64,000 nt of DNA from Thiosulfativibrio zosterae (lineage in GTDB: Bacteria > Pseudomonadota > Gammaproteobacteria > Thiomicrospirales > Thiomicrospiraceae), in assembly GCF_011398155.1 (NCBI RefSeq), contig NZ_AP021888.1, forward strand, positions 2,144,001 to 2,208,000, in the 5' to 3' direction. Below, one piece after another: positions 1 to 64,000 of this stretch (the stretch's first letter is position 1; every line of letters starts with the position of its first letter). Position numbers and translations under genes: made by a program. The notes beneath the pieces were generated by a model, which saw only the letters and a list, made by a program, of their open reading frames with translations, searched no databases and had not been told where the DNA came from.

Positions 1-1113
1 ATGACTGTTGAAGCAGCCCTTGGCGCTGAGATGGAAGAACATTTAGGCTACTCAAAAAACCAAGTTTCCGATTCAACTAACAGCCGTAACGGCTACACCA
101 GCAAAATCCTTAAAGGTGATCATGGTGAAGTTGAACTGTCCGTCCCTAGAGACCGTAACAGTACCTTTGAACCCGTCATCGTTAAAAAAGGCGCTACACG
201 ACTCACCCATATGGATGACCAGATTCTTAGCCTTTACGCTAAAGGTATGAGTACCCGAGACATCGTTGATGCCTTTAAAGAAATGTACGGTGCTGATGTT
301 TCACCCACCCTCATTTCTAAAGTCACCGAATCTGTACTCGAGAAAGTTACCCAATGGCAAGAACGACCCCTCGATGAAATCTACCCGATTATCTACCTTG
401 ACGGCATAGTGCTCAAAATCCGCCAAGACAAACAAGTGTTGCGCAAAACCATGTATGTAGCGCTGGGCATTAACCTAGAAGGTAGAAAAGAATGTTTGGG
501 GCTTTGGTTATCAGAAAATGAATCTTCCAAGTTTTGGTTAAATGTTTTAAATGACCTTCACGCCCGCGGCGTGAAAGACATTCTCATCGCATCGGTTGAT
601 GGCCTAACAGGATTTCCTGAAGCGATTAATGCTGTCTACCCTAAAACAGATATACAGCTTTGTATTGTCCATATGGTGCGTAACTCACTCAAGTATGTCG
701 GCTATAAAGAACGCAAACTGGTTGCCACTGATTTAAAAGACATTTACCAATCCGTCACTGAAGCAGGTGCTTTAATGGCATTGGAGCGATTTGAACAAAA
801 ATGGGATGCAAAATTTCCCAGTATCAGCAAATCCTGGCGAACTCACTGGGATAATGTCTCAACCTTGTTTTTATATCCAGAATCGATACGCAAAGCGATC
901 TACACCACTAATGCCATAGAGTCACTAAACTCTGTGATTCGCAAAGCGGTGAATAATCGCAAGATTTTTGGGCATGATAATTCGGCATTTAAAATTGTAT
1001 TTTTGGCGATTGAATCGGCATCAAAAAAATGGACAATGCCGATTCGTGACTGGAATGCTGCGATGAATCAGTTTATGATTTTGCATGAAGACCGCCTTAA
1101 AGGGCGGGTGTAA
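1..1113 (+). CDS. IS256-family (mutator-type) transposase, 5' end probably cut by the window edge
   Basis: This is a DDE transposase that moves its insertion sequence. The visible 370 residues carry the family triad: Asp134 in 'YLDGIVLKI', Asp200 in 'ASVDGLTGF' and Glu307 in 'TTNAIESLN'. IS256 transposases usually run to about 400 residues and the reading frame begins at the first base of the window, so roughly the first 30 residues are probably missing. The frame is otherwise intact to the stop, so the copy could be active. A plausible right terminal inverted repeat follows about 10 bases after the stop. The element sits upstream of a SulP transporter and hslU, where hslV would normally be expected. 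Confidence 0.93.
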   Translation: MTVEAALGAEMEEHLGYSKNQVSDSTNSRNGYTSKILKGDHGEVELSVPRDRNSTFEPVIVKKGATRLTHMDDQILSLYAKGMSTRDIVDAFKEMYGADVSPTLISKVTESVLEKVTQWQERPLDEIYPIIYLDGIVLKIRQDKQVLRKTMYVALGINLEGRKECLGLWLSENESSKFWLNVLNDLHARGVKDILIASVDGLTGFPEAINAVYPKTDIQLCIVHMVRNSLKYVGYKERKLVATDLKDIYQSVTEAGALMALERFEQKWDAKFPSISKSWRTHWDNVSTLFLYPESIRKAIYTTNAIESLNSVIRKAVNNRKIFGHDNSAFKIVFLAIESASKKWTMPIRDWNAAMNQFMILHEDRLKGRV

Positions 1114-1123
1114 CCAAATGGGC

Positions 1124-1149
1124 GTTTACACAGAATTATTTACAGGCTC
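1124..1149 (+). repeat. Right terminal inverted repeat of the IS256-type element
   Basis: Read inward from the outside, the end starts GAGCCTGTAAATAATTCTG and continues into a TGTAAAC block, which resembles the ends of IS256-family elements. It lies just past the transposase stop. The matching left end and the target-site duplication are outside the window, so the exact boundary is inferred. Confidence 0.6.
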
Positions 1150-1277
1150 GTTTATTTTAAATAAAACCCCTCAATTATTTCATTTTCCTGCTGTTTTATA
1201 CCTATAATTGACCTTGTCAGCGCTGACCATTCGTAAAACTACTTTACTCAAAAATTCATTTCACTAGGTCATTTCCC

Positions 1278-2966
1278 TTGCCATTTAATACCATCAACTT
1301 GAGCGGCCAGCTTAAAGGCGCTTTTATTTCTGCCATTATTGCTTTGCCACTGGGCTTAGCGTTTGGGATTGCCTCTGGGTTGGGCGCACAGGCTGGGATT
1401 ATTGCGGCGGTTTTGGCGGGGATTATTTCTGCCTTGTTTGGCGGTACGCCTGGGCAATATTCGGGGCCTACGGGGGCAGCGGCGGTGGCGGTTGCTTTGA
1501 GTTTGGGGCATTTAAGTTTGCTTTATCCAAACGACCCGCTCTTTGTCATCACTTTAGGATTGGTGATTGTGGCACTCGCTGGCGTGTTTCAAATTTTGTT
1601 TGGGTTTCTGAAATTGGGGCAATTGATTGAATATCTGCCACACTCGGTGATCTCTGGCCTGCTTTCTGCAATTGGTTTAATGTTGATTATTGAACAGTTG
1701 CCACTGGTAATGGGCGGCGAAATGCTGGCACGCCCGCTGGATAGTTTACTGGCTTTGCCAGAATTGCTACAAAACCCGGACTGGCTGGCACTTGCCTTTG
1801 GTTTAGGCAGTTTTTTGCTGATGCTACTTTGGCCACTATACCTACCCAACCTCCATCGCAAACTGCCTGCTCCCTTGTTAATTTTGGTTTTGGGCACCAG
1901 TTTGGCTTATGCACTCAGTTCTGGCGAAATGCTTCATGAAAATCAAACTTGGCAAGCAGGAAGCCTAAGCGTGATTGGCCCTATCGAGTTTGCTTGGCCA
2001 ACTTGGTCTTTTCCGCCCTTAGGCAGCTTGCCCTTGGCACTGATTGTGCAATCTGCGTTTGCCTTAGCGGTGATAGGATCTTTATTATCTTTGTTGGGCG
2101 CGGTGGTCACCGAACGCCTAACCCGCCAAACCCATGACCCAGACCAAGAACTGATTGGTCAAGGTTTGGGCAATATTGCCAGCGGAATTGCGGGGGGAAT
2201 GCCCAGCATGGGTGCGCCCATGAGAACCACTGTGGCGTTTCGTTATGGGGCGCGAGATCGCTGGTCTGCCGTGGTTCACAGCCTAGTCGTTGGCGCGGTG
2301 ATTTTAAGCCTGAGCGATTGGATAGCCTTTATGCCACTTGCCGTGTTTGGGGGCTTATTAATCAAAGTTGGCTTAGATCAAGTTGATAAGGATTATTTGC
2401 GCCGCTGGTCATCCATTCCAAAGTCTGGGCGTATTATGATGATTTCGGTGATTACCAGTGCATTGCTCTTAGATTTGATGACTGCGCTGTGGATAGGCAT
2501 TTTGCTAGCCAGCATCGTGTTAATGAAACGCATGAAAGCCTTACAAATTAAGTCACTCATCTTAGGGCAAAAATCGTCAAGTCTTGGGCGCTTATGGTTA
2601 ACCCCAAAAGAAAAAGCGCTGTTAGATAGCGCAGAGGGCAAGCTGGCATTATTGTATTTGGATGTGCCGATGAGTTTTGGGGCGGCTAAAACCATATCTC
2701 GCAAAGTTTTAGACACAGACGCGCAAGCCTTTGTGCTGGATTTACGCTCTGTGCCCTATGTCGATTTTTCGTCCGCCATGGTTTTGGAAGATTTAATTTA
2801 CCGCCTGCAACTCCAAAATAAAGAAGTTTGGCTGTTACTGATGATTGGCGATGTACAAGAAAACTTAAGAAAACATGGTGTTCTTAAGCGTTTAAACCAA
2901 CGCATTTTATTTGACCGCACTGAGGCACTACAACAGGCCTGCGATGGGCTGAATACACCCGCTTAA
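1278..2966 (+). CDS. SulP-family inorganic anion transporter with C-terminal STAS domain
   Basis: This is a 562-residue inner-membrane protein. The N-terminal about 420 residues are strongly hydrophobic with many membrane segments. Early Gly- and Ala-rich stretches such as 'GGTPGQYSGPTGAAAV' are typical of the SulP/SLC26 fold. A soluble STAS domain occupies about residues 440-555 ('AFVLDLRSVPYVDFSSAM'). SulP proteins carry sulfate, bicarbonate or other anions. In sulfur-oxidising autotrophs some members are suspected bicarbonate importers, but the substrate cannot be read from sequence. The start is a TTG with only a weak upstream AGG; no ATG is usable until far inside, so the exact start is uncertain. 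The gene stands alone between the IS256 element and hslU. Confidence 0.88.
   Translation: MPFNTINLSGQLKGAFISAIIALPLGLAFGIASGLGAQAGIIAAVLAGIISALFGGTPGQYSGPTGAAAVAVALSLGHLSLLYPNDPLFVITLGLVIVALAGVFQILFGFLKLGQLIEYLPHSVISGLLSAIGLMLIIEQLPLVMGGEMLARPLDSLLALPELLQNPDWLALAFGLGSFLLMLLWPLYLPNLHRKLPAPLLILVLGTSLAYALSSGEMLHENQTWQAGSLSVIGPIEFAWPTWSFPPLGSLPLALIVQSAFALAVIGSLLSLLGAVVTERLTRQTHDPDQELIGQGLGNIASGIAGGMPSMGAPMRTTVAFRYGARDRWSAVVHSLVVGAVILSLSDWIAFMPLAVFGGLLIKVGLDQVDKDYLRRWSSIPKSGRIMMISVITSALLLDLMTALWIGILLASIVLMKRMKALQIKSLILGQKSSSLGRLWLTPKEKALLDSAEGKLALLYLDVPMSFGAAKTISRKVLDTDAQAFVLDLRSVPYVDFSSAMVLEDLIYRLQLQNKEVWLLLMIGDVQENLRKHGVLKRLNQRILFDRTEALQQACDGLNTPA
2934..2941. repeat. Dispersed palindrome, core only (CAGGCCTG)
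   Basis: Site 1 of 12, inside the SulP gene near its 3' end. It has the 8-base core CAGGCCTG with flanks ACA on the left and C on the right, making it the weakest match to the consensus AACCAGGCCTGGTT. It is read in the frame Gln-Ala-Cys. Confidence 0.6.
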
Positions 2967-3058
2967 TTGTTCTGCAATGGCTTTCCAATCGCTTTAATTT
3001 AACCCTTATCATCCGCTAACCCAAAACTAACAACATAGCTTTGAATGCCAAACGCCAC

Positions 3059-3064
3059 TATAAT
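3059..3064 (+). promoter_or_regulatory. Possible -10 element upstream of hslU
   Basis: A perfect TATAAT lies about 85 bases before the hslU start. I see no good -35 at normal spacing and no clear heat-shock (sigma-32) promoter, so this is only a candidate. The rest of 2967-3148 shows nothing else I can support. Confidence 0.3.
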
Positions 3065-3148
3065 AATCTTCTTTGATTATTTTTTAGCCAACCGACGCTT
3101 TTTGAGCAAGGCTTCTGTTCCCATAATTTTAAGGATTGATAAACTTCT

Positions 3149-4468
3149 ATGATGACCCCTAAGGAAATTGTTCACGCACTTGATACGCATATTGTTGGCC
3201 AAGCTGACGCCAAAAAATCTGTGGCGATTGCGCTTAGAAATCGTTGGAGAAGAAGTCAACTCGCCGAAGATTTGCGTGCTGAAGTTACCCCTAAAAACAT
3301 TCTTATGATTGGCCCTACAGGCGTGGGTAAAACCGAAATTGCGCGTCGTTTGGCCAAGTTAGCCAATGCGCCCTTTATTAAAGTCGAAGCCACTAAATAC
3401 ACCGAAGTGGGTTATGTGGGCAGAGAAGTTGACTCTATTATTAAGGATTTGGCAGAAAGCGCGGTCAAAATGCACAAAGAACAAGCCATGAAAGCCGTGC
3501 AGCGCAAAGCAGAAGACTTGGCTGAAGAGCGTGTTTTGGATGCACTGTTACCGCCTGCTCGCGGTTTTGAAGCCGAAAGCCACGACAATATGGCCGATAC
3601 GCGTCAAAAATTCCGCAAAAAGCTGCGTGAAGGCCAGTTAGATGACAAAGAAATTGAAATAGATTTAAACGCTGCCCCTGCGCATGTTGAAATTATGGGC
3701 GCTCCGGGCATGGAAGAAATGACCCAACAATTGCAAGGTATGTTTGAAAACCTTAATCAAGGCAAAAAACAAAAACGCAAATTGCCTATTAAAAAAGCCT
3801 TGAAAATGCTCACTGAAGATGAAGCACAGCGCCTAATTGACCAAGAAGAAATTAAAACCAAAGCCATTGAAAATGTTGAACAAAATGGCATTGTATTTAT
3901 CGACGAAATTGATAAGGTTTGTAAACGCCAAGAAAGCTCAGGCGGTGATGTATCCCGCGAAGGTGTACAACGCGATTTATTGCCTTTAATTGAAGGCACC
4001 ACTGTTTCAACCCGTTATGGCATGATTAAAACCGACCATATTTTGTTTATTGCATCGGGCGCGTTTCATTTGGCCAAGCCGTCAGATTTAATTCCAGAGC
4101 TACAAGGGCGCTTGCCGATTCGCGTGGAATTGAAGTCGTTAAAAGTGGAAGACTTTGTGCGCATTCTCACCGAACCCAAAGCCTCACTGACCATGCAGGC
4201 GATTGAGTTATTGAAAACCGAAGGCATGAATATTCGCTTTCAACCCGAGAGTATTCAGCGTTTGGCAGAGATAGCCTTTCATGTTAATGAAAACACCGAA
4301 AACATTGGCGCGCGCCGCTTACATACGGTGATGGAGCGTTTGTTAGAAGAAATCTCGTTTAACGCACCCGATGCCGCTGAAAAAGAATTGGAAATTACCG
4401 TAGATTTTGTGAATGAGCGCCTAGGCGAGTTATCGCAAAACCAAGATTTGTCGCAATATATTTTGTAA
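3149..4468 (+). CDS. hslU: HslU, ATPase and unfoldase subunit of the HslUV protease
   Basis: HslU forms an AAA+ hexamer that unfolds proteins and feeds them to the HslV peptidase in the cytoplasm. At 439 residues it has the usual family length. Visible elements are Walker A 'GPTGVGKT' (55-62), the GYVG pore loop (88-91), Walker B 'IVFIDEID' near residue 250, a large insertion domain between them, and the sensor-2 region '[12 protein letters not shown]'. The C-terminal tail 'DLSQYIL' is the peptide that docks into HslV, so a partner should exist. hslV is not upstream here; an IS256 element and a SulP gene are. Downstream, the DUF971 gene begins after three bases, indicating co-transcription. 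Confidence 0.97.
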
Positions 4469-4471
4469 CTG

Positions 4472-4864
4472 ATGATGAAAACACCGCAACCTACCGACAT
4501 TAAATTGCACCAAAAATCTCGCTTGCTAGAAGTGAGCTTTACCACAGGCGAAACCTTTAAATTGCCTTGCGAATACCTGCGGGTTTATTCGCAATCCGCC
4601 GAAGTGACTGGCCACACACCCGACCAAGCGGTTTTGCAGGTGGGCAAACAAGCCGTCAATATCGTCGACATTACCCCAGTTGGCAACTATGCCGTCAAAC
4701 TGCATTTTGACGATGGTCACGATACCGGTCTTTACACTTGGGAACGCCTGTATGACTTGGGTCAACATCAAACTGAGTATTGGCAAGACTACCTCAAACA
4801 ACTCAAAGCCGCAGGCCATTCTCACCCAGATATGCCTCGCCCCAACCTAACCGATTTAATTTAA
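4472..4864 (+). CDS. DUF971 / GBBH-like N-terminal domain protein
   Basis: This is a 130-residue soluble protein made almost entirely of one domain, related to the N-terminal domain of gamma-butyrobetaine hydroxylase (DUF971). Typical stretches are '[27 protein letters not shown]', '[24 protein letters not shown]' and a C-terminal '[13 protein letters not shown]'. Stand-alone members are common next to hslVU in gammaproteobacteria; their function is not established, and a role in metal or iron-sulfur handling is only suggested. The catalytic dioxygenase domain of true GBBH is absent. The start follows the hslU stop by three bases, and ubiE begins ten bases downstream. Confidence 0.88.
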
Positions 4865-4874
4865 GGGACGCATT

Positions 4875-5627
4875 ATGAACGCAGAAAAAAAGACCATTGA
4901 TTTTGGATTTACCGAAGTTCCTTTAGAAGAAAAAGTGAAAAAGGTCAAAGGGGTTTTTGACTCGGTGGCGGGCAATTATGACTTGATGAATGATGTTATG
5001 TCCATGGGCATTCACCGCATTTGGAAGCGCCACACCATCGAACTGAGTGGCATACGCCCTGGCAATGTGGTTTTAGATTTGGCAGGCGGCACCGGCGATT
5101 TGACCAAAGCCTTTGCCAAGCGTGTCGGCAAAACAGGTAAGGTGGTTTTGGCAGATATTAACGAAAGCATGGTGCGAGTTGGGCGCGACCGCTTAACGGA
5201 CGAAGGCATTATTGGTAATGTGAATTACACCATTACCAATGCCGAAGCCTTGACCTTTCCAGACAATACCTTTGACTTGGTGACCATTGCGTTTGGCTTG
5301 CGTAATGTCACCCACAAAGATAAAGCGCTGGCAGAAATTTATCGCGTATTAAAGCCTGGCGGACAACTGATGGTTTTAGAGTTTTCAAAAGTCTCTCAGC
5401 CTTTACTCGCCAAAGCCTATGATTTTTATTCGTTCAGCATTTTGCCCAAAATGGGCAAGTTGATTGCCAATGATGAAGCCAGCTATCAGTACCTTGCTGA
5501 GTCGATTCGTATGCACCCAGACCAAGAAACCCTCAAGCAGATGATGTTGACGGCGGGATTTGATAAGGCTGAATACCTCAATATGTCAGAAGGCATTGTT
5601 GCTTTACACCGTGGATGGAAATACTAA
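4875..5627 (+). CDS. ubiE: UbiE, C-methyltransferase of ubiquinone and menaquinone synthesis
   Basis: UbiE methylates 2-polyprenyl-6-methoxy-1,4-benzoquinol (and demethylmenaquinol where present) using S-adenosylmethionine. The 250 residues match the family length. The first family signature is '[18 protein letters not shown]', the SAM-binding motif I is '[12 protein letters not shown]' near residues 66-77, and the second signature is '[16 protein letters not shown]'. The C-terminus '[12 protein letters not shown]' is typical. A good ribosome site (AAGGGAC) lies before the ATG. Its stop overlaps the start of ubiJ by one base, so ubiE-ubiJ-ubiB read as one operon. Confidence 0.97.
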
Positions 5628-6310
5628 TGGCACTAAAATCCCTAGAAGATAACGTTCAAAAAGGCATCGAAAAAAGCCTAGAAACCGCCCAAAAACTACC
5701 AGGCCTGGTTAAAACTGGATTGTCAAAAGGCTTAGAAACGCTACTGAATCAACTGATTCGATTAGATGAAGAACAAGGTAAAGGCTTTGCACCTTGTGAT
5801 GAAAAGGTGATTCAACTCACGCTGGGGGATGTGTCGCAAACCTTTTTTATCATCTATCAGATAACCGACAAACAGGGTGAGTTCAGTGTGCAAACCACCT
5901 TAATGGGTGCGCCTGATTGTCACATCAAAACCCGCTTAGGCGCTTTGATTAACCAGCAACCTGCCGAGCGCATAACGGGCGATGAAATACTCGCGCAACA
6001 ATTTTTAAATGCCCTCGCCGATTTAGAAATTGACTGGGAAGAACATTTGTCGCATTACACGGGTGACTTGGTGGCGTTTAAAGTGGGACATGCTGTGCGC
6101 ACTGGCATAGATGCCAAGCAACAAGCCAAACAAAAAGCCGGCGATACCTTTAAAGAATATTTACAGTTTGAAGTAAATTTATTGCCCACCCAACATCAAG
6201 TGGCTGCCTTTAATCAAAAGGTCAACGCCACCCAATCCGCTGTTGATGCCTTAGAAAACCGCATCAATGCTCTGTTCGCTTCTGTTAATTCTGCTCACTC
6301 TGCTAAATAA
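5627..6310 (+). CDS. ubiJ: UbiJ, SCP2-domain accessory factor of ubiquinone synthesis
   Basis: UbiJ is a lipid-binding scaffold of the cytosolic Ubi complex that hydroxylates and methylates ubiquinone intermediates. The protein is 227 residues with an SCP2-like N-terminal two thirds ('LNQLIRLDEEQGKGFAPCDE', 'ITGDEILAQQFLNALADLEIDWEEHL') and a helical, coiled C-terminus. I chose the ATG that overlaps the ubiE stop (TAATG); an ATG four codons earlier lies inside ubiE and is less likely. Order and strand match the E. coli ubiE-ubiJ-ubiB operon, which supports the assignment more than the fast-evolving sequence does. A copy of the dispersed palindrome lies in its 5' region. Confidence 0.88.
   Translation: MALKSLEDNVQKGIEKSLETAQKLPGLVKTGLSKGLETLLNQLIRLDEEQGKGFAPCDEKVIQLTLGDVSQTFFIIYQITDKQGEFSVQTTLMGAPDCHIKTRLGALINQQPAERITGDEILAQQFLNALADLEIDWEEHLSHYTGDLVAFKVGHAVRTGIDAKQQAKQKAGDTFKEYLQFEVNLLPTQHQVAAFNQKVNATQSAVDALENRINALFASVNSAHSAK
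5698..5710. repeat. Dispersed palindrome ACCAGGCCTGGTT
   Basis: Site 2 of 12, in ubiJ. It has a full 12-base palindrome ACCAGGCCTGGT followed by TAAAA. The frame reads Pro-Gly-Leu-Val. Confidence 0.75.
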
Positions 6311-6318
6311 AGACCTCT

Positions 6319-7956
6319 ATGAAATTCTTCACTCGCCCGTTTAAACAAGTTTCTCGCATTATCAAAATCAACCGCGTGCTCACCTATTACCAAATCGACA
6401 AGATGGTGTTGGGCAATTCTAAATATGCTTGGTTGATTTTAATTAACCTAATGCTCCCCTGGAACTGGCGCGCTCAATCACAAGGAGAACGCGGCGAGCG
6501 CATTCGTTTGGCACTGGAAGAACTGGGTCCTATTTTTATTAAATTAGGACAAGCCCTCTCCACCCGCAAAGATTTGCTGCCTGAGGATATTGGCTCTGAA
6601 CTGCGCAAGCTCCAAGACGACTGCCCACCGTTTGACGAAGCGCACTCTAAAGCCATTATCGAAAAAGGCTTGAAGCGCTCCATTGAAGACGCTTATGCCA
6701 GTTTTGACCCAACCCCCATGGCCTCGGCATCGATTGCCCAAGTGCATGCCGCCAGTTTGCATGATGGTACCGAAGTGGTGATTAAGGTGGTGCGTCCAGA
6801 CATTAAACCGGTCATAGAGCAGGATGTCGGCATTATGAAATCCTTGGCGGGTTTGTTAGAAGCGGCCGTTAAAGAATCCAAACGCTTACACCCCAAAGAA
6901 GTGGTGGAAGAATTTGAAAAAACCATTCTCGATGAACTCGACATGATGCGCGAAGCCTCTAACGCCTCGCAATTGCGCCGCAACTTTGAAAACTCTGACC
7001 TTCTTTATGTGCCAGAAGTTTATTGGTCGCACACCAACGACAATGTGATGACCATGGAGCGCATTTATGGCACACGCATTTCCGAAACCGAAAAGCTGAT
7101 TGAGCAAGGCATTGACCTCACCGACCTATCGGCCAAGGGTGTGACCATTTTCTTTACACAGGTCTTCAAACACAACTTTTTCCATGCCGATATGCACCCT
7201 GGCAATATTTTTGTATTGCCCGATGGGCGTTATGCCGCCATCGATTTTGGGATTATGGGCACGCTGACGCCAGACGACCAACGCTATTTGGCTGAAAACT
7301 TTTTGGCATTCTTTAACCGCGATTATTTGCGCGTATCAGAACTGCACATTGAATCGGAATGGGTGCCTAAAGAAACGCGTGTTAACGAACTGGAATCGGC
7401 CATTCGCTCGGTTTGTGAACCCATTTGGGACAGACCGCTTAAAGAAATTTCATTTGGGTTATTTTTAATGCGCCTCTTCCAAACCGCGCGCCGCTTTGGC
7501 ATGGAAGTACAACCACAACTTGTGTTGCTGCAAAAAACCCTACTCAACATTGAAGGCTTAGGTCGTCAATTGGACGATGAACTCGATTTATGGGATACCG
7601 CAAAACCCTTCTTAGAAAACTGGATGCACGAACGAGTTGGCTTTAAAAGTTTGGTCAAAAACACCCAAGCCAACTTACCGTTATGGATTGAACACGCCCC
7701 GCAACTGCCGGGTTTATTGCATGCCAGTTTACACAAACTGGCGCATGCCGATTTTCAACAGCAATCCATTCAACTGGCTAAGTTAGAAAAACAAATCCAA
7801 GCCCAAACCCGTGCGCAAAGTTTTAGAACCCTCGGAATACTGCTGATTGTGTTTGCATTTTTACCAGGCCTGGTTAATTTTGACTGGATAAATGAATCTG
7901 TATTACAACTATTATTGGTGGTAAGTGGCGCCTATTTAATTCTTAAGAAAACCTAA
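6319..7956 (+). CDS. ubiB: UbiB, atypical ADCK-family kinase/ATPase of ubiquinone synthesis
   Basis: UbiB is an ABC1/ADCK-type protein-kinase-like ATPase needed for ubiquinone synthesis, probably to extract hydrophobic intermediates from the membrane. At 545 residues it has family length. Features are the KxGQ motif 'FIKLGQALSTR' (Lys75-Gln78), an Ala/Ser-rich loop 'ASASIAQVHAA' replacing the kinase Gly loop, the catalytic-loop region 'FHADMHPGNI', the metal-binding 'AIDFGIMG', and two membrane segments at the C-terminus ('GILLIVFAFLPG', 'LLLVVSGAYLIL'). It follows ubiJ by eight bases. A dispersed palindrome lies in the codons linking the two membrane segments. Confidence 0.97.
   Translation: MKFFTRPFKQVSRIIKINRVLTYYQIDKMVLGNSKYAWLILINLMLPWNWRAQSQGERGERIRLALEELGPIFIKLGQALSTRKDLLPEDIGSELRKLQDDCPPFDEAHSKAIIEKGLKRSIEDAYASFDPTPMASASIAQVHAASLHDGTEVVIKVVRPDIKPVIEQDVGIMKSLAGLLEAAVKESKRLHPKEVVEEFEKTILDELDMMREASNASQLRRNFENSDLLYVPEVYWSHTNDNVMTMERIYGTRISETEKLIEQGIDLTDLSAKGVTIFFTQVFKHNFFHADMHPGNIFVLPDGRYAAIDFGIMGTLTPDDQRYLAENFLAFFNRDYLRVSELHIESEWVPKETRVNELESAIRSVCEPIWDRPLKEISFGLFLMRLFQTARRFGMEVQPQLVLLQKTLLNIEGLGRQLDDELDLWDTAKPFLENWMHERVGFKSLVKNTQANLPLWIEHAPQLPGLLHASLHKLAHADFQQQSIQLAKLEKQIQAQTRAQSFRTLGILLIVFAFLPGLVNFDWINESVLQLLLVVSGAYLILKKT
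7863..7875. repeat. Dispersed palindrome ACCAGGCCTGGTT
   Basis: Site 3 of 12, in the 3' part of ubiB. The core is flanked by T-rich sequence on the left and TTAATTTT on the right, and reads Pro-Gly-Leu-Val. Confidence 0.75.
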
Positions 7957-7965
7957 TCCAACCTT

Positions 7966-9114
7966 ATGAACAGAAGACAATTTTTAACGGCCCTGAGTAG
8001 TTTAGGCGGTCTAGGCAGCTTGGGGCTTTTAAGCGCTTGTACCCCTGCCGAAATCAAACGCGGCGTGACCACCAGCCAAAGTTTGGTTAAAGGCGATGTA
8101 CCCAAGGTCTTAAGCGCGCAAATTCCCAAAACCGGCATTGCTGAAATAGACGGCCTCATCCAAAGCCAACTCAAACAACTCATCAAAGAACTCAGCAAGA
8201 CTTGGGGCGATAAAAAAGTCGCCACCCCAAAAGAGTATGTTAAATACACCGACCATTATCAAAGCCGTGCCATCATCAACTTTTCAACGCGAACCATTCA
8301 GGTAGAAACGCTTGCGGCTCAAAACGCCACCAGCACTCTAAAGTCGGCCATCGTTGCAACACTGTTAACCTCAGAAGACCCCAGCACAGTCGACTTATTG
8401 TCCGACAAAGCCGTTGAGATTGGACAAAAACCTTTCTTATCAGGATTAGTGCTTGATCAAGATAACAAGTCGATTGAAACCCAATGGCGCGCTGAGCGTT
8501 ATGCGGATTTACTGCTTAGAAGCATGAAAAACGATACCTACAATGGCAAATCACGGCATTTTGTCTTGTTTAATATGGTGAAAGATACCCAAGCCAAGCA
8601 AGAGCATAAATACGCCATCACCGTGCAACGCCAAAGTCAACGATTTGGCATCCAAAAATCTTTAATTTATGCCATTATCCAAACCGAAAGTGACTTCAAT
8701 CCCTATGCCATGAGCCCGATTCCCGCTTATGGACTGATGCAAATCGTGCCGCAAAGTGCCGGGCGAGATGCGCACGAATTGTTGTATAACAAAGCCGGCA
8801 CACCCACCAAAAATACCCTATTTAATGCCGAAAAAAATATTGAGTTTGGTACCGCTTATTTACACATTTTATTTAACCGTTACTTGGTAAAGGTCAAAAA
8901 TTCGGTTGCTCGAGAATATTGTTGTATTGCAGCTTATAACACCGGCAGCGGTAATGTCTTAAAAGCCTTTGACAGTGACCGAACCCAGGCGCTTAAAAAA
9001 ATTAACAACATGAATAGCCAAGAAGTTTACAATCATTTACGCAAGCATTTAAAGTACGAAGAAGCGCGTAACTATTTACGCAAAGTTGTCAAAAACAAAA
9101 AGAATTTTGGATAA
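7966..9114 (+). CDS. mltC: MltC-like membrane-bound lytic transglycosylase (lipoprotein)
   Basis: This enzyme cleaves the glycan strands of murein, leaving 1,6-anhydromuramyl ends, and acts from the outer membrane. The N-terminus is a lipoprotein signal with lipobox Cys25 ('LLSAC'). The start 'MNRRQFLTAL' has an RR-x-F-L pattern, so export by the Tat route is possible. Residues about 30-190 match the MltC N-terminal domain; the SLT domain follows, with catalytic Glu near residue 242 in 'QTESDFNPYAMSP' and the motifs 'AYGLMQIVPQSAG' and 'AAYNTGSGNV'. Length (382) fits MltC. It begins nine bases after ubiB, so it may be co-transcribed, though it has no link to quinones. Confidence 0.88.
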   Translation: MNRRQFLTALSSLGGLGSLGLLSACTPAEIKRGVTTSQSLVKGDVPKVLSAQIPKTGIAEIDGLIQSQLKQLIKELSKTWGDKKVATPKEYVKYTDHYQSRAIINFSTRTIQVETLAAQNATSTLKSAIVATLLTSEDPSTVDLLSDKAVEIGQKPFLSGLVLDQDNKSIETQWRAERYADLLLRSMKNDTYNGKSRHFVLFNMVKDTQAKQEHKYAITVQRQSQRFGIQKSLIYAIIQTESDFNPYAMSPIPAYGLMQIVPQSAGRDAHELLYNKAGTPTKNTLFNAEKNIEFGTAYLHILFNRYLVKVKNSVAREYCCIAAYNTGSGNVLKAFDSDRTQALKKINNMNSQEVYNHLRKHLKYEEARNYLRKVVKNKKNFG

Positions 9115-9122
9115 CATTCCCC

Positions 9123-10034
9123 ATGAATGAGAAATCGACACCCACTTTAAAAAGTTTTAGAGCTGATGAAATCATCTTTAATGAAGGTGATGCCGGCTAT
9201 AAGGTTTACATTATCAAACAAGGCTCGGTGAACATTGTTGCCCAACATGGCGACCAAGCCGTAACCCTAGCTCAACTCACTGAAGGCGCATGTTTTGGTG
9301 AAATGGCCGTTTTATCCAGTGGCCCACGCTCTGCCACCGCCGTTTCTGCCGACAATACTCTGGTTTATGAAATCGACAAAGCGCAAGTGCTGAAAATGAT
9401 CAGTGAACTTTCGCCTTTATTTAGAGCGGTCATTGCCTCACTGATTAAACGCGTTCGCAATTTAAACACCTTGGTGTTGGAAAAATCCACCCAACCTCAC
9501 CCCTTAATGGCCACCATAGAAATTCTGCAAATCCTTAAATACCATGCCAATCGCGAAGAAGATAACAGCCACAATACGACAAGCCGCGGCGGCAATATGG
9601 ACATAGAGATTGAAATCGGAGAAGCAGATGACTTGGTCAAATTGACCAGTCAATTGGTTCAAAATACTCTGGCGAAAATTTTAGGGCTCACTCAAGCAGA
9701 AAGCTTACAAGTCTTAGAAAAACTCGCCTTTTTAAATCTGATTGAGATAGAAGTGGCTCATCTGCAAAAATTCATTGTTTTTAGTCCAGCCAAGCTGTTA
9801 AAAGATGCTAAACCAAAACTGAAAAACGAAATTTTTAAGTACGAAAATACCATATCAACCGAGTTAGAGTATCTAGATTTAGCCGAACTGGCTAACCAAT
9901 TGGGTACCGACAGTCAGCGGTTGATTGAGTCAATCGCTTTAGGCTACATCAGTGAAGACGCTATCTTGTTAAAAAGATCAGTTGTTTTAGACGATATTAA
10001 AAAGGAAAGCCGCGTTCTTCAACGCAAACGATAA
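9123..10034 (+). CDS. Cyclic-nucleotide-binding-domain protein with winged-helix-like C-terminal half
   Basis: This is a 303-residue cytoplasmic protein. Residues about 10-115 form a cyclic-nucleotide-binding beta-roll; the phosphate-binding cassette is well kept ('FGEMAVLSSGPRSATA', Glu60 and Arg69), so cAMP or a similar ligand is plausible. The C-terminal half matches no family I recognise with certainty. Residues about 170-235 ('LAKILGLTQAESLQVLEKLAFLN') look like a Crp-type helix-turn-helix with wing, and about 245-295 ('LAELANQLGTDSQRLIESIAL') look like a second, diverged copy. It could be an atypical Crp-family regulator or a signalling protein without DNA binding. It follows mltC by eight bases and overlaps the converging downstream gene by 16 bases. 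Confidence 0.72.
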   Translation: MNEKSTPTLKSFRADEIIFNEGDAGYKVYIIKQGSVNIVAQHGDQAVTLAQLTEGACFGEMAVLSSGPRSATAVSADNTLVYEIDKAQVLKMISELSPLFRAVIASLIKRVRNLNTLVLEKSTQPHPLMATIEILQILKYHANREEDNSHNTTSRGGNMDIEIEIGEADDLVKLTSQLVQNTLAKILGLTQAESLQVLEKLAFLNLIEIEVAHLQKFIVFSPAKLLKDAKPKLKNEIFKYENTISTELEYLDLAELANQLGTDSQRLIESIALGYISEDAILLKRSVVLDDIKKESRVLQRKR

Positions 10035-10582
10035 CGCGGTTCGCTAAGTAAAGGGGCAGCGACTTGAATGTTTTTATCTCTGTCTAAACGCTGTAACAAC
10101 TCATCATAAGAAGTTTGCGGTTTTACATCAAAAATAGCGGTAAAGCGATTAGGGAGCTGAGTCACTTTAACAAAACCATATTGCTCCGCAATCTTATCAA
10201 TATCGGCTTCTTTGTAAGTTTTTATCAAAAAAGAGCCATTAATCACTGCGCTCATGCCAGTTTGTCGGTTAAACAATACCGGAGAAAACTCATAAGCCTT
10301 CTGCGAACGGTCTTGTTTTATTATCGGACCACAAGTCGTTTTAGAAAACCATTCTGTGTCTGCTTGATAGATAAACCAGCCGCCATTCTGCTCCAATAAA
10401 GTCAATTGAAACTCGCTAGGCAACTGTTCAGGTATCAACAAAGAAGCAACCCGTTGATTACGAATCTCATAAGCAGGACCCGCCATTTGCGCCACCAACT
10501 CACAGCCATATAAATAGGCTTGAGCATGGCTTGCGCCTAAAAGCCCCAAGATCGCAAGGCCGAATTTTTTCAACAATTTCAC
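10019..10582 (-). CDS. Secreted protein resembling a subtilase propeptide / ASP external chaperone
   Basis: This is a 187-residue protein with a clear signal peptide ('MKLLKKFGLAILGLLGASHAQA', cleavage after about residue 22). The mature part ends in a segment resembling subtilisin-type propeptides and the external chaperone of Aeromonas serine protease: 'RFTAIFDVKPQTSYDELLQ', then 'IQVAAPLLSEPRYRLR'. Such proteins fold or inhibit a secreted subtilase. No subtilase gene lies nearby, so a partner would have to be elsewhere. Two Cys in the mature part could form a disulfide. The resemblance is from pattern memory, not a search. Its 3' end overlaps the cyclic-nucleotide-binding gene tail to tail. 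Confidence 0.6.
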   Translation of the reverse strand: MKLLKKFGLAILGLLGASHAQAYLYGCELVAQMAGPAYEIRNQRVASLLIPEQLPSEFQLTLLEQNGGWFIYQADTEWFSKTTCGPIIKQDRSQKAYEFSPVLFNRQTGMSAVINGSFLIKTYKEADIDKIAEQYGFVKVTQLPNRFTAIFDVKPQTSYDELLQRLDRDKNIQVAAPLLSEPRYRLR

Positions 10583-10616
10583 TTTCGCTCCCTAGCATTT
10601 TTAGCGAGTTTAAACA

Positions 10617-10632
10617 GGCGTTAGCTTACGCC
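10617..10632 (-). terminator. Weak hairpin between the chemoreceptor and the downstream secreted-protein gene
   Basis: GGCGT and ACGCC arms around a six-base loop lie just before the end of the chemoreceptor gene's transcription unit. There is no strong U-tract, so termination is uncertain. Confidence 0.25.
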
Positions 10633-10648
10633 AAAAACTAATCGAACA

Positions 10649-13129
10649 CTAGGCTGTTTTGACAACACCATGCAAAATGACATCATTCGCAACTTCTGAC
10701 GCTTGGCGCAACTTAAAGCTTTGTAAGCGCTCTTCAACCCCTTGCACGCTGGTAATAATACTTTCAGAAGTTTGCGCAACCTCTTCAACTAAGGCTGCAT
10801 TCTGCTGAGTAACATCATTGATTTGCTGCAAGGACTCACTCACTTCGTTAATGCCTGCGGTTTGTTGTTTTAGCGAATGTTGCATACCATCCATCATGCT
10901 GGATATTTCATCAATAGAAGACGCATTTTCTTCAAACGCCTGTTTAGTTAAACGGCTCAATTCTATGCCCTGTTTAACCTTTTCGATGCTGTGTTTGGTA
11001 AGGTGTTGAATACTGCTGGCGGCTTCTGCGGACTTACTGGCTAAACTGCGTACCTCTGAGGCAACCACCGCAAAACCTCTTCCTTGTTCACCCGCTCTAG
11101 CCGCCTCAACGGCAGCATTTAAAGCCAATAAATTGGTTTGAAATGCTATATCGTCGATCACCTGTGTAAAACTAGATATATCAACACTGGTTTTTTCAAT
11201 TTCTTGAATGGCTTCAAACATCCGGTTAACAATGTCGGCACCACTGACGGTATTCTTTTTGGCTTCTTGGCTTTTTTGATTCACAGAAGTGGCATTATCA
11301 GATGTTTTTTGAACCTGCTGAATCATCTGCTCCATATGATTTAAAGTTGACTGTATGGATATGGCCTGAGCCGAAACTCTTTGACTTAGATCTTGGTTAC
11401 CCATGCTGATTTCTTTAACACCATTCACCGCATGAGAAGAGGCAACTTGAACTTCTGAAAGCATACGGCTGATGTGGTTAGCCATAATATCCATATTTTC
11501 ACGCAGTTCATTTAACTTACCATCAAACTCCCCGTGAGTTTTATAGGCAAAGTTGCCTTGCTTAAAGTGCATTAAGGTATTTGATTTATCAACAATCGCT
11601 TCTTCTAACTTATGCAAAGCCTGATTTAAATAATCTTTTAGAAGTGTCAAATCTCCAGGCATTTCACATTCAATGCGTTGAGAGAAATCGCCTTGATTCA
11701 TGCCCATCATGACATCTTTCACTGAAGCAATGGCCAATTTTTGCACGGCAAATGCTGCATTTAAGCTGGCAACGACTTTACGATAATCGCCCGTGTAAAA
11801 ACTGGCATCTTCCACAAAATCTAATCGACCATCTCTTAAAGCTTGACTCATTTCTTGAATGGCTGACATCGTACTTCTTATTTGTAAAATGGAATCGTTA
11901 AACTCATTTTTAAGCGTGAGTAAGTCACCATGATACTCCTGCTGTAATGCAACATTAAAGTCGCCTGACGATAAACCTTGCCCTACCATTTTAAGTTCAT
12001 CCGTGAGCTGCTGAAACTCCGCCATCAGTACGTGAATACTAAAGCTCATATCGACCAACTCATTTTTACCCTTTAGTGGACGCCAAAGGCTTAAATTACC
12101 TGTTTCTGCAATTTCTGCAATTCGCAACCTTACTTTGCGTAAAGGACTTGTAATAGAAGCCACCAACATGGCGTTAAAAATAAGCATCATTAAAACAGCC
12201 ATGCCACTAATAACAACAACCCAGCGTGTTTGTTCTTTGGATAAAAGCGTTAAACTACTCAAATGATTTAAGGTTGCTTGGTTTGATGAAGTTGAAACGC
12301 TTTTCATGACTTCATTAGCGTCATTCACCAACCTGATTAGCGTTTGGTTATTTTCTTTAATAGTGACCAAATAATCTTTGATGTCTTTAAAAGACTCTTG
12401 AAAACCATCTCGACTGTCCGCTAATCTTTCCAGAACCTCAGTCAGGTCATCTTCACTTGATAATAACGACTCTATGACACGGATATCCTTTTCAGATTGG
12501 TCACCCAGCCCCTTTTGATTAAATTCTTTTAATACAGTAACATCACGACTGGTCACTAACTTTGCTACCTGTGACTGCGAATTTTTCACACGCTCTACGA
12601 GACTTTCAAGGACTGCCGTTAAAGAAGGATTATTAACTGTGACATTAAAATTCGTTAATGTCATGATTGATGTGTTTAACTTATGAATGGCAGGGTCGAT
12701 TCCATACTTTAAGGTACGAGAAATTTCACCTTGAAGGTAAACACTTGAGTTAATAGACTTTTTGTATTCCATCAACATCGTCTGCAAAGAGTCTATTTCT
12801 GCCTTTTGCTGATCATCCACCGTCAATTCAGCAATCTCTAAAGCCAATTTTTTTAACAAATCAATTGATTGATTAAAGTTTTGATTATTGTTAGAGGTAC
12901 TCTCCAACACATATTCATTAGCATTTTGAATGGTCTGTATCAACATCCTTTGCAAATCCGCTAACTTCATCGTTTGATTCTGTTGTATTTGCTGAATTTC
13001 TAAGGTTTTAGATTTCACTTCCGCCAAAGACCACCAAGCAACATAAGCAATTGCAATCAAAAACGTTAATGAAAATAACGTGTTAATAAAAAGACGCAAG
13101 TTAATGGTCAAATAATTGAGCAATTTCAT
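10649..13129 (-). CDS. Methyl-accepting chemotaxis protein with large periplasmic domain and poly-HAMP linker
   Basis: This chemoreceptor signals to CheA/CheW from the inner membrane. The 826-residue protein has a first membrane segment near residues 13-36, a helical periplasmic sensor of about 265 residues, a second segment near 305-325 ('[19 protein letters not shown]'), then a HAMP followed by several HAMP-like repeats ('[20 protein letters not shown]', '[20 protein letters not shown]'). The C-terminal signalling hairpin contains '[20 protein letters not shown]'. I prefer the ATG at 13129; an in-frame GTG five codons earlier is possible. No ligand can be named. No CheW-binding pentapeptide is evident at the end, and the tail '[12 protein letters not shown]' is not a standard CheR tether. 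Confidence 0.92.
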
Positions 13130-13144
13130 TATGGTCACACTCAC

Positions 13145-13429
13145 AGATTAAAATTTGAGCGAGAATAATAACTTTGCAAACAAATACTTATATTAAAGTT
13201 TAATTAAAAATGCGTACATTTTTTGTCACAATTCAGCGAAAATTTACCCAGGCCTGGTTAAAACACGCTCTAAATTGGCGCCATTTCTATAATTTATTTT
13301 TGTATTTTCTGGATAACATCATGCTGCAAAAGGATAAGGAGCAATTTGAACGCACCCCTGAAAATACAAGCATTCCTGTTATTCTATATTTGGCTGGGAA
13401 AGTCTCTTTACATGGTTTAGAACGCGGAG
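13145..13429. other. Intergenic stretch between the chemoreceptor and the MntA-like gene
   Basis: This AT-rich region holds the upstream sequence of the chemoreceptor gene and one full copy of the dispersed palindrome (13248-13259). A 95-codon open frame on the plus strand crosses it and runs into the 3' end of the nucleotidyltransferase gene; I do not believe it is a gene. I see no RNA gene or clear promoter. Confidence 0.5.
13248..13259. repeat. Dispersed palindrome CCAGGCCTGGTT
   Basis: Site 4 of 12 and the only intergenic one. It has the full CCAGGCCTGG core, TTTAC on the left and TTAAAAC on the right, so its A/T flanks resemble those of the genic copies. Confidence 0.75.
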
Positions 13430-13807
13430 TTAATGATGGGATTCAACAGTTAGTCGATAATCAGCGCGGTCAAAAAACGGACAACCAACCCGATTAATAT
13501 GGTCAATTAAATCTTGATTTTCAATCTGGTCAAACCAAGAAAGATCAACTTGATTGAGAAAGTCTAACTCATCAATTTGATTAGCTATTTCAGCCAAAAG
13601 TGAAAGCTGTTGTTGCTGAGGGTCGAATGTAAATAAGGTTAAATCAATATCAGAACCTTTTTTAAAAGTCCCTTTGGCACGTGAACCGTAAATCACAGCC
13701 TTTTGAATCTCTGGATGCGCCCACAAAACTTGCTGTATTGAATGGATAGTTGATGCCTTCAGCCCAAAGGCATCGGGCAACTCCGTTTTTTTTAATATTG
13801 CCGTCAT
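13430..13807 (-). CDS. MntA-like minimal nucleotidyltransferase (antitoxin of a HEPN/MNT pair)
   Basis: This 125-residue protein belongs to the polymerase-beta-like minimal nucleotidyltransferases. The signature GSx10DxD is complete: Gly41-Ser42 in 'YGSRAKG' and Asp53/Asp55 in 'GSDIDLTLF'; Asp88 in 'QVDLSWF' is a good third carboxylate. In characterised MntA-HepT pairs this protein blocks the HepT ribonuclease by adding AMP to a Tyr. The start overlaps the stop of the upstream HepT-like gene by four bases, as expected for such a module. The 3' end holds a short His-rich tail. An alternative is a housekeeping nucleotidyltransferase of the HI0073 type; the module is the same. Confidence 0.87.
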   Translation of the reverse strand: MTAILKKTELPDAFGLKASTIHSIQQVLWAHPEIQKAVIYGSRAKGTFKKGSDIDLTLFTFDPQQQQLSLLAEIANQIDELDFLNQVDLSWFDQIENQDLIDHINRVGCPFFDRADYRLTVESHH

Positions 13808-14223
13808 TTTGGCAACAACCTCATCAAATCATTTTTTAATTTTACAAAAGCAGGATAATAATTTTTTTGAATGGCTTTCAGAACTTGTAGCATAGTGGCT
13901 TCATTATAGGTATGCACTGTCAATTGTCGAGTTTTGACCATCTCTAACCAAAGTTTATCATTGTCAATTAATCCACGACTAAAGGCCATACGAAATGCAT
14001 CTCGACTGCCTTGAATAGAAATCTCCCCTTGATATTCATAGAAGTCTTTCAAAACATTCCAAGCAAGTTCATAGTTGTACTCAAAGGCTTGGATAACCCC
14101 CTGTTGTTCAAGTTCACTCAAAGGGCGAGCACTCACAATAACCATTGCTTTATCCAGCTGTTTTAAAGCATTTTGGTAATTATTAAAACGTTGAATCCAG
14201 CGAATATCTTGTTCTTGTTGCAT
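13804..14223 (-). CDS. HepT-like / HI0074-type nucleotidyltransferase substrate-binding protein (HEPN toxin)
   Basis: This is a 139-residue all-helical protein of the HI0074 / HEPN family. The segment 'FEYNYELAWNVLKDFYEYQG' is characteristic, followed by 'SRDAFRMAFSRGLID'. The HEPN active-site motif Rx4HxY is complete: Arg99, His104 and Tyr106 in 'TRQLTVHTYNE'. In studied HepT toxins Arg and His cleave RNA, and the Tyr is the target of AMP addition by MntA. The gene precedes the nucleotidyltransferase in the same operon with a four-base overlap. Toxicity is inferred from the family; some HI0074-type pairs have not been shown to be toxic. Confidence 0.87.
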   Translation of the reverse strand: MQQEQDIRWIQRFNNYQNALKQLDKAMVIVSARPLSELEQQGVIQAFEYNYELAWNVLKDFYEYQGEISIQGSRDAFRMAFSRGLIDNDKLWLEMVKTRQLTVHTYNEATMLQVLKAIQKNYYPAFVKLKNDLMRLLPK

Positions 14224-14526
14224 AACCTATACCCGTATTAAATTTTCACTATTAAGTTGCTCGAAACATTCCAACAAAGAATCCAAATAATCACCTCAAG
14301 CTTGCATCATCTTTTTTATTCAAGCGTTTATATCCAGAAGTTTTGATGAACTAAGGTAATTCAATTTCCGCATACATGCACGCTAGTTTACACAAAAAAA
14401 TGAAATTTGAGGCGTTTGAATAAAATGAAATCAGAATTGTAAATTCGTTGAATACTCGTAAACTATTGATTTTAAGATATTTTAGGCAATAAAAAAGCCC
14501 GTATGAAACGGGCTGATTTAAGAATA
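14224..14526. other. Intergenic stretch between the HepT-like gene and tRNA-Met
   Basis: About 300 AT-rich bases. It holds the upstream region of the HepT-like gene and, at the right end, a strong terminator for the tRNA-Met transcript. I see no RNA gene, palindrome copy or open frame worth calling. Confidence 0.5.
14491..14514 (-). terminator. Rho-independent terminator after tRNA-Met
   Basis: On the minus strand, arms AGCCCGT and ACGGGCT close a five-base loop and are followed by a run of T. It lies about 13 bases past the tRNA 3' end. Confidence 0.85.
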
Positions 14527-14603
14527 TGGTGGCTACACCGGGATTCGAACCTGGGACCCCATCATTATGAGTGATGTGCTCTAACCAACTGAGCTATGTA
14601 GCC
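14527..14603 (-). tRNA. tRNA-Met (CAT), elongator type
   Basis: This is a 77-base cloverleaf with encoded CCA. The 5' acceptor strand begins GGCTACATAGCTCAGTTGG, the anticodon loop is CTCATAA with anticodon CAT, and the T-loop is GGTTCGAATCC. The body closely follows the E. coli elongator tRNA-Met rather than the initiator (first pair G-C). A CAT anticodon could also be tRNA-Ile2, but the stems fit elongator Met better. It has its own consensus promoter and terminator. Confidence 0.95.
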
Positions 14604-14617
14604 AAAAGATTGTGCGT

Positions 14618-14645
14618 ATTATAGGGATTTCGAAAAAGATGTCAA
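14618..14645 (-). promoter_or_regulatory. Consensus sigma-70 promoter of tRNA-Met
   Basis: Both hexamers are perfect on the minus strand, TTGACA and TATAAT with a 16-base spacer. The -10 ends about 15 bases before the tRNA. The -35 box lies inside the 3' arm of the ychF terminator hairpin. Confidence 0.85.
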
Positions 14646-14663
14646 CCATGTGACAATCTTTTT
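14633..14663 (-). terminator. Rho-independent terminator of ychF, overlapping the tRNA-Met promoter
   Basis: On the minus strand, AAAAAGATTGTCA pairs with TGACATCTTTTT around a six-base loop, leaving one bulged T, and ends in a T-run. It lies about 20 bases after the ychF stop. The 3' arm supplies the -35 hexamer of the tRNA promoter. Confidence 0.75.
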
Positions 14664-14684
14664 CAAACCCTTTTTAGCATTTAA

Positions 14685-15776
14685 TTAGACATTAAAACGG
14701 AAGTGCATAACATCGCCATCTTGCACGATGTATTCTTTACCTTCTAAACGCTGTTTGCCAGCGGCTTTTGCACCACTGTCACCTTTATAATCGATAAAGT
14801 CTTGGTAAGCAGTCACTTCTGCACGGATAAATCCGCGTTCGAAATCGGTGTGAATAACACCAGCGGCTTGAGGAGCGGTTGCGCCTTTTTTAACCGTCCA
14901 AGCACGCACTTCTTTAACGCCAGCGGTAAAGTAGGTTTGTAAGCCTAATAAGTCGTAAGCTGCGCGAATAACGCGATTCAGGCCTGGTTCTTCTTGACCC
15001 ATTTCAGCTAAAAATTCAGCCTTATCTTCATCGTCTAACTCTGCAACTTGCGATTCAATTTCTGCACTAATCGGCACAACGACCGCACCTTGCGCTTTTG
15101 CAACTTCTTCAACCGCGGTTAATAATGGATTATTTTCAAACCCGTCTTCGTTGACATTGGCGATATACATCATTGGCTTGATGGTCAATAAATGTAAGTC
15201 GCGCAATTGCAGTAATTCTTCTTCATCTAATGGAACTAGGCGAACCAAAGTTCCATCTTCTACGGCTGCTAAAACTTTTTCGTAAACTGCCAATTTTGCG
15301 GATGCTGTTTTATCGCCACTTTTGGCCACTCGTTGCACTTTTTGCACGGCTTTCTGCAGAGATTCCATATCAGCCAATACCAATTCCATATTGATAATTT
15401 CGATATCTGACAGTGGATCAACTTTTCCGGCAACATGGACGATATCATCATTTTCAAAACAGCGTACAACCTGAACAATCGCATCGGTTTCACGGATGTT
15501 TGCGAGAAATTTATTGCCTAACCCTTCACCCTTAGAAGCACCTTCAACCAGACCCGCAATATCCATAAAATCAACCGTTGCAGAGAGAACTCTTTCTGGT
15601 TTAACAATTTCAGCTAAAGCCGCTTCACGCGCATCTGGAACAGGGACAACGCCGACATTCGGTTCAATAGTACAAAAGGGATAGTTAGCAGATTCAATAC
15701 CCGCATTGGTTAATGCATTAAATAAGGTAGATTTACCAACATTCGGCAAGCCAACGATGCCACATTTAATTCCCAT
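14685..15776 (-). CDS. ychF: YchF, OBG-like ATPase (redox-responsive)
   Basis: YchF is a conserved cytosolic P-loop NTPase that prefers ATP, binds ribosomes and affects the oxidative stress response. The 363-residue length is standard. The P-loop is '[18 protein letters not shown]' at the N-terminus, followed by '[10 protein letters not shown]' and the G3 motif '[17 protein letters not shown]'. A coiled-coil insertion ('[16 protein letters not shown]') and a C-terminal TGS domain ('[25 protein letters not shown]') complete the family plan. It lies downstream of pth on the same strand, the usual pth-ychF pairing, and ends in a clear terminator. Confidence 0.97.
14979..14989. repeat. Dispersed palindrome, one-sided (CAGGCCTGGTT)
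   Basis: Site 5 of 12, in ychF. The right half is complete and the left half has T instead of C before CAGG. The ychF frame reads Pro-Gly-Leu-Asn. Confidence 0.65.
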
Positions 15777-15812
15777 ACTGAACTCCTACTCTCATTACTG
15801 ACTTTTAAATAA

Positions 15813-16388
15813 TTATTTGGTGTGTAACTGATTCATCACTTTCTCAAATTGCCCATCCAAGATTTCTGGTAGATGGCTTGATGCTGCATAAATGGCATCA
15901 TCGATGAGTTGACGATCTTGTTTGCCACAATTTTTAAGAACATAGTCCACCACAAACTTTTTGTCCCCAGGGTGACCAATACCCAGCCGAATTCGATAGA
16001 ATTCTTTGGTATCAAGAGCTGAAATGGTGTCACGCAAGCCATTGTGGCCGCCGTGCCCCCCTCCTTTTTTGAGGCGAACGATTCCTGGCTCTAAGTCAAG
16101 TTCGTCATGAGCAATAAGAATCTCTTGAGGGGTAATTTTATAAAACTTGGCGAGTGCTTGGATAGATTGGCCACTGCGATTCATAAAAGTGGTTGGCTTT
16201 AATAACCAAACATCTAAACCGTTTGACTGAATTCGACAGGCTTGACCTAAGAATTTGGGTTCTGGACGAAACTGCACATTATATTGGCGCGCAATTTCCT
16301 CCACAAACCAAAAACCAGCATTATGTCGGGTCTGCTCATACTCTGCTCCGGGATTACCGAGACCGACTATGAGTTTTACAGAAGACAT
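15813..16388 (-). CDS. pth: Peptidyl-tRNA hydrolase
   Basis: Pth releases peptides from tRNAs that drop off the ribosome, recycling the tRNA. The 191-residue protein shows the family motifs 'LIVGLGNPGAEYEQTRHNAGFW' (written here as two joined motifs: a Gly-Asn-Pro loop and catalytic His in 'RHNAGF'), 'PTTFMNRSGQS', 'AHDELDLEPG' and 'KKGGGHGGHNGLRD'. Catalytic His and Asp are present. It lies between rplY and ychF with short gaps, matching the standard gammaproteobacterial order rplY-pth-ychF. Confidence 0.97.
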   Translation of the reverse strand: MSSVKLIVGLGNPGAEYEQTRHNAGFWFVEEIARQYNVQFRPEPKFLGQACRIQSNGLDVWLLKPTTFMNRSGQSIQALAKFYKITPQEILIAHDELDLEPGIVRLKKGGGHGGHNGLRDTISALDTKEFYRIRLGIGHPGDKKFVVDYVLKNCGKQDRQLIDDAIYAASSHLPEILDGQFEKVMNQLHTK

Positions 16389-16429
16389 AATGCTGGCTTT
16401 AAGTTGAAACTAACGCGATAGCGCTAGAA

Positions 16430-17014
16430 TTATTTAGCAGCTTTTGGCTTACCAATACCTACAACCGCTTGGTCGTAGTCAGAGTTACCATGGCTTAATG
16501 CAACGATGCTAACGCCTTCTGGCATAGCTAACTGAGATAAACGCAAGCTTGTTTGAGCTTCCATGTTAGAAACATCAACTGTAATAAATGCAGGCAAATC
16601 TTTTGCCAAAGCTTTTACTTCAATATTTGTCTGCATGTAAGACATCATACCACCCATCTTAACGCCAGGCGCTACGGCAGCACCCACGAATTTAATCGGT
16701 ACACGCTTAGTTAAGTAGCTAGACTCATCAGTTCTTTGCATATCGATGTGTGAAATAGCACCGGTAGCAGGATGACGCTGCATATCTTTGATGATACAAG
16801 ATTGCTGAGCACCAGCAACTTCAACGGTCAAAACGGTGTTGAATAAATCTGCATCTTGTAAAACACGAGTAACAAAGTTAGATGCAAATGCAACTGACTG
16901 TGGCTCTATTCCTGCGCCATAGATAATACCAGGTACTTTACCTGTATTACGAAGGCGGCGGCTCGCACCTTTCCCTTCATCTGAACGTACTTCAGCGTTC
17001 CAAACTAAACTCAT
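16430..17014 (-). CDS. rplY: Ribosomal protein bL25, long (Ctc/TL5) form
   Basis: bL25 binds 5S rRNA in the large ribosomal subunit. The 194-residue protein is the two-domain form: an N-terminal 5S-binding domain ('AEVRSDEGKGASRRLRNTGKVPGIIYGAG') split here as the opening and 'VPGIIYGAG', and a C-terminal beta domain. The frame stays open 22 codons further upstream, but the ATG at 17014 is preceded by GGAG at good spacing and gives the normal start 'MSLVWNAEVR', so I use it. A TATAAT lies about 90 bases upstream, and the prs terminator separates it from prs. Confidence 0.95.
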   Translation of the reverse strand: MSLVWNAEVRSDEGKGASRRLRNTGKVPGIIYGAGIEPQSVAFASNFVTRVLQDADLFNTVLTVEVAGAQQSCIIKDMQRHPATGAISHIDMQRTDESSYLTKRVPIKFVGAAVAPGVKMGGMMSYMQTNIEVKALAKDLPAFITVDVSNMEAQTSLRLSQLAMPEGVSIVALSHGNSDYDQAVVGIGKPKAAK

Positions 17015-17100
17015 TTGATTTCTCCAAAAAATAAAATCAAGATCCGATTTCTCGAATCTAAAATCCATGCTCGCGACCAAGCACAGAATGAAAGATGCGC

Positions 17101-17106
17101 ATTATA
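17101..17106 (-). promoter_or_regulatory. Candidate -10 element of the rplY-pth-ychF unit
   Basis: A perfect TATAAT on the minus strand lies between the prs terminator and rplY. The -35 region at 16-18 base spacing is poor, so this may need an activator or may be fortuitous. Confidence 0.4.
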
Positions 17107-17141
17107 CTGAAAACTTAAAAATAATAAAGACTTAAATGCAA

Positions 17142-17165
17142 AAAAGCACCCAAATGGGTGCTTTT
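17142..17165 (-). terminator. Rho-independent terminator of prs
   Basis: Arms GCACCC and GGGTGC close a four-base loop and are extended by A-run and T-run pairs, with a T-run after the hairpin on the minus strand. It lies about 20 bases past the prs stop. Its symmetry would allow it to work in both directions, but both neighbours read leftward. Confidence 0.85.
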
Positions 17166-17186
17166 GACCAGACAATAAAATGCGTT

Positions 17187-18155
17187 TTATCTCAAGTTGT
17201 AGAGTTCAGACACGGATTCTTCTTGGTGTACACGACGAATGGTTTCACCCAACATCGGTGCGACGGTTACCTGACGAATTTTGCTAGAGGCCAAACCAGC
17301 TTCTGATAAAGGAATCGTATCTGTCACCACCAACTCTGTTAAACAAGAGTTGTTAATGTTTTCAACCGCTGGACCAGACAAAACTGCATGCACAACATAA
17401 GCAGTAACACTTTTGGCACCATGCTCTTTTAACGCTTGCGCCGCTTTACATAGCGTACCCGCGGTATCTACCATGTCGTCTACCAAAATACAGTCACGAC
17501 CAGCGACATCACCGATGATGTTCATAATTTGCGCAACATTCGCCTTAGGACGACGCTTGTCAATAATAGCCATGTCACAACCTAAAGCCTTAGCAACTGC
17601 ACGCGCACGCACAACGCCACCCATATCAGGTGAAACAACCATCATGCTTTCGCCAGAGATGTGAGGCGATTTCAACATATCCTCGACCAAAGTCGGTGAA
17701 CCGTAGATGTTATCCACTGGGATGTCAAAAAAGCCTTGAATTTGGTCAGCGTGTAAATCAACGGTTATGACGCGGTCAGCACCTGCAACGGTAATCATAT
17801 CAGCCGCTAAACGCGCGGTAATTGGTACACGAGCTGAATGAGGGCGTCTGTCTTGTCTGGCAAAGCCATAGTAAGGAACAACCGCAGTAATACGCTTGGC
17901 TGAAGCACGCTTAAGTGCATCAATCATCACCAGCATTTCCATCAAATTGACGGCTGGCTCAGGCGTGCAGGTTGGTTGTAAAACATAAACATCTTTACCG
18001 CGAACCGATTCATTAATTTGAACCATAATTTCGCCGTCACTAAAGCGACCAACATCGGCTTTGCCTAGAGGAATATCAATGGCTAAGGAAATGTTCTCTG
18101 CAAGGGTAACATTGGCATTACCAGCGAAGAGTCTGACATTTTTATAAGAAGCCAT
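17187..18155 (-). CDS. prs: Ribose-phosphate pyrophosphokinase (PRPP synthase)
   Basis: Prs makes PRPP from ribose 5-phosphate and ATP for nucleotide, His and Trp synthesis. The 322-residue class I enzyme shows '[19 protein letters not shown]', the catalytic-loop region '[10 protein letters not shown]', '[13 protein letters not shown]' and the PRPP-binding loop '[12 protein letters not shown]'. I start at the ATG (18155) giving '[10 protein letters not shown]': a GGAG lies ten bases upstream, whereas the TTG three codons earlier sits almost on that ribosome site. It is likely co-transcribed with the upstream tRNA-Gln, a common gammaproteobacterial arrangement. Confidence 0.97.
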
Positions 18156-18213
18156 TACAGGCAATCTCCTACGGTTCGAGGATAAAAATGATTTGAAGAA
18201 TTCGGGAGGATAA

Positions 18214-18288
18214 TGGCAGGGCTAGCTGGATTCGAACCAACGCATGACGGGATCAAAACCCGTTGCCTTACCGCTTGGCGATAGCCCT
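18214..18288 (-). tRNA. tRNA-Gln (TTG)
   Basis: This is a 75-base cloverleaf with encoded CCA and discriminator G. The 5' strand AGGGCTATCGCCAAGCGG and the anticodon loop TTTTGAT give anticodon TTG. It has the short D-loop typical of bacterial tRNA-Gln. It precedes prs on the same strand; I see no terminator between the two, so they may form one transcript. Confidence 0.95.
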
Positions 18289-18296
18289 ACATTTAT

Positions 18297-18313
18297 CTGT
18301 CTCGTTAAGACAG
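18297..18313 (-). other. Perfect small hairpin in the tRNA-Gln leader
   Basis: CTGTCT and AGACAG flank a five-base spacer between the predicted transcription start and the 5' end of tRNA-Gln. It could be a leader stem, part of a processing site or an operator; I cannot tell which. Confidence 0.4.
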
Positions 18314-18319
18314 GTGCGT

Positions 18320-18347
18320 ATTATCCAGTCTTTAAACTCAAAATCAA
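18320..18347 (-). promoter_or_regulatory. Promoter of tRNA-Gln (and probably prs)
   Basis: On the minus strand a TTGATT -35 and a GATAAT -10 are separated by 16 bases. The start of transcription would fall about 25 bases before the tRNA. Confidence 0.55.
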
Positions 18348-18486
18348 GCGTTTTTTAATAAAAACTTAAAAAAATTTACTCGGTGCTTCAGTAAGATTGG
18401 CACTTTTAATGAAAAACTTTATCAAAACCCATGGGTTACATTCACTCAGAAAATTTGGCGCAACGCTTTAAAAAATTTAGCGCGGC

Positions 18487-20355
18487 TTAGTTTTTAGAGA
18501 GATTCCGCATCAGCGACTGCAAATCTTCATTTTCAGGGAATTGCGGCGCATATTTATCCCACAAGCCTTGAGCCTCTGAAAATTTACTGAGTTGCCACTT
18601 GGTTTTAATCAGGTGCATCAAAACTTCTTCATCCGTCTTTAACGCCATCGCTTTCTCTAACAACACCTCTGCTTCAGAATAGCGCGCTTGCATGTAACGC
18701 AACCACCCTTGGCTGTCTAAGACATAATAAGCATCGGGGGCGATGGCAACTGCTTTGGCCAATAAGTCTTCTGCCTTATCCAAATGAATATTTTGCTCAA
18801 CAAAGTAATACCCCAAAGCGTTTAACGCATCCACTTGATTTGGCTTAAGGGCAAGAACACGATTCAATCGATCTTCGTAACTTTGATAATCTGCCGTTTC
18901 ATAAAACAACGCCGCCTGAGAAAACAAGATATCAATATTGCTCGGCATGATATTTAGGGCTAACTCGTAATTCTGAATGGCTTGAGGGATGTTATCTGCC
19001 GCTTTGTAAAAAATGGCTTTTGCACGATAAAGCTTTAACTGATCTTCTGGATCTTCGGCATTTAAGGTTTCCAACTGCTCAAGCACTTTTGTTAGCCCAA
19101 TCTTTGGGTATTCCAATTCGGCAATTTGCAATTGTGCTTCTATGTAAAACTCACCCTCAACGATTTGTTTAAAGAACAACAATGCCTGTTCAGGTTGGTT
19201 TTGTGACTTTTTAGATACACCAGAGTAATACAAACTGATCGACTGAAAACTGGGCACATTTAACAACGGATTTAACAAATCATCGGCTTGCGGGAATTGC
19301 TTTTGCTCCATTAACAATAGGGCTAAAGAGAGACGCGAGGTGTAAGCCTGAGGAAATTGCTCAACAATCATCGAGTAACGCTGAACGGCAGATTCATAAC
19401 GCTCCGCTTTAACTTCTAATCTGGCATATTGCTCTTGAAAGCGCCAGATGTTGGGATTTTGCGCTGCGTAACCCGCCAGTTTATTCAACCCTTCTTCATA
19501 AGAGGTCGCCCCCAAATAGGCTTGCGCCAACTTGGTATAAATATCTTCATAGATAACTGTCTTATCCTCGACCCCTTGATAGCTTTTTTCTGACGCCCAA
19601 AGACTGGTAAGCGCCACCGAATAATCTTGATAAGCTAAGGCTGCAGCCCCTAACGCATAACCCACCACTCGTTCTTGGGGATACTGTTTTTGAATTTCTT
19701 TTAAAAAAGCCAAGCCATATTCAGCGGCAGACGATTGTGCAACTCGATTGGCGGTATCTAACACTAAACTTTCAAAGGTTTGCTGCTGAGACAGTTTAGA
19801 TGTCACACTATCTTCATCAATAGCTGACTTGGCGCGCATTTCTGCATCGGCTAATTTCACATAGCGTTGCCACTCTTTAAAGGCCGCTTCTAACTCTCCT
19901 TCCTGCAAAGACAATAAATAGGCAGCTTGCCAAGTGACGGCTTTGTCTGGCTCAACCTCTTTTAGCAAAGTGGTTGCTTGCTTCATCGATAACAAATTCA
20001 TGGTTTGCATCGACAACTGAAAAACTCTTTGCGTAATCTCTGGTTCACGGCGCTTTTGTGCGATCGGAATCATCAAGTCAAAGGCATCTTGAAACTGGCC
20101 ATGCGTAATCAACATTTCAGCAATCATCAACTGATACATGGTTTGCGCATCCATACTCGAATAGGTTGGCGCTTCTTCAACCGGCGTAGATAGGCGAGCA
20201 TTCACAAAGCCAGACTTCATTTCCACCGCTTCAGGTGCTAAAGTTTCTTTAGCCGCAGGCATATTCAAATGAGAGCAGCCTGACAATTGAGTCAAACCAG
20301 ACAAAGTCAATAAACTAAGTAAATAAGCGTTTTTAAATTTGATTGAGCGCAACAC
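18487..20355 (-). CDS. TPR-repeat outer-membrane lipoprotein
   Basis: This 622-residue protein has a lipoprotein signal ('YLLSLLTLSGLTQLSGC', lipobox Cys at about residue 27) and many tetratricopeptide repeats; clear ones include 'QALLFFKQIVEGEFYIEAQLQIAE', split here by a linker, and 'LNALGYYFVEQNIHLDKAEDLL' followed by 'LDSQGWLRYMQARYSEAEVLLE'. TPR arrays bind partner proteins. Its orthologues commonly sit between hemA and lolB-ispE in gammaproteobacteria; their exact role is not known to me. Here it is divergent from hemA as usual, but lolB and ispE do not follow. The next gene downstream is tRNA-Gln. Confidence 0.87.
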   Translation of the reverse strand: MLRSIKFKNAYLLSLLTLSGLTQLSGCSHLNMPAAKETLAPEAVEMKSGFVNARLSTPVEEAPTYSSMDAQTMYQLMIAEMLITHGQFQDAFDLMIPIAQKRREPEITQRVFQLSMQTMNLLSMKQATTLLKEVEPDKAVTWQAAYLLSLQEGELEAAFKEWQRYVKLADAEMRAKSAIDEDSVTSKLSQQQTFESLVLDTANRVAQSSAAEYGLAFLKEIQKQYPQERVVGYALGAAALAYQDYSVALTSLWASEKSYQGVEDKTVIYEDIYTKLAQAYLGATSYEEGLNKLAGYAAQNPNIWRFQEQYARLEVKAERYESAVQRYSMIVEQFPQAYTSRLSLALLLMEQKQFPQADDLLNPLLNVPSFQSISLYYSGVSKKSQNQPEQALLFFKQIVEGEFYIEAQLQIAELEYPKIGLTKVLEQLETLNAEDPEDQLKLYRAKAIFYKAADNIPQAIQNYELALNIMPSNIDILFSQAALFYETADYQSYEDRLNRVLALKPNQVDALNALGYYFVEQNIHLDKAEDLLAKAVAIAPDAYYVLDSQGWLRYMQARYSEAEVLLEKAMALKTDEEVLMHLIKTKWQLSKFSEAQGLWDKYAPQFPENEDLQSLMRNLSKN

Positions 20356-20566
20356 AGAGATATCCAGTAAGCAGTTAAATTAAAGACAGTATAACGATTA
20401 AATGCTACACCGATTCTGGCCAATGAACAGAAGGCCTAGCAATGTGTCATAATAAATGACTCTTTAAGCAGGTAAGTGATGCAAAACTTGCAATTAGAGG
20501 GATAATTTAGCAAAATTACGCCTCTTTGATTGCATTATTTTGCTTTGAGCCCCAAAACGATTCCCT

Positions 20567-21826
20567 ATGAAACTATTTACGCTTGGTGTTAACCACGAAA
20601 CAGCGCCCGTCGACATTCGCGAAAAGGTTTCTTTTTCGACCGAGCAAATTCCACTCGCCTTAACAGAACTCAAACAAAATGGACTTTTACAAGAAGCCAC
20701 CATCTTATCAACCTGCAATCGAACTGAAATCTACGGCGTTCTAAACGACAACTCGACTTCAGAAATTCGTCAATGGCTGCACCAATACTTCAACATTGAA
20801 CACAACGACATCAATGGCTATTTGTATGAATACCACAATCTAGACGCAACCAAACACATGATGAAAGTTTCGAGCGGCCTTAATTCATTGGTATTGGGTG
20901 AACCGCAAATCTTAGGGCAAATGAAAGATGCCTACAATCTTGGTCACAAAGCCGAAACCATACACCACACCCTAGAGCATCTTTTTCAGCAGATTTTTAA
21001 AACTGCCAAACAAGTTCGTACTGACACCGCCATAGGTGCTAGCCCGGTTTCAGTGGCCTTTTCTGCCGTTGCGCTCTCCAAACAATTTTATGGCGACTTG
21101 TCCGAGCGTACGGCTTTATTGCTGGGCGCTGGTGAAACCATTGAATTGGTTGCTCGTCACCTTAAAGAAGGTGGCATTGGCAAACTGATTATTGCTAACC
21201 GAACCCTAGCGCGCGCTCATAAACTGACAGAATTGCTAGGGGGTTATGCCATCGAACTTCATGAGATTTCTGATCATCTTCATGAAGCCGACATCGTTAT
21301 TGGTTCAACCGGCAGCCCAATGCCGGTTCTCACCAAAGCACAAGTTGGCCAAGCCCTCAAAAAACGCCGTAATCGCCCCATGTTTATGGTCGATATTGCC
21401 GTGCCACGCGACATAGAACCCGGTGCCGGTGACTTTAGCGACACCTACCTTTATACCGTGGACGACCTTCAAGAAATCATTGAAGAAAATAAACGCTCGC
21501 GCCAAGATGCCGCACAGGCTGCTGAAGAAATTATTGATGTGCAAGCCGAAGCGTTTATGACGCAATATCTGTCGATTCAAAAGGTCAACCCCCTGATTCA
21601 ACAGTACCGCACCAATGCTTATGAATTGCGCGACCAAGCGCTCAAAGACGCCCTACACCATTTAAAAAATGGCGACTCTGCCGAACTGGTAATCACCAAA
21701 CTGGCTAATCAACTCACCAATAAATTATTGCACACCCCCACCTCTCAGCTACACCAAGCAGGGGTTACAGGTAACGAAGCTCTCATCGCCGCAGCTCAAG
21801 AATTACTATTGCCAAAAAAACATTAG
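20567..21826 (+). CDS. hemA: Glutamyl-tRNA reductase
   Basis: HemA reduces glutamyl-tRNA to glutamate-1-semialdehyde, the first committed step of C5-pathway tetrapyrrole synthesis. The 419-residue protein has the catalytic Cys50 in 'STCNRTEIYG', the 'GEPQILGQMKDAY' block, the NADPH-domain motif 'LLGAGETIELVARHL', 'GSTGSP', and a C-terminal helical dimerisation domain ending in 'ALIAAAQELLLP'. It leads the hemA-prfA-prmC-thiF run and is divergent from the TPR lipoprotein gene; 210 bases between them hold the promoters. Confidence 0.97.
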   Translation: MKLFTLGVNHETAPVDIREKVSFSTEQIPLALTELKQNGLLQEATILSTCNRTEIYGVLNDNSTSEIRQWLHQYFNIEHNDINGYLYEYHNLDATKHMMKVSSGLNSLVLGEPQILGQMKDAYNLGHKAETIHHTLEHLFQQIFKTAKQVRTDTAIGASPVSVAFSAVALSKQFYGDLSERTALLLGAGETIELVARHLKEGGIGKLIIANRTLARAHKLTELLGGYAIELHEISDHLHEADIVIGSTGSPMPVLTKAQVGQALKKRRNRPMFMVDIAVPRDIEPGAGDFSDTYLYTVDDLQEIIEENKRSRQDAAQAAEEIIDVQAEAFMTQYLSIQKVNPLIQQYRTNAYELRDQALKDALHHLKNGDSAELVITKLANQLTNKLLHTPTSQLHQAGVTGNEALIAAAQELLLPKKH

Positions 21827-21902
21827 CGTCTTCAACTTTTATCCGCTGCTTGCCAGTGACACGAAGCTAACGCTCTCTTAAATTAAAAAATAAAGACCTT
21901 CC

Positions 21903-22997
21903 ATGAAAAATTCGATTCGCGCAAAACTAGAAACCTTAGTTGAAAGACTGGATGAACTTAATCACCTCATTTCAGACCCTGACACCATTTCAGACCAAAA
22001 CAAGTTTCGCAACCTCAGCAAAGAACATTCGCAACTGACACCCGTTGTTGAAAGTTTTAACCAGTTTTGTAAAGCCGAAGCCAATCTTGCAGAAGCGCAA
22101 GCGATGGTTAACTCGGGGGATGCCGACCTTAAAGAAATGGCACTTGAAGAAATTCCCGAACTTGAATCTGAAATTGAAACGCTTGAATTAGATTTGCAAA
22201 AAATGTTACTGCCCAAAGACCCCAATGATGATGCGAACATATTTTTAGAAATTCGTGCGGGCACGGGTGGTGACGAGGCTGCGATTTTTGCAGGTGACCT
22301 ATTTCGTATGTACAGCCGTTATGCCGAAACCAAACGCTGGCAAGTGGAAGTTTTAAATACCAATGAAGGCGAACATGGCGGATACAAAGAAATCATTTGC
22401 CGTATTATTGGCGACGGTGCTTATTCCAAACTGAAGTTCGAATCAGGCGCACATAGAGTGCAACGCGTTCCCGCAACCGAAACCCAAGGCCGCGTCCATA
22501 CCTCTGCTGCCACCGTTGTCATCATGGCCGAAGCGCCAGATGTTGAACAAGTCGACCTAAATCCTGCGGACCTTAAAGTCGATACCTTTCGCGCTTCAGG
22601 TGCGGGTGGACAGCATGTTAACAAAACGGATTCGGCCATTCGTATTACCCATATCCCCACAGGAACCGTGGTTGAATGCCAAGATGAACGCTCGCAACAT
22701 AAAAACCGCGCAAGAGCCATGTCCTTGTTGGCGGCACGCATCATGGACGAACGCCAACGCAAACACGATGCCGTCATTGCGCAAGAGCGTAAAAGTTTAG
22801 TCGGCACAGGCGATCGTTCGGAGCGTATTCGCACCTATAACTATCCACAAGGTCGCGTAACCGATCATCGCATCAACTTAACGCTTTATAAGCTAGACGA
22901 AATCATGCAAGGTGCTTTAGGTCAAGTGTTAGACCCTCTTGCCCACGAGTATCAAGCAGAACTGTTGGCCAGCCTGAGTGGTGATAACGCCGCATGA
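21903..22997 (+). CDS. prfA: Peptide chain release factor 1
   Basis: RF1 ends translation at UAA and UAG. The 364-residue protein shows the stop-codon-reading PxT motif in '[10 protein letters not shown]' and the peptidyl-hydrolysis loop GGQ in '[15 protein letters not shown]' near residue 236. The Gln of GGQ is methylated by PrmC, encoded next; the two genes overlap by four bases. A 76-base gap separates it from hemA. Confidence 0.97.
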
Positions 22998-23851
22998 CCC
23001 CATTAACGCTGGTGGAAGCACTGCATCTTGGAAAGCATCGCCTAACCAGCGATACGGCTCGATTGGATGCTGAAGTTTTACTGGCGTTTGTGCTGCAAAA
23101 AGACCGAACCTACCTTTACACCTGGCCTGAAAAACAACTCTCCGCAGAACAATCCCAGCAATTTTTAGAACTGATTCAGCAACGCCAGCTCGGTCACCCT
23201 GTGGCGCATTTAACGGGGCAACGCGAGTTTTGGGGGCTTAACTTAACCGTTAATCGTCATACGCTTATCCCTCGACCTGACACTGAAGTCCTTGTAGAAG
23301 TGGCTTTGGAAAAACTGCAGGGATTGCAACACCCGAAAGTATTAGACATGGGCACCGGGTCTGGCGCGATTATTTGCGCCATCAAATCAGAACGCCCCGA
23401 CTCAGAAGCGACTGCGCTGGACTTTCAACTCGAAGCCTTAGCCATCGCCCAGCAAAATGCCAAACAGTTCAACTTGGATATTCAATTTATTCACAGCAAT
23501 TGGTTTAACGCTATTGCGAATCAAACTTTCGACCTAATTGTATCCAACCCACCCTACATTGAAGAACAAGACCCCCACTTATCGCAAGGTGATGTGCGCT
23601 TTGAACCCATCACCGCACTCACGGCTGGCATGTCTGGATTAGACGATATTCAACACCTCATTAAGGCGGCAAAAAGCCATTTAAATGACCAGGCCTGGTT
23701 GATTTTAGAGCACGGTTATAATCAAGAAGCCAGTGTTCAAGCCTTGTTTTCTGAACATGGATATCAACAAATTCAAACCGTTAAAGATTATCAACAAAAT
23801 GCCCGAGTGACGCTAGGGCAATGGTTGCAAACACCGGAGACCAACAGATGA
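22994..23851 (+). CDS. prmC: PrmC, release-factor glutamine N5-methyltransferase
   Basis: PrmC methylates the GGQ glutamine of release factors with SAM. The 285-residue protein has an N-terminal helical release-factor-binding domain, the SAM motif '[16 protein letters not shown]', and the substrate-amide motif NPPY in '[13 protein letters not shown]' near residue 184. It starts inside the prfA stop (ATGA overlap) and ends in an ATGA overlap with the ThiF/MoeB gene. A copy of the dispersed palindrome lies in its 3' part. Confidence 0.96.
23688..23700. repeat. Dispersed palindrome ACCAGGCCTGGTT
   Basis: Site 6 of 12, in prmC. It has the full 12-base palindrome followed by TGATTTT. The frame reads Gln-Ala-Trp, different from the ubiJ and ubiB copies. 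Confidence 0.75.
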
Positions 23852-24615
23852 ACTTTGATAAAACAGAACTTTCAGATGAAGAACTCAGCCGTTATAGTCG
23901 ACAAATTTTATTATCCGACATTAATTATGACGGTCAGCTCAAACTTGCTCAATCCCATGCGGTTATTTTTGGATTAGGCGGGCTGGGCTCTCCCGTTTCC
24001 TTGTATTTAGCCGCTGCCGGTGTCGGCAAACTGACTTTGGTGGATTTCGATTCGGTTGATGACTCTAATCTGCAGCGTCAAATTGTGCACCGTGAAGCCA
24101 ATATTGGACAAGCCAAAGTAGATTCTGCCAAACAAAATCTGCAAGCCTTGAATCGCCACATTCAAATTGCAACGCTCAATCACAGCTTAGACGAGGCAGA
24201 ACTCTTAACCCTAATGGAATCCGCTGACATTGCTATCGATTGCACCGATAACTTCAGCAGTCGATTTGCCATTAACCAAGCATGCTTACAGGCTAAGAAA
24301 CCCCTAGTGTCTGGCGCCGCCATTCGCTGGGAAGGTCAATTGACCACTTATGATTTTCGGCAAGACAACAGCCCTTGTTATGCTTGCCTCTATAAACCTG
24401 GCAGCCATCAAGAACTCACTTGCAGTCAAAACGGGGTGTTATCGCCCATTGTTGGGATGGTGGGCAGCATGCAGTCACTAGAAGCCGTTAAAGCCTTGCT
24501 TGGTTTGCCAACCTTAATGGGTAAACTGATGATTTTAGATGGCTATACCCTGCAAATACGCACCCTCAATCTTAAAAAAGATACCCACTGCCCAGTTTGC
24601 CAAGCGCAATCCTAA
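23848..24615 (+). CDS. moeB: ThiF/MoeB/HesA-family adenylyltransferase
   Basis: Enzymes of this family adenylate the C-terminal Gly of small sulfur carriers (MoaD or ThiS). The 255-residue protein has 'RYSRQILLSDI', the ATP-binding 'GLGGLGSPVSLYLAAAGVG', 'DFDSVDDSNLQRQ', a CxxC Zn site 'CYACL' paired with 'CPVC' at the C-terminus, and 'TCSQNGVLSPIVGMVGS'. This fits MoeB or ThiF; the two are hard to separate without comparison, so the symbol is provisional. It starts at the ATG overlapping the prmC stop. The gene faces the converging motB with an eight-base gap. Confidence 0.85.
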   Translation: MNFDKTELSDEELSRYSRQILLSDINYDGQLKLAQSHAVIFGLGGLGSPVSLYLAAAGVGKLTLVDFDSVDDSNLQRQIVHREANIGQAKVDSAKQNLQALNRHIQIATLNHSLDEAELLTLMESADIAIDCTDNFSSRFAINQACLQAKKPLVSGAAIRWEGQLTTYDFRQDNSPCYACLYKPGSHQELTCSQNGVLSPIVGMVGSMQSLEAVKALLGLPTLMGKLMILDGYTLQIRTLNLKKDTHCPVCQAQS

Positions 24616-24622
24616 CAGTCGG

Positions 24623-25393
24623 TTATCGAATTCGGTTATAAGGGCTATATTGTTGTGACGCAGGGGCTGGTTGTTGTCGAGCAGGCGCGGCTGGCTTTTG
24701 GCTGGCACTATGAGACTTCTTGTTCACCAATATAATCACTCGGCGATTCAAAGAGCGACCGTAAGGTGAATTATTGGGTGCGACCGCTTCATTGTCCCCT
24801 TTACCTTCGATGGTAATCAGCGTTTTATCAACCCCCATATAAATAAAGGTTCTGGCAACTGTTGCCGCTCTGGACGCAGAGAGTTCCCAGTTAGATGGAA
24901 ATTGGAAGTTTTCTATGGGAATACTGTCGGTATAACCCGTAATGGTAATTTTTTGATCACGACCACTGAGCGTTTCGCCCAATTTCTCTAACTGCTCACG
25001 CGTTTTTTCGCTGATATTGGCGCGCCCACTTTCAAAGAAACTATCTGAATGCAGGGTAATTTTTGTAAATTCTTCGGTGTCTTCAATTTCTATGTCTTTA
25101 GGATTCACCCCTTGCATGGCATCGGCAATTTCTTCAGTGCTGACTGGCGGCTTGGTTTCTTCAACAGGGGATTCAACAACTGACTCTGGAGCACCCTCTT
25201 TGAGTTCAACCACATTTTTACCCGCGGTTTCACCCACCAAAGCATCCACAAAAGCTTGACGCTTACTGGGCTCAACTATCGAAGTTAACCACATGACCAA
25301 GAAGAAGACCATTAAAACGGTCATTAAGTCGGCAAGGGCTATTTCCCATGCACCGCCTTCTTCACCATGTTCTTCATGCTTTCTTTTTGACAT
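24623..25393 (-). CDS. motB: MotB-type stator protein (OmpA-like peptidoglycan-binding domain)
   Basis: MotB anchors the stator to peptidoglycan and forms the ion path with MotA. The 256-residue protein has one membrane helix with the conserved ion-binding Asp22 ('WEIALADLMTVLMVFFLVMWL'), a Ser/Glu/Pro-rich linker, and an OmpA-like domain ('ITGYTDSIPIENFQFPSNWELS', with 'NRRVIILV'). A Pro/Gln/Ala-rich tail follows. The Asp sits six residues after the Trp, as in canonical MotB. It follows the MotA gene closely on the same strand. This pair is distinct from the MotA/two-MotB set at 35058-37287. Confidence 0.9.
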   Translation of the reverse strand: MSKRKHEEHGEEGGAWEIALADLMTVLMVFFLVMWLTSIVEPSKRQAFVDALVGETAGKNVVELKEGAPESVVESPVEETKPPVSTEEIADAMQGVNPKDIEIEDTEEFTKITLHSDSFFESGRANISEKTREQLEKLGETLSGRDQKITITGYTDSIPIENFQFPSNWELSASRAATVARTFIYMGVDKTLITIEGKGDNEAVAPNNSPYGRSLNRRVIILVNKKSHSASQKPAAPARQQPAPASQQYSPYNRIR

Positions 25394-25413
25394 AAGGGGT
25401 TCCTTAGCAATGC

Positions 25414-26256
25414 TTAACGCATTTTATCGCGGGGAATTTCAAATTCTGGCGGCACGCGTTGGCGACCGATTTCACTGGCCAAACTTGGAGAAACACCATG
25501 CTGAAACGCAGTTAAATAAGCCGCGGCCATTTCATAGATGGAACGATCTTGGCGAATCATCACTTCCACCGCGTGCGTAAAGGGAGCAACCACCGCAAAT
25601 GCAAAGAAAATACCGGTCAGTGTTCCCACTAAGGCCGCACCAATCGACGAACCGATTTTTGCCACATCCATATCACCACTGAGCAGGTTCATCGTTAAAA
25701 TGACCCCCATAACGGCGGCAACTATCCCGAAACCTGGCAACAAATTGGCTAGCTTGCCGGTGGCTTTGGGCACTTCCATATTGGATTGAATAATATCGTC
25801 TATTTGAGACCCTAAATAGTTTTCAAAATTTAAGGATTGTGGCGGATTGAGTAACAGGTAACTGAAGTTGTCGACAATAAATTTGCGCAATTCTTTGTGT
25901 TTTAAGACCCTTGGATAGCGATTAAAAATTTGGCTTCCCTCAGGATTAACGATGTGAGATTCTAAAGACAACATACCGTCTTTTCTGGCAACACGACCCA
26001 ATTCATCTAATAAGGCCAAGGTTTCTTGATACATTTTGCCATCCACACGACCACCGGCAAAAAATCGCCCAATGTAAGTCAAGGTTTTAAGCCAAATATA
26101 AACTGGTGTAGAGCCCAGAAAAACCCCCAAGCCTATGCCCAAAATAATAATCAACTCAGCCGGATGCCACAATGAAAGCAGCGTACCGCCTTCCATAAGG
26201 AATCCGCCAAAAAAGCTGGCGAGAATAACAATAATGGCAACAGGTTTTGAAAACAT
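25414..26256 (-). CDS. motA: MotA-type stator protein
   Basis: MotA subunits ring the MotB dimer and turn the flagellar rotor using ion flow. The 280-residue protein has four membrane segments: two near the N-terminus ('VAIIVILASFFGGFLMEGG', 'PAELIIILGIGLGVFLGS') and two after a cytoplasmic loop ('LLPGFGIVAAVMGVILTM', 'AALVGTLTGIFFAFAVVAPF'). Residue pattern and length suit the longer proton-type (E. coli MotA / LafT) branch; ion choice is an inference. No other flagellar genes are in the window. Confidence 0.9.
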   Translation of the reverse strand: MFSKPVAIIVILASFFGGFLMEGGTLLSLWHPAELIIILGIGLGVFLGSTPVYIWLKTLTYIGRFFAGGRVDGKMYQETLALLDELGRVARKDGMLSLESHIVNPEGSQIFNRYPRVLKHKELRKFIVDNFSYLLLNPPQSLNFENYLGSQIDDIIQSNMEVPKATGKLANLLPGFGIVAAVMGVILTMNLLSGDMDVAKIGSSIGAALVGTLTGIFFAFAVVAPFTHAVEVMIRQDRSIYEMAAAYLTAFQHGVSPSLASEIGRQRVPPEFEIPRDKMR

Positions 26257-26337
26257 AGGCTTGTCTTTTTGTTGTTTGAATTTAAGTGAATGCTTTCAAG
26301 CAAATTCAATACCAATTAATCGCAAACAATAACTCAA

Positions 26338-28566
26338 CTATTCGCTGAGGCTAATTTTTGATACCATTTTTAACGTTCTGGGGAGCGAAATACCGCGTTT
26401 AGCTCGGCTGGCAAGCGCCTCCTCTATGGCCGTTGGCCCAAAGGTTTTGACATAATTACCCGCAATTAAATCCAATTTACTGCCAGGTGCAAAGGCAAAA
26501 ACCGCCGTCACTTCAAACTCTTGAGCCATCTGAATCAGCTTATTACCCTTACCTTTTGCCAATTCGGGCAACTCTTCAGCGGCAAATACCAACATGCGTG
26601 GTTCACTGGTCACCACCATCACCCAATCATTTGGCGCAACCAAACAGGGTTTTAAAATATTGGCGCCCTCAGGCAAGGTTATTAACCCCTTACCCGCTTT
26701 ATTTTTGGAGTAACAATTTTCTAACTGGGTCACAAAACCATAACCCGCGGAGGACGCAATAATGACTTTATCTTGCGGGTTTCCTAAAACCACCTGCTTA
26801 AAGCTGACGCCATTGCCTGGGCTTAAGCGCCCAGTTAAGGGTTCGCCATGACTTCTGGCAGATGGTAAGGTATGTGCGGGCAAGGAATAACTGCGCCCTG
26901 TACTGTCTAAAAACACCGCCATTTCGCGACTATGCCCCAAGGCTTGGTCACAGAAGGCATCGCCCGATTTATAGGGCAAAGCCAAACCATCCACATCATG
27001 GCCTTTAGCGGCTCTAATCCAGCCATTTTCAGACAAGACCACGGTCACGGTTTCGGAGGGCAGTAAATCTTGCTCGCTCATGGCCTGAGCGGCTCGACCT
27101 TCAATTAAAGGCGAACGGCGCTCATCGCCATAAGCCTCGGCATCTGCCAGTAGCTCGGTTTTTACCAGGGTTTTTAGACGGGCTGGACTGTTCAAGATTT
27201 TTTCCAACTTTTGACGCTCGGCCTCTAATTCGGCCTGCTCGGCACGGATGCGCATTTCTTCTAGTTTAGCCAAGTGGCGCAATTTCAATTCTAAAATAGA
27301 CTCAGCTTGCACATCGGTTAAACCAAATCGTTCCATCAAAACTGGCTTAGGTTTGTCTTCGGCTCGAATAATGGCAATGACTTCATCAATGTTCAAAAAG
27401 GCAATCAGCAAACCATCCAAAATGTGTAAACGCTCTAATACCTTATCCAAACGATATTGCAAACGACGACGCACCGTTTCTAAACGATACACCAGCCACT
27501 CCGCCAACATGGTTTTCAAGTTTTTCACTTGCGGGCGACCATTTAAACCAATCACATTTAAATTAACCCGATAACTGCGTTCTAAATCCGTGGTGGCAAA
27601 TAAATGTAGCATGGCTGTTTCAACATCAATGCGTTTCGAGCGTAACTCCACCACCAAACGAATCGGGTTTTCGTGATCTGACTCATCGCGTAAATCCACC
27701 ACCATCGGCAATTTTTTGGCACGCATTTGTGCGGCAATTTGCTCCAAAACCTTGGCACCAGACACTTGAAAAGGCAAGGCATCAATCACCACATTTACGC
27801 CATCTTCTACAAAATACGCGGCGCGTTGCCGCACAGAACCATTGCCCGTTTCATACAGGCGTTGCAAATCGGCCTTAGGCGTAATCACCTTAGCACTGTT
27901 GGGATAATCCGGCGCTGGCACAAACTCAATCAGTTCTTGGACGGTTAAATTGGGATTGTCTAACAAAGCAACACAGGCATTGACCACTTCACGAAGATTA
28001 TGCGGCGGAATGTCCGTTGCCATCCCCACCGCAATACCCGAAGTGCCATTTAAAAAAACATGCGGCACACGAGCCGGTAATACGGTAGGTTCTTCTAATG
28101 AGCCATCAAAGTTAGGTGCCCAATCCACGGTGCCCTGACCGGTTTCTTCTAATAATAGCTGGCTAAACTTCGATAGCTTGGCTTCGGTATAACGCATGGC
28201 GGCAAACGATTTGGGGTCATCAACCGAACCCCAGTTGCCTTGCCCATCAACCAGCGGATAACGAAATGAAAAATCTTGTGCCATGAGCACCATGGCTTCA
28301 TAACAAGCCGAATCTCCGTGCGGATGGAACTTACCCAATACATCCCCAACGGTTCTGGCAGACTTCTTATGCTTGGCACTGGCTTTTAACCCTAACTCGG
28401 ACATTGCATAAATAATACGGCGCTGTACCGGCTTTAAGCCATCGCTAATATGCGGCAGTGCGCGGTCTAAAATGACATACATGGCATAATCTAAGTAGGC
28501 TTTTTCAGTAAACTCAGCAACCGTGCGTTGCTCTATGCCTTCATAGTTAATGGTTTGTTGTGTCAT
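26338..28566 (-). CDS. parC: DNA topoisomerase IV subunit A
   Basis: ParC is the DNA-cutting subunit of topoisomerase IV, which unlinks daughter chromosomes. The 742-residue protein has the quinolone-determining stretch '[20 protein letters not shown]' with the usual Ser and Glu, and the catalytic Tyr in '[12 protein letters not shown]'. A coiled region and a beta-pinwheel C-terminal domain follow. The start overlaps the stop of the upstream heavy-metal-associated gene by four bases. parE lies about 1.2 kb away on the same strand, past two PilZ genes on the opposite strand. The absence of a GyrA-box-type C-terminus favours ParC over GyrA. Confidence 0.95.
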
Positions 28567-28868
28567 GCCTTATCTCCTGAATCTTTATCTTCACTCATGC
28601 GGCCAATCGCGCAAGACACAAAAGACTTGGCTTTTGCACCCACTGACTTTAAGCCCTCCACACTCCCCACTTCTGGATAACCCATTTGGGCAAGTGCCGC
28701 TACCACGGAGCTTTTTTGAGCCAAATCTGCCGTTATTTTAACCAGGCCTGCCTCAATGTCGACCTCTACTTGGTGTATTTCGGGGTTGGACAGCAACTTG
28801 GTTTTGATACTGTTAGCGCAACCGCCACACTTAATATTTTCTACCGCAACTTCAAAATAAGAGGTCAT
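28563..28868 (-). CDS. Heavy-metal-associated (HMA) domain protein, CopZ-like
   Basis: This is a 101-residue cytosolic protein. Residues 1-68 form a ferredoxin-like HMA domain with a metal-binding CxxC ('[13 protein letters not shown]'), suited to Cu(I) or a similar ion. A 33-residue tail beyond the usual domain end holds one further Cys ('[13 protein letters not shown]'). It probably acts as a metal chaperone, but no transporter lies nearby. The stop overlaps the parC start (ATGA), so the two are translationally coupled, an odd pairing. A copy of the dispersed palindrome lies within it. Confidence 0.85.
28740..28750. repeat. Dispersed palindrome, one-sided (AACCAGGCCTG)
   Basis: Site 7 of 12, in the HMA-domain gene. 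The left half is complete with TTTT before it; the right half is CAGGCCTGCC. On the coding (minus) strand it reads Ala-Gly-Leu-Val. Confidence 0.7.
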
Positions 28869-28991
28869 TTATTTTTCCTTTGATGGCTTTGGCTTGACTT
28901 AAAGGTAAGAGTTTCATTTTAACAGTGAATTTCGAGTAACTAAACTATTTGAGTTTCTAATCCAAATAAAACGCATCCTCAGACATTACGC

Positions 28992-29021
28992 ATGACATTA
29001 GGCATCATAAATGCTTATAAT
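28992..29021 (+). promoter_or_regulatory. Promoter of the two PilZ genes
   Basis: ATGACA and a perfect TATAAT are separated by 18 bases. Transcription would start near 29028, which fits a translation start at 29070 rather than at an earlier ATG at 29034. Confidence 0.6.
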
Positions 29022-29069
29022 TGATTCACAAGAATGGATCGGCTTTTCAATTTCAAGAGACTGACTTAC

Positions 29070-29408
29070 ATGCCAAACAATCAAAGACAATACGAACGCG
29101 TATCTACCTCGCAACCCACCATTATTTTGCATCATCAACATGAAGACACCGGCAAAATGATTGATATTTCTGCCCAAGGTTCTGGGGTGATTGCCAATGC
29201 CCCAGTGCTTGAAGGTGAAAATGTAAAACTAAAATTCACGCTCCCCACCCATGCCATTCACTCGCCATTCGAAATATCTGGCAAAGTGGTGCACAGCAAC
29301 AAGGTTAGACAGCAATATTTGGTGGGGATAGTCTTTGACACCATCAACCCTTCTTACGAGTCTGCAATTCGTGAATTTATCAGCAATCATCACAGCATGA
29401 GAGATTAA
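29070..29408 (+). CDS. PilZ-domain protein (c-di-GMP binding motif intact)
   Basis: This is a 112-residue single-domain PilZ protein. Both ligand motifs are visible: RxxxR in 'NQRQYERVS' (Arg6 and Arg10) and [D/N]xSxxG in 'IDISAQGSGV'. It should therefore bind c-di-GMP. The rest is the usual beta barrel ('SPFEISGKVVHSNKVRQQYLVGI'; note its final strand 'LVGIVFDTI') and a C-terminal helix. I start at 29070 because the promoter suggests transcription begins near 29028; an in-frame ATG at 29034 adds 12 residues. It is followed after eight bases by a second, diverged PilZ gene. Confidence 0.87.
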   Translation: MPNNQRQYERVSTSQPTIILHHQHEDTGKMIDISAQGSGVIANAPVLEGENVKLKFTLPTHAIHSPFEISGKVVHSNKVRQQYLVGIVFDTINPSYESAIREFISNHHSMRD

Positions 29409-29415
29409 TAAACGC

Positions 29416-29775
29416 ATGACCAAAGCTGTTAGCTACCCGATGGATCGCAAGGCGAAACTCATCGGGGAAACCGTCACGGTTGATGGCCAATTAAAAGAGC
29501 TTTCAATTGAAGGCGTTGGCGTGGAAAGCCCTGTGAAAGCCAAATTAGGCACTCGCCTACAAGTGGCTTTTGAAATCCCAGCCCTAGAATATTTTCAAAA
29601 CTTATCACTCTATGGGTTAGTGACACACATCCACAATATCTCAAACGGATATTACTTGGGCATTGATTTTGAAATCCTCACGCCGCGTGAAAAACGCATT
29701 CTTGAGGACTTTATAGAATACAAAAAACGACTCCACAAACAAGGCTTGCATCATTTCAAACCCGCTGGCGAATAA
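29416..29775 (+). CDS. Diverged PilZ-like protein lacking the canonical c-di-GMP motifs
   Basis: This is a 119-residue protein with the general plan of its PilZ neighbour: a short N-terminal strand, 'KELSIEGVGVESPV', a barrel strand 'GYYLGIDFEIL' and a C-terminal helix ('EKRILEDFIEYKKRLH'). The RxxxR motif is not present and [D/N]xSxxG is replaced by ELSIEG, so c-di-GMP binding is doubtful. It may be a partner or a non-binding PilZ-like adaptor. It lies in one operon with the intact PilZ gene and converges on parE with a seven-base gap. Confidence 0.72.
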   Translation: MTKAVSYPMDRKAKLIGETVTVDGQLKELSIEGVGVESPVKAKLGTRLQVAFEIPALEYFQNLSLYGLVTHIHNISNGYYLGIDFEILTPREKRILEDFIEYKKRLHKQGLHHFKPAGE

Positions 29776-29782
29776 ATTAAAC

Positions 29783-31666
29783 CTACACCTCCGCCAAATC
29801 GCCTTTTTCTTCTAACCACATTTTACGATCCCCAGAACGCTTTTTGGCCAACAACATATCCATGACCAATTCACTGGTTTCTTTGTGTAATGACAGCTGA
29901 ATTAAACGACGGGTTTCTGGCATCATGGTGGTTTCGCGCAATTGCAAGGGGTTCATCTCACCCAAACCTTTGAAGCGTGTGGCCTGCACTTTTCCAGGAA
30001 GTTTTTCAGCCACAATGCGATCTAAAATCCCTTGGCGCTCAGCTTCATCTAAGGCATAAAACACGCGTTTGCCCACATCGATACGATATAGAGGTGGCAT
30101 GGCAACATAAATATGCCCCTGCTCTACCAAAGCTGGGAAATGCCTAACAAACAGCGCGCAAATTAAGGTGGCAATATGCGCACCATCCGAGTCAGCATCT
30201 GCCAAAATACAAATCTTGCCATAACGCAAACCGCTGATGTCTTCTGAGCCCGGGTCAACCCCAATCGCCACGCTGATATCGTGAATTTCAGAAGAGGCTA
30301 AGACTTCAGTCACATCGACTTCCCAGGTATTTAAAATTTTACCGCGTAACGGCATAATCGCCTGAAAACGCTTATCTCTGGCCTGTTTAGCCGAACCACC
30401 CGCTGAATCTCCCTCTACCAAAAACAGTTCGGTTAAGGCGAGATTCGATTCCGTACAATCTGCCAATTTGCCGGGTAATGCAGGGCCTGATGTAATTTTT
30501 TTACGCGTGACCTTTTTGGCTTTTTTATTGCGGCTATTGGCATTTTCGATCACAATTTCAGCAATTTTGGTAGCCACTTCGGTATTTTGATTCAGCCATA
30601 AACTCAGCGCGTCTTTCACCACCCCCGAAATAAAAGGCACACATTCGCGCGATGACAAGCGTTCTTTAATTTGCCCTGCAAATTGGGGGTCGCGCATTTT
30701 AGCGGACAACACAAAAGCAACATTTTGCCAAACATCTTCAGGCGTCAGCTTTACCCCTCGCGGCAATAAATTTTGAAACTCACAAAACTCACGAATCGCA
30801 TCTGTCGCCCCAGAACGCAAGCCATTAACATGCGTGCCGCCTTGTGGGGTTGGGATTAAGTTGACATAACTCTCTAGCACAGTTTCTGCGGGTTCTGCCA
30901 GCCAAGTAATTGCCCAAGCAACCGCTTCATTTTCGCCAGCAGCCTCACCCACAAAACCTTCTAAAGGCACGCGCTCGATGCCATCGAGTGCTTGATTTAA
31001 ATAATCACGCAAGCCGTCATCATATTGCCAAACTTCGGTTTCATTCGACACTTCGTCAATAAAAGTGACTTTTAAACCGGGGCTCAAAACAGCTTTGGCA
31101 CGCAATAAATGAGTCAGGCGTTTGAGGGCGTATTTGGGAGAGTCGAAAAACTTAGGGTCTGGCCAAAAACGCAGTTTAGTGCCGGTATTTTTTTTGCCAA
31201 CTTTACCAATGATTTCTAAAGGTTCGACCACTTCACCGTTTTCAAAGGCAATTTGATGGATTGCACCTTCCCGCTTGATTTGAATTTCAATGCGTTTAGA
31301 CAAAGCATTGACCACCGAAACCCCAACCCCGTGCAGACCGCCTGAGAATTGATAGGCTTTATTAGAAAACTTTCCGCCGGCATGTAACTTGGTCAAAATG
31401 ACCTCAACACCGGGAATACCCTGTTCGGGATGAATATCTACAGGCATACCCCGGCCATTGTCTTCCACCTGCATGGAGCCATCCGCAAAATGGGTAACGG
31501 TAATCTCATTCGCATGACCAGCAAGGGCTTCATCCACACTGTTATCAATGACTTCTTGAGCCAAATGATTGGGGCGCGTAGTGTCTGTGTACATCCCAGG
31601 GCGTTTACGCACTGGGTCAAGCCCGGTTAAAACTTCAATTTCCGAGGCGTTATAAGTGTCACTCAC
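29783..31666 (-). CDS. parE: DNA topoisomerase IV subunit B
   Basis: ParE is the ATPase subunit of topoisomerase IV. The protein has 'IDNSVDEALAGHANEI', the ATP-lid region 'GGLHGVGVSVVNALS', and the Toprim motif 'LVEGDSAGGSAKQARD' followed by 'PLRGKILNTW'. I start at the GTG of 'VSDTYNASEIEVLTG', which has AGGAG eight bases upstream, giving 627 residues; the frame stays open 22 codons further but those residues do not look like ParE. The gene is divergent from pdxH with about 55 bases between. Confidence 0.95.
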   Translation of the reverse strand: MSDTYNASEIEVLTGLDPVRKRPGMYTDTTRPNHLAQEVIDNSVDEALAGHANEITVTHFADGSMQVEDNGRGMPVDIHPEQGIPGVEVILTKLHAGGKFSNKAYQFSGGLHGVGVSVVNALSKRIEIQIKREGAIHQIAFENGEVVEPLEIIGKVGKKNTGTKLRFWPDPKFFDSPKYALKRLTHLLRAKAVLSPGLKVTFIDEVSNETEVWQYDDGLRDYLNQALDGIERVPLEGFVGEAAGENEAVAWAITWLAEPAETVLESYVNLIPTPQGGTHVNGLRSGATDAIREFCEFQNLLPRGVKLTPEDVWQNVAFVLSAKMRDPQFAGQIKERLSSRECVPFISGVVKDALSLWLNQNTEVATKIAEIVIENANSRNKKAKKVTRKKITSGPALPGKLADCTESNLALTELFLVEGDSAGGSAKQARDKRFQAIMPLRGKILNTWEVDVTEVLASSEIHDISVAIGVDPGSEDISGLRYGKICILADADSDGAHIATLICALFVRHFPALVEQGHIYVAMPPLYRIDVGKRVFYALDEAERQGILDRIVAEKLPGKVQATRFKGLGEMNPLQLRETTMMPETRRLIQLSLHKETSELVMDMLLAKKRSGDRKMWLEEKGDLAEV

Positions 31667-31721
31667 CAGCAAAACTCCTGTAGAATAATATTGTTCGATA
31701 TAGTAGCAGAGAGCCTGGATA

Positions 31722-32393
31722 ATGCCAAACATAGACTTGCAGTCAGTTCCCTCAGACCCCCTCGAAAGGGTTCTTAATCACGAAGATCTTCATTTAGACC
31801 CCTTTAATCAATTCAAAAAATGGATGGATAAGGCTTGGCATGAAGGCGTTTTTGAACCCACCGCTATGTGTTTAGCGACCACAGATGCTCAAGGGCAACC
31901 GCATAATCGAATGTTGAATTTAAAAACACTGGACGACAAGGGTTTTGTTTTTTTCACCCATTACAACAGCCCCAAAGCACAAGATTTAGTTCACAACCCC
32001 AAAGCATCAATATTATTTTATTGGCCGCAACTCAAGCGCCAAGTTCGCATTGAAGGGATTGTTGAAAAAATTTCACCAGAAGAATCACAATCTTTTTTCA
32101 CTTCTCAGCCATTTGAAACCCAACTCGCATTGCTCTCAAGCCATCAAAGCGAACCTGTGCCTGGACGCAAAACCATTGAACTAAACTTTCTGCTGACTCA
32201 AGCCGAACAACAAGGGTCAAAGCTGCATTGCCCTGACACCTGGGGAGGCTACTGTTTAAAGCCACACCTGTTTGAGTTTTTGCAAAGACGCGCCCATCAA
32301 ATGGATGACCGTTTTGTGTATCAAAAAGCCGCTAAAAATAACCTGGCCTCGGGCCATGCTGAACACTGGTTAATTTCACGCTTAGCCCCTTAA
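31722..32393 (+). CDS. pdxH: Pyridoxamine 5'-phosphate oxidase
   Basis: PdxH oxidises pyridoxamine or pyridoxine 5'-phosphate to pyridoxal phosphate using FMN and oxygen. The 223-residue protein has 'AMCLATTDAQGQPHNRMLNLK', read with the FMN-binding 'KGFVFFTHYNSPKAQDL', 'RIEGIVEKISPEES', and the C-terminal block 'WGGYCLKPHLFEFLQ' ending in 'WLISRLAP'. Length is in the family range. It is divergent from parE and is followed eight bases later by ung. Confidence 0.95.
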   Translation: MPNIDLQSVPSDPLERVLNHEDLHLDPFNQFKKWMDKAWHEGVFEPTAMCLATTDAQGQPHNRMLNLKTLDDKGFVFFTHYNSPKAQDLVHNPKASILFYWPQLKRQVRIEGIVEKISPEESQSFFTSQPFETQLALLSSHQSEPVPGRKTIELNFLLTQAEQQGSKLHCPDTWGGYCLKPHLFEFLQRRAHQMDDRFVYQKAAKNNLASGHAEHWLISRLAP

Positions 32394-32401
32394 TTGAGTC
32401 T

Positions 32402-33088
32402 ATGACAGAAAATAACATACAACTGAGTGAAAGTTGGTTGGCGCAAATTGGGGATGAGTTTAATCAGCCCTATATGCAGCAATTGAAAGGTTTTTTACAA
32501 AGTGAAAAAGCCCAAAAAAAGCTGATATTACCTCACAGCTCGCTTTGGTTTAAAGCCCTCAACTCGACCCCTTTTGAAGCCGTCAAAGTTGTGATTATTG
32601 GACAAGACCCTTACCCAACCCCAGGGCATGCGCATGGTTTGTGCTTTTCAGTGTTACCTGATGTAAAACCTCTTCCAAAATCATTACTGAATATTAATAA
32701 AGAACTGCTAGACGATTGCGGAGTTAACAATCAACATTCAGGATATTTACAATCCTGGGCAGAACAAGGGGTTTTATTACTCAATGCTGTACTCACGGTT
32801 GAAGCCGGTAAAGCCAATGCCCACCAAAATCACGGTTGGGAAACATTTACCGATGCCATCATTCGACAGTTAAATAACCACAAAGATCATTTAGTGTTTA
32901 TCCTTTGGGGGAGTTATGCACAAAAAAAAGGCGCGATTATTGACCGCCAACGCCACTATGTGATTGAAAGTGTTCATCCTTCTCCCTTATCCGCCTACAG
33001 AGGGTTCTTTGGCAGCAAGCCTTTCTCAAAAACCAATCAATATCTGACAAGCCATGGGTTACAACCTATCCATTGGCAAATCCCATAA
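32402..33088 (+). CDS. ung: Uracil-DNA glycosylase (family 1)
   Basis: Ung removes uracil from DNA to start base-excision repair. The 228-residue protein has the catalytic motif 'GQDPYPTPGHAHGLCFS' with its Asp, the central 'SWAEQGVLLLNAVLTVEAGKA' (uracil pocket Asn and following loop), and the minor-groove loop 'HPSPLSAYRGFFG' with its His. All family-1 motifs are intact. It shares a short-spaced operon with pdxH. The 190 bases after it, before the chemoreceptor gene, show only AT-rich sequence with a weak hairpin. Confidence 0.96.
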   Translation: MTENNIQLSESWLAQIGDEFNQPYMQQLKGFLQSEKAQKKLILPHSSLWFKALNSTPFEAVKVVIIGQDPYPTPGHAHGLCFSVLPDVKPLPKSLLNINKELLDDCGVNNQHSGYLQSWAEQGVLLLNAVLTVEAGKANAHQNHGWETFTDAIIRQLNNHKDHLVFILWGSYAQKKGAIIDRQRHYVIESVHPSPLSAYRGFFGSKPFSKTNQYLTSHGLQPIHWQIP

Positions 33089-33278
33089 ATCTCTACGCTT
33101 TTTCAGCTATAAATTAACTTCATTTATAGATAAAAAAACACAATCACATCTGCGTAGTTTTTCGGTATTATAAGCACTAAAAGACTATCTAAAGAATTTT
33201 TAGTTGAAATTTAAATAAAAAGAACTATTAGTTTTCCTCACTTTAAAACAAGTAACATCCTGATTAGGAGCGACCACT

Positions 33279-35051
33279 ATGAACACTGAAAAGCATGGAT
33301 TGTGGAGTAAAGCCTCCATTAAAACGCTCAGCATACTTTTGTTATCGATGATGATTATGGCAGGTATCTTTTTTACCAGCGCCTTTCTCATTATTCATTC
33401 TCAAGTCGAATCGATAGAAGTTTTCTGGCAAAACTACCTGGCACAAAATCAGTTACAGCAAGACCTTAAGCTACAAGAAATGACTGGCTATTTGGCTCAG
33501 ATTAAACAACTGACCTTAATATTCATCGTGGCAGTGTTAATGGCGGTGGGTGCTTTCTTTGCACTGATGTACGCTACCTTAATCGGAAAAATTGTACGCC
33601 CCTTAAAATGCTTACAAAAAGGCATTACCGAAGTATCCACTTCTAATGATTTTTCAAGAAGCCTGCCCATACGCTATCAAGATGAAGTTGGTCAGGCCAT
33701 TGCTAATTTCAATCAACTCACTCAAAACTTAAAATCGATATTTGACCAAACCAATGCAGGATTAGAAAAGGTGGCCAAGGGAGAGTTTGACCAGACCATC
33801 AATGTTCAGGTCGGTGGTGATTTATTAACCCTTAAAAATAATGTTAATGCTTCTATTCAGAGCGTTGCTACCACCATGCACTCTTTAGAGGATATCGCCA
33901 ATGCCATTGCTGCGGGCGATTTTTCTGCGCGCTTAAACCCAGAGGTAAAAGGCGACATTAAACATAAAATTGATTTTGCTATGTCCTCAATTGAAACGAT
34001 TATTGTGCAAACTAACCAAGTCATGAAACAAGTTTCTGTCGCTGACTATCGTCACCGTATCGATGCCAAAGCAAATGGACAATTGGCAGATTTAAAAGAC
34101 TATATTAACCATGCTTTAGACGCTTTATGTGTGGGTATCGATGCCTTGAATGGTGCGATAGGCAATCTTGCCAAAGGGAATTTAACCTATCAAATTCAAA
34201 CGGCCTGTAAAGGCGAAATGGCAACCTTACGCAACAACTTAAACCACAGCACCGAGCAACTCAATCATGCAATGCAAACCGTGTTAGAAACCGCAAATTT
34301 GGTGTCCAGCGGTATTGAATTTATCTCAGAGGGTAATCTTGCCCTAGCACATCGCACTCAAAATCAAGCCGCCTCGATTGAATCAACTGCCAGTGCCATT
34401 GAGCAAATGACCAGTAGCGTAGAGCAAGCGGCAGACCATGCACTCAAAGCAAATCACTTAACCCAAGAGGCACTTTCTTTAACGCTTCAAGGCAGAGAAG
34501 TGATGAATCTATCGGTTGCCTCTATGGATAAAATTCAATCTTCCAGTGTGCGCATCAGTGACATTGTTGGACTCATTGATAGCATTGCCTTTCAAACCAA
34601 CTTATTGGCATTGAATGCTGCTGTTGAAGCGGCCAGAGCCGGTGAACATGGCAGAGGCTTTGCCGTAGTGGCGGGAGAAGTGCGTAATCTTGCCAGCAAA
34701 TCATCCGATGCGGCACAGGATATTCGTCATTTAATAGACCAAGTCGTTCATCAAGTGAATCAAGGCGCATTGCAACTCAATAACACGAATGAGGCATTTG
34801 AACGCATTAACCAAAGTATTCACACGGTGAATGAAATCATGACCGAAATTTCTACCAGCACATCCGAACAGGCATCTGGTATTAGAGAACTCAATAATGC
34901 CATTAATGAACTAGACGATGGCATCCAACAAAACAGCATCTTAGTGACAGAAACCACTGATAACTCTAACAACCTTAAAGACCAGTCAGTCAAGTTATTA
35001 GGCGAAGTGTCACGCTTTAAAGTAAAAGCCCTACTTGCTCAAGCAGCTTAA
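33279..35051 (+). CDS. Methyl-accepting chemotaxis protein with minimal periplasmic loop and poly-HAMP linker
   Basis: This is a 590-residue chemoreceptor. Two membrane segments (about 15-40 and 68-90) are separated by only about 28 residues, so there is no normal periplasmic ligand domain. A HAMP domain ('[17 protein letters not shown]') and further HAMP-like repeats follow ('[20 protein letters not shown]', '[19 protein letters not shown]'). The signalling tip is '[20 protein letters not shown]'. It may sense membrane or internal signals. A good ribosome site (TAGGAG) precedes the ATG. It converges on the MotB-MotB-MotA set with a six-base gap, which may be meaningful. Confidence 0.92.
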
Positions 35052-35057
35052 ATTAGG

Positions 35058-35729
35058 CTAGCGAGTCTTTTCGAAAGTCGCCGTAATTAAAATCTCAATA
35101 CGGCGATTTTTGGCCTTGCCTTCTGGCGAATCATTGTCTACCAATGGACGATATTCGCCATAACCCGCCACCCCAAACAATTCTTTATCCAAAGTACTGG
35201 ATTCATACAATAGTCGCATCACCTGCTCTGCACGCAAAGTACTTAAAAACCAATTGTTTCTTAAGCCAGAAAAAGGATTAATCGGATCATTGTCGGTGTG
35301 TCCTGCAATGTTGACTTCCGCGCGCCACTGCAAATTTTCTTGGGATACATGCTTGCGGACTTCTCTGGGCAAAATACCCAAATCTAATTTAAAAATACTT
35401 AAATCACTCAGTGCCTTACCCAATTGCTTCAATTGATTTTGTAACTGCACTGAAGGCGTTAACCCGCCTTTTTCAAAGGCTTGATCATCTGCAATTAAGA
35501 TTAAAATACCATTAGAGTTTCGCTCTACCTTTAAAAAACTTTCCTCGCTGGTTTCTTTGAGCAACTGCGCATAAGAACCATCCAATTGCAAATCTGTAAA
35601 CTTTTGAACCCTAGAAATCTCGCCTTTGTTCAGAACAATCATCAAAATAAAAAAGGTGATTAAAAGCGTCACTACATCCCCAAAAGTAAGCAACCAGACT
35701 GACTTGGCTCTATCGGTAGATTGGCTCAT
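35058..35729 (-). CDS. MotB-like protein with conserved ion-binding Asp
   Basis: This is a 223-residue MotB-family protein: one N-terminal membrane helix with Trp12 and Asp18 ('VWLLTFGDVVTLLITFFILM'), the position of the proton-binding Asp in MotB, then a periplasmic linker and an OmpA-like domain ('IAGHTDNDPINPFSGLRNNW', 'NRRIEILI'). It is the last gene of a motA-motB'-motB run, starting four bases inside the preceding gene. It would supply the ion path in a stator with the MotA-like and Ser-bearing MotB-like proteins next door. The target could be flagella or another motor. Confidence 0.88.
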   Translation of the reverse strand: MSQSTDRAKSVWLLTFGDVVTLLITFFILMIVLNKGEISRVQKFTDLQLDGSYAQLLKETSEESFLKVERNSNGILILIADDQAFEKGGLTPSVQLQNQLKQLGKALSDLSIFKLDLGILPREVRKHVSQENLQWRAEVNIAGHTDNDPINPFSGLRNNWFLSTLRAEQVMRLLYESSTLDKELFGVAGYGEYRPLVDNDSPEGKAKNRRIEILITATFEKTR

Positions 35730-36454
35730 GACGCACTTCGCTTCGCCAAAACCTGTGGCACCAAATAGATTTCAACACGGCGATTCAGCGCATCCGTTGT
35801 ATCTTCCACCAAGGGATAAAAACTGCCATAACCCGCAATCGCAAAAAAGTGCTTAGGCAAGCCGGTGTAAATGCGTAATAAATCCATGACCGCATAGGCT
35901 CGATAGGTACTTAATTCTATGTTATTGGTAAAAAAAGCGGTTTTTGCCAAGGGTTGAGAATCCGTATGCCCTTCTACCCGAATGGTAATGACAAATTCAT
36001 AACCGCTCGCTTCAATTTGTTTAACCAGTTTAGCGTGGCGGGTTGGAAAAGATTCAAGCTCTATATGTTTAATCAGGGTTGCAACTTCAGACATATAAGG
36101 CACAAATCGAGGATTGAGTTTGGCTCTGGCGGACTCAAACAAAGAAGCCTCTTTAAATAAGCTTGGATCAAAGGATAGCTTAACCCCTTTAGACAAGGTA
36201 TTCTCCACCGCTAACCAGGGCATGGTTTTTTGCTCTTCTAGAACTGTTTTATAGAGAAAGTGGACCAGTTTTTGATGGTTACGCTTAACCGTAGAACCTT
36301 CTAAATCTATTAGTGAAATAGTGAGAATAAAAAAGGCTAACAAAGAAGTAAACAAAGAAACAAACACAATTTGCCAGGTGCGATGACGACGCGTTGCCGC
36401 TTTTGCTATGGCAACTTCTTCTAATTCCATCATTACTTGTCTGGCTGATTGCAT
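35726..36454 (-). CDS. MotB-like protein with Ser in place of the ion-binding Asp
   Basis: This is a 242-residue MotB-family protein with a 24-residue charged cytosolic N-terminus, one membrane helix ('WQIVFVSLFTSLLAFFILTIS') and an OmpA-like domain ('RVEGHTDSQPLAKTAFFTNN', 'NRRVEIYLV'). Counting from the conserved Trp27, the residue six positions on is Ser33, where the other two MotB proteins of the window have Asp. The peptidoglycan-binding residues look intact. Alone it should not conduct protons in the standard way, so I infer that it pairs with the Asp-bearing neighbour. It lies between the MotA-like gene (eight-base gap) and that neighbour (four-base overlap). Confidence 0.85.
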   Translation of the reverse strand: MQSARQVMMELEEVAIAKAATRRHRTWQIVFVSLFTSLLAFFILTISLIDLEGSTVKRNHQKLVHFLYKTVLEEQKTMPWLAVENTLSKGVKLSFDPSLFKEASLFESARAKLNPRFVPYMSEVATLIKHIELESFPTRHAKLVKQIEASGYEFVITIRVEGHTDSQPLAKTAFFTNNIELSTYRAYAVMDLLRIYTGLPKHFFAIAGYGSFYPLVEDTTDALNRRVEIYLVPQVLAKRSAS

Positions 36455-36462
36455 GATTCCTC

Positions 36463-37287
36463 CTAGTGCATCGACTGATCAAGCCGTTGCTTAGTCAAAT
36501 CATTGACAAATACCATGAGCATTTCTCGCAGCATAATCGGCGACTCTTCATGCTTCAAGCCAATGATACCTTCAATCAAAATCTGGTTTTTTAATACCTC
36601 TGCATCCGACAAGACTTTAAGTTTTCCAGCGGTAGGAATAAACAAGAAGTTTGAGAATAACACGCCGTAAAAAGTGGTGACCAAGGCTAAACCCATGCCT
36701 TGCAATAGGGCACCGAGCATATCTTGCCCTTGCCCATCCACCACCACGGCATCTTGCGCCACTTGAGTGGTCATCATCATAATCAACCCCATAACGGTTC
36801 CCATCATCCCAAAGGCTGGGGCATAAGACGCCATGTTATTGAAAACATCTTGGCAAGTTAGATGACGCATACGCATAGCATTGAGGCTTTGCTCAAGGCT
36901 TAAGCGCAAAGACTTTTCATCGCGGTAGATCATCAAATTGGTAATCCCAAAACGCAAAAATTTATCATCAATGAAATCGATTTCTTTTTCCAAACCCAGC
37001 ACGCCTTTTTGCTGTGCGATATGACTGAGGTCGATGATTTGCTCAATCGCTAATTGTGGAGAAGCCGTTTCTTGTGAAAAAATTTTGACTATGCTTTTGA
37101 AAAAACAACCGAATTGACCCAAAGGGTAATTGATGAGCGTGGCGGCAAAAGTGCCGCCCAGAACAACCAGCAAACCTTGCCAGTTAAAGAAAGCTGAGAG
37201 GATTTTTCCTGAGTTAAAGTCAATCATACTCAGGATGAGAATAATCATCCCTAATATGGCGCCGAGAATCGTTGCTACTTTACTCAT
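36463..37287 (-). CDS. MotA/PomA-like stator protein of the two-MotB cluster
   Basis: This is a 274-residue protein with the MotA plan: 'ATILGAILGMIILILSMID', 'FFNWQGLLVVLGGTFAATLI', a cytoplasmic loop with 'IYRDEKSLRLSLEQSL', then 'YAPAFGMMGTVMGLIMMMTT' and 'LGALLQGMGLALVTTFYGVL'. The Ala-Pro-Ala-Phe-Gly-Met-Met-Gly-Thr run is typical of PomA/MotA. It is quite different from the MotA encoded at 25414-26256. It leads a three-gene operon with two MotB-like genes. Ion type cannot be fixed. It follows plsC by about five bases. Confidence 0.88.
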   Translation of the reverse strand: MSKVATILGAILGMIILILSMIDFNSGKILSAFFNWQGLLVVLGGTFAATLINYPLGQFGCFFKSIVKIFSQETASPQLAIEQIIDLSHIAQQKGVLGLEKEIDFIDDKFLRFGITNLMIYRDEKSLRLSLEQSLNAMRMRHLTCQDVFNNMASYAPAFGMMGTVMGLIMMMTTQVAQDAVVVDGQGQDMLGALLQGMGLALVTTFYGVLFSNFLFIPTAGKLKVLSDAEVLKNQILIEGIIGLKHEESPIMLREMLMVFVNDLTKQRLDQSMH

Positions 37288-37292
37288 TTAAA

Positions 37293-38045
37293 TTAAGGGT
37301 TTGTGGGCACCTCCTTCTCTTCGGAAGCCGCAGAACCTGCGGATAGATGCTGTTTAAACCAATCCTCTGTTAGTTGATTAAGTTGTGCCAGTGTCAAATT
37401 CGTGACATCAATCGCAGGACTGATAAACACTTCAACCACACCTGGCTTTTTAATAAAACTGTTTTTAGGCCAACACTCTCCAGCGTTGTGTGCCACTAAG
37501 TAAACCGGGGCTTGCGCTTTCAGGGCTAACATCGCCCCACCCGCATTGATTTTGCCCAGTTCACCAGCGGGCATTCGAGTCCCTTCTGGGAAAATCACCA
37601 CCCAAATGCCTTCTGCTAAGCGGGCTTGGCCTTCGCTCAAAACCTGCTTCATTGCCTGACGCCCCGCATTGCGATCAATCGCAATGGGATACATCATCGA
37701 CATTCCCCAGCCAAAAAATGGGATTTTGAGCAATTCTTTCTTCAAAACAAATGCTTGGCGAGGGAAAATCACCTGGGTCGCAAAAGTCTCCCAGGCGGAC
37801 TCATGTCTAGCAAGGACTAAGCCAGCTTGAGTTTTATCAATATTTTCCGCACCATAAACTTTATATGAGACCCCACAAGTCCAACGCACCCAAACGACTA
37901 TAAATCTAGCCCAAAGATGCATAAATTGATAACGAACCTTGTGAGAAAAAGGCCATAAGAAAAGGCCTATGACAGAGAAAAACAACAAAGACACCACCTG
38001 ACCGATGGCAAAGACAACTGATCGCAAAAAATACCAAGCCTTCAT
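37293..38045 (-). CDS. plsC: 1-acyl-sn-glycerol-3-phosphate acyltransferase
   Basis: PlsC adds the second acyl chain to lysophosphatidic acid at the inner membrane. The 250-residue protein has an N-terminal membrane segment ('VVSLLFFSVIGLFLWPF'). The catalytic motif reads 'RHESAWETFA', His81 and Glu86, so it is HX4E rather than the classic HX4D, a variant seen in part of the family. The substrate motif is 'FPEGTRMPAG'. It overlaps gmhB by four bases, in the conserved glyQ-glyS-gmhB-plsC order. Confidence 0.92.
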   Translation of the reverse strand: MKAWYFLRSVVFAIGQVVSLLFFSVIGLFLWPFSHKVRYQFMHLWARFIVVWVRWTCGVSYKVYGAENIDKTQAGLVLARHESAWETFATQVIFPRQAFVLKKELLKIPFFGWGMSMMYPIAIDRNAGRQAMKQVLSEGQARLAEGIWVVIFPEGTRMPAGELGKINAGGAMLALKAQAPVYLVAHNAGECWPKNSFIKKPGVVEVFISPAIDVTNLTLAQLNQLTEDWFKQHLSAGSAASEEKEVPTNP

Positions 38046-38614
38046 GACAAAATATCCTCTACCGCAGCTAAGAGATTGTCATACACAGCCACACCTGCCA
38101 GCACCGCTTGGGTTTTAGCGTCTTGCTTAGCTAAAATGCCTGCGCCCTTGCCAGTTTTAACAAACAGGGGCACCATGCCTTTTAATTGAGCAACAGCAAC
38201 ATCATGCAAGGTATCACCCACCATAGGAAACCCCTGCAAACTACCTCCAAAACGATTTTCGATGGCTTGCAGCATACCGGGCAAAGGTTTACGACACACA
38301 GAATTATCGTCCGCTAAATAGGGCGAGTAATTTATCCAGTCCACCTTAGCCGCTTCACCGCCAGCAGCCATCAATAACTTTTGCAGTTTTTGGTGCATTA
38401 AACTCAGGGTATAACGGTCGTAATAGCCACGTTTTATGCCAGACTGATTGGTTGCAATCGCCACCAACCAACCGGCCTGTTTTAGCTTAACAATGGCTTC
38501 AATCGAACCTGGCTCTGGATGCCATTCATCTGGATGCTTAATGTAAGCATCCGAGTCTTGATTAATGACACCATCGCGATCCAGTACAATGATTTTTTGA
38601 TTAGAATTTAACAC
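38042..38614 (-). CDS. gmhB: GmhB, heptose 1,7-bisphosphate 7-phosphatase
   Basis: GmhB removes the 7-phosphate in ADP-heptose synthesis for the LPS core. The 190-residue HAD-superfamily protein shows 'IIVLDRDGVINQDSDAYIKH' with the nucleophile Asp in DRDGV, 'IATNQSGIKRGYY', and 'MVGDTLHDVAVA'. The Zn-binding loop of E. coli GmhB (three Cys and a His) is largely missing: the matching stretch 'YSPYLADDNSVCRKPLPGML' keeps one Cys. The enzyme is probably a Zn-independent variant; a related HAD phosphatase role is possible. It lies between glyS and plsC. Confidence 0.9.
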   Translation of the reverse strand: MLNSNQKIIVLDRDGVINQDSDAYIKHPDEWHPEPGSIEAIVKLKQAGWLVAIATNQSGIKRGYYDRYTLSLMHQKLQKLLMAAGGEAAKVDWINYSPYLADDNSVCRKPLPGMLQAIENRFGGSLQGFPMVGDTLHDVAVAQLKGMVPLFVKTGKGAGILAKQDAKTQAVLAGVAVYDNLLAAVEDILS

Positions 38615-38645
38615 CAGTTTTTGCTACGCTCTTCTTAAACTATTC

Positions 38646-40724
38646 TTAAGCACTTTGTAAACGAGAAATATCGGCAATCGCCATAAACAATTGATAAATC
38701 TGGTTAAGTAATGCCAAACGATTATTCTTAACCGCTTCATCGTCTGCCATAACCATTACATCTTCAAAGAAAGCATCCACTGGCTGACGAATTTTCGCTA
38801 ATTCTGTCAGCGCTGCAGTGTAATCACGCCCTGCAATCAGCTCACTGACACTCTCACGCAAATTATCCAGCATTTGCCACAGGGCTTCTTCTGCAGGATT
38901 GTCAAACAGCTTAGGATTGACCGTTTCAGGCAAATCACCACTGACTTTTTTCAGTAAATTTGAAATGCGTTTGTTCGCAGAGCTGAGGGCTTCAGCGGCG
39001 TCCATTTTAGAAAACTGCACCACCGCTTCCAAACGCTTGTCAAAGTCTAAGGGGTGCGCAGGTTCGCAAACGCGAACGGCTTCAAACTCTTCAGCAGAAA
39101 CCCCTTGATCAGCATAATAAGCCTTTAAACGACTGATGATAAATCCGTAGATATCATTCACTAAGGCTTCAGTTTGCGTCACTTCAGGGTGCAACTCTAA
39201 GCTGAACTGAATCAACAAACGCAAATCCAAGTCTAAGCCGTTTTCAATGATGATGCGCATCAAGCCTAAGGCCGCACGACGTAAGGCAAAAGGATCTTTG
39301 TCTCCGGTTGGAATTTGCCCAACCCCGTAAATACCCGTAATGGTATCTAATTTATCTGCAATCGCTAAGGCTTGAGAAACTGCTGAAGCCGGTAAAGCAT
39401 CACCTGAAAAACGCGGTTGATACTGTTCGTCAATGGCCGCAGCAACCAATGCATCTTCTTTTTGTTCTAGCGCATAATAACGCCCCATCACGCCTTGTAA
39501 TTCTGGGAATTCACCCACCATCTCACTCATTAAGTCGGCTTTTGACAAACGCGCTGCACGAGAGGCAATTTCTGGCGCAACGCCTAATGGCTTAGCAATC
39601 TTAACCGTCAGCGTTTCTAAGCGCTCAACCTTATCAAATAAAGTGCCTAATTTTTGCTGGAAAACCACTGTTTTTAAGCGGGGTAAGAAATCCTCTAAGC
39701 CATGTTTGCGGTCTTGATCCCAGAAGAACTTAGCATCTGACAAACGCGGACGAATCACGCGTTCGTTACCAGACTTAACAGACTCTGGATTTTTGCTGTT
39801 AATATTTGAAATGGTAATAAACTTTGGCATCAACTTGCCATTAGCATCCAAAATATGGAAGTACTTTTGATGGCCTTTCATCGCAGAAATCAAGGCTTCA
39901 GAAGGTACGGATAAAAACACTTCATCAAAGTCACCCATGACCGCTTGCGGCCACTCATTGAGCGCTGTGACTTCTTCAAGCAAGTCTTCATCAATTTCTG
40001 CTTTACCCCAAACAGACGCAGCCACCTCATTAACCTGCTTGCGAATCATCTCAGAACGCTCAGCAAAGTTGGCTTTTACATAGCCTTTTTCACCCAAAAG
40101 TGCCTCATAATCACCAGGCCTGGTTATTTTCAGGGCTTCTGGCGCATGAAAACGGTGTCCATAAGTGACATCAGAAGTTTCATTGCCAAGAATCGTCGCA
40201 GGCACAAGGGTTTCATCCAACAACATCACCGCCCAATGCACAGGACGCACGAACTCAACCTCTGAACTGCCCCAACGCATACGCTTAGGAATTGGCAATT
40301 TTGCTAAAGATTGATTAACGATGTCTGGCAATAAAGCTGCCACCGGTTGACCTTTTTCAGCTTGGTAGTAAACCATCCAAACGCCTTTATCGGTATCAAT
40401 CTCTGATAATTCCGCTGTGCTGACACCACAGCCACGCGCAAAGCCTTCAAGGGCTTTGGTGGCTTTGCCTTCGGCATCAAAGGCTGATTTTTTGGCAGGG
40501 CCTTTTTTTTCAATGGTTTTATCCGCTTGCTGAGCTTGCAACTCTTGGATGCGCACCGCTAAACGACGCGGCGAGGCAAACAAAGAAACTTCACCATAGT
40601 TCAGCTCCGCTGCTTTTAAACCGGCTTCAATACCAGCACCAAAGGCTTCAGATAATTTTTTTAAAGCTTTAGGGGGTAACTCTTCGGTTCCAATTTCAAC
40701 TAAAAAATCGTGGACTTGGCTCAT
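38646..40724 (-). CDS. glyS: Glycyl-tRNA synthetase beta subunit
   Basis: GlyS is the tRNA-binding subunit of the bacterial alpha2-beta2 glycyl-tRNA synthetase. The 692-residue length is standard. It begins with '[20 protein letters not shown]', contains 'RRLAVRI', '[13 protein letters not shown]' and '[20 protein letters not shown]', and ends in a DALR-type anticodon-binding helical domain. Its start overlaps the glyQ stop by four bases, securing equal expression of the two subunits. A full copy of the dispersed palindrome lies in it. Confidence 0.97.
40113..40125. repeat. Dispersed palindrome ACCAGGCCTGGTT
   Basis: Site 8 of 12, in glyS. It has the full 12-base palindrome followed by ATTTTC. 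On the coding strand it reads Thr-Arg-Pro-Gly, the third of the three frames. Confidence 0.75.
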
Positions 40725-41659
40725 GCTTGTGCCTCTTCTATCGCATTGGTTGTCTGTTTATTTTTAACCAGAGGGAAACCTAAGGTTTCGCGCCCTTCGT
40801 AATAAGCTTCGGCTATTTGTCTTGCCATGGTGCGCACCCGCCCAATAAAACGCGCGCGCTCTGTCACCGAAATGGCATGACGAGCGTCTAACAAGTTAAA
40901 GGCATGAGAGGCTTTAAGCACTTGCTCGTAGGCAGGCAAAGGAAGCTTATCCGCAACCAACTTGGCAAAAACCTGCTCACACTCGTCAAAGGTGCGGAAC
41001 AAAATCGTGGTGTCGGCTTTTTCAAAGTTATAGGTCGACATTTCCACTTCGTTTTGGTGAAACACATCGCCATAGGTGACCTTACCTTCTGGCCCATTCA
41101 CCCAAGTCAAATCATAAACCGAATTGACGCCTTGTAAATACATGGCAATACGCTCTAAACCGTAAGTAATCTCACCGGTGACAGGACGACACTCTAAGCC
41201 ACCGACCTGTTGAAAATAGGTAAACTGAGTCACTTCCATGCCGTTCATCCAGACTTCCCAACCTAAGCCCCAAGCACCCAGCGTCGGCGATTCCCAGTTA
41301 TCTTCCACAAAACGAATATCGTGCTCTAGCGGATCAATGCCCATCATTTTCAAAGAGCCCAGATAGAGGTCTTGAATATTATCTGGCGAAGGCTTTAACA
41401 TCACTTGAAACTGATAATAATGCTGCATACGATTGGGGTTTTCACCATAACGACCATCCGTTGGACGGCGACAGGGTTGCACATAAGCTGCACGCCAAGG
41501 CTCTGGACCTATGGCTCTTAAAAAAGTGGAGGGATGAAAAGTCCCCGCGCCCATTTCGTTGTCATAAGGCTGCATAATCACGCAACCTTGCTCTGCCCAA
41601 TAGGCTTGCAGGGTTTGAATTAAGCCCTGAAATGTTGAAATATCTGTTGCCGCGTTCAT
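40721..41659 (-). CDS. glyQ: Glycyl-tRNA synthetase alpha subunit
   Basis: GlyQ is the catalytic class II subunit that forms Gly-adenylate. The protein starts '[18 protein letters not shown]' and contains '[20 protein letters not shown]', read with '[15 protein letters not shown]', '[16 protein letters not shown]' and '[18 protein letters not shown]'. The frame is open 20 codons further upstream, but the ATG at 41659 has an AGGA ribosome site and the normal N-terminus, giving 312 residues. It is divergent from the tusA-like gene with 66 bases between, which must hold both promoters. Confidence 0.96.
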
Positions 41660-41725
41660 TGACACCGATTTCCTATGTGTTTTTTGATAAAATTGCCGCA
41701 AATTATAACCAATAAGCACCGACTC

Positions 41726-41992
41726 ATGTCACAAGATATTACAGATGCCACAAATCCTGCTGTTTTCATCGATGCCAAAGGGCTTAAATGCCCCATGCCG
41801 GTGATTAAATTACAGCAAGCCATTAGAACGCAACCTAACGGTCAAGTTGTAGCCATTGAATGTACGGATTTAAGTGCCGAGAAAGATATTGGTAGCTGGT
41901 GCAGAGTCAATAAACACGAATTTATAAAAGTAGAGTCTTGTGACTTTGGCATCATTTGTTGGGTCAAAGTGATCAAATTGACTGCACCTTAA
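41726..41992 (+). CDS. tusA: TusA-like sulfur carrier protein
   Basis: TusA proteins carry persulfide sulfur on a Cys, for tRNA thiolation or, in sulfur oxidisers, for sulfur transfer in dissimilatory oxidation. The 88-residue protein has the family motif '[17 protein letters not shown]' with Cys22. Further Cys occur at 'GSWCRVN', 'ESCDFG' and 'IICWVK'. I use the ATG at 41726, giving '[11 protein letters not shown]'; an upstream in-frame ATG at 41675 lies near glyQ. The gene is not beside dsr or hdr genes here, so its route is open. Confidence 0.85.
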
Positions 41993-42006
41993 GTTATACT
42001 AAACTG

Positions 42007-43320
42007 ATGATTAAAAAGACCCTCAACCTTCTCATTACTTATCTAAAAATCGGATTGATTGCGCTCATTCCCGTGACCATTGGCATTATCAGCATTTTGG
42101 CGATTGGTGAAACCAATGCCAGTATCATGATTAAAAAAAACCAATTGCCGCTCCCTGACATTCAATCCGTAGATCTGACTCAACTTGAAGCCAAAAAAGC
42201 TGCAGCGCCAGAAAGCCTGTGGGAAAAGCACAGTGTTAAAATCAAACCCAATGGCAGTCTCTCAGAAGCGCTGGATCAAATTGGACTGAATAAACAAATC
42301 ACCTTTGATATTTTGCAGCTTAAAAACAGTCATTATTTAACGCAACTGCGAGCCGGTGACGAACTACAAATTTGGACAGACCAAGGGCAACTCAAAAAGA
42401 TCCTCTACCCGCAATCCGAAGAACAAGATTTTGTTTTATCCGAGGTGCCAGAGGGTTTTCAAATAGAGGCCGTCAATCATAAGGTGCAAATCAAAGTGGT
42501 CAGCGTGGCTGGCACCATAGACGACTCTTTTTATCTCAGCGGCAAATCCGCTGGACTCAGCGCCAAGACCATTATGAATTTGGCCGATATTTTCACCTGG
42601 GAAATCGACTTTATTCGTCAGTTACGCCACGGCGACCCTTTCAAGGTGATCTACGAACAACGCTACATTAAAAACCAATATATCGGCGATGGTGACATTT
42701 TAGCGGCATCCATCGACACGGGTGGCGAAACACATACCGCCTTCTTACTCAAAGACGAGTCGGGTAAAAGCCTTGGGTATTTTGATGCTGAACAGAACAA
42801 TCTTAAAAAGACTTTCTTAAAAAATCCCGTAGATTATGTGCGCATCACCTCCACCTTTAAACCCAAGCGTTTTCACCCAGTATTAAAAAAATGGCGCGCG
42901 CATCGGGGCGTTGATTATGCAGGGCCGATTGGCACCCCAATTCACGCCACCGGCGATGGACAAATTATCACGCGCACTTGGAGCAATAGTTACGGGCGCT
43001 TAATCATGATTCAACACGCCAATAAATATGTCACCGTTTATGGACATATGTCTAAATATGGCAAATACCCCAAAAATGCGTGGGTTAAACAAGGCGATGT
43101 GATTGGATACATCGGTCAATCAGGCTTAGCGAGTGGCCCACATTTGCATTATGAATTTCGTGTGAACGGTGTTCACCAAGACCCCCTTAAAGTGAAATTC
43201 CCTAACGCGGGACCCGTGCCCAAAAAATATCGCGCTGAGTTTGCAAACTATGCCAGTCTGATGCTGGCGCAAATGGAGCGTTTATCCCCCGACACTCAAC
43301 TGGTGGGACATTTTGAATAA
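42007..43320 (+). CDS. M23-family murein DD-endopeptidase (MepM-like)
   Basis: This is a 437-residue periplasmic peptidase with one N-terminal membrane segment ('IGLIALIPVTIGIISIL'). The C-terminal LytM domain has complete Zn motifs: HxxxD in 'AHRGVDYAGPIG' and HxH in 'GPHLHYEFRVNG'. The middle matches the Csd3/OapA-type second domain and a LysM-like stretch. It should cut peptide cross-links in murein. The ATG at 42007 is preferred; an earlier in-frame ATG overlaps tusA. Its stop overlaps the anmK start by eight bases, linking murein cleavage to anhydromuramic-acid recycling. Confidence 0.9.
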   Translation: MIKKTLNLLITYLKIGLIALIPVTIGIISILAIGETNASIMIKKNQLPLPDIQSVDLTQLEAKKAAAPESLWEKHSVKIKPNGSLSEALDQIGLNKQITFDILQLKNSHYLTQLRAGDELQIWTDQGQLKKILYPQSEEQDFVLSEVPEGFQIEAVNHKVQIKVVSVAGTIDDSFYLSGKSAGLSAKTIMNLADIFTWEIDFIRQLRHGDPFKVIYEQRYIKNQYIGDGDILAASIDTGGETHTAFLLKDESGKSLGYFDAEQNNLKKTFLKNPVDYVRITSTFKPKRFHPVLKKWRAHRGVDYAGPIGTPIHATGDGQIITRTWSNSYGRLIMIQHANKYVTVYGHMSKYGKYPKNAWVKQGDVIGYIGQSGLASGPHLHYEFRVNGVHQDPLKVKFPNAGPVPKKYRAEFANYASLMLAQMERLSPDTQLVGHFE

Positions 43321-44404
43321 GCTGGCCATTGGCTTAATGTCTGGCACGAGCTTAGATGGCATAGATGCGGCCTTGGTCAGCTATTCAGAGAGCGATTTCA
43401 AACTTGTCGATTTTATCACGCACCCCATGAGCGTTGCTTTGCGCCAGCAACTTTTAGAGCTAAACCAAAGCCCTTCGATTGGGCTAAAAACCCTTTGCCA
43501 GCTGGAAAAAGCCGTGGCCGACGCATTTAGCGCAGCTGCTCAAACCTTGTTAACGCGCAACCAACTCAAACCGCAACACATTGAAATTTTGGGTAGCCAC
43601 GGTCAAACCATTTTTCATGCGCCAGAAATTCCGATGTCTTTGCAAATTGGTCATGCAGCATTTATTGCCAAGCAAACCGGCATTTGTACCGCCGCGGATT
43701 TTAGAGTGGACGACATGGCTAATTTAGGACAAGGCGCCCCTTTAGCACCGGCATTTCATCAATTTCTATTTCAAAAATCACAACCGATTGCTTTGGTCAA
43801 TATTGGCGGCATAGCCAATATCAGTTTTATAGACTCACAAGGGGATGTTTCTGGCTTTGATACCGGGCCAGGCAACGGCTTAATGGATGAAATTTGCCAA
43901 ACACAACTCGGGCAATCTTGTGATTTTAATGGTGATATTGCCGCAAGCCACCCAGTCGACTCATGTTTGCTAGAACAGCTTTTACAGCATACTTACTTTA
44001 AGCAAACACCCCCAAAAAGCACTGGTCGCGATATTTTCAATCAGGATTGGTTAGCACCGCTCCTAAAACTGAGACCTAACTTATCCACCGAAACACTCAT
44101 CTCCACTCTTAATCAATTAACTGTCGATTCGATAGTGTTAGGCCTTAATGCACTGCCATCCAAGCCTAAATCTCTATTAGTCTGCGGAGGTGGCGCACTC
44201 AATAAAACCCTATTACAACGCTTACAACAGCAATTGCCCTATCCAGTCAACACCACAGAATCGCAAGCGATTAACCCTCATGCAATAGAAGCCATGATGT
44301 GTGCATGGCTAGGCATTCAACGCCTAAACCATCAGCCAATCGCCTTAAAAAGTATTACAGGCGCCCAACAAAACAGTATTTTGGGCGGGCTTTGGTTACC
44401 TTAA
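43313..44404 (+). CDS. anmK: Anhydro-N-acetylmuramic acid kinase
   Basis: AnmK phosphorylates and opens 1,6-anhydro-MurNAc during peptidoglycan recycling. The 363-residue protein has 'IGLMSGTSLDGIDAALV', 'GSHGQTIFHAPE', 'NIGGIANISFI', 'GFDTGPGNGLMD' and 'LLVCGGGALN'. The start is TTG inside the 3' end of the M23 gene, with a GTGGGA-type ribosome site just upstream; no better ATG exists before the first motif. It ends before a strong hairpin shared with converging gltA. Confidence 0.95.
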   Translation: MNKLAIGLMSGTSLDGIDAALVSYSESDFKLVDFITHPMSVALRQQLLELNQSPSIGLKTLCQLEKAVADAFSAAAQTLLTRNQLKPQHIEILGSHGQTIFHAPEIPMSLQIGHAAFIAKQTGICTAADFRVDDMANLGQGAPLAPAFHQFLFQKSQPIALVNIGGIANISFIDSQGDVSGFDTGPGNGLMDEICQTQLGQSCDFNGDIAASHPVDSCLLEQLLQHTYFKQTPPKSTGRDIFNQDWLAPLLKLRPNLSTETLISTLNQLTVDSIVLGLNALPSKPKSLLVCGGGALNKTLLQRLQQQLPYPVNTTESQAINPHAIEAMMCAWLGIQRLNHQPIALKSITGAQQNSILGGLWLP

Positions 44405-44441
44405 GAGATCCCTAAGCCAATTAATGCATTAATCTAAAAAC

Positions 44442-44466
44442 AAAAAAGCGCCGAAAGGCGCTTTTT
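44442..44466. terminator. Bidirectional terminator between anmK and gltA
   Basis: AAAAAGCGCC and GGCGCTTTTT arms close a GAAA loop. The A-run on one side and T-run on the other suit termination of both converging genes. Confidence 0.9.
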
Positions 44467-44489
44467 GATTCACTCAGATTAACAAGGAT

Positions 44490-45641
44490 TTAACCCCGCT
44501 GATCCATCGGTAAATAACAAAGGTTACCAGCCCCTTTATAGATTTGAGTCGGTCTGAAGATTTTGTTTTTGCTGAGCTGTTCACGCCAATGCGCCAACCA
44601 ACCAGCTGAACGCGCCACCGCAAAAATTGGGGTAAACAAGCCAGGGTCAAAGCCCATTTCTTTATACAAAATACCCGAATAAAAATCGACATTCGGATAT
44701 ACGCCTTTATGTCCTAGCAACTCTTCACAAACACGCTCTACTTCTAAAGCGGTTTCAAACGCCGTACTCAGTTTCATGGATTTATCGCCCAACAACTGAG
44801 ATGACAATTTTTGCAAAATGGTCGCGCGAGGGTCTTTGGTTTTGTATTCGCGATGCCCCATGCCCCAAATGACTTTTTTCTCAGCCAAACGTTTTTCAAT
44901 GTAAGGACGCGCATTTTCAGGTGTGCCAATGGTTTCCAACATCTCAATCACTTTCTGGTTTGCGCCACCATGCAAAGGACCAGACAAAGAAGCAATCGCT
45001 GACGCAATAACCGAACAAGGATTGGCCAGCGTAGAGCCCGTTACCATCGTGGTAAAGGTTGAGGCGTTGATGGTGTGTTCTGCATGCAAAATGAGAATGG
45101 CATCGAGCAATCTTGCCCAATGTTTATCGGGGACTTCACCAGTCACCATATACAAAAAGTTTTCGGCATAAGATAAATCTTTACGCGGTTCAATCGGATC
45201 ATAGCCATTGCGCATATGCTCCCACATGGCGACTAAAGTCCCCATATGGGCAATGATTTTTACCGTTACATCGTTTACATACTCTTGGTTTTCAGTGCCG
45301 CCCTTCATGTATTCGGTGCTGGGATAAAAACTCGCCAAGCTGGCAACCACCACTTGCAACATGTGCATAGGGTGAGTGGTTGACGGAAGGTTGCGCATAA
45401 TTTCGCGGATATTGAATTTAACTCGGCGTGACTCTCGCAGTTTTTTATCGAAAGCATCCAGTTCAGCTTGGGTTGGTAAACTACCAAATAACAGCAATAG
45501 CGTGGTTTCTTCAAACGAAGAGTTTTCGGCCAAATCCATAATATTGTAACCGCGATAAGACAAAATGCCTTCTTGCCCATCAATATATGAAATTTCTGAC
45601 TCAGTAGCAGGAACGCCCGCTAATCCTGGAATATAATCCAT
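44490..45641 (-). CDS. gltA: Citrate synthase
   Basis: Citrate synthase condenses acetyl-CoA and oxaloacetate. This 383-residue protein is the short bacterial form that also includes 2-methylcitrate synthases. Catalytic residues are visible: His in 'LHAEHTINASTF', His in 'GPLHGGANQ' and Asp in 'YPNVDFYSGI', plus 'GMGHREYKTKDPRA'. The presence of one form without prp genes favours citrate synthase. It lies between anmK and erpA, where the two are often adjacent in other gammaproteobacteria, and is probably co-transcribed from erpA (32-base gap). Confidence 0.93.
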   Translation of the reverse strand: MDYIPGLAGVPATESEISYIDGQEGILSYRGYNIMDLAENSSFEETTLLLLFGSLPTQAELDAFDKKLRESRRVKFNIREIMRNLPSTTHPMHMLQVVVASLASFYPSTEYMKGGTENQEYVNDVTVKIIAHMGTLVAMWEHMRNGYDPIEPRKDLSYAENFLYMVTGEVPDKHWARLLDAILILHAEHTINASTFTTMVTGSTLANPCSVIASAIASLSGPLHGGANQKVIEMLETIGTPENARPYIEKRLAEKKVIWGMGHREYKTKDPRATILQKLSSQLLGDKSMKLSTAFETALEVERVCEELLGHKGVYPNVDFYSGILYKEMGFDPGLFTPIFAVARSAGWLAHWREQLSKNKIFRPTQIYKGAGNLCYLPMDQRG

Positions 45642-45673
45642 AAAACAACCTTTATTATTTGCGTAAAACCGCT

Positions 45674-46015
45674 TTAAACACTAAACGAAGAACCGCAACC
45701 ACACGTCGTTGTCGCATTGGGGTTTTCAATCACAAATCTTGCACCTTGCAAATCTTCTAAATAATCAATCTTAGCACCCATCAAATATTGAAAACTCATC
45801 GGATCAATCAATAAATTCACACCGTTTTTTTCAACACAGGTATCGTCTTCTGCTTGTTCTTCATCAAAAGTGAAGCCGTACTGAAATCCAGAACAACCGC
45901 CACCTGTAATGTAAACACGTAGCTTGAGATTTGGATTGGCTTCATCTTCAATTAATCCGCTGACTTTAAGAGCCGCGGCTTCGGTGAAATTAACTGGGGT
46001 TGGCATTTCAGACAT
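45674..46015 (-). CDS. erpA: ErpA, iron-sulfur cluster insertion protein
   Basis: ErpA is an A-type carrier that delivers Fe-S clusters to apoproteins, for example in isoprenoid synthesis and respiration. The 113-residue protein has the three conserved Cys in '[11 protein letters not shown]' and '[11 protein letters not shown]'. '[20 protein letters not shown]' and '[10 protein letters not shown]' distinguish ErpA from IscA. I use the ATG at 46015; a GTG three codons earlier overlaps the AGGTGA ribosome site. It lies downstream of argC, a common arrangement. Confidence 0.94.
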
Positions 46016-46111
46016 GGCGATCACCTTTTATAAGTTTGATAGAAATGGCATTCTATCAAATTGCATCTAAAACTGCACCCAAGCAAAACTAGGGGAATCG
46101 CTTCTTTACGC

Positions 46112-47155
46112 TTAAGGCAATAAAGCGACCTGATTTAACCCCAGCGTTTCTGGCAAATCAAACAAGATATTCATATTTTGAATCGCTTGTCCTGACGCAC
46201 CCTTAACCAAATTATCAATCACCGATGTTACGACCACTTGATTTGAACCCGCAGGACGATAAACGGCCATGCGGCACATATTTGAGCCTTTAACCATGCG
46301 GGTTTCTGGCAAACTACCTGCCGGCATGACATCGACAAATGGCTCGTTTTGATAGGCTGTTTCAAATAAGGCTTGTAATTGGGCTTGCGATTTATCTTCG
46401 GTCAAAGTCGCATAAATGGTGGATTCCATGCCTCGCACCATGGGCACCAAATGCGGCACAAAGGTTAAACCCACTTCTTCGCCAGCCAATTGCGATAGTT
46501 TTTCTTGCATTTCTGGATGATGACGATGCCCTGCAACACCATAGGCTTTAAAGCTTTCACTCATTTCAGCCCCCAAATTCGCCACACTGGCACCACGCCC
46601 TGCACCACTCACGCCCGACTTGCCATCGGCAATAATGCTATCCGTTTTAACCAGGCCTGCTTTTAGCAAAGGCAAAATACCTAATAAAATACTGGTGGGG
46701 TAGCAGCCGGGGTTGCCAATAATCATGGCTTTTTTAATCTGTTCACGATAATACTCTGGCAAACCATAGACCGCTGAAGCCATCAGCTCGCCCTGCGTCG
46801 CTTCATGTTTGTACCAATGCTGCCAAGCGGTTAGATTCTCTAAACGAAAGTCAGCCGCCAAGTCGATGACTTTGGTGCCAGATTCAATTAAGTCTTTAGC
46901 CATACTCATGGCCACGCCATGCGGTGTTGCAAAAAACACCACATCACAAGTTTTCAGCTGGTCGATGTCGGGCACCGAAAAACGCAGATCATAGACGCCA
47001 CGCAAATTAGGATACATATCAGCAACCGCCACCCCTTCTTCGCTGCGAGAGGTAATCATGGTGACTTGCGCTTGCGGATGTGCCGCTAACAATCTTAATA
47101 ACTCAACACCGGTATAACCTGTGCCCCCAACAATGCCAACGCTGACTGTCTTCAT
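46112..47155 (-). CDS. argC: N-acetyl-gamma-glutamyl-phosphate reductase
   Basis: ArgC reduces N-acetylglutamyl phosphate to the semialdehyde in arginine synthesis. The 347-residue protein has the NADP-binding start '[22 protein letters not shown]', the catalytic Cys in '[13 protein letters not shown]', '[10 protein letters not shown]' and the C-terminal '[15 protein letters not shown]'. Length is typical. It is divergent from the alcohol dehydrogenase gene. A one-sided copy of the dispersed palindrome lies inside it. Confidence 0.96.
46649..46659. repeat. Dispersed palindrome, one-sided (AACCAGGCCTG)
   Basis: Site 9 of 12, in argC. It is nearly identical to the copy at 28740, including TTTT to the left and C after the core. 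The coding strand reads Ala-Gly-Leu-Val. Confidence 0.7.
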
Positions 47156-47268
47156 GCTTGTCTCTTTGTCGTAAAAAATGAATGGGATTTATTCTAACCC
47201 AAGCACACCAAAATGCAATGAGCGACTCGACTGAGTACAATACAAATCATCAAATAAAAAGAGATTCC

Positions 47269-48465
47269 ATGATGACTGCAAATTTTTCAATCCCTCAACA
47301 ACCACAAATGCATTTTGGCTGGGGCATTCGCCATGCTTTTAAATCGCAATTGTTACAATATAATTTTCAGCATTTAGTGGTCATTTCGAGCCGATTTTTA
47401 ACCAGGCCTGGTCAATTTTCAGCAGATTTAGTTGATTTTTGCCATAAAAATGACATGCGAGTTTCATTATTTTCGGTTTCTGGTGAACCTTCGCCGGAAC
47501 TGGTTGATGAGATAGTGGCTTCCTGCGGAACCCAAAACCAAGCGGTGCTTGGCATCGGTGGCGGCAGCGTATTGGATACTGCCAAAGCCGTTGCAGGTTT
47601 GATTCCAAGTCGGCGCTCGGTAATGGATTTTTTAGAAGGCGTTGGCAAAGGTGAGGTCTTTAATGAAAGCACTCTGCCCTTTATTGCCCTACCCACCACG
47701 GCAGGCACTGGCAGCGAAACCACCAAAAATGCTGTGCTTTCAAAACTAGGGCACTATAAAAAATCATTCCGCTCCGACAAACTGCTGGCAAAAGCCATTT
47801 GGCTTGACCCAGAGTTTTTGGTGAGCTGCCCTAAAGATGTTCTTTTTAATACGGGAATGGACGCCTTTACGCAACTACTGGAATCTTACACCACCCTAAA
47901 AGCCAACCCCTTTACCGATGCTCTCGCATGGCAAGGTATGCAATTATTTAAAGACGCTTTTGAAAACATTGAAACAGGAACGCTCGAACAACAGCAAGTC
48001 GCTTATGGCAACTTAATGTTAGCCGCCAGTTTTTCGGGCACTACGCTTGCTAATGCTGGCTTAGGCGCTGTACACGGTTTAGCAGGGCCGATAGGGGCAT
48101 TTTTTGAAGCGCCCCATGGCGCGGTATGCGCCAACTTACTGGCGCCCATCAGCGCACTCAATATTCAAACCCTCCAAACACAAGATTCCCACAGTGCTCA
48201 AAATACCTTGACCAAATACGCCCAAATCAGTCAACTTTTAACGCCTGACTCTCTCAAACAATCCATCGAAACACAGCTGAAAAGCTTAATCGAGCAGCTC
48301 GACTCGCTATCTAACCGTTATGTACCGCAAAAACTTCAAGACTTCGGGTTAAGCGCCGATAACCTAGAGCCAGTGATTAGCAGTTGCAGAGCAGGCAGTA
48401 TGCTCGGAAACCCGGTCACATTAAGCGATCAACAGCTACGTAGCGCAATCACACACAGTTTATAA
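47269..48465 (+). CDS. Iron-type (group III) alcohol dehydrogenase
   Basis: This is a 398-residue NAD(P)-dependent dehydrogenase of the Fe-ADH superfamily. It has the dinucleotide motif 'GIGGGSVLDTAKAVAGL' and 'PTTAGTGSETTKNAVLS'. Metal-site positions read 'GMDAFTQLLESY' (Asp present, the usual next His is Gln), 'VHGLAGPIGAFFEAPHGAVC' (two His present). This pattern occurs in a subfamily of Fe-ADHs, so I do not treat it as inactivating. The substrate is unknown. The ATG at 47269 is chosen; the frame is open further upstream. A dispersed palindrome lies in its 5' part. Confidence 0.88.
   Translation: MMTANFSIPQQPQMHFGWGIRHAFKSQLLQYNFQHLVVISSRFLTRPGQFSADLVDFCHKNDMRVSLFSVSGEPSPELVDEIVASCGTQNQAVLGIGGGSVLDTAKAVAGLIPSRRSVMDFLEGVGKGEVFNESTLPFIALPTTAGTGSETTKNAVLSKLGHYKKSFRSDKLLAKAIWLDPEFLVSCPKDVLFNTGMDAFTQLLESYTTLKANPFTDALAWQGMQLFKDAFENIETGTLEQQQVAYGNLMLAASFSGTTLANAGLGAVHGLAGPIGAFFEAPHGAVCANLLAPISALNIQTLQTQDSHSAQNTLTKYAQISQLLTPDSLKQSIETQLKSLIEQLDSLSNRYVPQKLQDFGLSADNLEPVISSCRAGSMLGNPVTLSDQQLRSAITHSL
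47400..47412. repeat. Dispersed palindrome AACCAGGCCTGGT
   Basis: Site 10 of 12, in the alcohol dehydrogenase gene. It has the full 12-base palindrome preceded by TTTTTA. The frame reads Thr-Arg-Pro-Gly, as in glyS. Confidence 0.75.
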
Positions 48466-48480
48466 GTCATTGCTTTTAAA

Positions 48481-48500
48481 AAGCTGACATAAGCTGACAT
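48481..48500 (+). repeat. Tandem 10-base direct repeat upstream of the Lap-type operon
   Basis: AAGCTGACAT occurs twice in direct succession, one helical turn apart, about 50 bases before the first LuxR-type gene. It is followed by an AT-rich stretch with a TATAAA-like element. It could be an activator site for the operon; no known binding site is recognised. Confidence 0.45.
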
Positions 48501-48550
48501 TTATAAATATTCGTTTTGTTCGAACTGGAAATCCAAGTAGAATTCTTTTC

Positions 48551-49183
48551 ATGAAAAAATTACCACTATTCACTCTGGATTCTAACTTAATTAAACATTG
48601 GCAAGCTCAACTTGCCGATACGGATTATGCATTAGCTGTTTTTGATAATCTTACAAATATGAGCAATAGGCTTGAACAAACATCCTTTCCTCAACATGCG
48701 GTTTGTTTAATTCACCTAGATAACTTCACAGATGTAGCGTTATTGAAAACCCTTTGCGCCAAATTTACCCTATTGATTTTGTCTAATGCTCCTAGCAATG
48801 CTGAAGCCATCCCCTTATTTAAACTTGGCATCAAAGGTTACTTAAATGCATTTGCCAATCAAGCACGCATTTTACAGGTGCTGTTTACCCTTGAAGCCGG
48901 AAGCGTTTGGTTGGGTCAACAACTCTTGTCAGAATTGATCCAAACGGGAGGGTTGATTGAACCAGAAGCAAACTTGGCATCAGAAATGCTTGATGAGAGC
49001 ATATTGACCGAAAGAGAACAACAAACGCTTGATTTAATTCGACAAGGATTGAGTAACGCTGAAATTGCTCAGACCCTTGAAATTACGGAGCGAACCGTTA
49101 AAAAACATGTCAACCAATTACTGGAAAAATGCCAAGTCAAAGATCGTTTAGCCTTGGTCATTAAATATCCTAAACGACAATAA
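48551..49183 (+). CDS. LuxR/NarL-type regulator with degenerate receiver domain
   Basis: This is a 210-residue protein. Residues about 1-125 have a receiver-like fold, but the key residues are lost: the strand that should hold the phospho-accepting Asp reads 'VCLIHLDNF' with His at that position, and the conserved Lys is absent ('GIKGYLNAFA'). The C-terminal LuxR helix-turn-helix is intact ('LTEREQQTLDLIRQGLSNAEI', 'ERTVKKHVNQLLEK'). In VpsT the c-di-GMP motif W[FLM][TS]R lies in the region where this protein has WLGQ. It probably controls the Lap genes that follow without phosphorylation. A paralogue ends the operon at 59107. Confidence 0.83.
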   Translation: MKKLPLFTLDSNLIKHWQAQLADTDYALAVFDNLTNMSNRLEQTSFPQHAVCLIHLDNFTDVALLKTLCAKFTLLILSNAPSNAEAIPLFKLGIKGYLNAFANQARILQVLFTLEAGSVWLGQQLLSELIQTGGLIEPEANLASEMLDESILTEREQQTLDLIRQGLSNAEIAQTLEITERTVKKHVNQLLEKCQVKDRLALVIKYPKRQ

Positions 49184-49247
49184 TTTGACAACTAAGGCAA
49201 TGATTGCCACCAAATTTCATTAATTAACCCGTCAGAGAGTGTTAACC

Positions 49248-50579
49248 ATGATACAAAAGAAAACTCTAGCCAGCACCATCACCACCACACTATTAATGAC
49301 TGCCGTTTTCAGTTCGAATGGTTATGCCATGAACTTAAAAGAAACGATTGAAGATGCAATTTTGCATAATCCAGAGTTTCGCGCAGAAGTTAAAAAATAT
49401 CGCGGTATTGAAGCCGAGGTTAGAGGTGCTCGTGGTAGTTATTATCCAACACTCGACCTGAATGCCGGCATCGGTTACGAAGAGGTTGACAATCAAACTA
49501 CAGTAAACACTGGCAAAGGATTAACACGCCAAGAAACTTCCGTAAAACTGACGCAAAACCTTTTCGAAGGCTTTGGAACCTCCAATGAAGTCGATCGTCA
49601 AAAATTTCGTTTGGATGCACAGGCCTATAAAGCTGAAGCGAAAGCCAGTGACATTGCCCTCTCCATGACAGAAGCCTACATTGATCTGCTCAAACAACAG
49701 GATCTTTTGTCTTTAGCGCAAGACAACCTAGACACCCACCTTAAAATCATGGATCAAATTACCAAAAGAAACAGTGCGGGGATTGGCAATCAAGTAGAAG
49801 TCGACCAAGCAAATGCGCGTTTATCTCTGGCACAAGCAAACTTTGCATCGACCCAAAACAACTATTACGATGCTTTGGCGAAATTTCGCCGTGTCTTAGG
49901 GCGTGACCCAGACAGCGATTTGGTTAAGCCAAAATTTGCCTTCCAACTCCCTAAAAACCTTGATGATGCAACCAACACCGCCATGACAGATCACCCAACT
50001 TTGCGTTCGGCAAATGGGGATGTGGCTGAAGCTCGTAAACAATTTGAAAGTTCTTCCAAAACTTTTTATCCTCGCCTTGACCTTGAAATTGAAAAAACAT
50101 TTGATAACAACCTCGGTGGTGTAGAAGGCAAAAATGAAGACCTGCAGGCCATGTTACGCATGAAATATAACCTTTACAATGGCGGCAAAGACTCTGCCAA
50201 TCGTCAGCGCACAGAATCGGCTTACTTAGAAGCCACTGAAATTCGTAACAATACCCGTCGTCAGTTGATTGAAAACCTGCGTTATGCATGGAATGCGCAA
50301 GTGTATGTTTCTGATCAAATTAAATACACCACCCAACACATCAAACTCACCCACGACACGCTAAACGGATACCGCAAACAATTCAGCTTAGGGCGTCGTT
50401 CGCTGTTAGATTTACTAAACACCGAAAACGAATATAACAGTGCCTTACGCACCCTAATGAGCAGCGAAGCAGACCTATTAAAAGCCAAATATCGAATCCT
50501 AGGTGGCATGGGACATTTATTAACCAAGCTCAACATTCAATACAGTTTTATTGACCCTAAAGACCATCCAACTGAGTAA
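49248..50579 (+). CDS. TolC-family outer-membrane efflux protein (type I secretion channel, LapE-like)
   Basis: This 443-residue protein forms the outer-membrane channel of a type I secretion system. A signal peptide ends at 'FSSNGYA'. The mature part starts 'MNLKETIEDAILHNPEF' and has two repeated helical-hairpin halves; 'VDQANARLSLAQANFA' and 'GRRSLLDLLNTENEY' are typical of the AggA/LapE branch. I use the ATG at 49248, with an AGAGAG ribosome site; a GTG three codons earlier overlaps it. It belongs with the LapB and LapC homologues downstream. Confidence 0.92.
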   Translation: MIQKKTLASTITTTLLMTAVFSSNGYAMNLKETIEDAILHNPEFRAEVKKYRGIEAEVRGARGSYYPTLDLNAGIGYEEVDNQTTVNTGKGLTRQETSVKLTQNLFEGFGTSNEVDRQKFRLDAQAYKAEAKASDIALSMTEAYIDLLKQQDLLSLAQDNLDTHLKIMDQITKRNSAGIGNQVEVDQANARLSLAQANFASTQNNYYDALAKFRRVLGRDPDSDLVKPKFAFQLPKNLDDATNTAMTDHPTLRSANGDVAEARKQFESSSKTFYPRLDLEIEKTFDNNLGGVEGKNEDLQAMLRMKYNLYNGGKDSANRQRTESAYLEATEIRNNTRRQLIENLRYAWNAQVYVSDQIKYTTQHIKLTHDTLNGYRKQFSLGRRSLLDLLNTENEYNSALRTLMSSEADLLKAKYRILGGMGHLLTKLNIQYSFIDPKDHPTE

Positions 50580-51704
50580 ATGTCTATGAATATGGCTAAA
50601 CAATCGTTTATGAATTTTATGCAGACCCAGCCTTCTGTCATTAAAATTTTGGGCATGATGTTGCTAACGCTGCTGTTATGGAGCTGTGGAACGCCAACAC
50701 CCCAAGAAACAATTGTTAGGTCAGTGCAAGTGGGTTGGCCAGAATGGATTCTCAAAACTCCAGAAGACAGCCAACATTTTTATGCTGTGAGTAGTGCAAC
50801 TGTCGAAAATAATGATGTCAATCTCGCCTATTCAAAAGCAGTTTGGGCAGCTCAAACTGAATTAAAATCACAGATGCAGCTGGCTATCAAAAAAATCCAA
50901 ATTGGCAACGATTGGGCGGACAGTCAACAGACTTTTGATAATCAAGATTTGGAAGCACAACTGCGTTCGCTGGTTCGCCAAAAACTGACCCCGGATAAAA
51001 ACATTCGTTTTAGTTACAAAACTGAAGAAACCTATGTGGACATTGAAAATAGAAAGTTCTTTGTCTTGGTGAGCTTGGCAAAAAGTGACATTCTTAACAA
51101 TTTAAATGAGCGTGCCAACCTCCTTGAATCACAGCTCAAGGATTACAAACATGCCATTCATAAAGGCAGTACCTTGGCTCAACTGATGTCTTTATCCCCG
51201 GTCTTGCCGACCCTTGAAGAGCTCAAATTGCTCAATGAAATTTCATTGACCTTTGGCGCCCCCTTGCCGCCATTAAAAAAACAATTGCTGGCCGATTTAA
51301 TGAACGACCAAATCACCCGTTTATTCAGTGGATTGGTTTTCAGTGTGGATGCACTGACAGCTGAAACTGAAAAGCTAGAACTGGCCTTGACCCTTGCTCT
51401 GCAAAACTCTGGACTAACGGTTTCAGCAAGAAGACCCGATTTATTGTTGAAATATTACATCGAAATCGAAACCGAAATTGTGGACAAATCCACAAAAGTG
51501 TCACTTGATACGGATATTGAGATGATTAACAGAGACTCTTCAAATTTTGAAAACTTTAATCGCTCTGTTGCGGCAGAAAACCTTATTCCAGAAGCGGCTC
51601 AGGCCAATGCTTTTGACCAACTGGCCATCGAATTAAAACAAACCATTACCCAAAAATTGGAAAACTATGTCGAAGAGGTCAATCGACTCAATTATGGTCG
51701 TTAA
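50580..51704 (+). CDS. LPP20-type lipoprotein of the Lap operon
   Basis: This 374-residue protein has a lipoprotein signal ('ILGMMLLTLLLWSCGTPTP', lipobox Cys near residue 36). The first part of the mature protein ('PEWILKTPEDSQHFYAVSSAT' read across the LPP20-like domain) resembles lipoproteins often encoded in Lap/Bpf-type secretion operons. The function is unknown; a role in assembling or retaining the surface adhesin is inferred from position only. The ATG directly follows the tolC stop. Confidence 0.72.
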   Translation: MSMNMAKQSFMNFMQTQPSVIKILGMMLLTLLLWSCGTPTPQETIVRSVQVGWPEWILKTPEDSQHFYAVSSATVENNDVNLAYSKAVWAAQTELKSQMQLAIKKIQIGNDWADSQQTFDNQDLEAQLRSLVRQKLTPDKNIRFSYKTEETYVDIENRKFFVLVSLAKSDILNNLNERANLLESQLKDYKHAIHKGSTLAQLMSLSPVLPTLEELKLLNEISLTFGAPLPPLKKQLLADLMNDQITRLFSGLVFSVDALTAETEKLELALTLALQNSGLTVSARRPDLLLKYYIEIETEIVDKSTKVSLDTDIEMINRDSSNFENFNRSVAAENLIPEAAQANAFDQLAIELKQTITQKLENYVEEVNRLNYGR

Positions 51705-51774
51705 TCAAAAAACGCCTTTATAAATTTCTAAAAATGTTCTTTAATGATAACCTGCTCACCTTAAGGAAAGTCAG

Positions 51775-52743
51775 ATGAAACCCCTTTACCTGCTCACCAG
51801 TTTCGTTTTATGTTTAAACACTTCTTCGATGCTCTATGCAGACGCCACTACCTCATCTGTTCCTAATGCCAATTTAGATCCGCAACGCTATGGCATTAAA
51901 ACCATTACCAACAAAAAAGACGATTCGCGCGCAGTCACCACTCTTTACAAAGATTTGGACCAAGATGGCGTTGAAGACCGTTATGACCAATGCCTTAATA
52001 CTGGCGTGGGTTATGCGGTTGATGAGTATGGCTGTGAGTTGGATTCCGATAAAGATGGAGTTTATGACCGTTTTGACCAATGCCCAGATACCTACATCAA
52101 TATTCCCGTAAACTTTTTAGGCTGCGAAGCCGATCAAGATAAAGACGGGGTTTTAGATTCAGCAGACCTGTGCCCCAATACACCATTAGGGGTTAAGGTG
52201 GATGCCCAAGGCTGCAAAGCCATTTTAGATACGGATGGTGACGGCGTTTTAGATCCTAAAGATCAATGCCCTGACACACCTTTAGGATCAACTGTGAATA
52301 ACATAGGTTGTGTTCCAGAGGCCTTCGTGATCACTAATATCATCTTTAACTCCGATGCTTACTACATTCGTGCTGACCAAAAAGCCATCTTGGATGAGGA
52401 TGCAGGTAAACTTCGCAAACTTGCGCCTAATGAATTGCTTGTGATTACTGGCTATACCGACAGCTTAGGAAATGACTATAATAATGAAAAACTTTCTTGG
52501 AATCGTGCTCAAAGCACAAAAGACTACTTAGTTAAAACATTCAACATACCGCAAGAACAAATTTATGTTCTAGGTAAAGGTCGAGCGGATCCCGTTGCCA
52601 CGAATGCAACTCGTGAAGGTCGGCAAAAAAACCGCCGCATTACTTTAGAAATTAAAGCGATTAAAGACCTACCGCAAGGCGCGCAAAATAATATTCCTAA
52701 GGTCATGCAAGGGTATCAAGGAATCGATGAACCTTCAGAGTAA
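51775..52743 (+). CDS. OmpA-family protein with thrombospondin type 3 repeats
   Basis: This is a 322-residue outer-membrane or periplasmic protein. A signal peptide ends at about 'SSMLYA'. Four calcium-binding thrombospondin type 3 repeats follow, each with an Asp-rich loop and a Cys pair, for example 'DLDQDGVEDRYDQC', 'DSDKDGVYDRFDQC', 'DQDKDGVLDSADLC' and 'DTDGDGVLDPKDQC'. The C-terminal OmpA domain ('ITGYTDSLGNDYNNEKLSWN', 'NRRITLEI') binds peptidoglycan. OmpA proteins of this type are usual members of Lap/Bpf adhesin operons. Its end overlaps the LapG gene by 17 bases. Confidence 0.9.
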   Translation: MKPLYLLTSFVLCLNTSSMLYADATTSSVPNANLDPQRYGIKTITNKKDDSRAVTTLYKDLDQDGVEDRYDQCLNTGVGYAVDEYGCELDSDKDGVYDRFDQCPDTYINIPVNFLGCEADQDKDGVLDSADLCPNTPLGVKVDAQGCKAILDTDGDGVLDPKDQCPDTPLGSTVNNIGCVPEAFVITNIIFNSDAYYIRADQKAILDEDAGKLRKLAPNELLVITGYTDSLGNDYNNEKLSWNRAQSTKDYLVKTFNIPQEQIYVLGKGRADPVATNATREGRQKNRRITLEIKAIKDLPQGAQNNIPKVMQGYQGIDEPSE

Positions 52744-53422
52744 CAAAACATCCATTAGGTGTGAAAAACTAAATCCAAAAATATTTATTTGGATATTGAT
52801 AGGTCCTCTTATATGGTTGGGCGTTGTTTTTTCTGCAAATACCCCTCAAGTTGTTTCTAAAGCTGAAATTCAAGAGGCAAAAGAGCAATTTGGTCCATTA
52901 GCCGTTAAAAGGCTTGAAGCCTGGCAAGCTTTAATTGACAACAACCAAAACAAACCTGAAAAATTAAAACTCACCCTCGTCAATGATTTTTTTAATCAAG
53001 CTAAGTATATAGATGACCTGACACATTGGAAGAAGGACGATTACTGGGCAACACCATACGAATTCTTAACTACGGATGCTGGGGATTGTGAAGATTACGT
53101 CATTGCCAAATACTTTACTTTAAAAGCCCTTGGAGTAGAAGAAAGTAAATTATTTCTTACCTATGTTAAAGCGATACGATTAAAACAAGCTCATATGGTC
53201 TTAACCTATTTCGAAAACCCAAAAGATCAGCCTTTAGTTTTAGACAACCTAACGGATAAGATCCTATTTGCAAATAGGAGAAAAGACCTTGCCCCTATCT
53301 ATAGCTTTAACGGTGATGGACTTTGGTTATCTAAACAGAGAGGAAAAGGCCAAAAAGTGGATGGTGGGACTGACAAACTCAAAGAATGGAATCGATTACT
53401 CCAAAAATTGGAGAAATCTTAA
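52727..53422 (+). CDS. lapG: LapG-like periplasmic cysteine protease (BTLCP family)
   Basis: LapG cuts the N-terminal retention module of a LapA-type adhesin and so releases the biofilm. The 231-residue protein has an N-terminal membrane or signal segment ('IFIWILIGPLIWLGVVFSA'), and the triad Cys121 ('GDCEDYVIAKY'), His156 ('KQAHMVLTY') and Asp173 ('LVLDNLTD'). The Ca2+-site Asp residues near the Cys ('TTDAGDCED') are also visible. A strong AAGGA site precedes the ATG inside the ompA 3' end. LapD, its inhibitor-receptor, is encoded next. Confidence 0.92.
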   Translation: MNLQSNKTSIRCEKLNPKIFIWILIGPLIWLGVVFSANTPQVVSKAEIQEAKEQFGPLAVKRLEAWQALIDNNQNKPEKLKLTLVNDFFNQAKYIDDLTHWKKDDYWATPYEFLTTDAGDCEDYVIAKYFTLKALGVEESKLFLTYVKAIRLKQAHMVLTYFENPKDQPLVLDNLTDKILFANRRKDLAPIYSFNGDGLWLSKQRGKGQKVDGGTDKLKEWNRLLQKLEKS

Positions 53423-53461
53423 TAGCATGACAAACGAATTAGACAGTGTAAGGAATTCGAT

Positions 53462-55393
53462 ATGAGCCTAACTAAGCAAATGATTATTTTCATTTCATCT
53501 ATGTTGATGATTTTGTTGATTGGAACTTTTGCCTTAAATTTATCCAATACCAAGGTTTTCTTACAAGACCAGCTGTTAACCCATGCTCAGGACACTGCCA
53601 CTTCTTTAGGGTTATCCCTCAGTTCCGTGGCAGACCCAGAAGACCCCTCTAGCATGGAAACCATGATCAATGCCGTTTTTGATAGAGGCTATTATTCGAA
53701 AATTGAACTGATTGATGTTGAAGACAAACCCCTTTATTTTCGCCAAAACCCTCAAACCATTGAAGGCATACCACAATGGTTCATCAATTTTATTTCATTT
53801 CATGCCCCAACCGCAGAAGCGCTGGTGCAAGCCGGCTGGTCACCCGTTGGCACGCTCAGTATTCAAAGCCACCCAGGCTATGCCTATATTGAGCTTTGGA
53901 AAGCCTTTAACAACCTTCTGATTTGGTTTTCACTAGCAGCGCTTATCGCCATCAGTTTAGCCTATTATGCGATACGCACCATGCTACAACCGCTCAAGTC
54001 GATGGAACAGCAAGCCGAAGCCATCGTTAAAAAAGAATACCTGCTGCAAAGCAAGCTCCCAGGAACCAGTGAGTTTAAGCAGGTCGTCATTGCCATGAAT
54101 GCCATGGTTTCCAAAATGAAAGAAGTGTTTGATCGCGATGCTAAAATTGCCCAAAAACTGCAAAAAATGGCGTATCAAGACAGCGTAACTGGCATGAGTA
54201 ACCGTGTGCATTTTGAAATGACGGTGGACGCCCTACTCGATCCACAACAGGAAAATACCGGAGGAGCACTTTGCCTCATTCATGTTGAAGGTTTAAAAAC
54301 CTTAAATGACCAACACGGCTATTTAGTCGGCGACAAAATGATGAAAGACCTCTCCAGCCAATTAACGCAACAGTTTGCCTCCGCAAAAGCACTTTATGCC
54401 CGCCTGAATGGCTCTGAACTGATTGCGGTCTTACCAGGCTTTTCCGCTGAAACCCTACAATCGAATGCACAAGCATTAACCCATAGTTATCCGGAGATAC
54501 TCAAAGCGTTAAATGCTGATACGACCGAAGCTTTTATTGCTGTCGCTCTGATAAATTATCACTTAGATGATCGCCGAGGACCTTTATTGGCGCAACTGGA
54601 CTTTGCCACTCAACAAGCATTAGCAAAAGGTCCAAACCAAACCTATTGTCACATCACTGAAAAAGATCACGAAGACAACCAAGACTGGGAACAATTACTC
54701 ATTCATGCCATTAATGAAAAACGCTTTATGTTATTCCAACAACCCTCTTTTGACGCGCAAGGAGAAGTTCATGACCGTGAACTGTTAATACGCCTAAAAG
54801 ATGAAGATGGCACCATGCGTTCAGCCGGCTACTTTATGCCCGCGGTTGAGAAACTCAATAAAGTGTTCGAGATTGATTCGCTGGTCATTCACTTAGCTTT
54901 AGATTATTTAAGCACGCATCATCCCAAAGAACTCTTAGCCATCAATCTCAGCCAAGCGGTTCTCAACTCACAAGAAACAACCGATGCGCTATTTGAATCG
55001 ATTAAAAAACTGCCTTCTCAACAGCTCTCTTTTGAGCTGAGTGAATCTTTGGTCTCCACCGAAAAAGCCAAAGCCTGGCCGTTTATTCATGCCCTTAAAG
55101 CACACCAAATTGAAACAGGCATAGACCACTTTGGTAGCCGTTTTGCCGATATGCGCTATTTACAAGAACTTCGCCCAGATTATGTCAAACTAGATGCCGC
55201 CTTCAGTAAAGCCATTGAAAAAGATGAACAAACTCAGTCTTATGTATCTAGTTTGTGCGAAATGGCCAACAGCTTAGATATTAAAGTCATTGCTATGTCG
55301 GTAGAGAATGAATCTCAGGTAGAGGCTTTTAAAGCGCAAGGCGTCAACTACTTCCAGGGTTATCACTTTGGCGCCCCTACGGCACTCAAATAA
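53462..55393 (+). CDS. lapD: LapD-like c-di-GMP receptor (periplasmic domain, HAMP, degenerate GGDEF-EAL)
   Basis: LapD is an inner-membrane receptor that holds LapG when c-di-GMP is high. The 643-residue protein has two membrane segments (about 5-27 and 150-172), a periplasmic output domain with 'GWSPVGTLSIQSHPGYAYIE', HAMP, GGDEF and EAL domains. The GGDEF motif is replaced by 'RLNGSELIAVLP', so no cyclase activity is expected. In the EAL domain 'EALLR' reads ELLIR and the metal motif DDFG reads 'IDHFGSRF', so binding without hydrolysis is likely. This matches LapD. It directly follows lapG. Confidence 0.92.
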   Translation: MSLTKQMIIFISSMLMILLIGTFALNLSNTKVFLQDQLLTHAQDTATSLGLSLSSVADPEDPSSMETMINAVFDRGYYSKIELIDVEDKPLYFRQNPQTIEGIPQWFINFISFHAPTAEALVQAGWSPVGTLSIQSHPGYAYIELWKAFNNLLIWFSLAALIAISLAYYAIRTMLQPLKSMEQQAEAIVKKEYLLQSKLPGTSEFKQVVIAMNAMVSKMKEVFDRDAKIAQKLQKMAYQDSVTGMSNRVHFEMTVDALLDPQQENTGGALCLIHVEGLKTLNDQHGYLVGDKMMKDLSSQLTQQFASAKALYARLNGSELIAVLPGFSAETLQSNAQALTHSYPEILKALNADTTEAFIAVALINYHLDDRRGPLLAQLDFATQQALAKGPNQTYCHITEKDHEDNQDWEQLLIHAINEKRFMLFQQPSFDAQGEVHDRELLIRLKDEDGTMRSAGYFMPAVEKLNKVFEIDSLVIHLALDYLSTHHPKELLAINLSQAVLNSQETTDALFESIKKLPSQQLSFELSESLVSTEKAKAWPFIHALKAHQIETGIDHFGSRFADMRYLQELRPDYVKLDAAFSKAIEKDEQTQSYVSSLCEMANSLDIKVIAMSVENESQVEAFKAQGVNYFQGYHFGAPTALK

Positions 55394-55484
55394 CCTGAAG
55401 ATTAGCGGCCTTAGAGTTGCTTTTACGGATAACTAATGGTAAGTTTACAAAAATTTAAGTTAATGACGACTAGGTAGAATCGGC

Positions 55485-57737
55485 GTGAATGAGCTCCCAA
55501 AATCCCAAGCCTCGCCTAACATCAATCAGGCGACTGAACAAGCTGCTCAAGCCAGTGCTGGCATTAGCCCGCAAGACCAAGCACATCAAAAAGCTTACAG
55601 AAAAGCCAGTCGTTCGCAACATATCGAGCATGATGATGCATTGCTCGATTGCCTAGTGCTCTACACAAAAATTAATCGCAACCCTTTTTCCAAAGATTCT
55701 TTAATTGCTGGATTACCCATCAGCAATGGCCAAATCACACCAGAACTTTTTATCCGCGCGGCCGAAAGAGCCAACATCACCGCCGCCTTTAAAAAACGCC
55801 CTTTGAAGGAAATTCCAAATCTGGTGTTACCCTGCATTTTACCGCTTAAAAACAACCAGGCCTGCGTGCTAGAACACCTAGATTTAGAGTTGGGTGTCGC
55901 TCGAATCATTCTCAGTGATGCCCCAGAAGGTCATTTAAGTGTGCCGATTGATAAATTGGAAGAAGGTTATTTAGGTTATGCCATCTATCTTACCGTTAAA
56001 TACCATAATGCCGATAAAGCGGAAAACCTGATTCATGCCAACAAGGGACACTGGTTTTGGAGCACTTTTTGGCAAAATCGCGGTATTTACCGTGATGTTT
56101 TAATCGCCTCTATCGTGATTAACCTATTCATTCTTGCCAACCCCCTGTTTGTGATGAATGTTTATGACCGAATCGTGCCAAATAATGCCATTGAATCCTT
56201 GTGGGTACTTGCCATAGGGGTTAGTGCCGTCTATGGTTTTGATATTCTATTAAAGTTCTTACGCTCCTACTTTTTAGAAACCGCTGGTAAGAAAAGCGAT
56301 GTTATTCTGTCTGCCAAGTTATTTGAACAAACCCTGGGTTTAACCATGGCAAACCGCAACAGCACCGTTGGAGCCTTTGCGAACAACCTAAAAGAGTTTG
56401 ACTCCATTCGTAATTTCTTTACCTCTGGCACCATCGCCTCTATTGTTGATCTCCCGTTTGTCATCATTTTCTTGGGCGTTATTTTATTTTTAGCGGGGGA
56501 CTTGGTCTGGGTTCCAATTATGATCATTGCCCTGATTTTGCTTTACAGCATGATCATGAAAGGCCCTATTCAAAAAAGCATTGAGGCCAGCTACGAGGCG
56601 CAAAGCCAAAAAAATGCGGTGCTGATCGAAACCCTGACCGCGATTGAAACCATTAAATCCCTCGGTGTCGAAGCCCATTCTCAATGGAAATGGGAGCAAG
56701 CCGTGGGCGACATCGCCCGTGCCAGCATCAAGTCTAAAATGTTACAAAGTTCGATTGGTCGCATGACCGGTTTTTTACAACAAATGAGTACAGTCGTCAT
56801 CATTTTGACTGGAGTTTATATGATTGCCGACGGCAACCTGACCATGGGTGGGCTAATAGCCACGGTTATGCTTAGCCAACGCGCCATCGGACCTATGGGT
56901 CAAATTGCCAGTTTAACCGCCAGTTATCAACAAACCAAAACCGCTCTCAACTCTCTCAATGATCTCATGCAAAAAGAAATTGAGCGCCCTTTAAATAAAA
57001 AGTTTATTCAACACCCTGTGGTTGAAGGCAATATTGAGTTTGTAGATGTCACCTTCACCTATCCTGGTGAAACCAAACCTGTTTTAAATCGCGTTTCTTT
57101 TAGTTTAAAAGCTGGCGAAAAACTCGGCATTATTGGACGCATTGGCTCAGGGAAATCAACCATCGAAAAACTGATTCTTGGGTTTTACCCTGTGGATTCC
57201 GGCAGTATTTTGATTGATGGCATCGATATTTCGCAACTAGACCCTGCCGAACTGCGCCGCAACATCAATTATGTGCCACAAGAAATCACCCTTTTTAAAG
57301 GCGATGTTAAACAAAACATTGCTTACCGAGCCCCCTTTGTGGATGATGACGACATTATCAAAGCGGCAAAACTGGCGGGGGTAGATGACTTTGTGAAACG
57401 CCATCCATCAGGTTACAGCATGGCAATCAGTGAAGGTGGGGCATCGCTATCAGGCGGTCAAAGACAAAGCATAGGCGTTGCTCGTGCACTCTTATTAGAC
57501 ACGCCCATTTTCTTGTTTGATGAACCCACCAATGCTATGGATGCCAAAACTGAACAAGCGCTGATTGACCGTTTAAAACAAGGCATCTTAAAAAATACCA
57601 CCATCGTTGTGACCCATAAAATGAGCCTGTTACAATTGGTTGATCGCCTCATCGTATTAGATAATGGCAGTATTATTGCCGATGGTCCAAAAGCTACCGT
57701 TCTGGAAGCCTTAAAAACAGGTCGTATAAGTCGATAA
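55485..57737 (+). CDS. lapB: LapB-like type I secretion ABC transporter
   Basis: This 750-residue protein drives adhesin export. It has an N-terminal C39-like domain (about 50-185) without a catalytic Cys-His pair, as in RTX exporters; six membrane helices ('DVLIASIVINLFILANPLFVM' onward); and an ATPase domain with Walker A 'GRIGSGKST', signature 'LSGGQRQ' and Walker B 'IFLFDEP'. The start is a GTG at 55485; I see no better ATG. A 91-base gap separates it from lapD, so a second promoter is possible. A one-sided dispersed palindrome lies in the C39-like part. Confidence 0.94.
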   Translation: MNELPKSQASPNINQATEQAAQASAGISPQDQAHQKAYRKASRSQHIEHDDALLDCLVLYTKINRNPFSKDSLIAGLPISNGQITPELFIRAAERANITAAFKKRPLKEIPNLVLPCILPLKNNQACVLEHLDLELGVARIILSDAPEGHLSVPIDKLEEGYLGYAIYLTVKYHNADKAENLIHANKGHWFWSTFWQNRGIYRDVLIASIVINLFILANPLFVMNVYDRIVPNNAIESLWVLAIGVSAVYGFDILLKFLRSYFLETAGKKSDVILSAKLFEQTLGLTMANRNSTVGAFANNLKEFDSIRNFFTSGTIASIVDLPFVIIFLGVILFLAGDLVWVPIMIIALILLYSMIMKGPIQKSIEASYEAQSQKNAVLIETLTAIETIKSLGVEAHSQWKWEQAVGDIARASIKSKMLQSSIGRMTGFLQQMSTVVIILTGVYMIADGNLTMGGLIATVMLSQRAIGPMGQIASLTASYQQTKTALNSLNDLMQKEIERPLNKKFIQHPVVEGNIEFVDVTFTYPGETKPVLNRVSFSLKAGEKLGIIGRIGSGKSTIEKLILGFYPVDSGSILIDGIDISQLDPAELRRNINYVPQEITLFKGDVKQNIAYRAPFVDDDDIIKAAKLAGVDDFVKRHPSGYSMAISEGGASLSGGQRQSIGVARALLLDTPIFLFDEPTNAMDAKTEQALIDRLKQGILKNTTIVVTHKMSLLQLVDRLIVLDNGSIIADGPKATVLEALKTGRISR
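55854..55864. repeat. Dispersed palindrome, one-sided (AACCAGGCCTG)
   Basis: Site 11 of 12, in the LapB-like gene. The left half is complete and the right half reads CGTG. The frame reads Gln-Ala-Cys. Confidence 0.7.
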
Positions 57738-57741
57738 GCCT

Positions 57742-59088
57742 ATGAGCAAAAAACCGATTCACAAAACCAAAATTTCTGATGATGACTTGGCTTTTATGTC
57801 GAGCCTTAGCCAAGCGGCTTTAGAAAAAACCACCTTTAAATCGCAATTTATTGTCTGGACGGTTCTGTTAGTTTTTGTTCTCAGCGTGGTCTGGGCAAAC
57901 TACACGGAACTGGATAAGATAGTGCGTGGCGAAGGCAAGGTTGTGCCTTCTAGCAAAGTACAATTAGTGCAAAACTACGAAGGTGGGATTATTGAGTCTA
58001 TCCTAGTCAGTGCGGGTGATCAGGTCAAACGCGATCAAGTATTGGTGCAACTCGACAACACGCAATTCCTCAGTACTTTTGGTGAAACCCTGGTTGAACA
58101 ACAAGCGCTAAAAGCCAAAGCCGCTCGCTTAAAAGCCGAAGCTTCTGGCAAAGAGTTTGTTGTACCAACTGATTTAAACAGTCGCTACGAAAAAGAAGCC
58201 TACGAACGAGAATTTGATCTCTATCAAAATCGCATGCAACAACTCAGCACTTCTAAACGCATCATTGAACAACAGATTGTCCAGTCCAACACCGAGTTAA
58301 AAGATGCTTTTTCTCAAAAATCCCAACTGCAAAACTCCTACAAACTGTTAGAAAAAGAAATTCGCATGACCGAACCTTTGGTCAAGCAAGGTATCGCCTC
58401 TGAAGTCGATTTACTCAAAACGCGTCGTGAGCTTAATGACACCGCTGGTAAGCTCAATGCTGTGGAACACTCCATTCCTAAGTATCAATCGGTGATTGCA
58501 GAATCAGAGCAAAAAATTAAAGAAACCGAGCAAAAGTTTGCCAATGAAGCCCAAGAAAATCTCAACGAAGTTCTGGCCAAAATTTCACAAATGGAAAGCT
58601 CAAAAACAGCGCTTGAAGATAAGGTCACCCGAACCAGTATTCGCTCTCCTGTGAATGGAACAATTTCAGAACTGTTGGTCGCCTCGATTGGCGAGGTGGT
58701 TCAACCGGGGAGTGACATCGTTAAAATTGTTCCGAATGACGATTCTTTGGTGCTAGAAACCAAAATATTACCTTCTGACATAGGGTTTGTTTACCCTGGA
58801 CTGAAAGCAAAAGTGAAATTTACCGCTTATGACTTTGCCATTTATGGCGGTTTAGATGGTGAAGTGCAAAAAATATCTGCCGACACCATTACTGACGAAG
58901 AAGGCAATAGTTTTTATATCGTGCGCATCAAAACTCAAAAAAATCATTTGGGTTCCGTTGAAGACCCGCTCTACTTAATGGCAGGGATGACAGCCACCGT
59001 TGATATCGTGGTTGGCAAACATACTGTTTTAGAGTACCTCATCAAACCCATTATCAAAGCCAAAGACTTGGCTTTGCGCGAATCTTAA
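57742..59088 (+). CDS. lapC: LapC-like HlyD-family membrane-fusion protein
   Basis: This 448-residue adaptor links the ABC transporter to the TolC-like channel. One membrane helix lies near residues 36-55 ('FIVWTVLLVFVLSVVWANYTE'; see its start Phe-Ile-Val), followed by a biotinyl-lipoyl-like half ('QNYEGGIIESILVSAGDQVK'), a long coiled coil (about 105-285) and a beta-barrel end with 'RTSIRSPVNGTISELLVASI' and 'YLMAGMTATVDIVVG'. It starts four bases after lapB, so the two are coupled. Confidence 0.94.
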   Translation: MSKKPIHKTKISDDDLAFMSSLSQAALEKTTFKSQFIVWTVLLVFVLSVVWANYTELDKIVRGEGKVVPSSKVQLVQNYEGGIIESILVSAGDQVKRDQVLVQLDNTQFLSTFGETLVEQQALKAKAARLKAEASGKEFVVPTDLNSRYEKEAYEREFDLYQNRMQQLSTSKRIIEQQIVQSNTELKDAFSQKSQLQNSYKLLEKEIRMTEPLVKQGIASEVDLLKTRRELNDTAGKLNAVEHSIPKYQSVIAESEQKIKETEQKFANEAQENLNEVLAKISQMESSKTALEDKVTRTSIRSPVNGTISELLVASIGEVVQPGSDIVKIVPNDDSLVLETKILPSDIGFVYPGLKAKVKFTAYDFAIYGGLDGEVQKISADTITDEEGNSFYIVRIKTQKNHLGSVEDPLYLMAGMTATVDIVVGKHTVLEYLIKPIIKAKDLALRES

Positions 59089-59106
59089 AACAGGTAATCC
59101 CACAAG

Positions 59107-59736
59107 ATGCTTCCCATTTATCTTTACGCCCAAAACCCTGAAGCCTTGCAACGCTGGATGCAACTTCAAGGGGTAAAATTCAAACCCTGTTTTAATCTAA
59201 TGGGCTTAGCAGAAACTGCCACCGAAGGTTTGATTTTGGTGCATCTCACCAACAATCCACAACAACTTGCAGAAATTAAAGCCCTAGCAACCGCGGGTAT
59301 AAAAGTCATTGCGCTGGCCAATGAGCCCAGCGGCCCTGAAGGCGCTAAACTTTTCAAACTTGGCATCAAAGGCTATCTAAACACCTACACCGACCCCATC
59401 AAACTACAACATGCCATCGAGGTTGTTTTGCAAGGCAATGTTTGGCTGGGGCAAACCGTGATGAGTGCGATGATTCAAAATATCACCAAAACACCTGCGC
59501 TCAATACCGCTTGGCAAATCGGTTTAAACGAAAAAGAACTTGAAACCGCCAAGGCGATTTTGCAAGGCAAAAGTAATAAAGAAATTGCAGATCTGTTGAA
59601 TGTCACAGAGCGCACCATTAAAGGCTATGTTCACCAACTGCTAGAAAAGTTTGACGCTAAAGATAGACTGGGTTTAGTGTTGAAAATTCAAAATTGGCCA
59701 GTCGAAGCCGAGGTTTTAACTCAAAGTCAGGCTTAA
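59107..59736 (+). CDS. LuxR/NarL-type regulator with degenerate receiver, paralogue of the one at 48551
   Basis: This 209-residue protein shares its plan with the regulator that opens the operon. The receiver strand reads 'LILVHLTNNP', again with His where Asp is expected; 'FKLGIKGYLNTYTDP' and 'GNVWLGQTVMSAMIQ' closely match the paralogue. The LuxR helix-turn-helix is complete ('LNEKELETAKAILQGKSNKEI', 'ERTIKGYVHQLLEK'). Phosphorylation is unlikely. It is 18 bases downstream of lapC, so it is probably co-expressed and may feed back on the operon or on the adhesin gene. Confidence 0.83.
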   Translation: MLPIYLYAQNPEALQRWMQLQGVKFKPCFNLMGLAETATEGLILVHLTNNPQQLAEIKALATAGIKVIALANEPSGPEGAKLFKLGIKGYLNTYTDPIKLQHAIEVVLQGNVWLGQTVMSAMIQNITKTPALNTAWQIGLNEKELETAKAILQGKSNKEIADLLNVTERTIKGYVHQLLEKFDAKDRLGLVLKIQNWPVEAEVLTQSQA

Positions 59737-59767
59737 ATTGGCAGATGTAAAGTTGTGCAAAATTTTC

Positions 59768-59799
59768 AAGCTGCTTAGGCTACCGTCTTTAAGCAACTT
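59768..59799 (+). terminator. Candidate terminator after the Lap-type operon
   Basis: AAGCTGCTTA pairs with TAAGCAACTT (one G-U) across a 12-base loop, followed by a short T-run. It overlaps the 3' end of the converging gene. Confidence 0.4.
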
Positions 59800-60478
59800 T
59801 TACACTGAGCGCCAAGTAGATTTGCCAGCAACCCATCGCGATGACGCTTAGCCCAGCAAACTGACGAACCCTAAGATTTCTGGCCAAACGGGTAAAGTAA
59901 AATACAAACACCCCCATCAGCATTAAATTTGGTAAAGTGCCCAAACCAAATGCCAGCATGACCATTGCCCCTTCAAACGCTCCGCCAGAACTGAGCGCCA
60001 TGATTAACATGCTGTACACTAATCCGCAAGGTAACCAGCCCCACACCAAACCAAACAACCAGGCCTGGGGCAAATTCTTAACGGGCATTAAACTGGTGGT
60101 CGCTGGTTTTAGGCGCTGCCACAAACTTGCGCCGGCCTTTTCAACCATCACAATTGCTGACCACCAACCGCCCAAATACAACCCCAACAAAACCATAAAA
60201 CCGCCCGCTATGATTTGCAAAGCTTGCTGAATGGGTAAAAACTGTGCCAGCGAAGTTAAAGAGGCGCCCAATAAACCAAACAGCCCTCCCACTATCATAT
60301 AGCTGGTGATTCGACCCAGGTTATAAGCCAATTGATAGGGCAACATACGATACACATGCGCCTGAACTTTGGGCGGCAAATTAAAGGTTAAAGCCCCGAC
60401 CACACCACCGCACATGCCCAAGCAATGCACGCCGCCCAAAATTCCCACAATAAACGCCGTTAACCAAATAGATTCCAC
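59789..60478 (-). CDS. SafE/TauE-like integral membrane protein (UreH-like, HCLGMCGG type)
   Basis: This is a 229-residue protein with about six membrane segments. The N-terminal 'GILGGVHCLGMCGGVVGAL' with His-Cys-x-x-Met-Cys is the hallmark of a family annotated as sulfite exporter TauE/SafE or DsbD-like; a role in copper delivery has been proposed for relatives near cbb3 oxidase genes. No oxidase genes lie here, so the substrate is open. The start abuts the stop of comM. A palindrome copy is present in the middle. Confidence 0.82.
   Translation of the reverse strand: MESIWLTAFIVGILGGVHCLGMCGGVVGALTFNLPPKVQAHVYRMLPYQLAYNLGRITSYMIVGGLFGLLGASLTSLAQFLPIQQALQIIAGGFMVLLGLYLGGWWSAIVMVEKAGASLWQRLKPATTSLMPVKNLPQAWLFGLVWGWLPCGLVYSMLIMALSSGGAFEGAMVMLAFGLGTLPNLMLMGVFVFYFTRLARNLRVRQFAGLSVIAMGCWQIYLALSVKVA
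60057..60068. repeat. Dispersed palindrome AACCAGGCCTGG
   Basis: Site 12 of 12, in the SafE-like gene. It has the full CCAGGCCTGG core with AA on the left and GG on the right. The coding strand reads Gln-Ala-Trp. Confidence 0.72.
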
Positions 60479-62035
60479 TTAGTTTCCCTGCAACTTTTTA
60501 TCTAGCGCACGATACCCCACCGCTTCTGCCAAATGCGGCAATTCAATCTGCTGCGAATCTGCCATATCCGCAAGGGTTCGTGCCACGCGCAAAATACGGT
60601 GATACGCCCTAGCTGAGAGCCCTAAGCGATTCATCGCCTTTTCTAAAAAGACTTCACTGCTCTGGTCTAGTTGCGCATATTGCTGTAATTGTGGTGGCGT
60701 AAGGGCGCTGTTTAAAACCCCTTGTCTTGCCATTTGCTTTGCTTGACAAGTTACAACCCTTTTTCTGACTTGCTGACTGCTTTCCGCCTGAGGATCCAAG
60801 CCGCCTTTTAAATCTTCAAACTGTAAGGGGGGTACTTCTAGGTGACAATCAATTCTGTCCAATAAGGGGCCTGATATTTTGCGTAAATAACGCGCAATTT
60901 GTTCTGGCGTATCTTTACAGCGATTGAGCGCATCATCTGGAAAAAAACCGCTCGGACTTGGGTTCATCGCCGCCACTAACAATGCCTTGGCAGGAAAAGA
61001 CACCTGTTGATTCACTCTGGCAATTTCCACCCGATGGGTTTCTAACGGTTCTCTCAGCGCTTCTAACACAGGGCGTTGAAACTCGGGCAGTTCATCCAAA
61101 AATAATATGGATTCATGCGCCAATGAAATGGCACCCGGTTTTAAATAATGCGAACCGCCGCCAACCATTGCCGCGGTAGTCGAAGTATGGTGCGGATTGA
61201 TAAACTTTCTTTGATACAAGCTTGCAGGATGCAATACTATCCCCGCCAACGAATGGATAGCCGCCACTTCCACCGCTTGTGCCTGCGACAAAGGCGGTAA
61301 CAGGGTAACTAAGCGATTCGCCAACATACTTTTCCCCGAGCCAGGGGGGCCAATCATCAAAAGGCTATGTAAACCGCTGGCACAAATTTCCAATACTCGT
61401 TTAGCCTGCGCCTGCCCTCTAATGTCGCTTAAGTCTTCTGCAAACTCATCGCGCTCGTTGACGGGCAAAGGACCGGCGGCTTCAAGGGTTGCAGATTCGT
61501 CTGCTAAGAACTGGCAGATAGCCAATAAATGATTTGCCCCAAGCACACTTGCGGAAGACACCGTTTGGTTACCCAATAAAATGCCTGCTTCAAGCAAATT
61601 ATCTTGCGGGCAAATCAAGGTTCGACCTGATGCTTGCGCTTGCAATGCAGAAGGAATTAAGCCTTTAATAGCACGCACTTCACCATTTAACCCCAATTCA
61701 CCGAGCCACTCAAAATGCTCTAAAGGCTTGCGTGGTGTGATTTGTCCCGTTGCCAATAAAATACCCAAGGCGATCGGCAAGTCGTAGCGGCTACCCGACT
61801 TAGGCAAATCGGCTGGGGCTAAATTAATGGTAATTCGCTTAGGTGGTAATTGAAATCCACAAGACAATAAGGCACTCCGCACCCGGTCTTTACTTTCTTT
61901 GACAGACGCTTCTGGCAAGCCAACAATCGCCAAACTTGGCAATCCATTGCTGGCATGCACCTCTACCTGAATTTCGGGCGCGTCCATGCCCAAAACGGCA
62001 CGGCTAAAAAGCGTGGCATAGCGAGTTGCGCTCAT
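60479..62035 (-). CDS. comM: ComM / YifB-family AAA+ ATPase
   Basis: ComM is a hexameric helicase that speeds branch migration when transforming DNA is integrated. The 518-residue protein has an N-terminal Lon-protease-like fold ('VEVHASNGLPSLAIVGLPEASVKE', split at the Gly-Leu-Pro repeats), the Mg-chelatase-type ATPase with Walker A 'MIGPPGSGKSMLANRL', Walker B 'ILFLDELPEF', and the C-terminal domain with 'LSARAYHRILRVARTLAD'. Presence of ComM fits natural competence but does not prove it, as it is widespread. ubiK lies just upstream, a common pairing. Confidence 0.95.
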   Translation of the reverse strand: MSATRYATLFSRAVLGMDAPEIQVEVHASNGLPSLAIVGLPEASVKESKDRVRSALLSCGFQLPPKRITINLAPADLPKSGSRYDLPIALGILLATGQITPRKPLEHFEWLGELGLNGEVRAIKGLIPSALQAQASGRTLICPQDNLLEAGILLGNQTVSSASVLGANHLLAICQFLADESATLEAAGPLPVNERDEFAEDLSDIRGQAQAKRVLEICASGLHSLLMIGPPGSGKSMLANRLVTLLPPLSQAQAVEVAAIHSLAGIVLHPASLYQRKFINPHHTSTTAAMVGGGSHYLKPGAISLAHESILFLDELPEFQRPVLEALREPLETHRVEIARVNQQVSFPAKALLVAAMNPSPSGFFPDDALNRCKDTPEQIARYLRKISGPLLDRIDCHLEVPPLQFEDLKGGLDPQAESSQQVRKRVVTCQAKQMARQGVLNSALTPPQLQQYAQLDQSSEVFLEKAMNRLGLSARAYHRILRVARTLADMADSQQIELPHLAEAVGYRALDKKLQGN

Positions 62036-62059
62036 GGTAAAAGACTCATGCTAACCAAA

Positions 62060-62317
62060 TTAAGCGTCCGTTTTATTTAAATTGGATTCTAATTCAGCCA
62101 CTTGCTTTTCTAAGGCTTCTAATTTTTGGCGTGTTTTAGCCAAAACCTGCGTTTGAATATCAAACTCTTCACGAGAAACCAAATCCATTTTTTGAAAAAC
62201 ACTGGATAAGGTCATCTTCAGATTTTTTTGCATATTTTCAGGCACCTCACCCAAACCGGCGGGTAATACTTCTGTGACCTTATTCACTAAAGACTCTAAT
62301 TGACTGGGATTTAACAT
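62060..62317 (-). CDS. ubiK: UbiK (YqiC/BMFP family) ubiquinone accessory factor
   Basis: UbiK is a small coiled-coil protein that partners UbiJ in the cytosolic ubiquinone complex. The 85-residue protein starts 'MLNPSQLESLVNKVTEVLP', contains 'ENMQKNLKMTLSSVFQKMDLV', and ends in a leucine-rich trimeric coiled coil ('KLEALEKQVAELESNL'). I use the ATG at 62317, which has an AGAGAG ribosome site; the frame extends 20 codons further without family likeness. UbiJ is encoded at 5627-6310 in this same window. Confidence 0.9.
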   Translation of the reverse strand: MLNPSQLESLVNKVTEVLPAGLGEVPENMQKNLKMTLSSVFQKMDLVSREEFDIQTQVLAKTRQKLEALEKQVAELESNLNKTDA

Positions 62318-62455
62318 AACAAACTCTCTTTTAATGACGATTATTTTTAACTCAAAAACTATACCCCTTTCACTCAAAGATATCCATAAATAGGCTATTG
62401 TTTAGGATAAAAAAGCGGTAAAATCACAAACCAATGTTCAAATAAGGCGAATTGT

Positions 62456-63508
62456 ATGCTCCGCGATTTTAAGGATGCCCCAGAAAAGGCTAAGCGAATT
62501 TTTATGATGCTCCAAGAACTCTTTGAAGAGCAGAACATCAATCCCCATCCGCTTAACTACTATATTTGGTATAGCTACTACAAAGGCGACAATCCTAAAT
62601 TTCGCCAAGAAATGGATCGCGTTTTAAATGATCCCTTCGGTTATAACGACCGTATCGGCAAACGCCTGTATGAAGAATACCTTGAAGATCAAGACAATTC
62701 TGACAACCAATTTGACAGTGCTTTCAAACGCCTAATTGGACTCATGATTCAAAAGATGAATCTATGGAGCGATCGTCTTGAAGAACACACTAAAGAATTA
62801 GATGCCTGCGCAACCTCTTTATCAGGCGATCCTTTAAACGCCGAAGAGCTCAAAAAACTCACCAACTCGGTGCTTAGCACCGCCAATTCGATGCAACAAA
62901 GCACCGCAGAATTTCAAAAAGAATTACTGGAAAGCACCAAAGAAGTTCAAGACCTGCGCCAGCAGTTGATTGAAGCGCGCGCTGAAATTATGCAGGACGA
63001 ATTGACACAAGTGGGTAATCGTAAGGCCTTTAATAATGCCATAGAAGAACTGACCACTGAAGCCATGCAGGCCCCGCAAACTTTGTGCTTAATCATGACA
63101 GACATTGACCACTTCAAGCGTTTTAATGATACTTTTGGGCATTTAGTCGGTGATAGCGTTCTGCGCTACTTTGCAAATGTCATGAAAAAAGGCAAACAAG
63201 AAAACGAAACCATTTGCCGTTATGGCGGAGAAGAGTTTGCCATCTTATTGGCTAACAGCAGCTTAGAAGCCGCCAAAGCCCGAGCAGAAGCGGTACGCAG
63301 TGGTATTGAGTCTGCCCAGCTGAAACGCGCCAACTCAGAGCAAACGCTAGGCAAAATAACTGCGTCTTTTGGAATTTCGGTTTACCAAGGGCCCAAAGAA
63401 AGTGTTGAAAGCTTTATTAAACGCGCCGACGATGCGCTGTATTTAGCAAAAGACCAAGGCAGAAACCAAGTTAAAACCGAGCTTGACATCCCCGTAAAAC
63501 CTGCTTAA
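62456..63508 (+). CDS. Diguanylate cyclase (GGEEF) with helical N-terminal domain
   Basis: This 350-residue cytoplasmic protein makes c-di-GMP. Residues about 185-345 form a GGDEF domain with an active-site 'CRYGGEEFAILLA' and the substrate region 'DIDHFKRFNDTFGHLVGD'. I see no RxxD inhibitory site before the motif. The N-terminal about 180 residues are helical, including a coiled coil just before the catalytic domain; no known sensor domain is recognised. A clear AAGG site precedes the ATG. It is the only active-looking cyclase in the window and could feed the LapD and PilZ proteins. Confidence 0.92.
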   Translation: MLRDFKDAPEKAKRIFMMLQELFEEQNINPHPLNYYIWYSYYKGDNPKFRQEMDRVLNDPFGYNDRIGKRLYEEYLEDQDNSDNQFDSAFKRLIGLMIQKMNLWSDRLEEHTKELDACATSLSGDPLNAEELKKLTNSVLSTANSMQQSTAEFQKELLESTKEVQDLRQQLIEARAEIMQDELTQVGNRKAFNNAIEELTTEAMQAPQTLCLIMTDIDHFKRFNDTFGHLVGDSVLRYFANVMKKGKQENETICRYGGEEFAILLANSSLEAAKARAEAVRSGIESAQLKRANSEQTLGKITASFGISVYQGPKESVESFIKRADDALYLAKDQGRNQVKTELDIPVKPA

Positions 63509-63575
63509 GCCAACTTACCAAGGTCAATCCACCTAACCTATTTAAATCGTTGTTAAAAAAGAATACCCACTCTGG

Positions 63576-64000
63576 TTAATTCTCTGATTTAGCAACGGTT
63601 TTAAGACTGCTCTTGACCAGCAGAGTATCCACTCCAAGACGATTCAACTCATTACGCTTTTTATTCAACTCCAGGCGGTCATCAAAAGGCCCCATCCGCA
63701 AACGGTAATACAGTTTTTTGCCTTGATAAATAGACACTTCCACGGCTTGCCCCATTCTGGCTAAACGCGCTTTTTCTTTTTGAGCCTGCTCTGCCGACCC
63801 AAAAGTGCCTGCTTGAATATAATAAGGCACTGGCAAGGTTACCGGAATGGGCTCCGCATCCACCAAAACCTCGGTTTCACTAAGACCATGATAAAAGCTA
63901 TATTCTAACGGCTGTGCGGTTTTAGCGGATGCAGTGGCGGGCGTAATCGCCACCACATTTAAAGGTTGTTGCGGGGAAGCTTCTTCAGGTTCAGCGACAA
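63576..64000 (-). CDS. SPOR-domain protein, FtsN-like (5' end beyond the window)
   Basis: The visible C-terminal 141 residues contain 'LEYSFYHGLSETEVLVDAEP' and a SPOR domain ('PVPYYIQAGTFGSAEQAQKE', 'YYRLRMGPFDDRLELNKKRN' and 'LGVDTLLVKS'), which binds denuded glycan at the division septum. The open frame continues leftward of this strand to the window edge without a stop, so the gene is partial. The 'F-Y-x-G-L-x-E-T-E-V-x-V' block is typical of FtsN-like proteins encoded next to argS. In many relatives this gene is followed by hslV-hslU, which is not the case here. Confidence 0.88.
   Translation of the reverse strand, partial: VAEPEEASPQQPLNVVAITPATASAKTAQPLEYSFYHGLSETEVLVDAEPIPVTLPVPYYIQAGTFGSAEQAQKEKARLARMGQAVEVSIYQGKKLYYRLRMGPFDDRLELNKKRNELNRLGVDTLLVKSSLKTVAKSEN

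Follow-up and report, generated by a model that had tools for sequence, protein, structure and literature searches.

We conclude that a three-gene cassette, motA-motB'-motB, in the window (the whole stretch of 64,000 nucleotides analyzed here) probably encodes one obligate 5:2 ion-driven motor, MotA5-MotB-MotB', with a heterodimeric axle and one ion site, as judged from sequence comparison. Known flagellar stators are MotA5-MotB2 complexes, in which the same Asp-bearing B subunit is present twice. The case rests on conservation of the gene set, a neutral residue at the ion site of the middle gene, purifying selection on a product that still has its helix and anchor motifs, the obligate pairing of the two MotBs, and the flagellar-operon context of the cassette in Desulfobacterota. 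We put at roughly even the chance that the cassette represents a natural class of 5:2 rotary motors whose axle is heterodimeric and binds ions at one site only, distributed over at least three phyla and serving as the flagellar stator in Desulfobacterota.

The cassette and its ion site

The relevant features of the window are as follows.

24623-26256, minus strand: separate conventional motA-motB pair, MotB with Asp22
35058-35729, minus strand: motB, the last gene of the cassette (223 aa), Asp18-bearing, with an OmpA-type domain
35726-36454, minus strand: motB', the middle gene (242 aa), a MotB-like axle subunit with an OmpA-type periplasmic domain
36356-36358, minus strand: codon 33 of motB' (TCT, Ser), position of the lost ion-binding Asp
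36463-37287, minus strand: motA (274 aa, from the ORF reading), a four-helix wheel subunit, MotP/PomA-like, with PDB matches to MotA/PomA
37293-38045, minus strand: plsC, its end separated from motA by 5 bases
37293-41719, minus strand: plsC, gmhB, glyS, and glyQ, co-directional genes upstream of the cassette

The ORF coordinates bear out the tight coupling described in an earlier note on this DNA, with 8 bases between motA and motB' and a 4-base overlap of motB' with motB. The motA product matches MotA_ExbB of Pfam (PF01618, E 3.7e-20); MotP is its top NCBIfam model, yet under the cut-off. In the residue table it conserves Pro157, Thr164, Thr204-Thr205, and Glu100 and has Gln92 at the place of the rotor-facing Arg of other MotAs. 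Both B subunits keep an OmpA-type domain over the Pfam cut-off, as had been claimed: MotB' matches OmpA (E 8.9e-7) with no match to MotB_plug, and the last-gene MotB matches both MotB_plug (E 3.4e-8) and OmpA (E 3.6e-10). The periplasmic domains of MotB, PomB, and MotS are the best PDB matches of the AlphaFold2 model of MotB' (mean pLDDT 90) and are also matched by that of MotB (mean pLDDT 86). Six residues after the helix Trp, the last gene has Asp18 (W12-LLTFG-D18), the middle gene Ser33 (W27-QIVFV-S33), and the separate MotB at 24623-25393 Asp22 (W16-EIALA-D22), exactly the three residues that the earlier note had read.

The ion site was counted in one alignment of 202 B subunits, including cassette proteins from Thiomicrospiraceae, Ca. 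Marinimicrobia, and Desulfobacterota as well as single MotBs. The last gene carries Asp in all 81 sequences (34/34 Thiomicrospiraceae, 26/26 Marinimicrobia, 21/21 Desulfobacterota), as do the single MotBs (33/33). Among 80 distinct middle-gene sequences, 65 have a neutral residue there (Ser, Ala, Gly, or Thr); by clade, the site is S11 A10 G9 T1 D2 in Thiomicrospiraceae, S13 D13 in Marinimicrobia, and G15 S6 in Desulfobacterota. These counts do not represent independent events: all 13 Asp cases of Marinimicrobia belong to a single clade. In the first family set the site of MotB' was S, A, T, or G in 27/29 and D in 2/29, and that of the last gene D in 27/27. Pairing of an Asp with a neutral residue is thus the rule in homologous three-gene sets, where the earlier note had proposed to look for it. 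Asp in both MotBs, with Ser as a local mutation, would have spoken against the note's idea of an asymmetric stator; the neutral state proved to be conserved across three phyla. What did not survive is any special role of Ser: an Asp-bearing MotB is paired with an Asp-less one, and in the latter the site may be S, A, G, or T, all of them small and uncharged.

Two other readings of Ser33 were discarded. It is not a local mutation, because so many middle genes are neutral here, and the same conservation rules out sequencing error. Ser as an ion ligand is ruled out by Ala and Gly, which are equally frequent at the site.

We infer heterodimer assembly, a single-site mechanism, a step size, and a load as follows. 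The MotA5 ring would enclose one MotB (with Asp) and one MotB' (with a small neutral residue), both with periplasmic domains able to bind peptidoglycan. The ion would be carried by MotB alone, not by MotB'. Since placing MotB and MotB' in one axle leaves a single site, the ring would advance once per ion, by 72 degrees, so that five steps and 5 ions would complete a turn instead of 36-degree steps with 10 ions; the motor may in this way give up rate to gain another gearing or to suit another load. The accepted scheme has a symmetric axle, whose two Asp sites take turns and produce 36-degree steps, ten per turn (PMC9389320). A point against our reading is that the published PomB-D24N mutation abolishes function, although both axle subunits are mutant there (PMC6677748).

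Distribution and load

In a search of 57 related genomes, MotB' orthologues were found in 29 of the 36 same-family genomes, the window's own included, and every complete locus carries motA-motB'-motB in the same order. A second collection supplied the named carriers Hydrogenovibrio, Thiomicrorhabdus, Thiomicrospira, and Sulfurivirga. At 25 of the 27 family loci that hold motA, the cassette comes after plsC at the end of a glyQ-glyS-(gmhB)-plsC run and is therefore an old resident of the family. In a class-wide sample, full-length MotB' matches (>300 bits) were confined to Thiomicrospiraceae, the others covering mostly the OmpA part. As a marker, PF13677 was rejected; it misses MotB' or detects it weakly. 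Reach beyond the family was assessed in one collection scan with the MotA alignment, which extended the same cassette to Ca. Neomarinimicrobiota and Desulfobacterota and so to three clades in all, and a search of one Desulfobacterota class found it in further genomes.

The Desulfobacterota cassette is very probably a flagellar stator. At 10 of 10 loci read it lies inside the flagellar operon, in the order flgD-(flgE)-motA-motB'-motB-(fliL)-(fliM)-(fliN)-(fliO)-fliP and then export genes, the operon genes having been assigned by BLAST and the bracketed ones missed at some loci (overlapping ORFs, contig ends). In two genomes (G445 and G529), both of which may be incomplete, the cassette holds the sole MotB_plug matches found.

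The load in Thiomicrospiraceae is uncertain, because there the cassette lies apart from flagellar genes, in the glyQ-glyS-gmhB-plsC operon, and its MotA has no FliG-facing Arg; it could drive the flagellum in particular circumstances or else act on some other load in the envelope. The Arg in question would correspond to Arg90, as placed in these MotAs by motif and spacing. It is replaced by K, Q, H, Y, L, or F, never R, in 37/37 Thiomicrospiraceae MotAs, against R in 24/24 Desulfobacterota cassettes, R in 26 and K in 2 of 28 from Marinimicrobia, and R in 32/32 single MotAs. That the Thiomicrospiraceae cassette powers a non-flagellar envelope machine concerns the load and is compatible with a heterodimeric axle; we regard it as a serious possibility, if somewhat short of probable. 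Its location far from the fla genes and the replaced Arg fit such a machine, as do the many cassette-bearing Marinimicrobia genomes without an FlhA match, although gaps in assembly may explain the missing genes. A flagellar role is weakened further by four near-complete flagellated relatives without the cassette and by three other stator-type pairs in the genome of the window: the pair at 24623-26256, a second at about 1025.6 kb of G000:C1, adjoining fliL-fliM, and a third at about 1971.8 kb. Against a non-flagellar load, however, FlhA is present in every cassette-bearing Thiomicrospiraceae genome and a complete FlhA-less genome lacks the cassette, the equivalent of Glu98 is kept in 37/37 Thiomicrospiraceae MotAs (and in nearly all MotAs overall), and the Desulfobacterota relatives sit in flagellar operons. 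Within Marinimicrobia, a comparison of MotB' state with FlhA gave no significant association (FlhA present in 3/16 Asp versus 8/15 Ser genomes, Fisher p 0.066) and is confounded by ancestry and assembly gaps.

Several observations concern other motor genes. A chemoreceptor (MCP) at 33279-35051 (plus strand) is convergent with the cassette, and a related MCP adjoins the cassette in several relatives. TolQRA and ExbB loci are present elsewhere in the genome. Tandem ORFs of about 155 aa with only a FliG_C-like match occur at L261:7759-8700(+), L262:7015-7960(-), and L260:7230-8174(+); in two Thiomicrospiraceae genomes such ORFs come directly after a PomA/PomB-like pair, and in the window's own genome they lie at about 667.2-668.2 kb of G000:C1, apart from motAB. 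Ca. Marinimicrobia possess a separate operon of motA, motB (with Asp), a FliF_C-like protein, and FliG (L255:8233-12538(-), L258:5256-9211(+), L252:1028-4978(+)), in which FliG has all three of its domains and, in L255 and L258, TPR proteins are encoded upstream. Of the 245 genomes of the Marinimicrobia phylum, 172 have a FliG_C match but only 46 an FlhA match, and the operon gives the appearance of a rotary motor, built of MotAB, FliF, and FliG, that has no flagellum. At L252 the cassette (12148-14358) lies about 7 kb from this operon on the same strand, and coordinates in two further Marinimicrobia genomes suggest the same arrangement.

Constraint on MotB' and history of the pair

The helix of MotB' keeps Trp-6, the aromatic residue at -2, Leu/Val+6, and Phe+9 (79/80), that is, the whole MotA-pore signature except for the Asp. 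Most Thiomicrospiraceae and Marinimicrobia also retain Thr+3, where Desulfobacterota have Leu, Ile, or Met. All 75 MotB' sequences with a recognized motif preserve the Asp and Arg that bind peptidoglycan, and NG86 omega is 0.01 to 0.11 in pairs with estimable dS, several dS values being saturated. Linker length showed no clear difference between MotB' and ordinary MotB. On the wheel side, MotA keeps the Pro and three Thr aligned with PomA T158, T185, and T186, which have ion-path roles (PMC6677748).

In a tree of 130 B subunits, MotB' of Thiomicrospiraceae and Marinimicrobia group together (99), as do their MotB in a clade of their own (99), so the duplication that gave the pair is older than the transfer of the cassette between phyla; the MotB' and MotB subtrees run parallel across the two groups. 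Desulfobacterota MotB' fall apart from the other MotB' in the quick tree, and an AU test does not reject a topology that unites all MotB' (p 0.295); an independent origin of the Asp-less MotB' of Desulfobacterota is possible. For the 15 Asp cases in the Thiomicrospiraceae/Marinimicrobia clade, two changes suffice on a MotB' tree from which the Asp column had been left out. Because both Asp groups are nested there among neutral relatives, the simplest reading is that the neutral state is ancestral and Asp was regained twice. The asymmetry noticed at the outset is therefore common in homologous sets and not indispensable. With Asp restored in MotB' of two lineages, a two-site axle would work as well, a point against the single-site reading.

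Two of the MotB' with regained Asp are of Thiomicrospira type (L045:7952-8695(-) and L048:8367-9110(+)) and are MotB-like around the Asp (FADVFTALLTFF), perhaps from gene conversion by the neighboring motB.

It is conceivable, though we think it unlikely, that a MotB(Asp) homodimer is the working axle and that units with admixed MotB' are slow or inactive, the MotB:MotB' ratio setting the number of conducting units. MotB alone has everything that a canonical axle needs, MotB' should have a dominant-negative effect, and the two genes are tightly coupled, as for a regulator. However, overlapping genes in fixed order in three phyla suggest that the stoichiometry is fixed and not a ratio that varies, MotB' is under strong constraint in its pore-helix signature and its residues for peptidoglycan binding, and a double regain of Asp would be odd in a protein meant to be inactive. 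Less probable still is an anchor or scaffold role, in which MotB' would stand beside MotA5-MotB2, outside the MotA ring, like MotY or FliL. The OmpA domain of MotB' is intact, anchoring needs no Asp, and a Hydrogenovibrio-like subset (L038, L040, L043, and L109) has lost even the Trp from the helix; yet Phe+9 and Leu/Val+6, typical of MotA-lodged helices, are kept, and Asp came back twice at exactly the same position, which is sensible only in an ion pathway. Although somewhat less conserved than MotA in family alignments, MotB' is hardly a decaying relic with Ser as a neutral loss, since nearly every cassette in the three phyla has an intact copy, omega is low where measurable, and the site is limited to small residues.

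Comparison with known motors

The heterodimeric motor that we propose appears to be a variant of the MotAB kind. Like MotAB, PomAB, and MotPS, the cassette has a MotA_ExbB-domain MotA of the MotA/PomA family with the ion-path Pro and Thr and has B subunits with one N-terminal helix and an OmpA-type peptidoglycan-binding domain, the conserved Asp residing in the last gene. Unlike them, it has two different B subunits, one Asp-less, in place of one Asp-bearing kind; a symmetric all-Asp axle is thus lacking wherever the middle gene is neutral, presuming that both B subunits share one axle. The class of wheel-and-axle machines also includes ExbBD and TolQR, whose B subunits are of ExbD/TolR type and not OmpA type. 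Zorya ZorAB resembles the cassette as a 5:2 motor with a peptidoglycan-binding periplasmic domain but differs in its one Asp-bearing ZorB, long cytoplasmic ZorA tail, and defense genes (PMC11890865). MotA, with 274 aa, scored E 0.009 against the ZorA model, far under the cut-off, and no zorC, zorD, or zorE neighbors were found in the window.

AglRQS of Myxococcus, which the earlier note took as the nearest parallel, likewise combines one MotA homologue with two MotB-like proteins (PMC9389320). AglQ and AglS both bear Asp, whereas the cassette has Ser33, and according to that paper it is not known if AglQ and AglS pair with each other or each with itself (PMC9389320). The neighbors of the cassette in the window (glyQ-glyS-gmhB-plsC, UNG, PNPOx, MCP) include no gliding genes, and its nearest homologues turned out to be the flagellar-operon stators of Desulfobacterota and the Marinimicrobia cassettes. 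Aquifex aeolicus has a motA-motB1-motB2 gene set, in which the N-terminal/transmembrane regions of the MotBs are 97% identical and one residue apart (Gly20/Ser20), and each MotB is functional separately as an E. coli chimera (PMC4525482). In contrast to these near-identical helices, those of MotB' and MotB differ at many positions, one being without Asp. The Aquifex case and the discussion of AglQ/S were all that we found in the open-access literature on Asp-less MotB partners, tandem motB genes, or stator heterodimers, and we found no description there of a stator like the one proposed.

How many ions pass per stator turn, and whether both axle sites need to alternate, is an open question in the field. 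A 2022 review called ten-fold symmetry "almost certain to be a universal feature" (PMC9389320). Because the regained-Asp lineages suggest that this scaffold can also house a working two-site axle, they would provide natural one-site/two-site pairs for comparison, and the Desulfobacterota cassettes, because they belong to the flagellar operon, are open to ordinary motility assays. If our reading is true, the ten-fold symmetry expected to be universal would be broken, and a natural one-site motor, predicted to use half as many ions and steps for each turn, would test the question directly.
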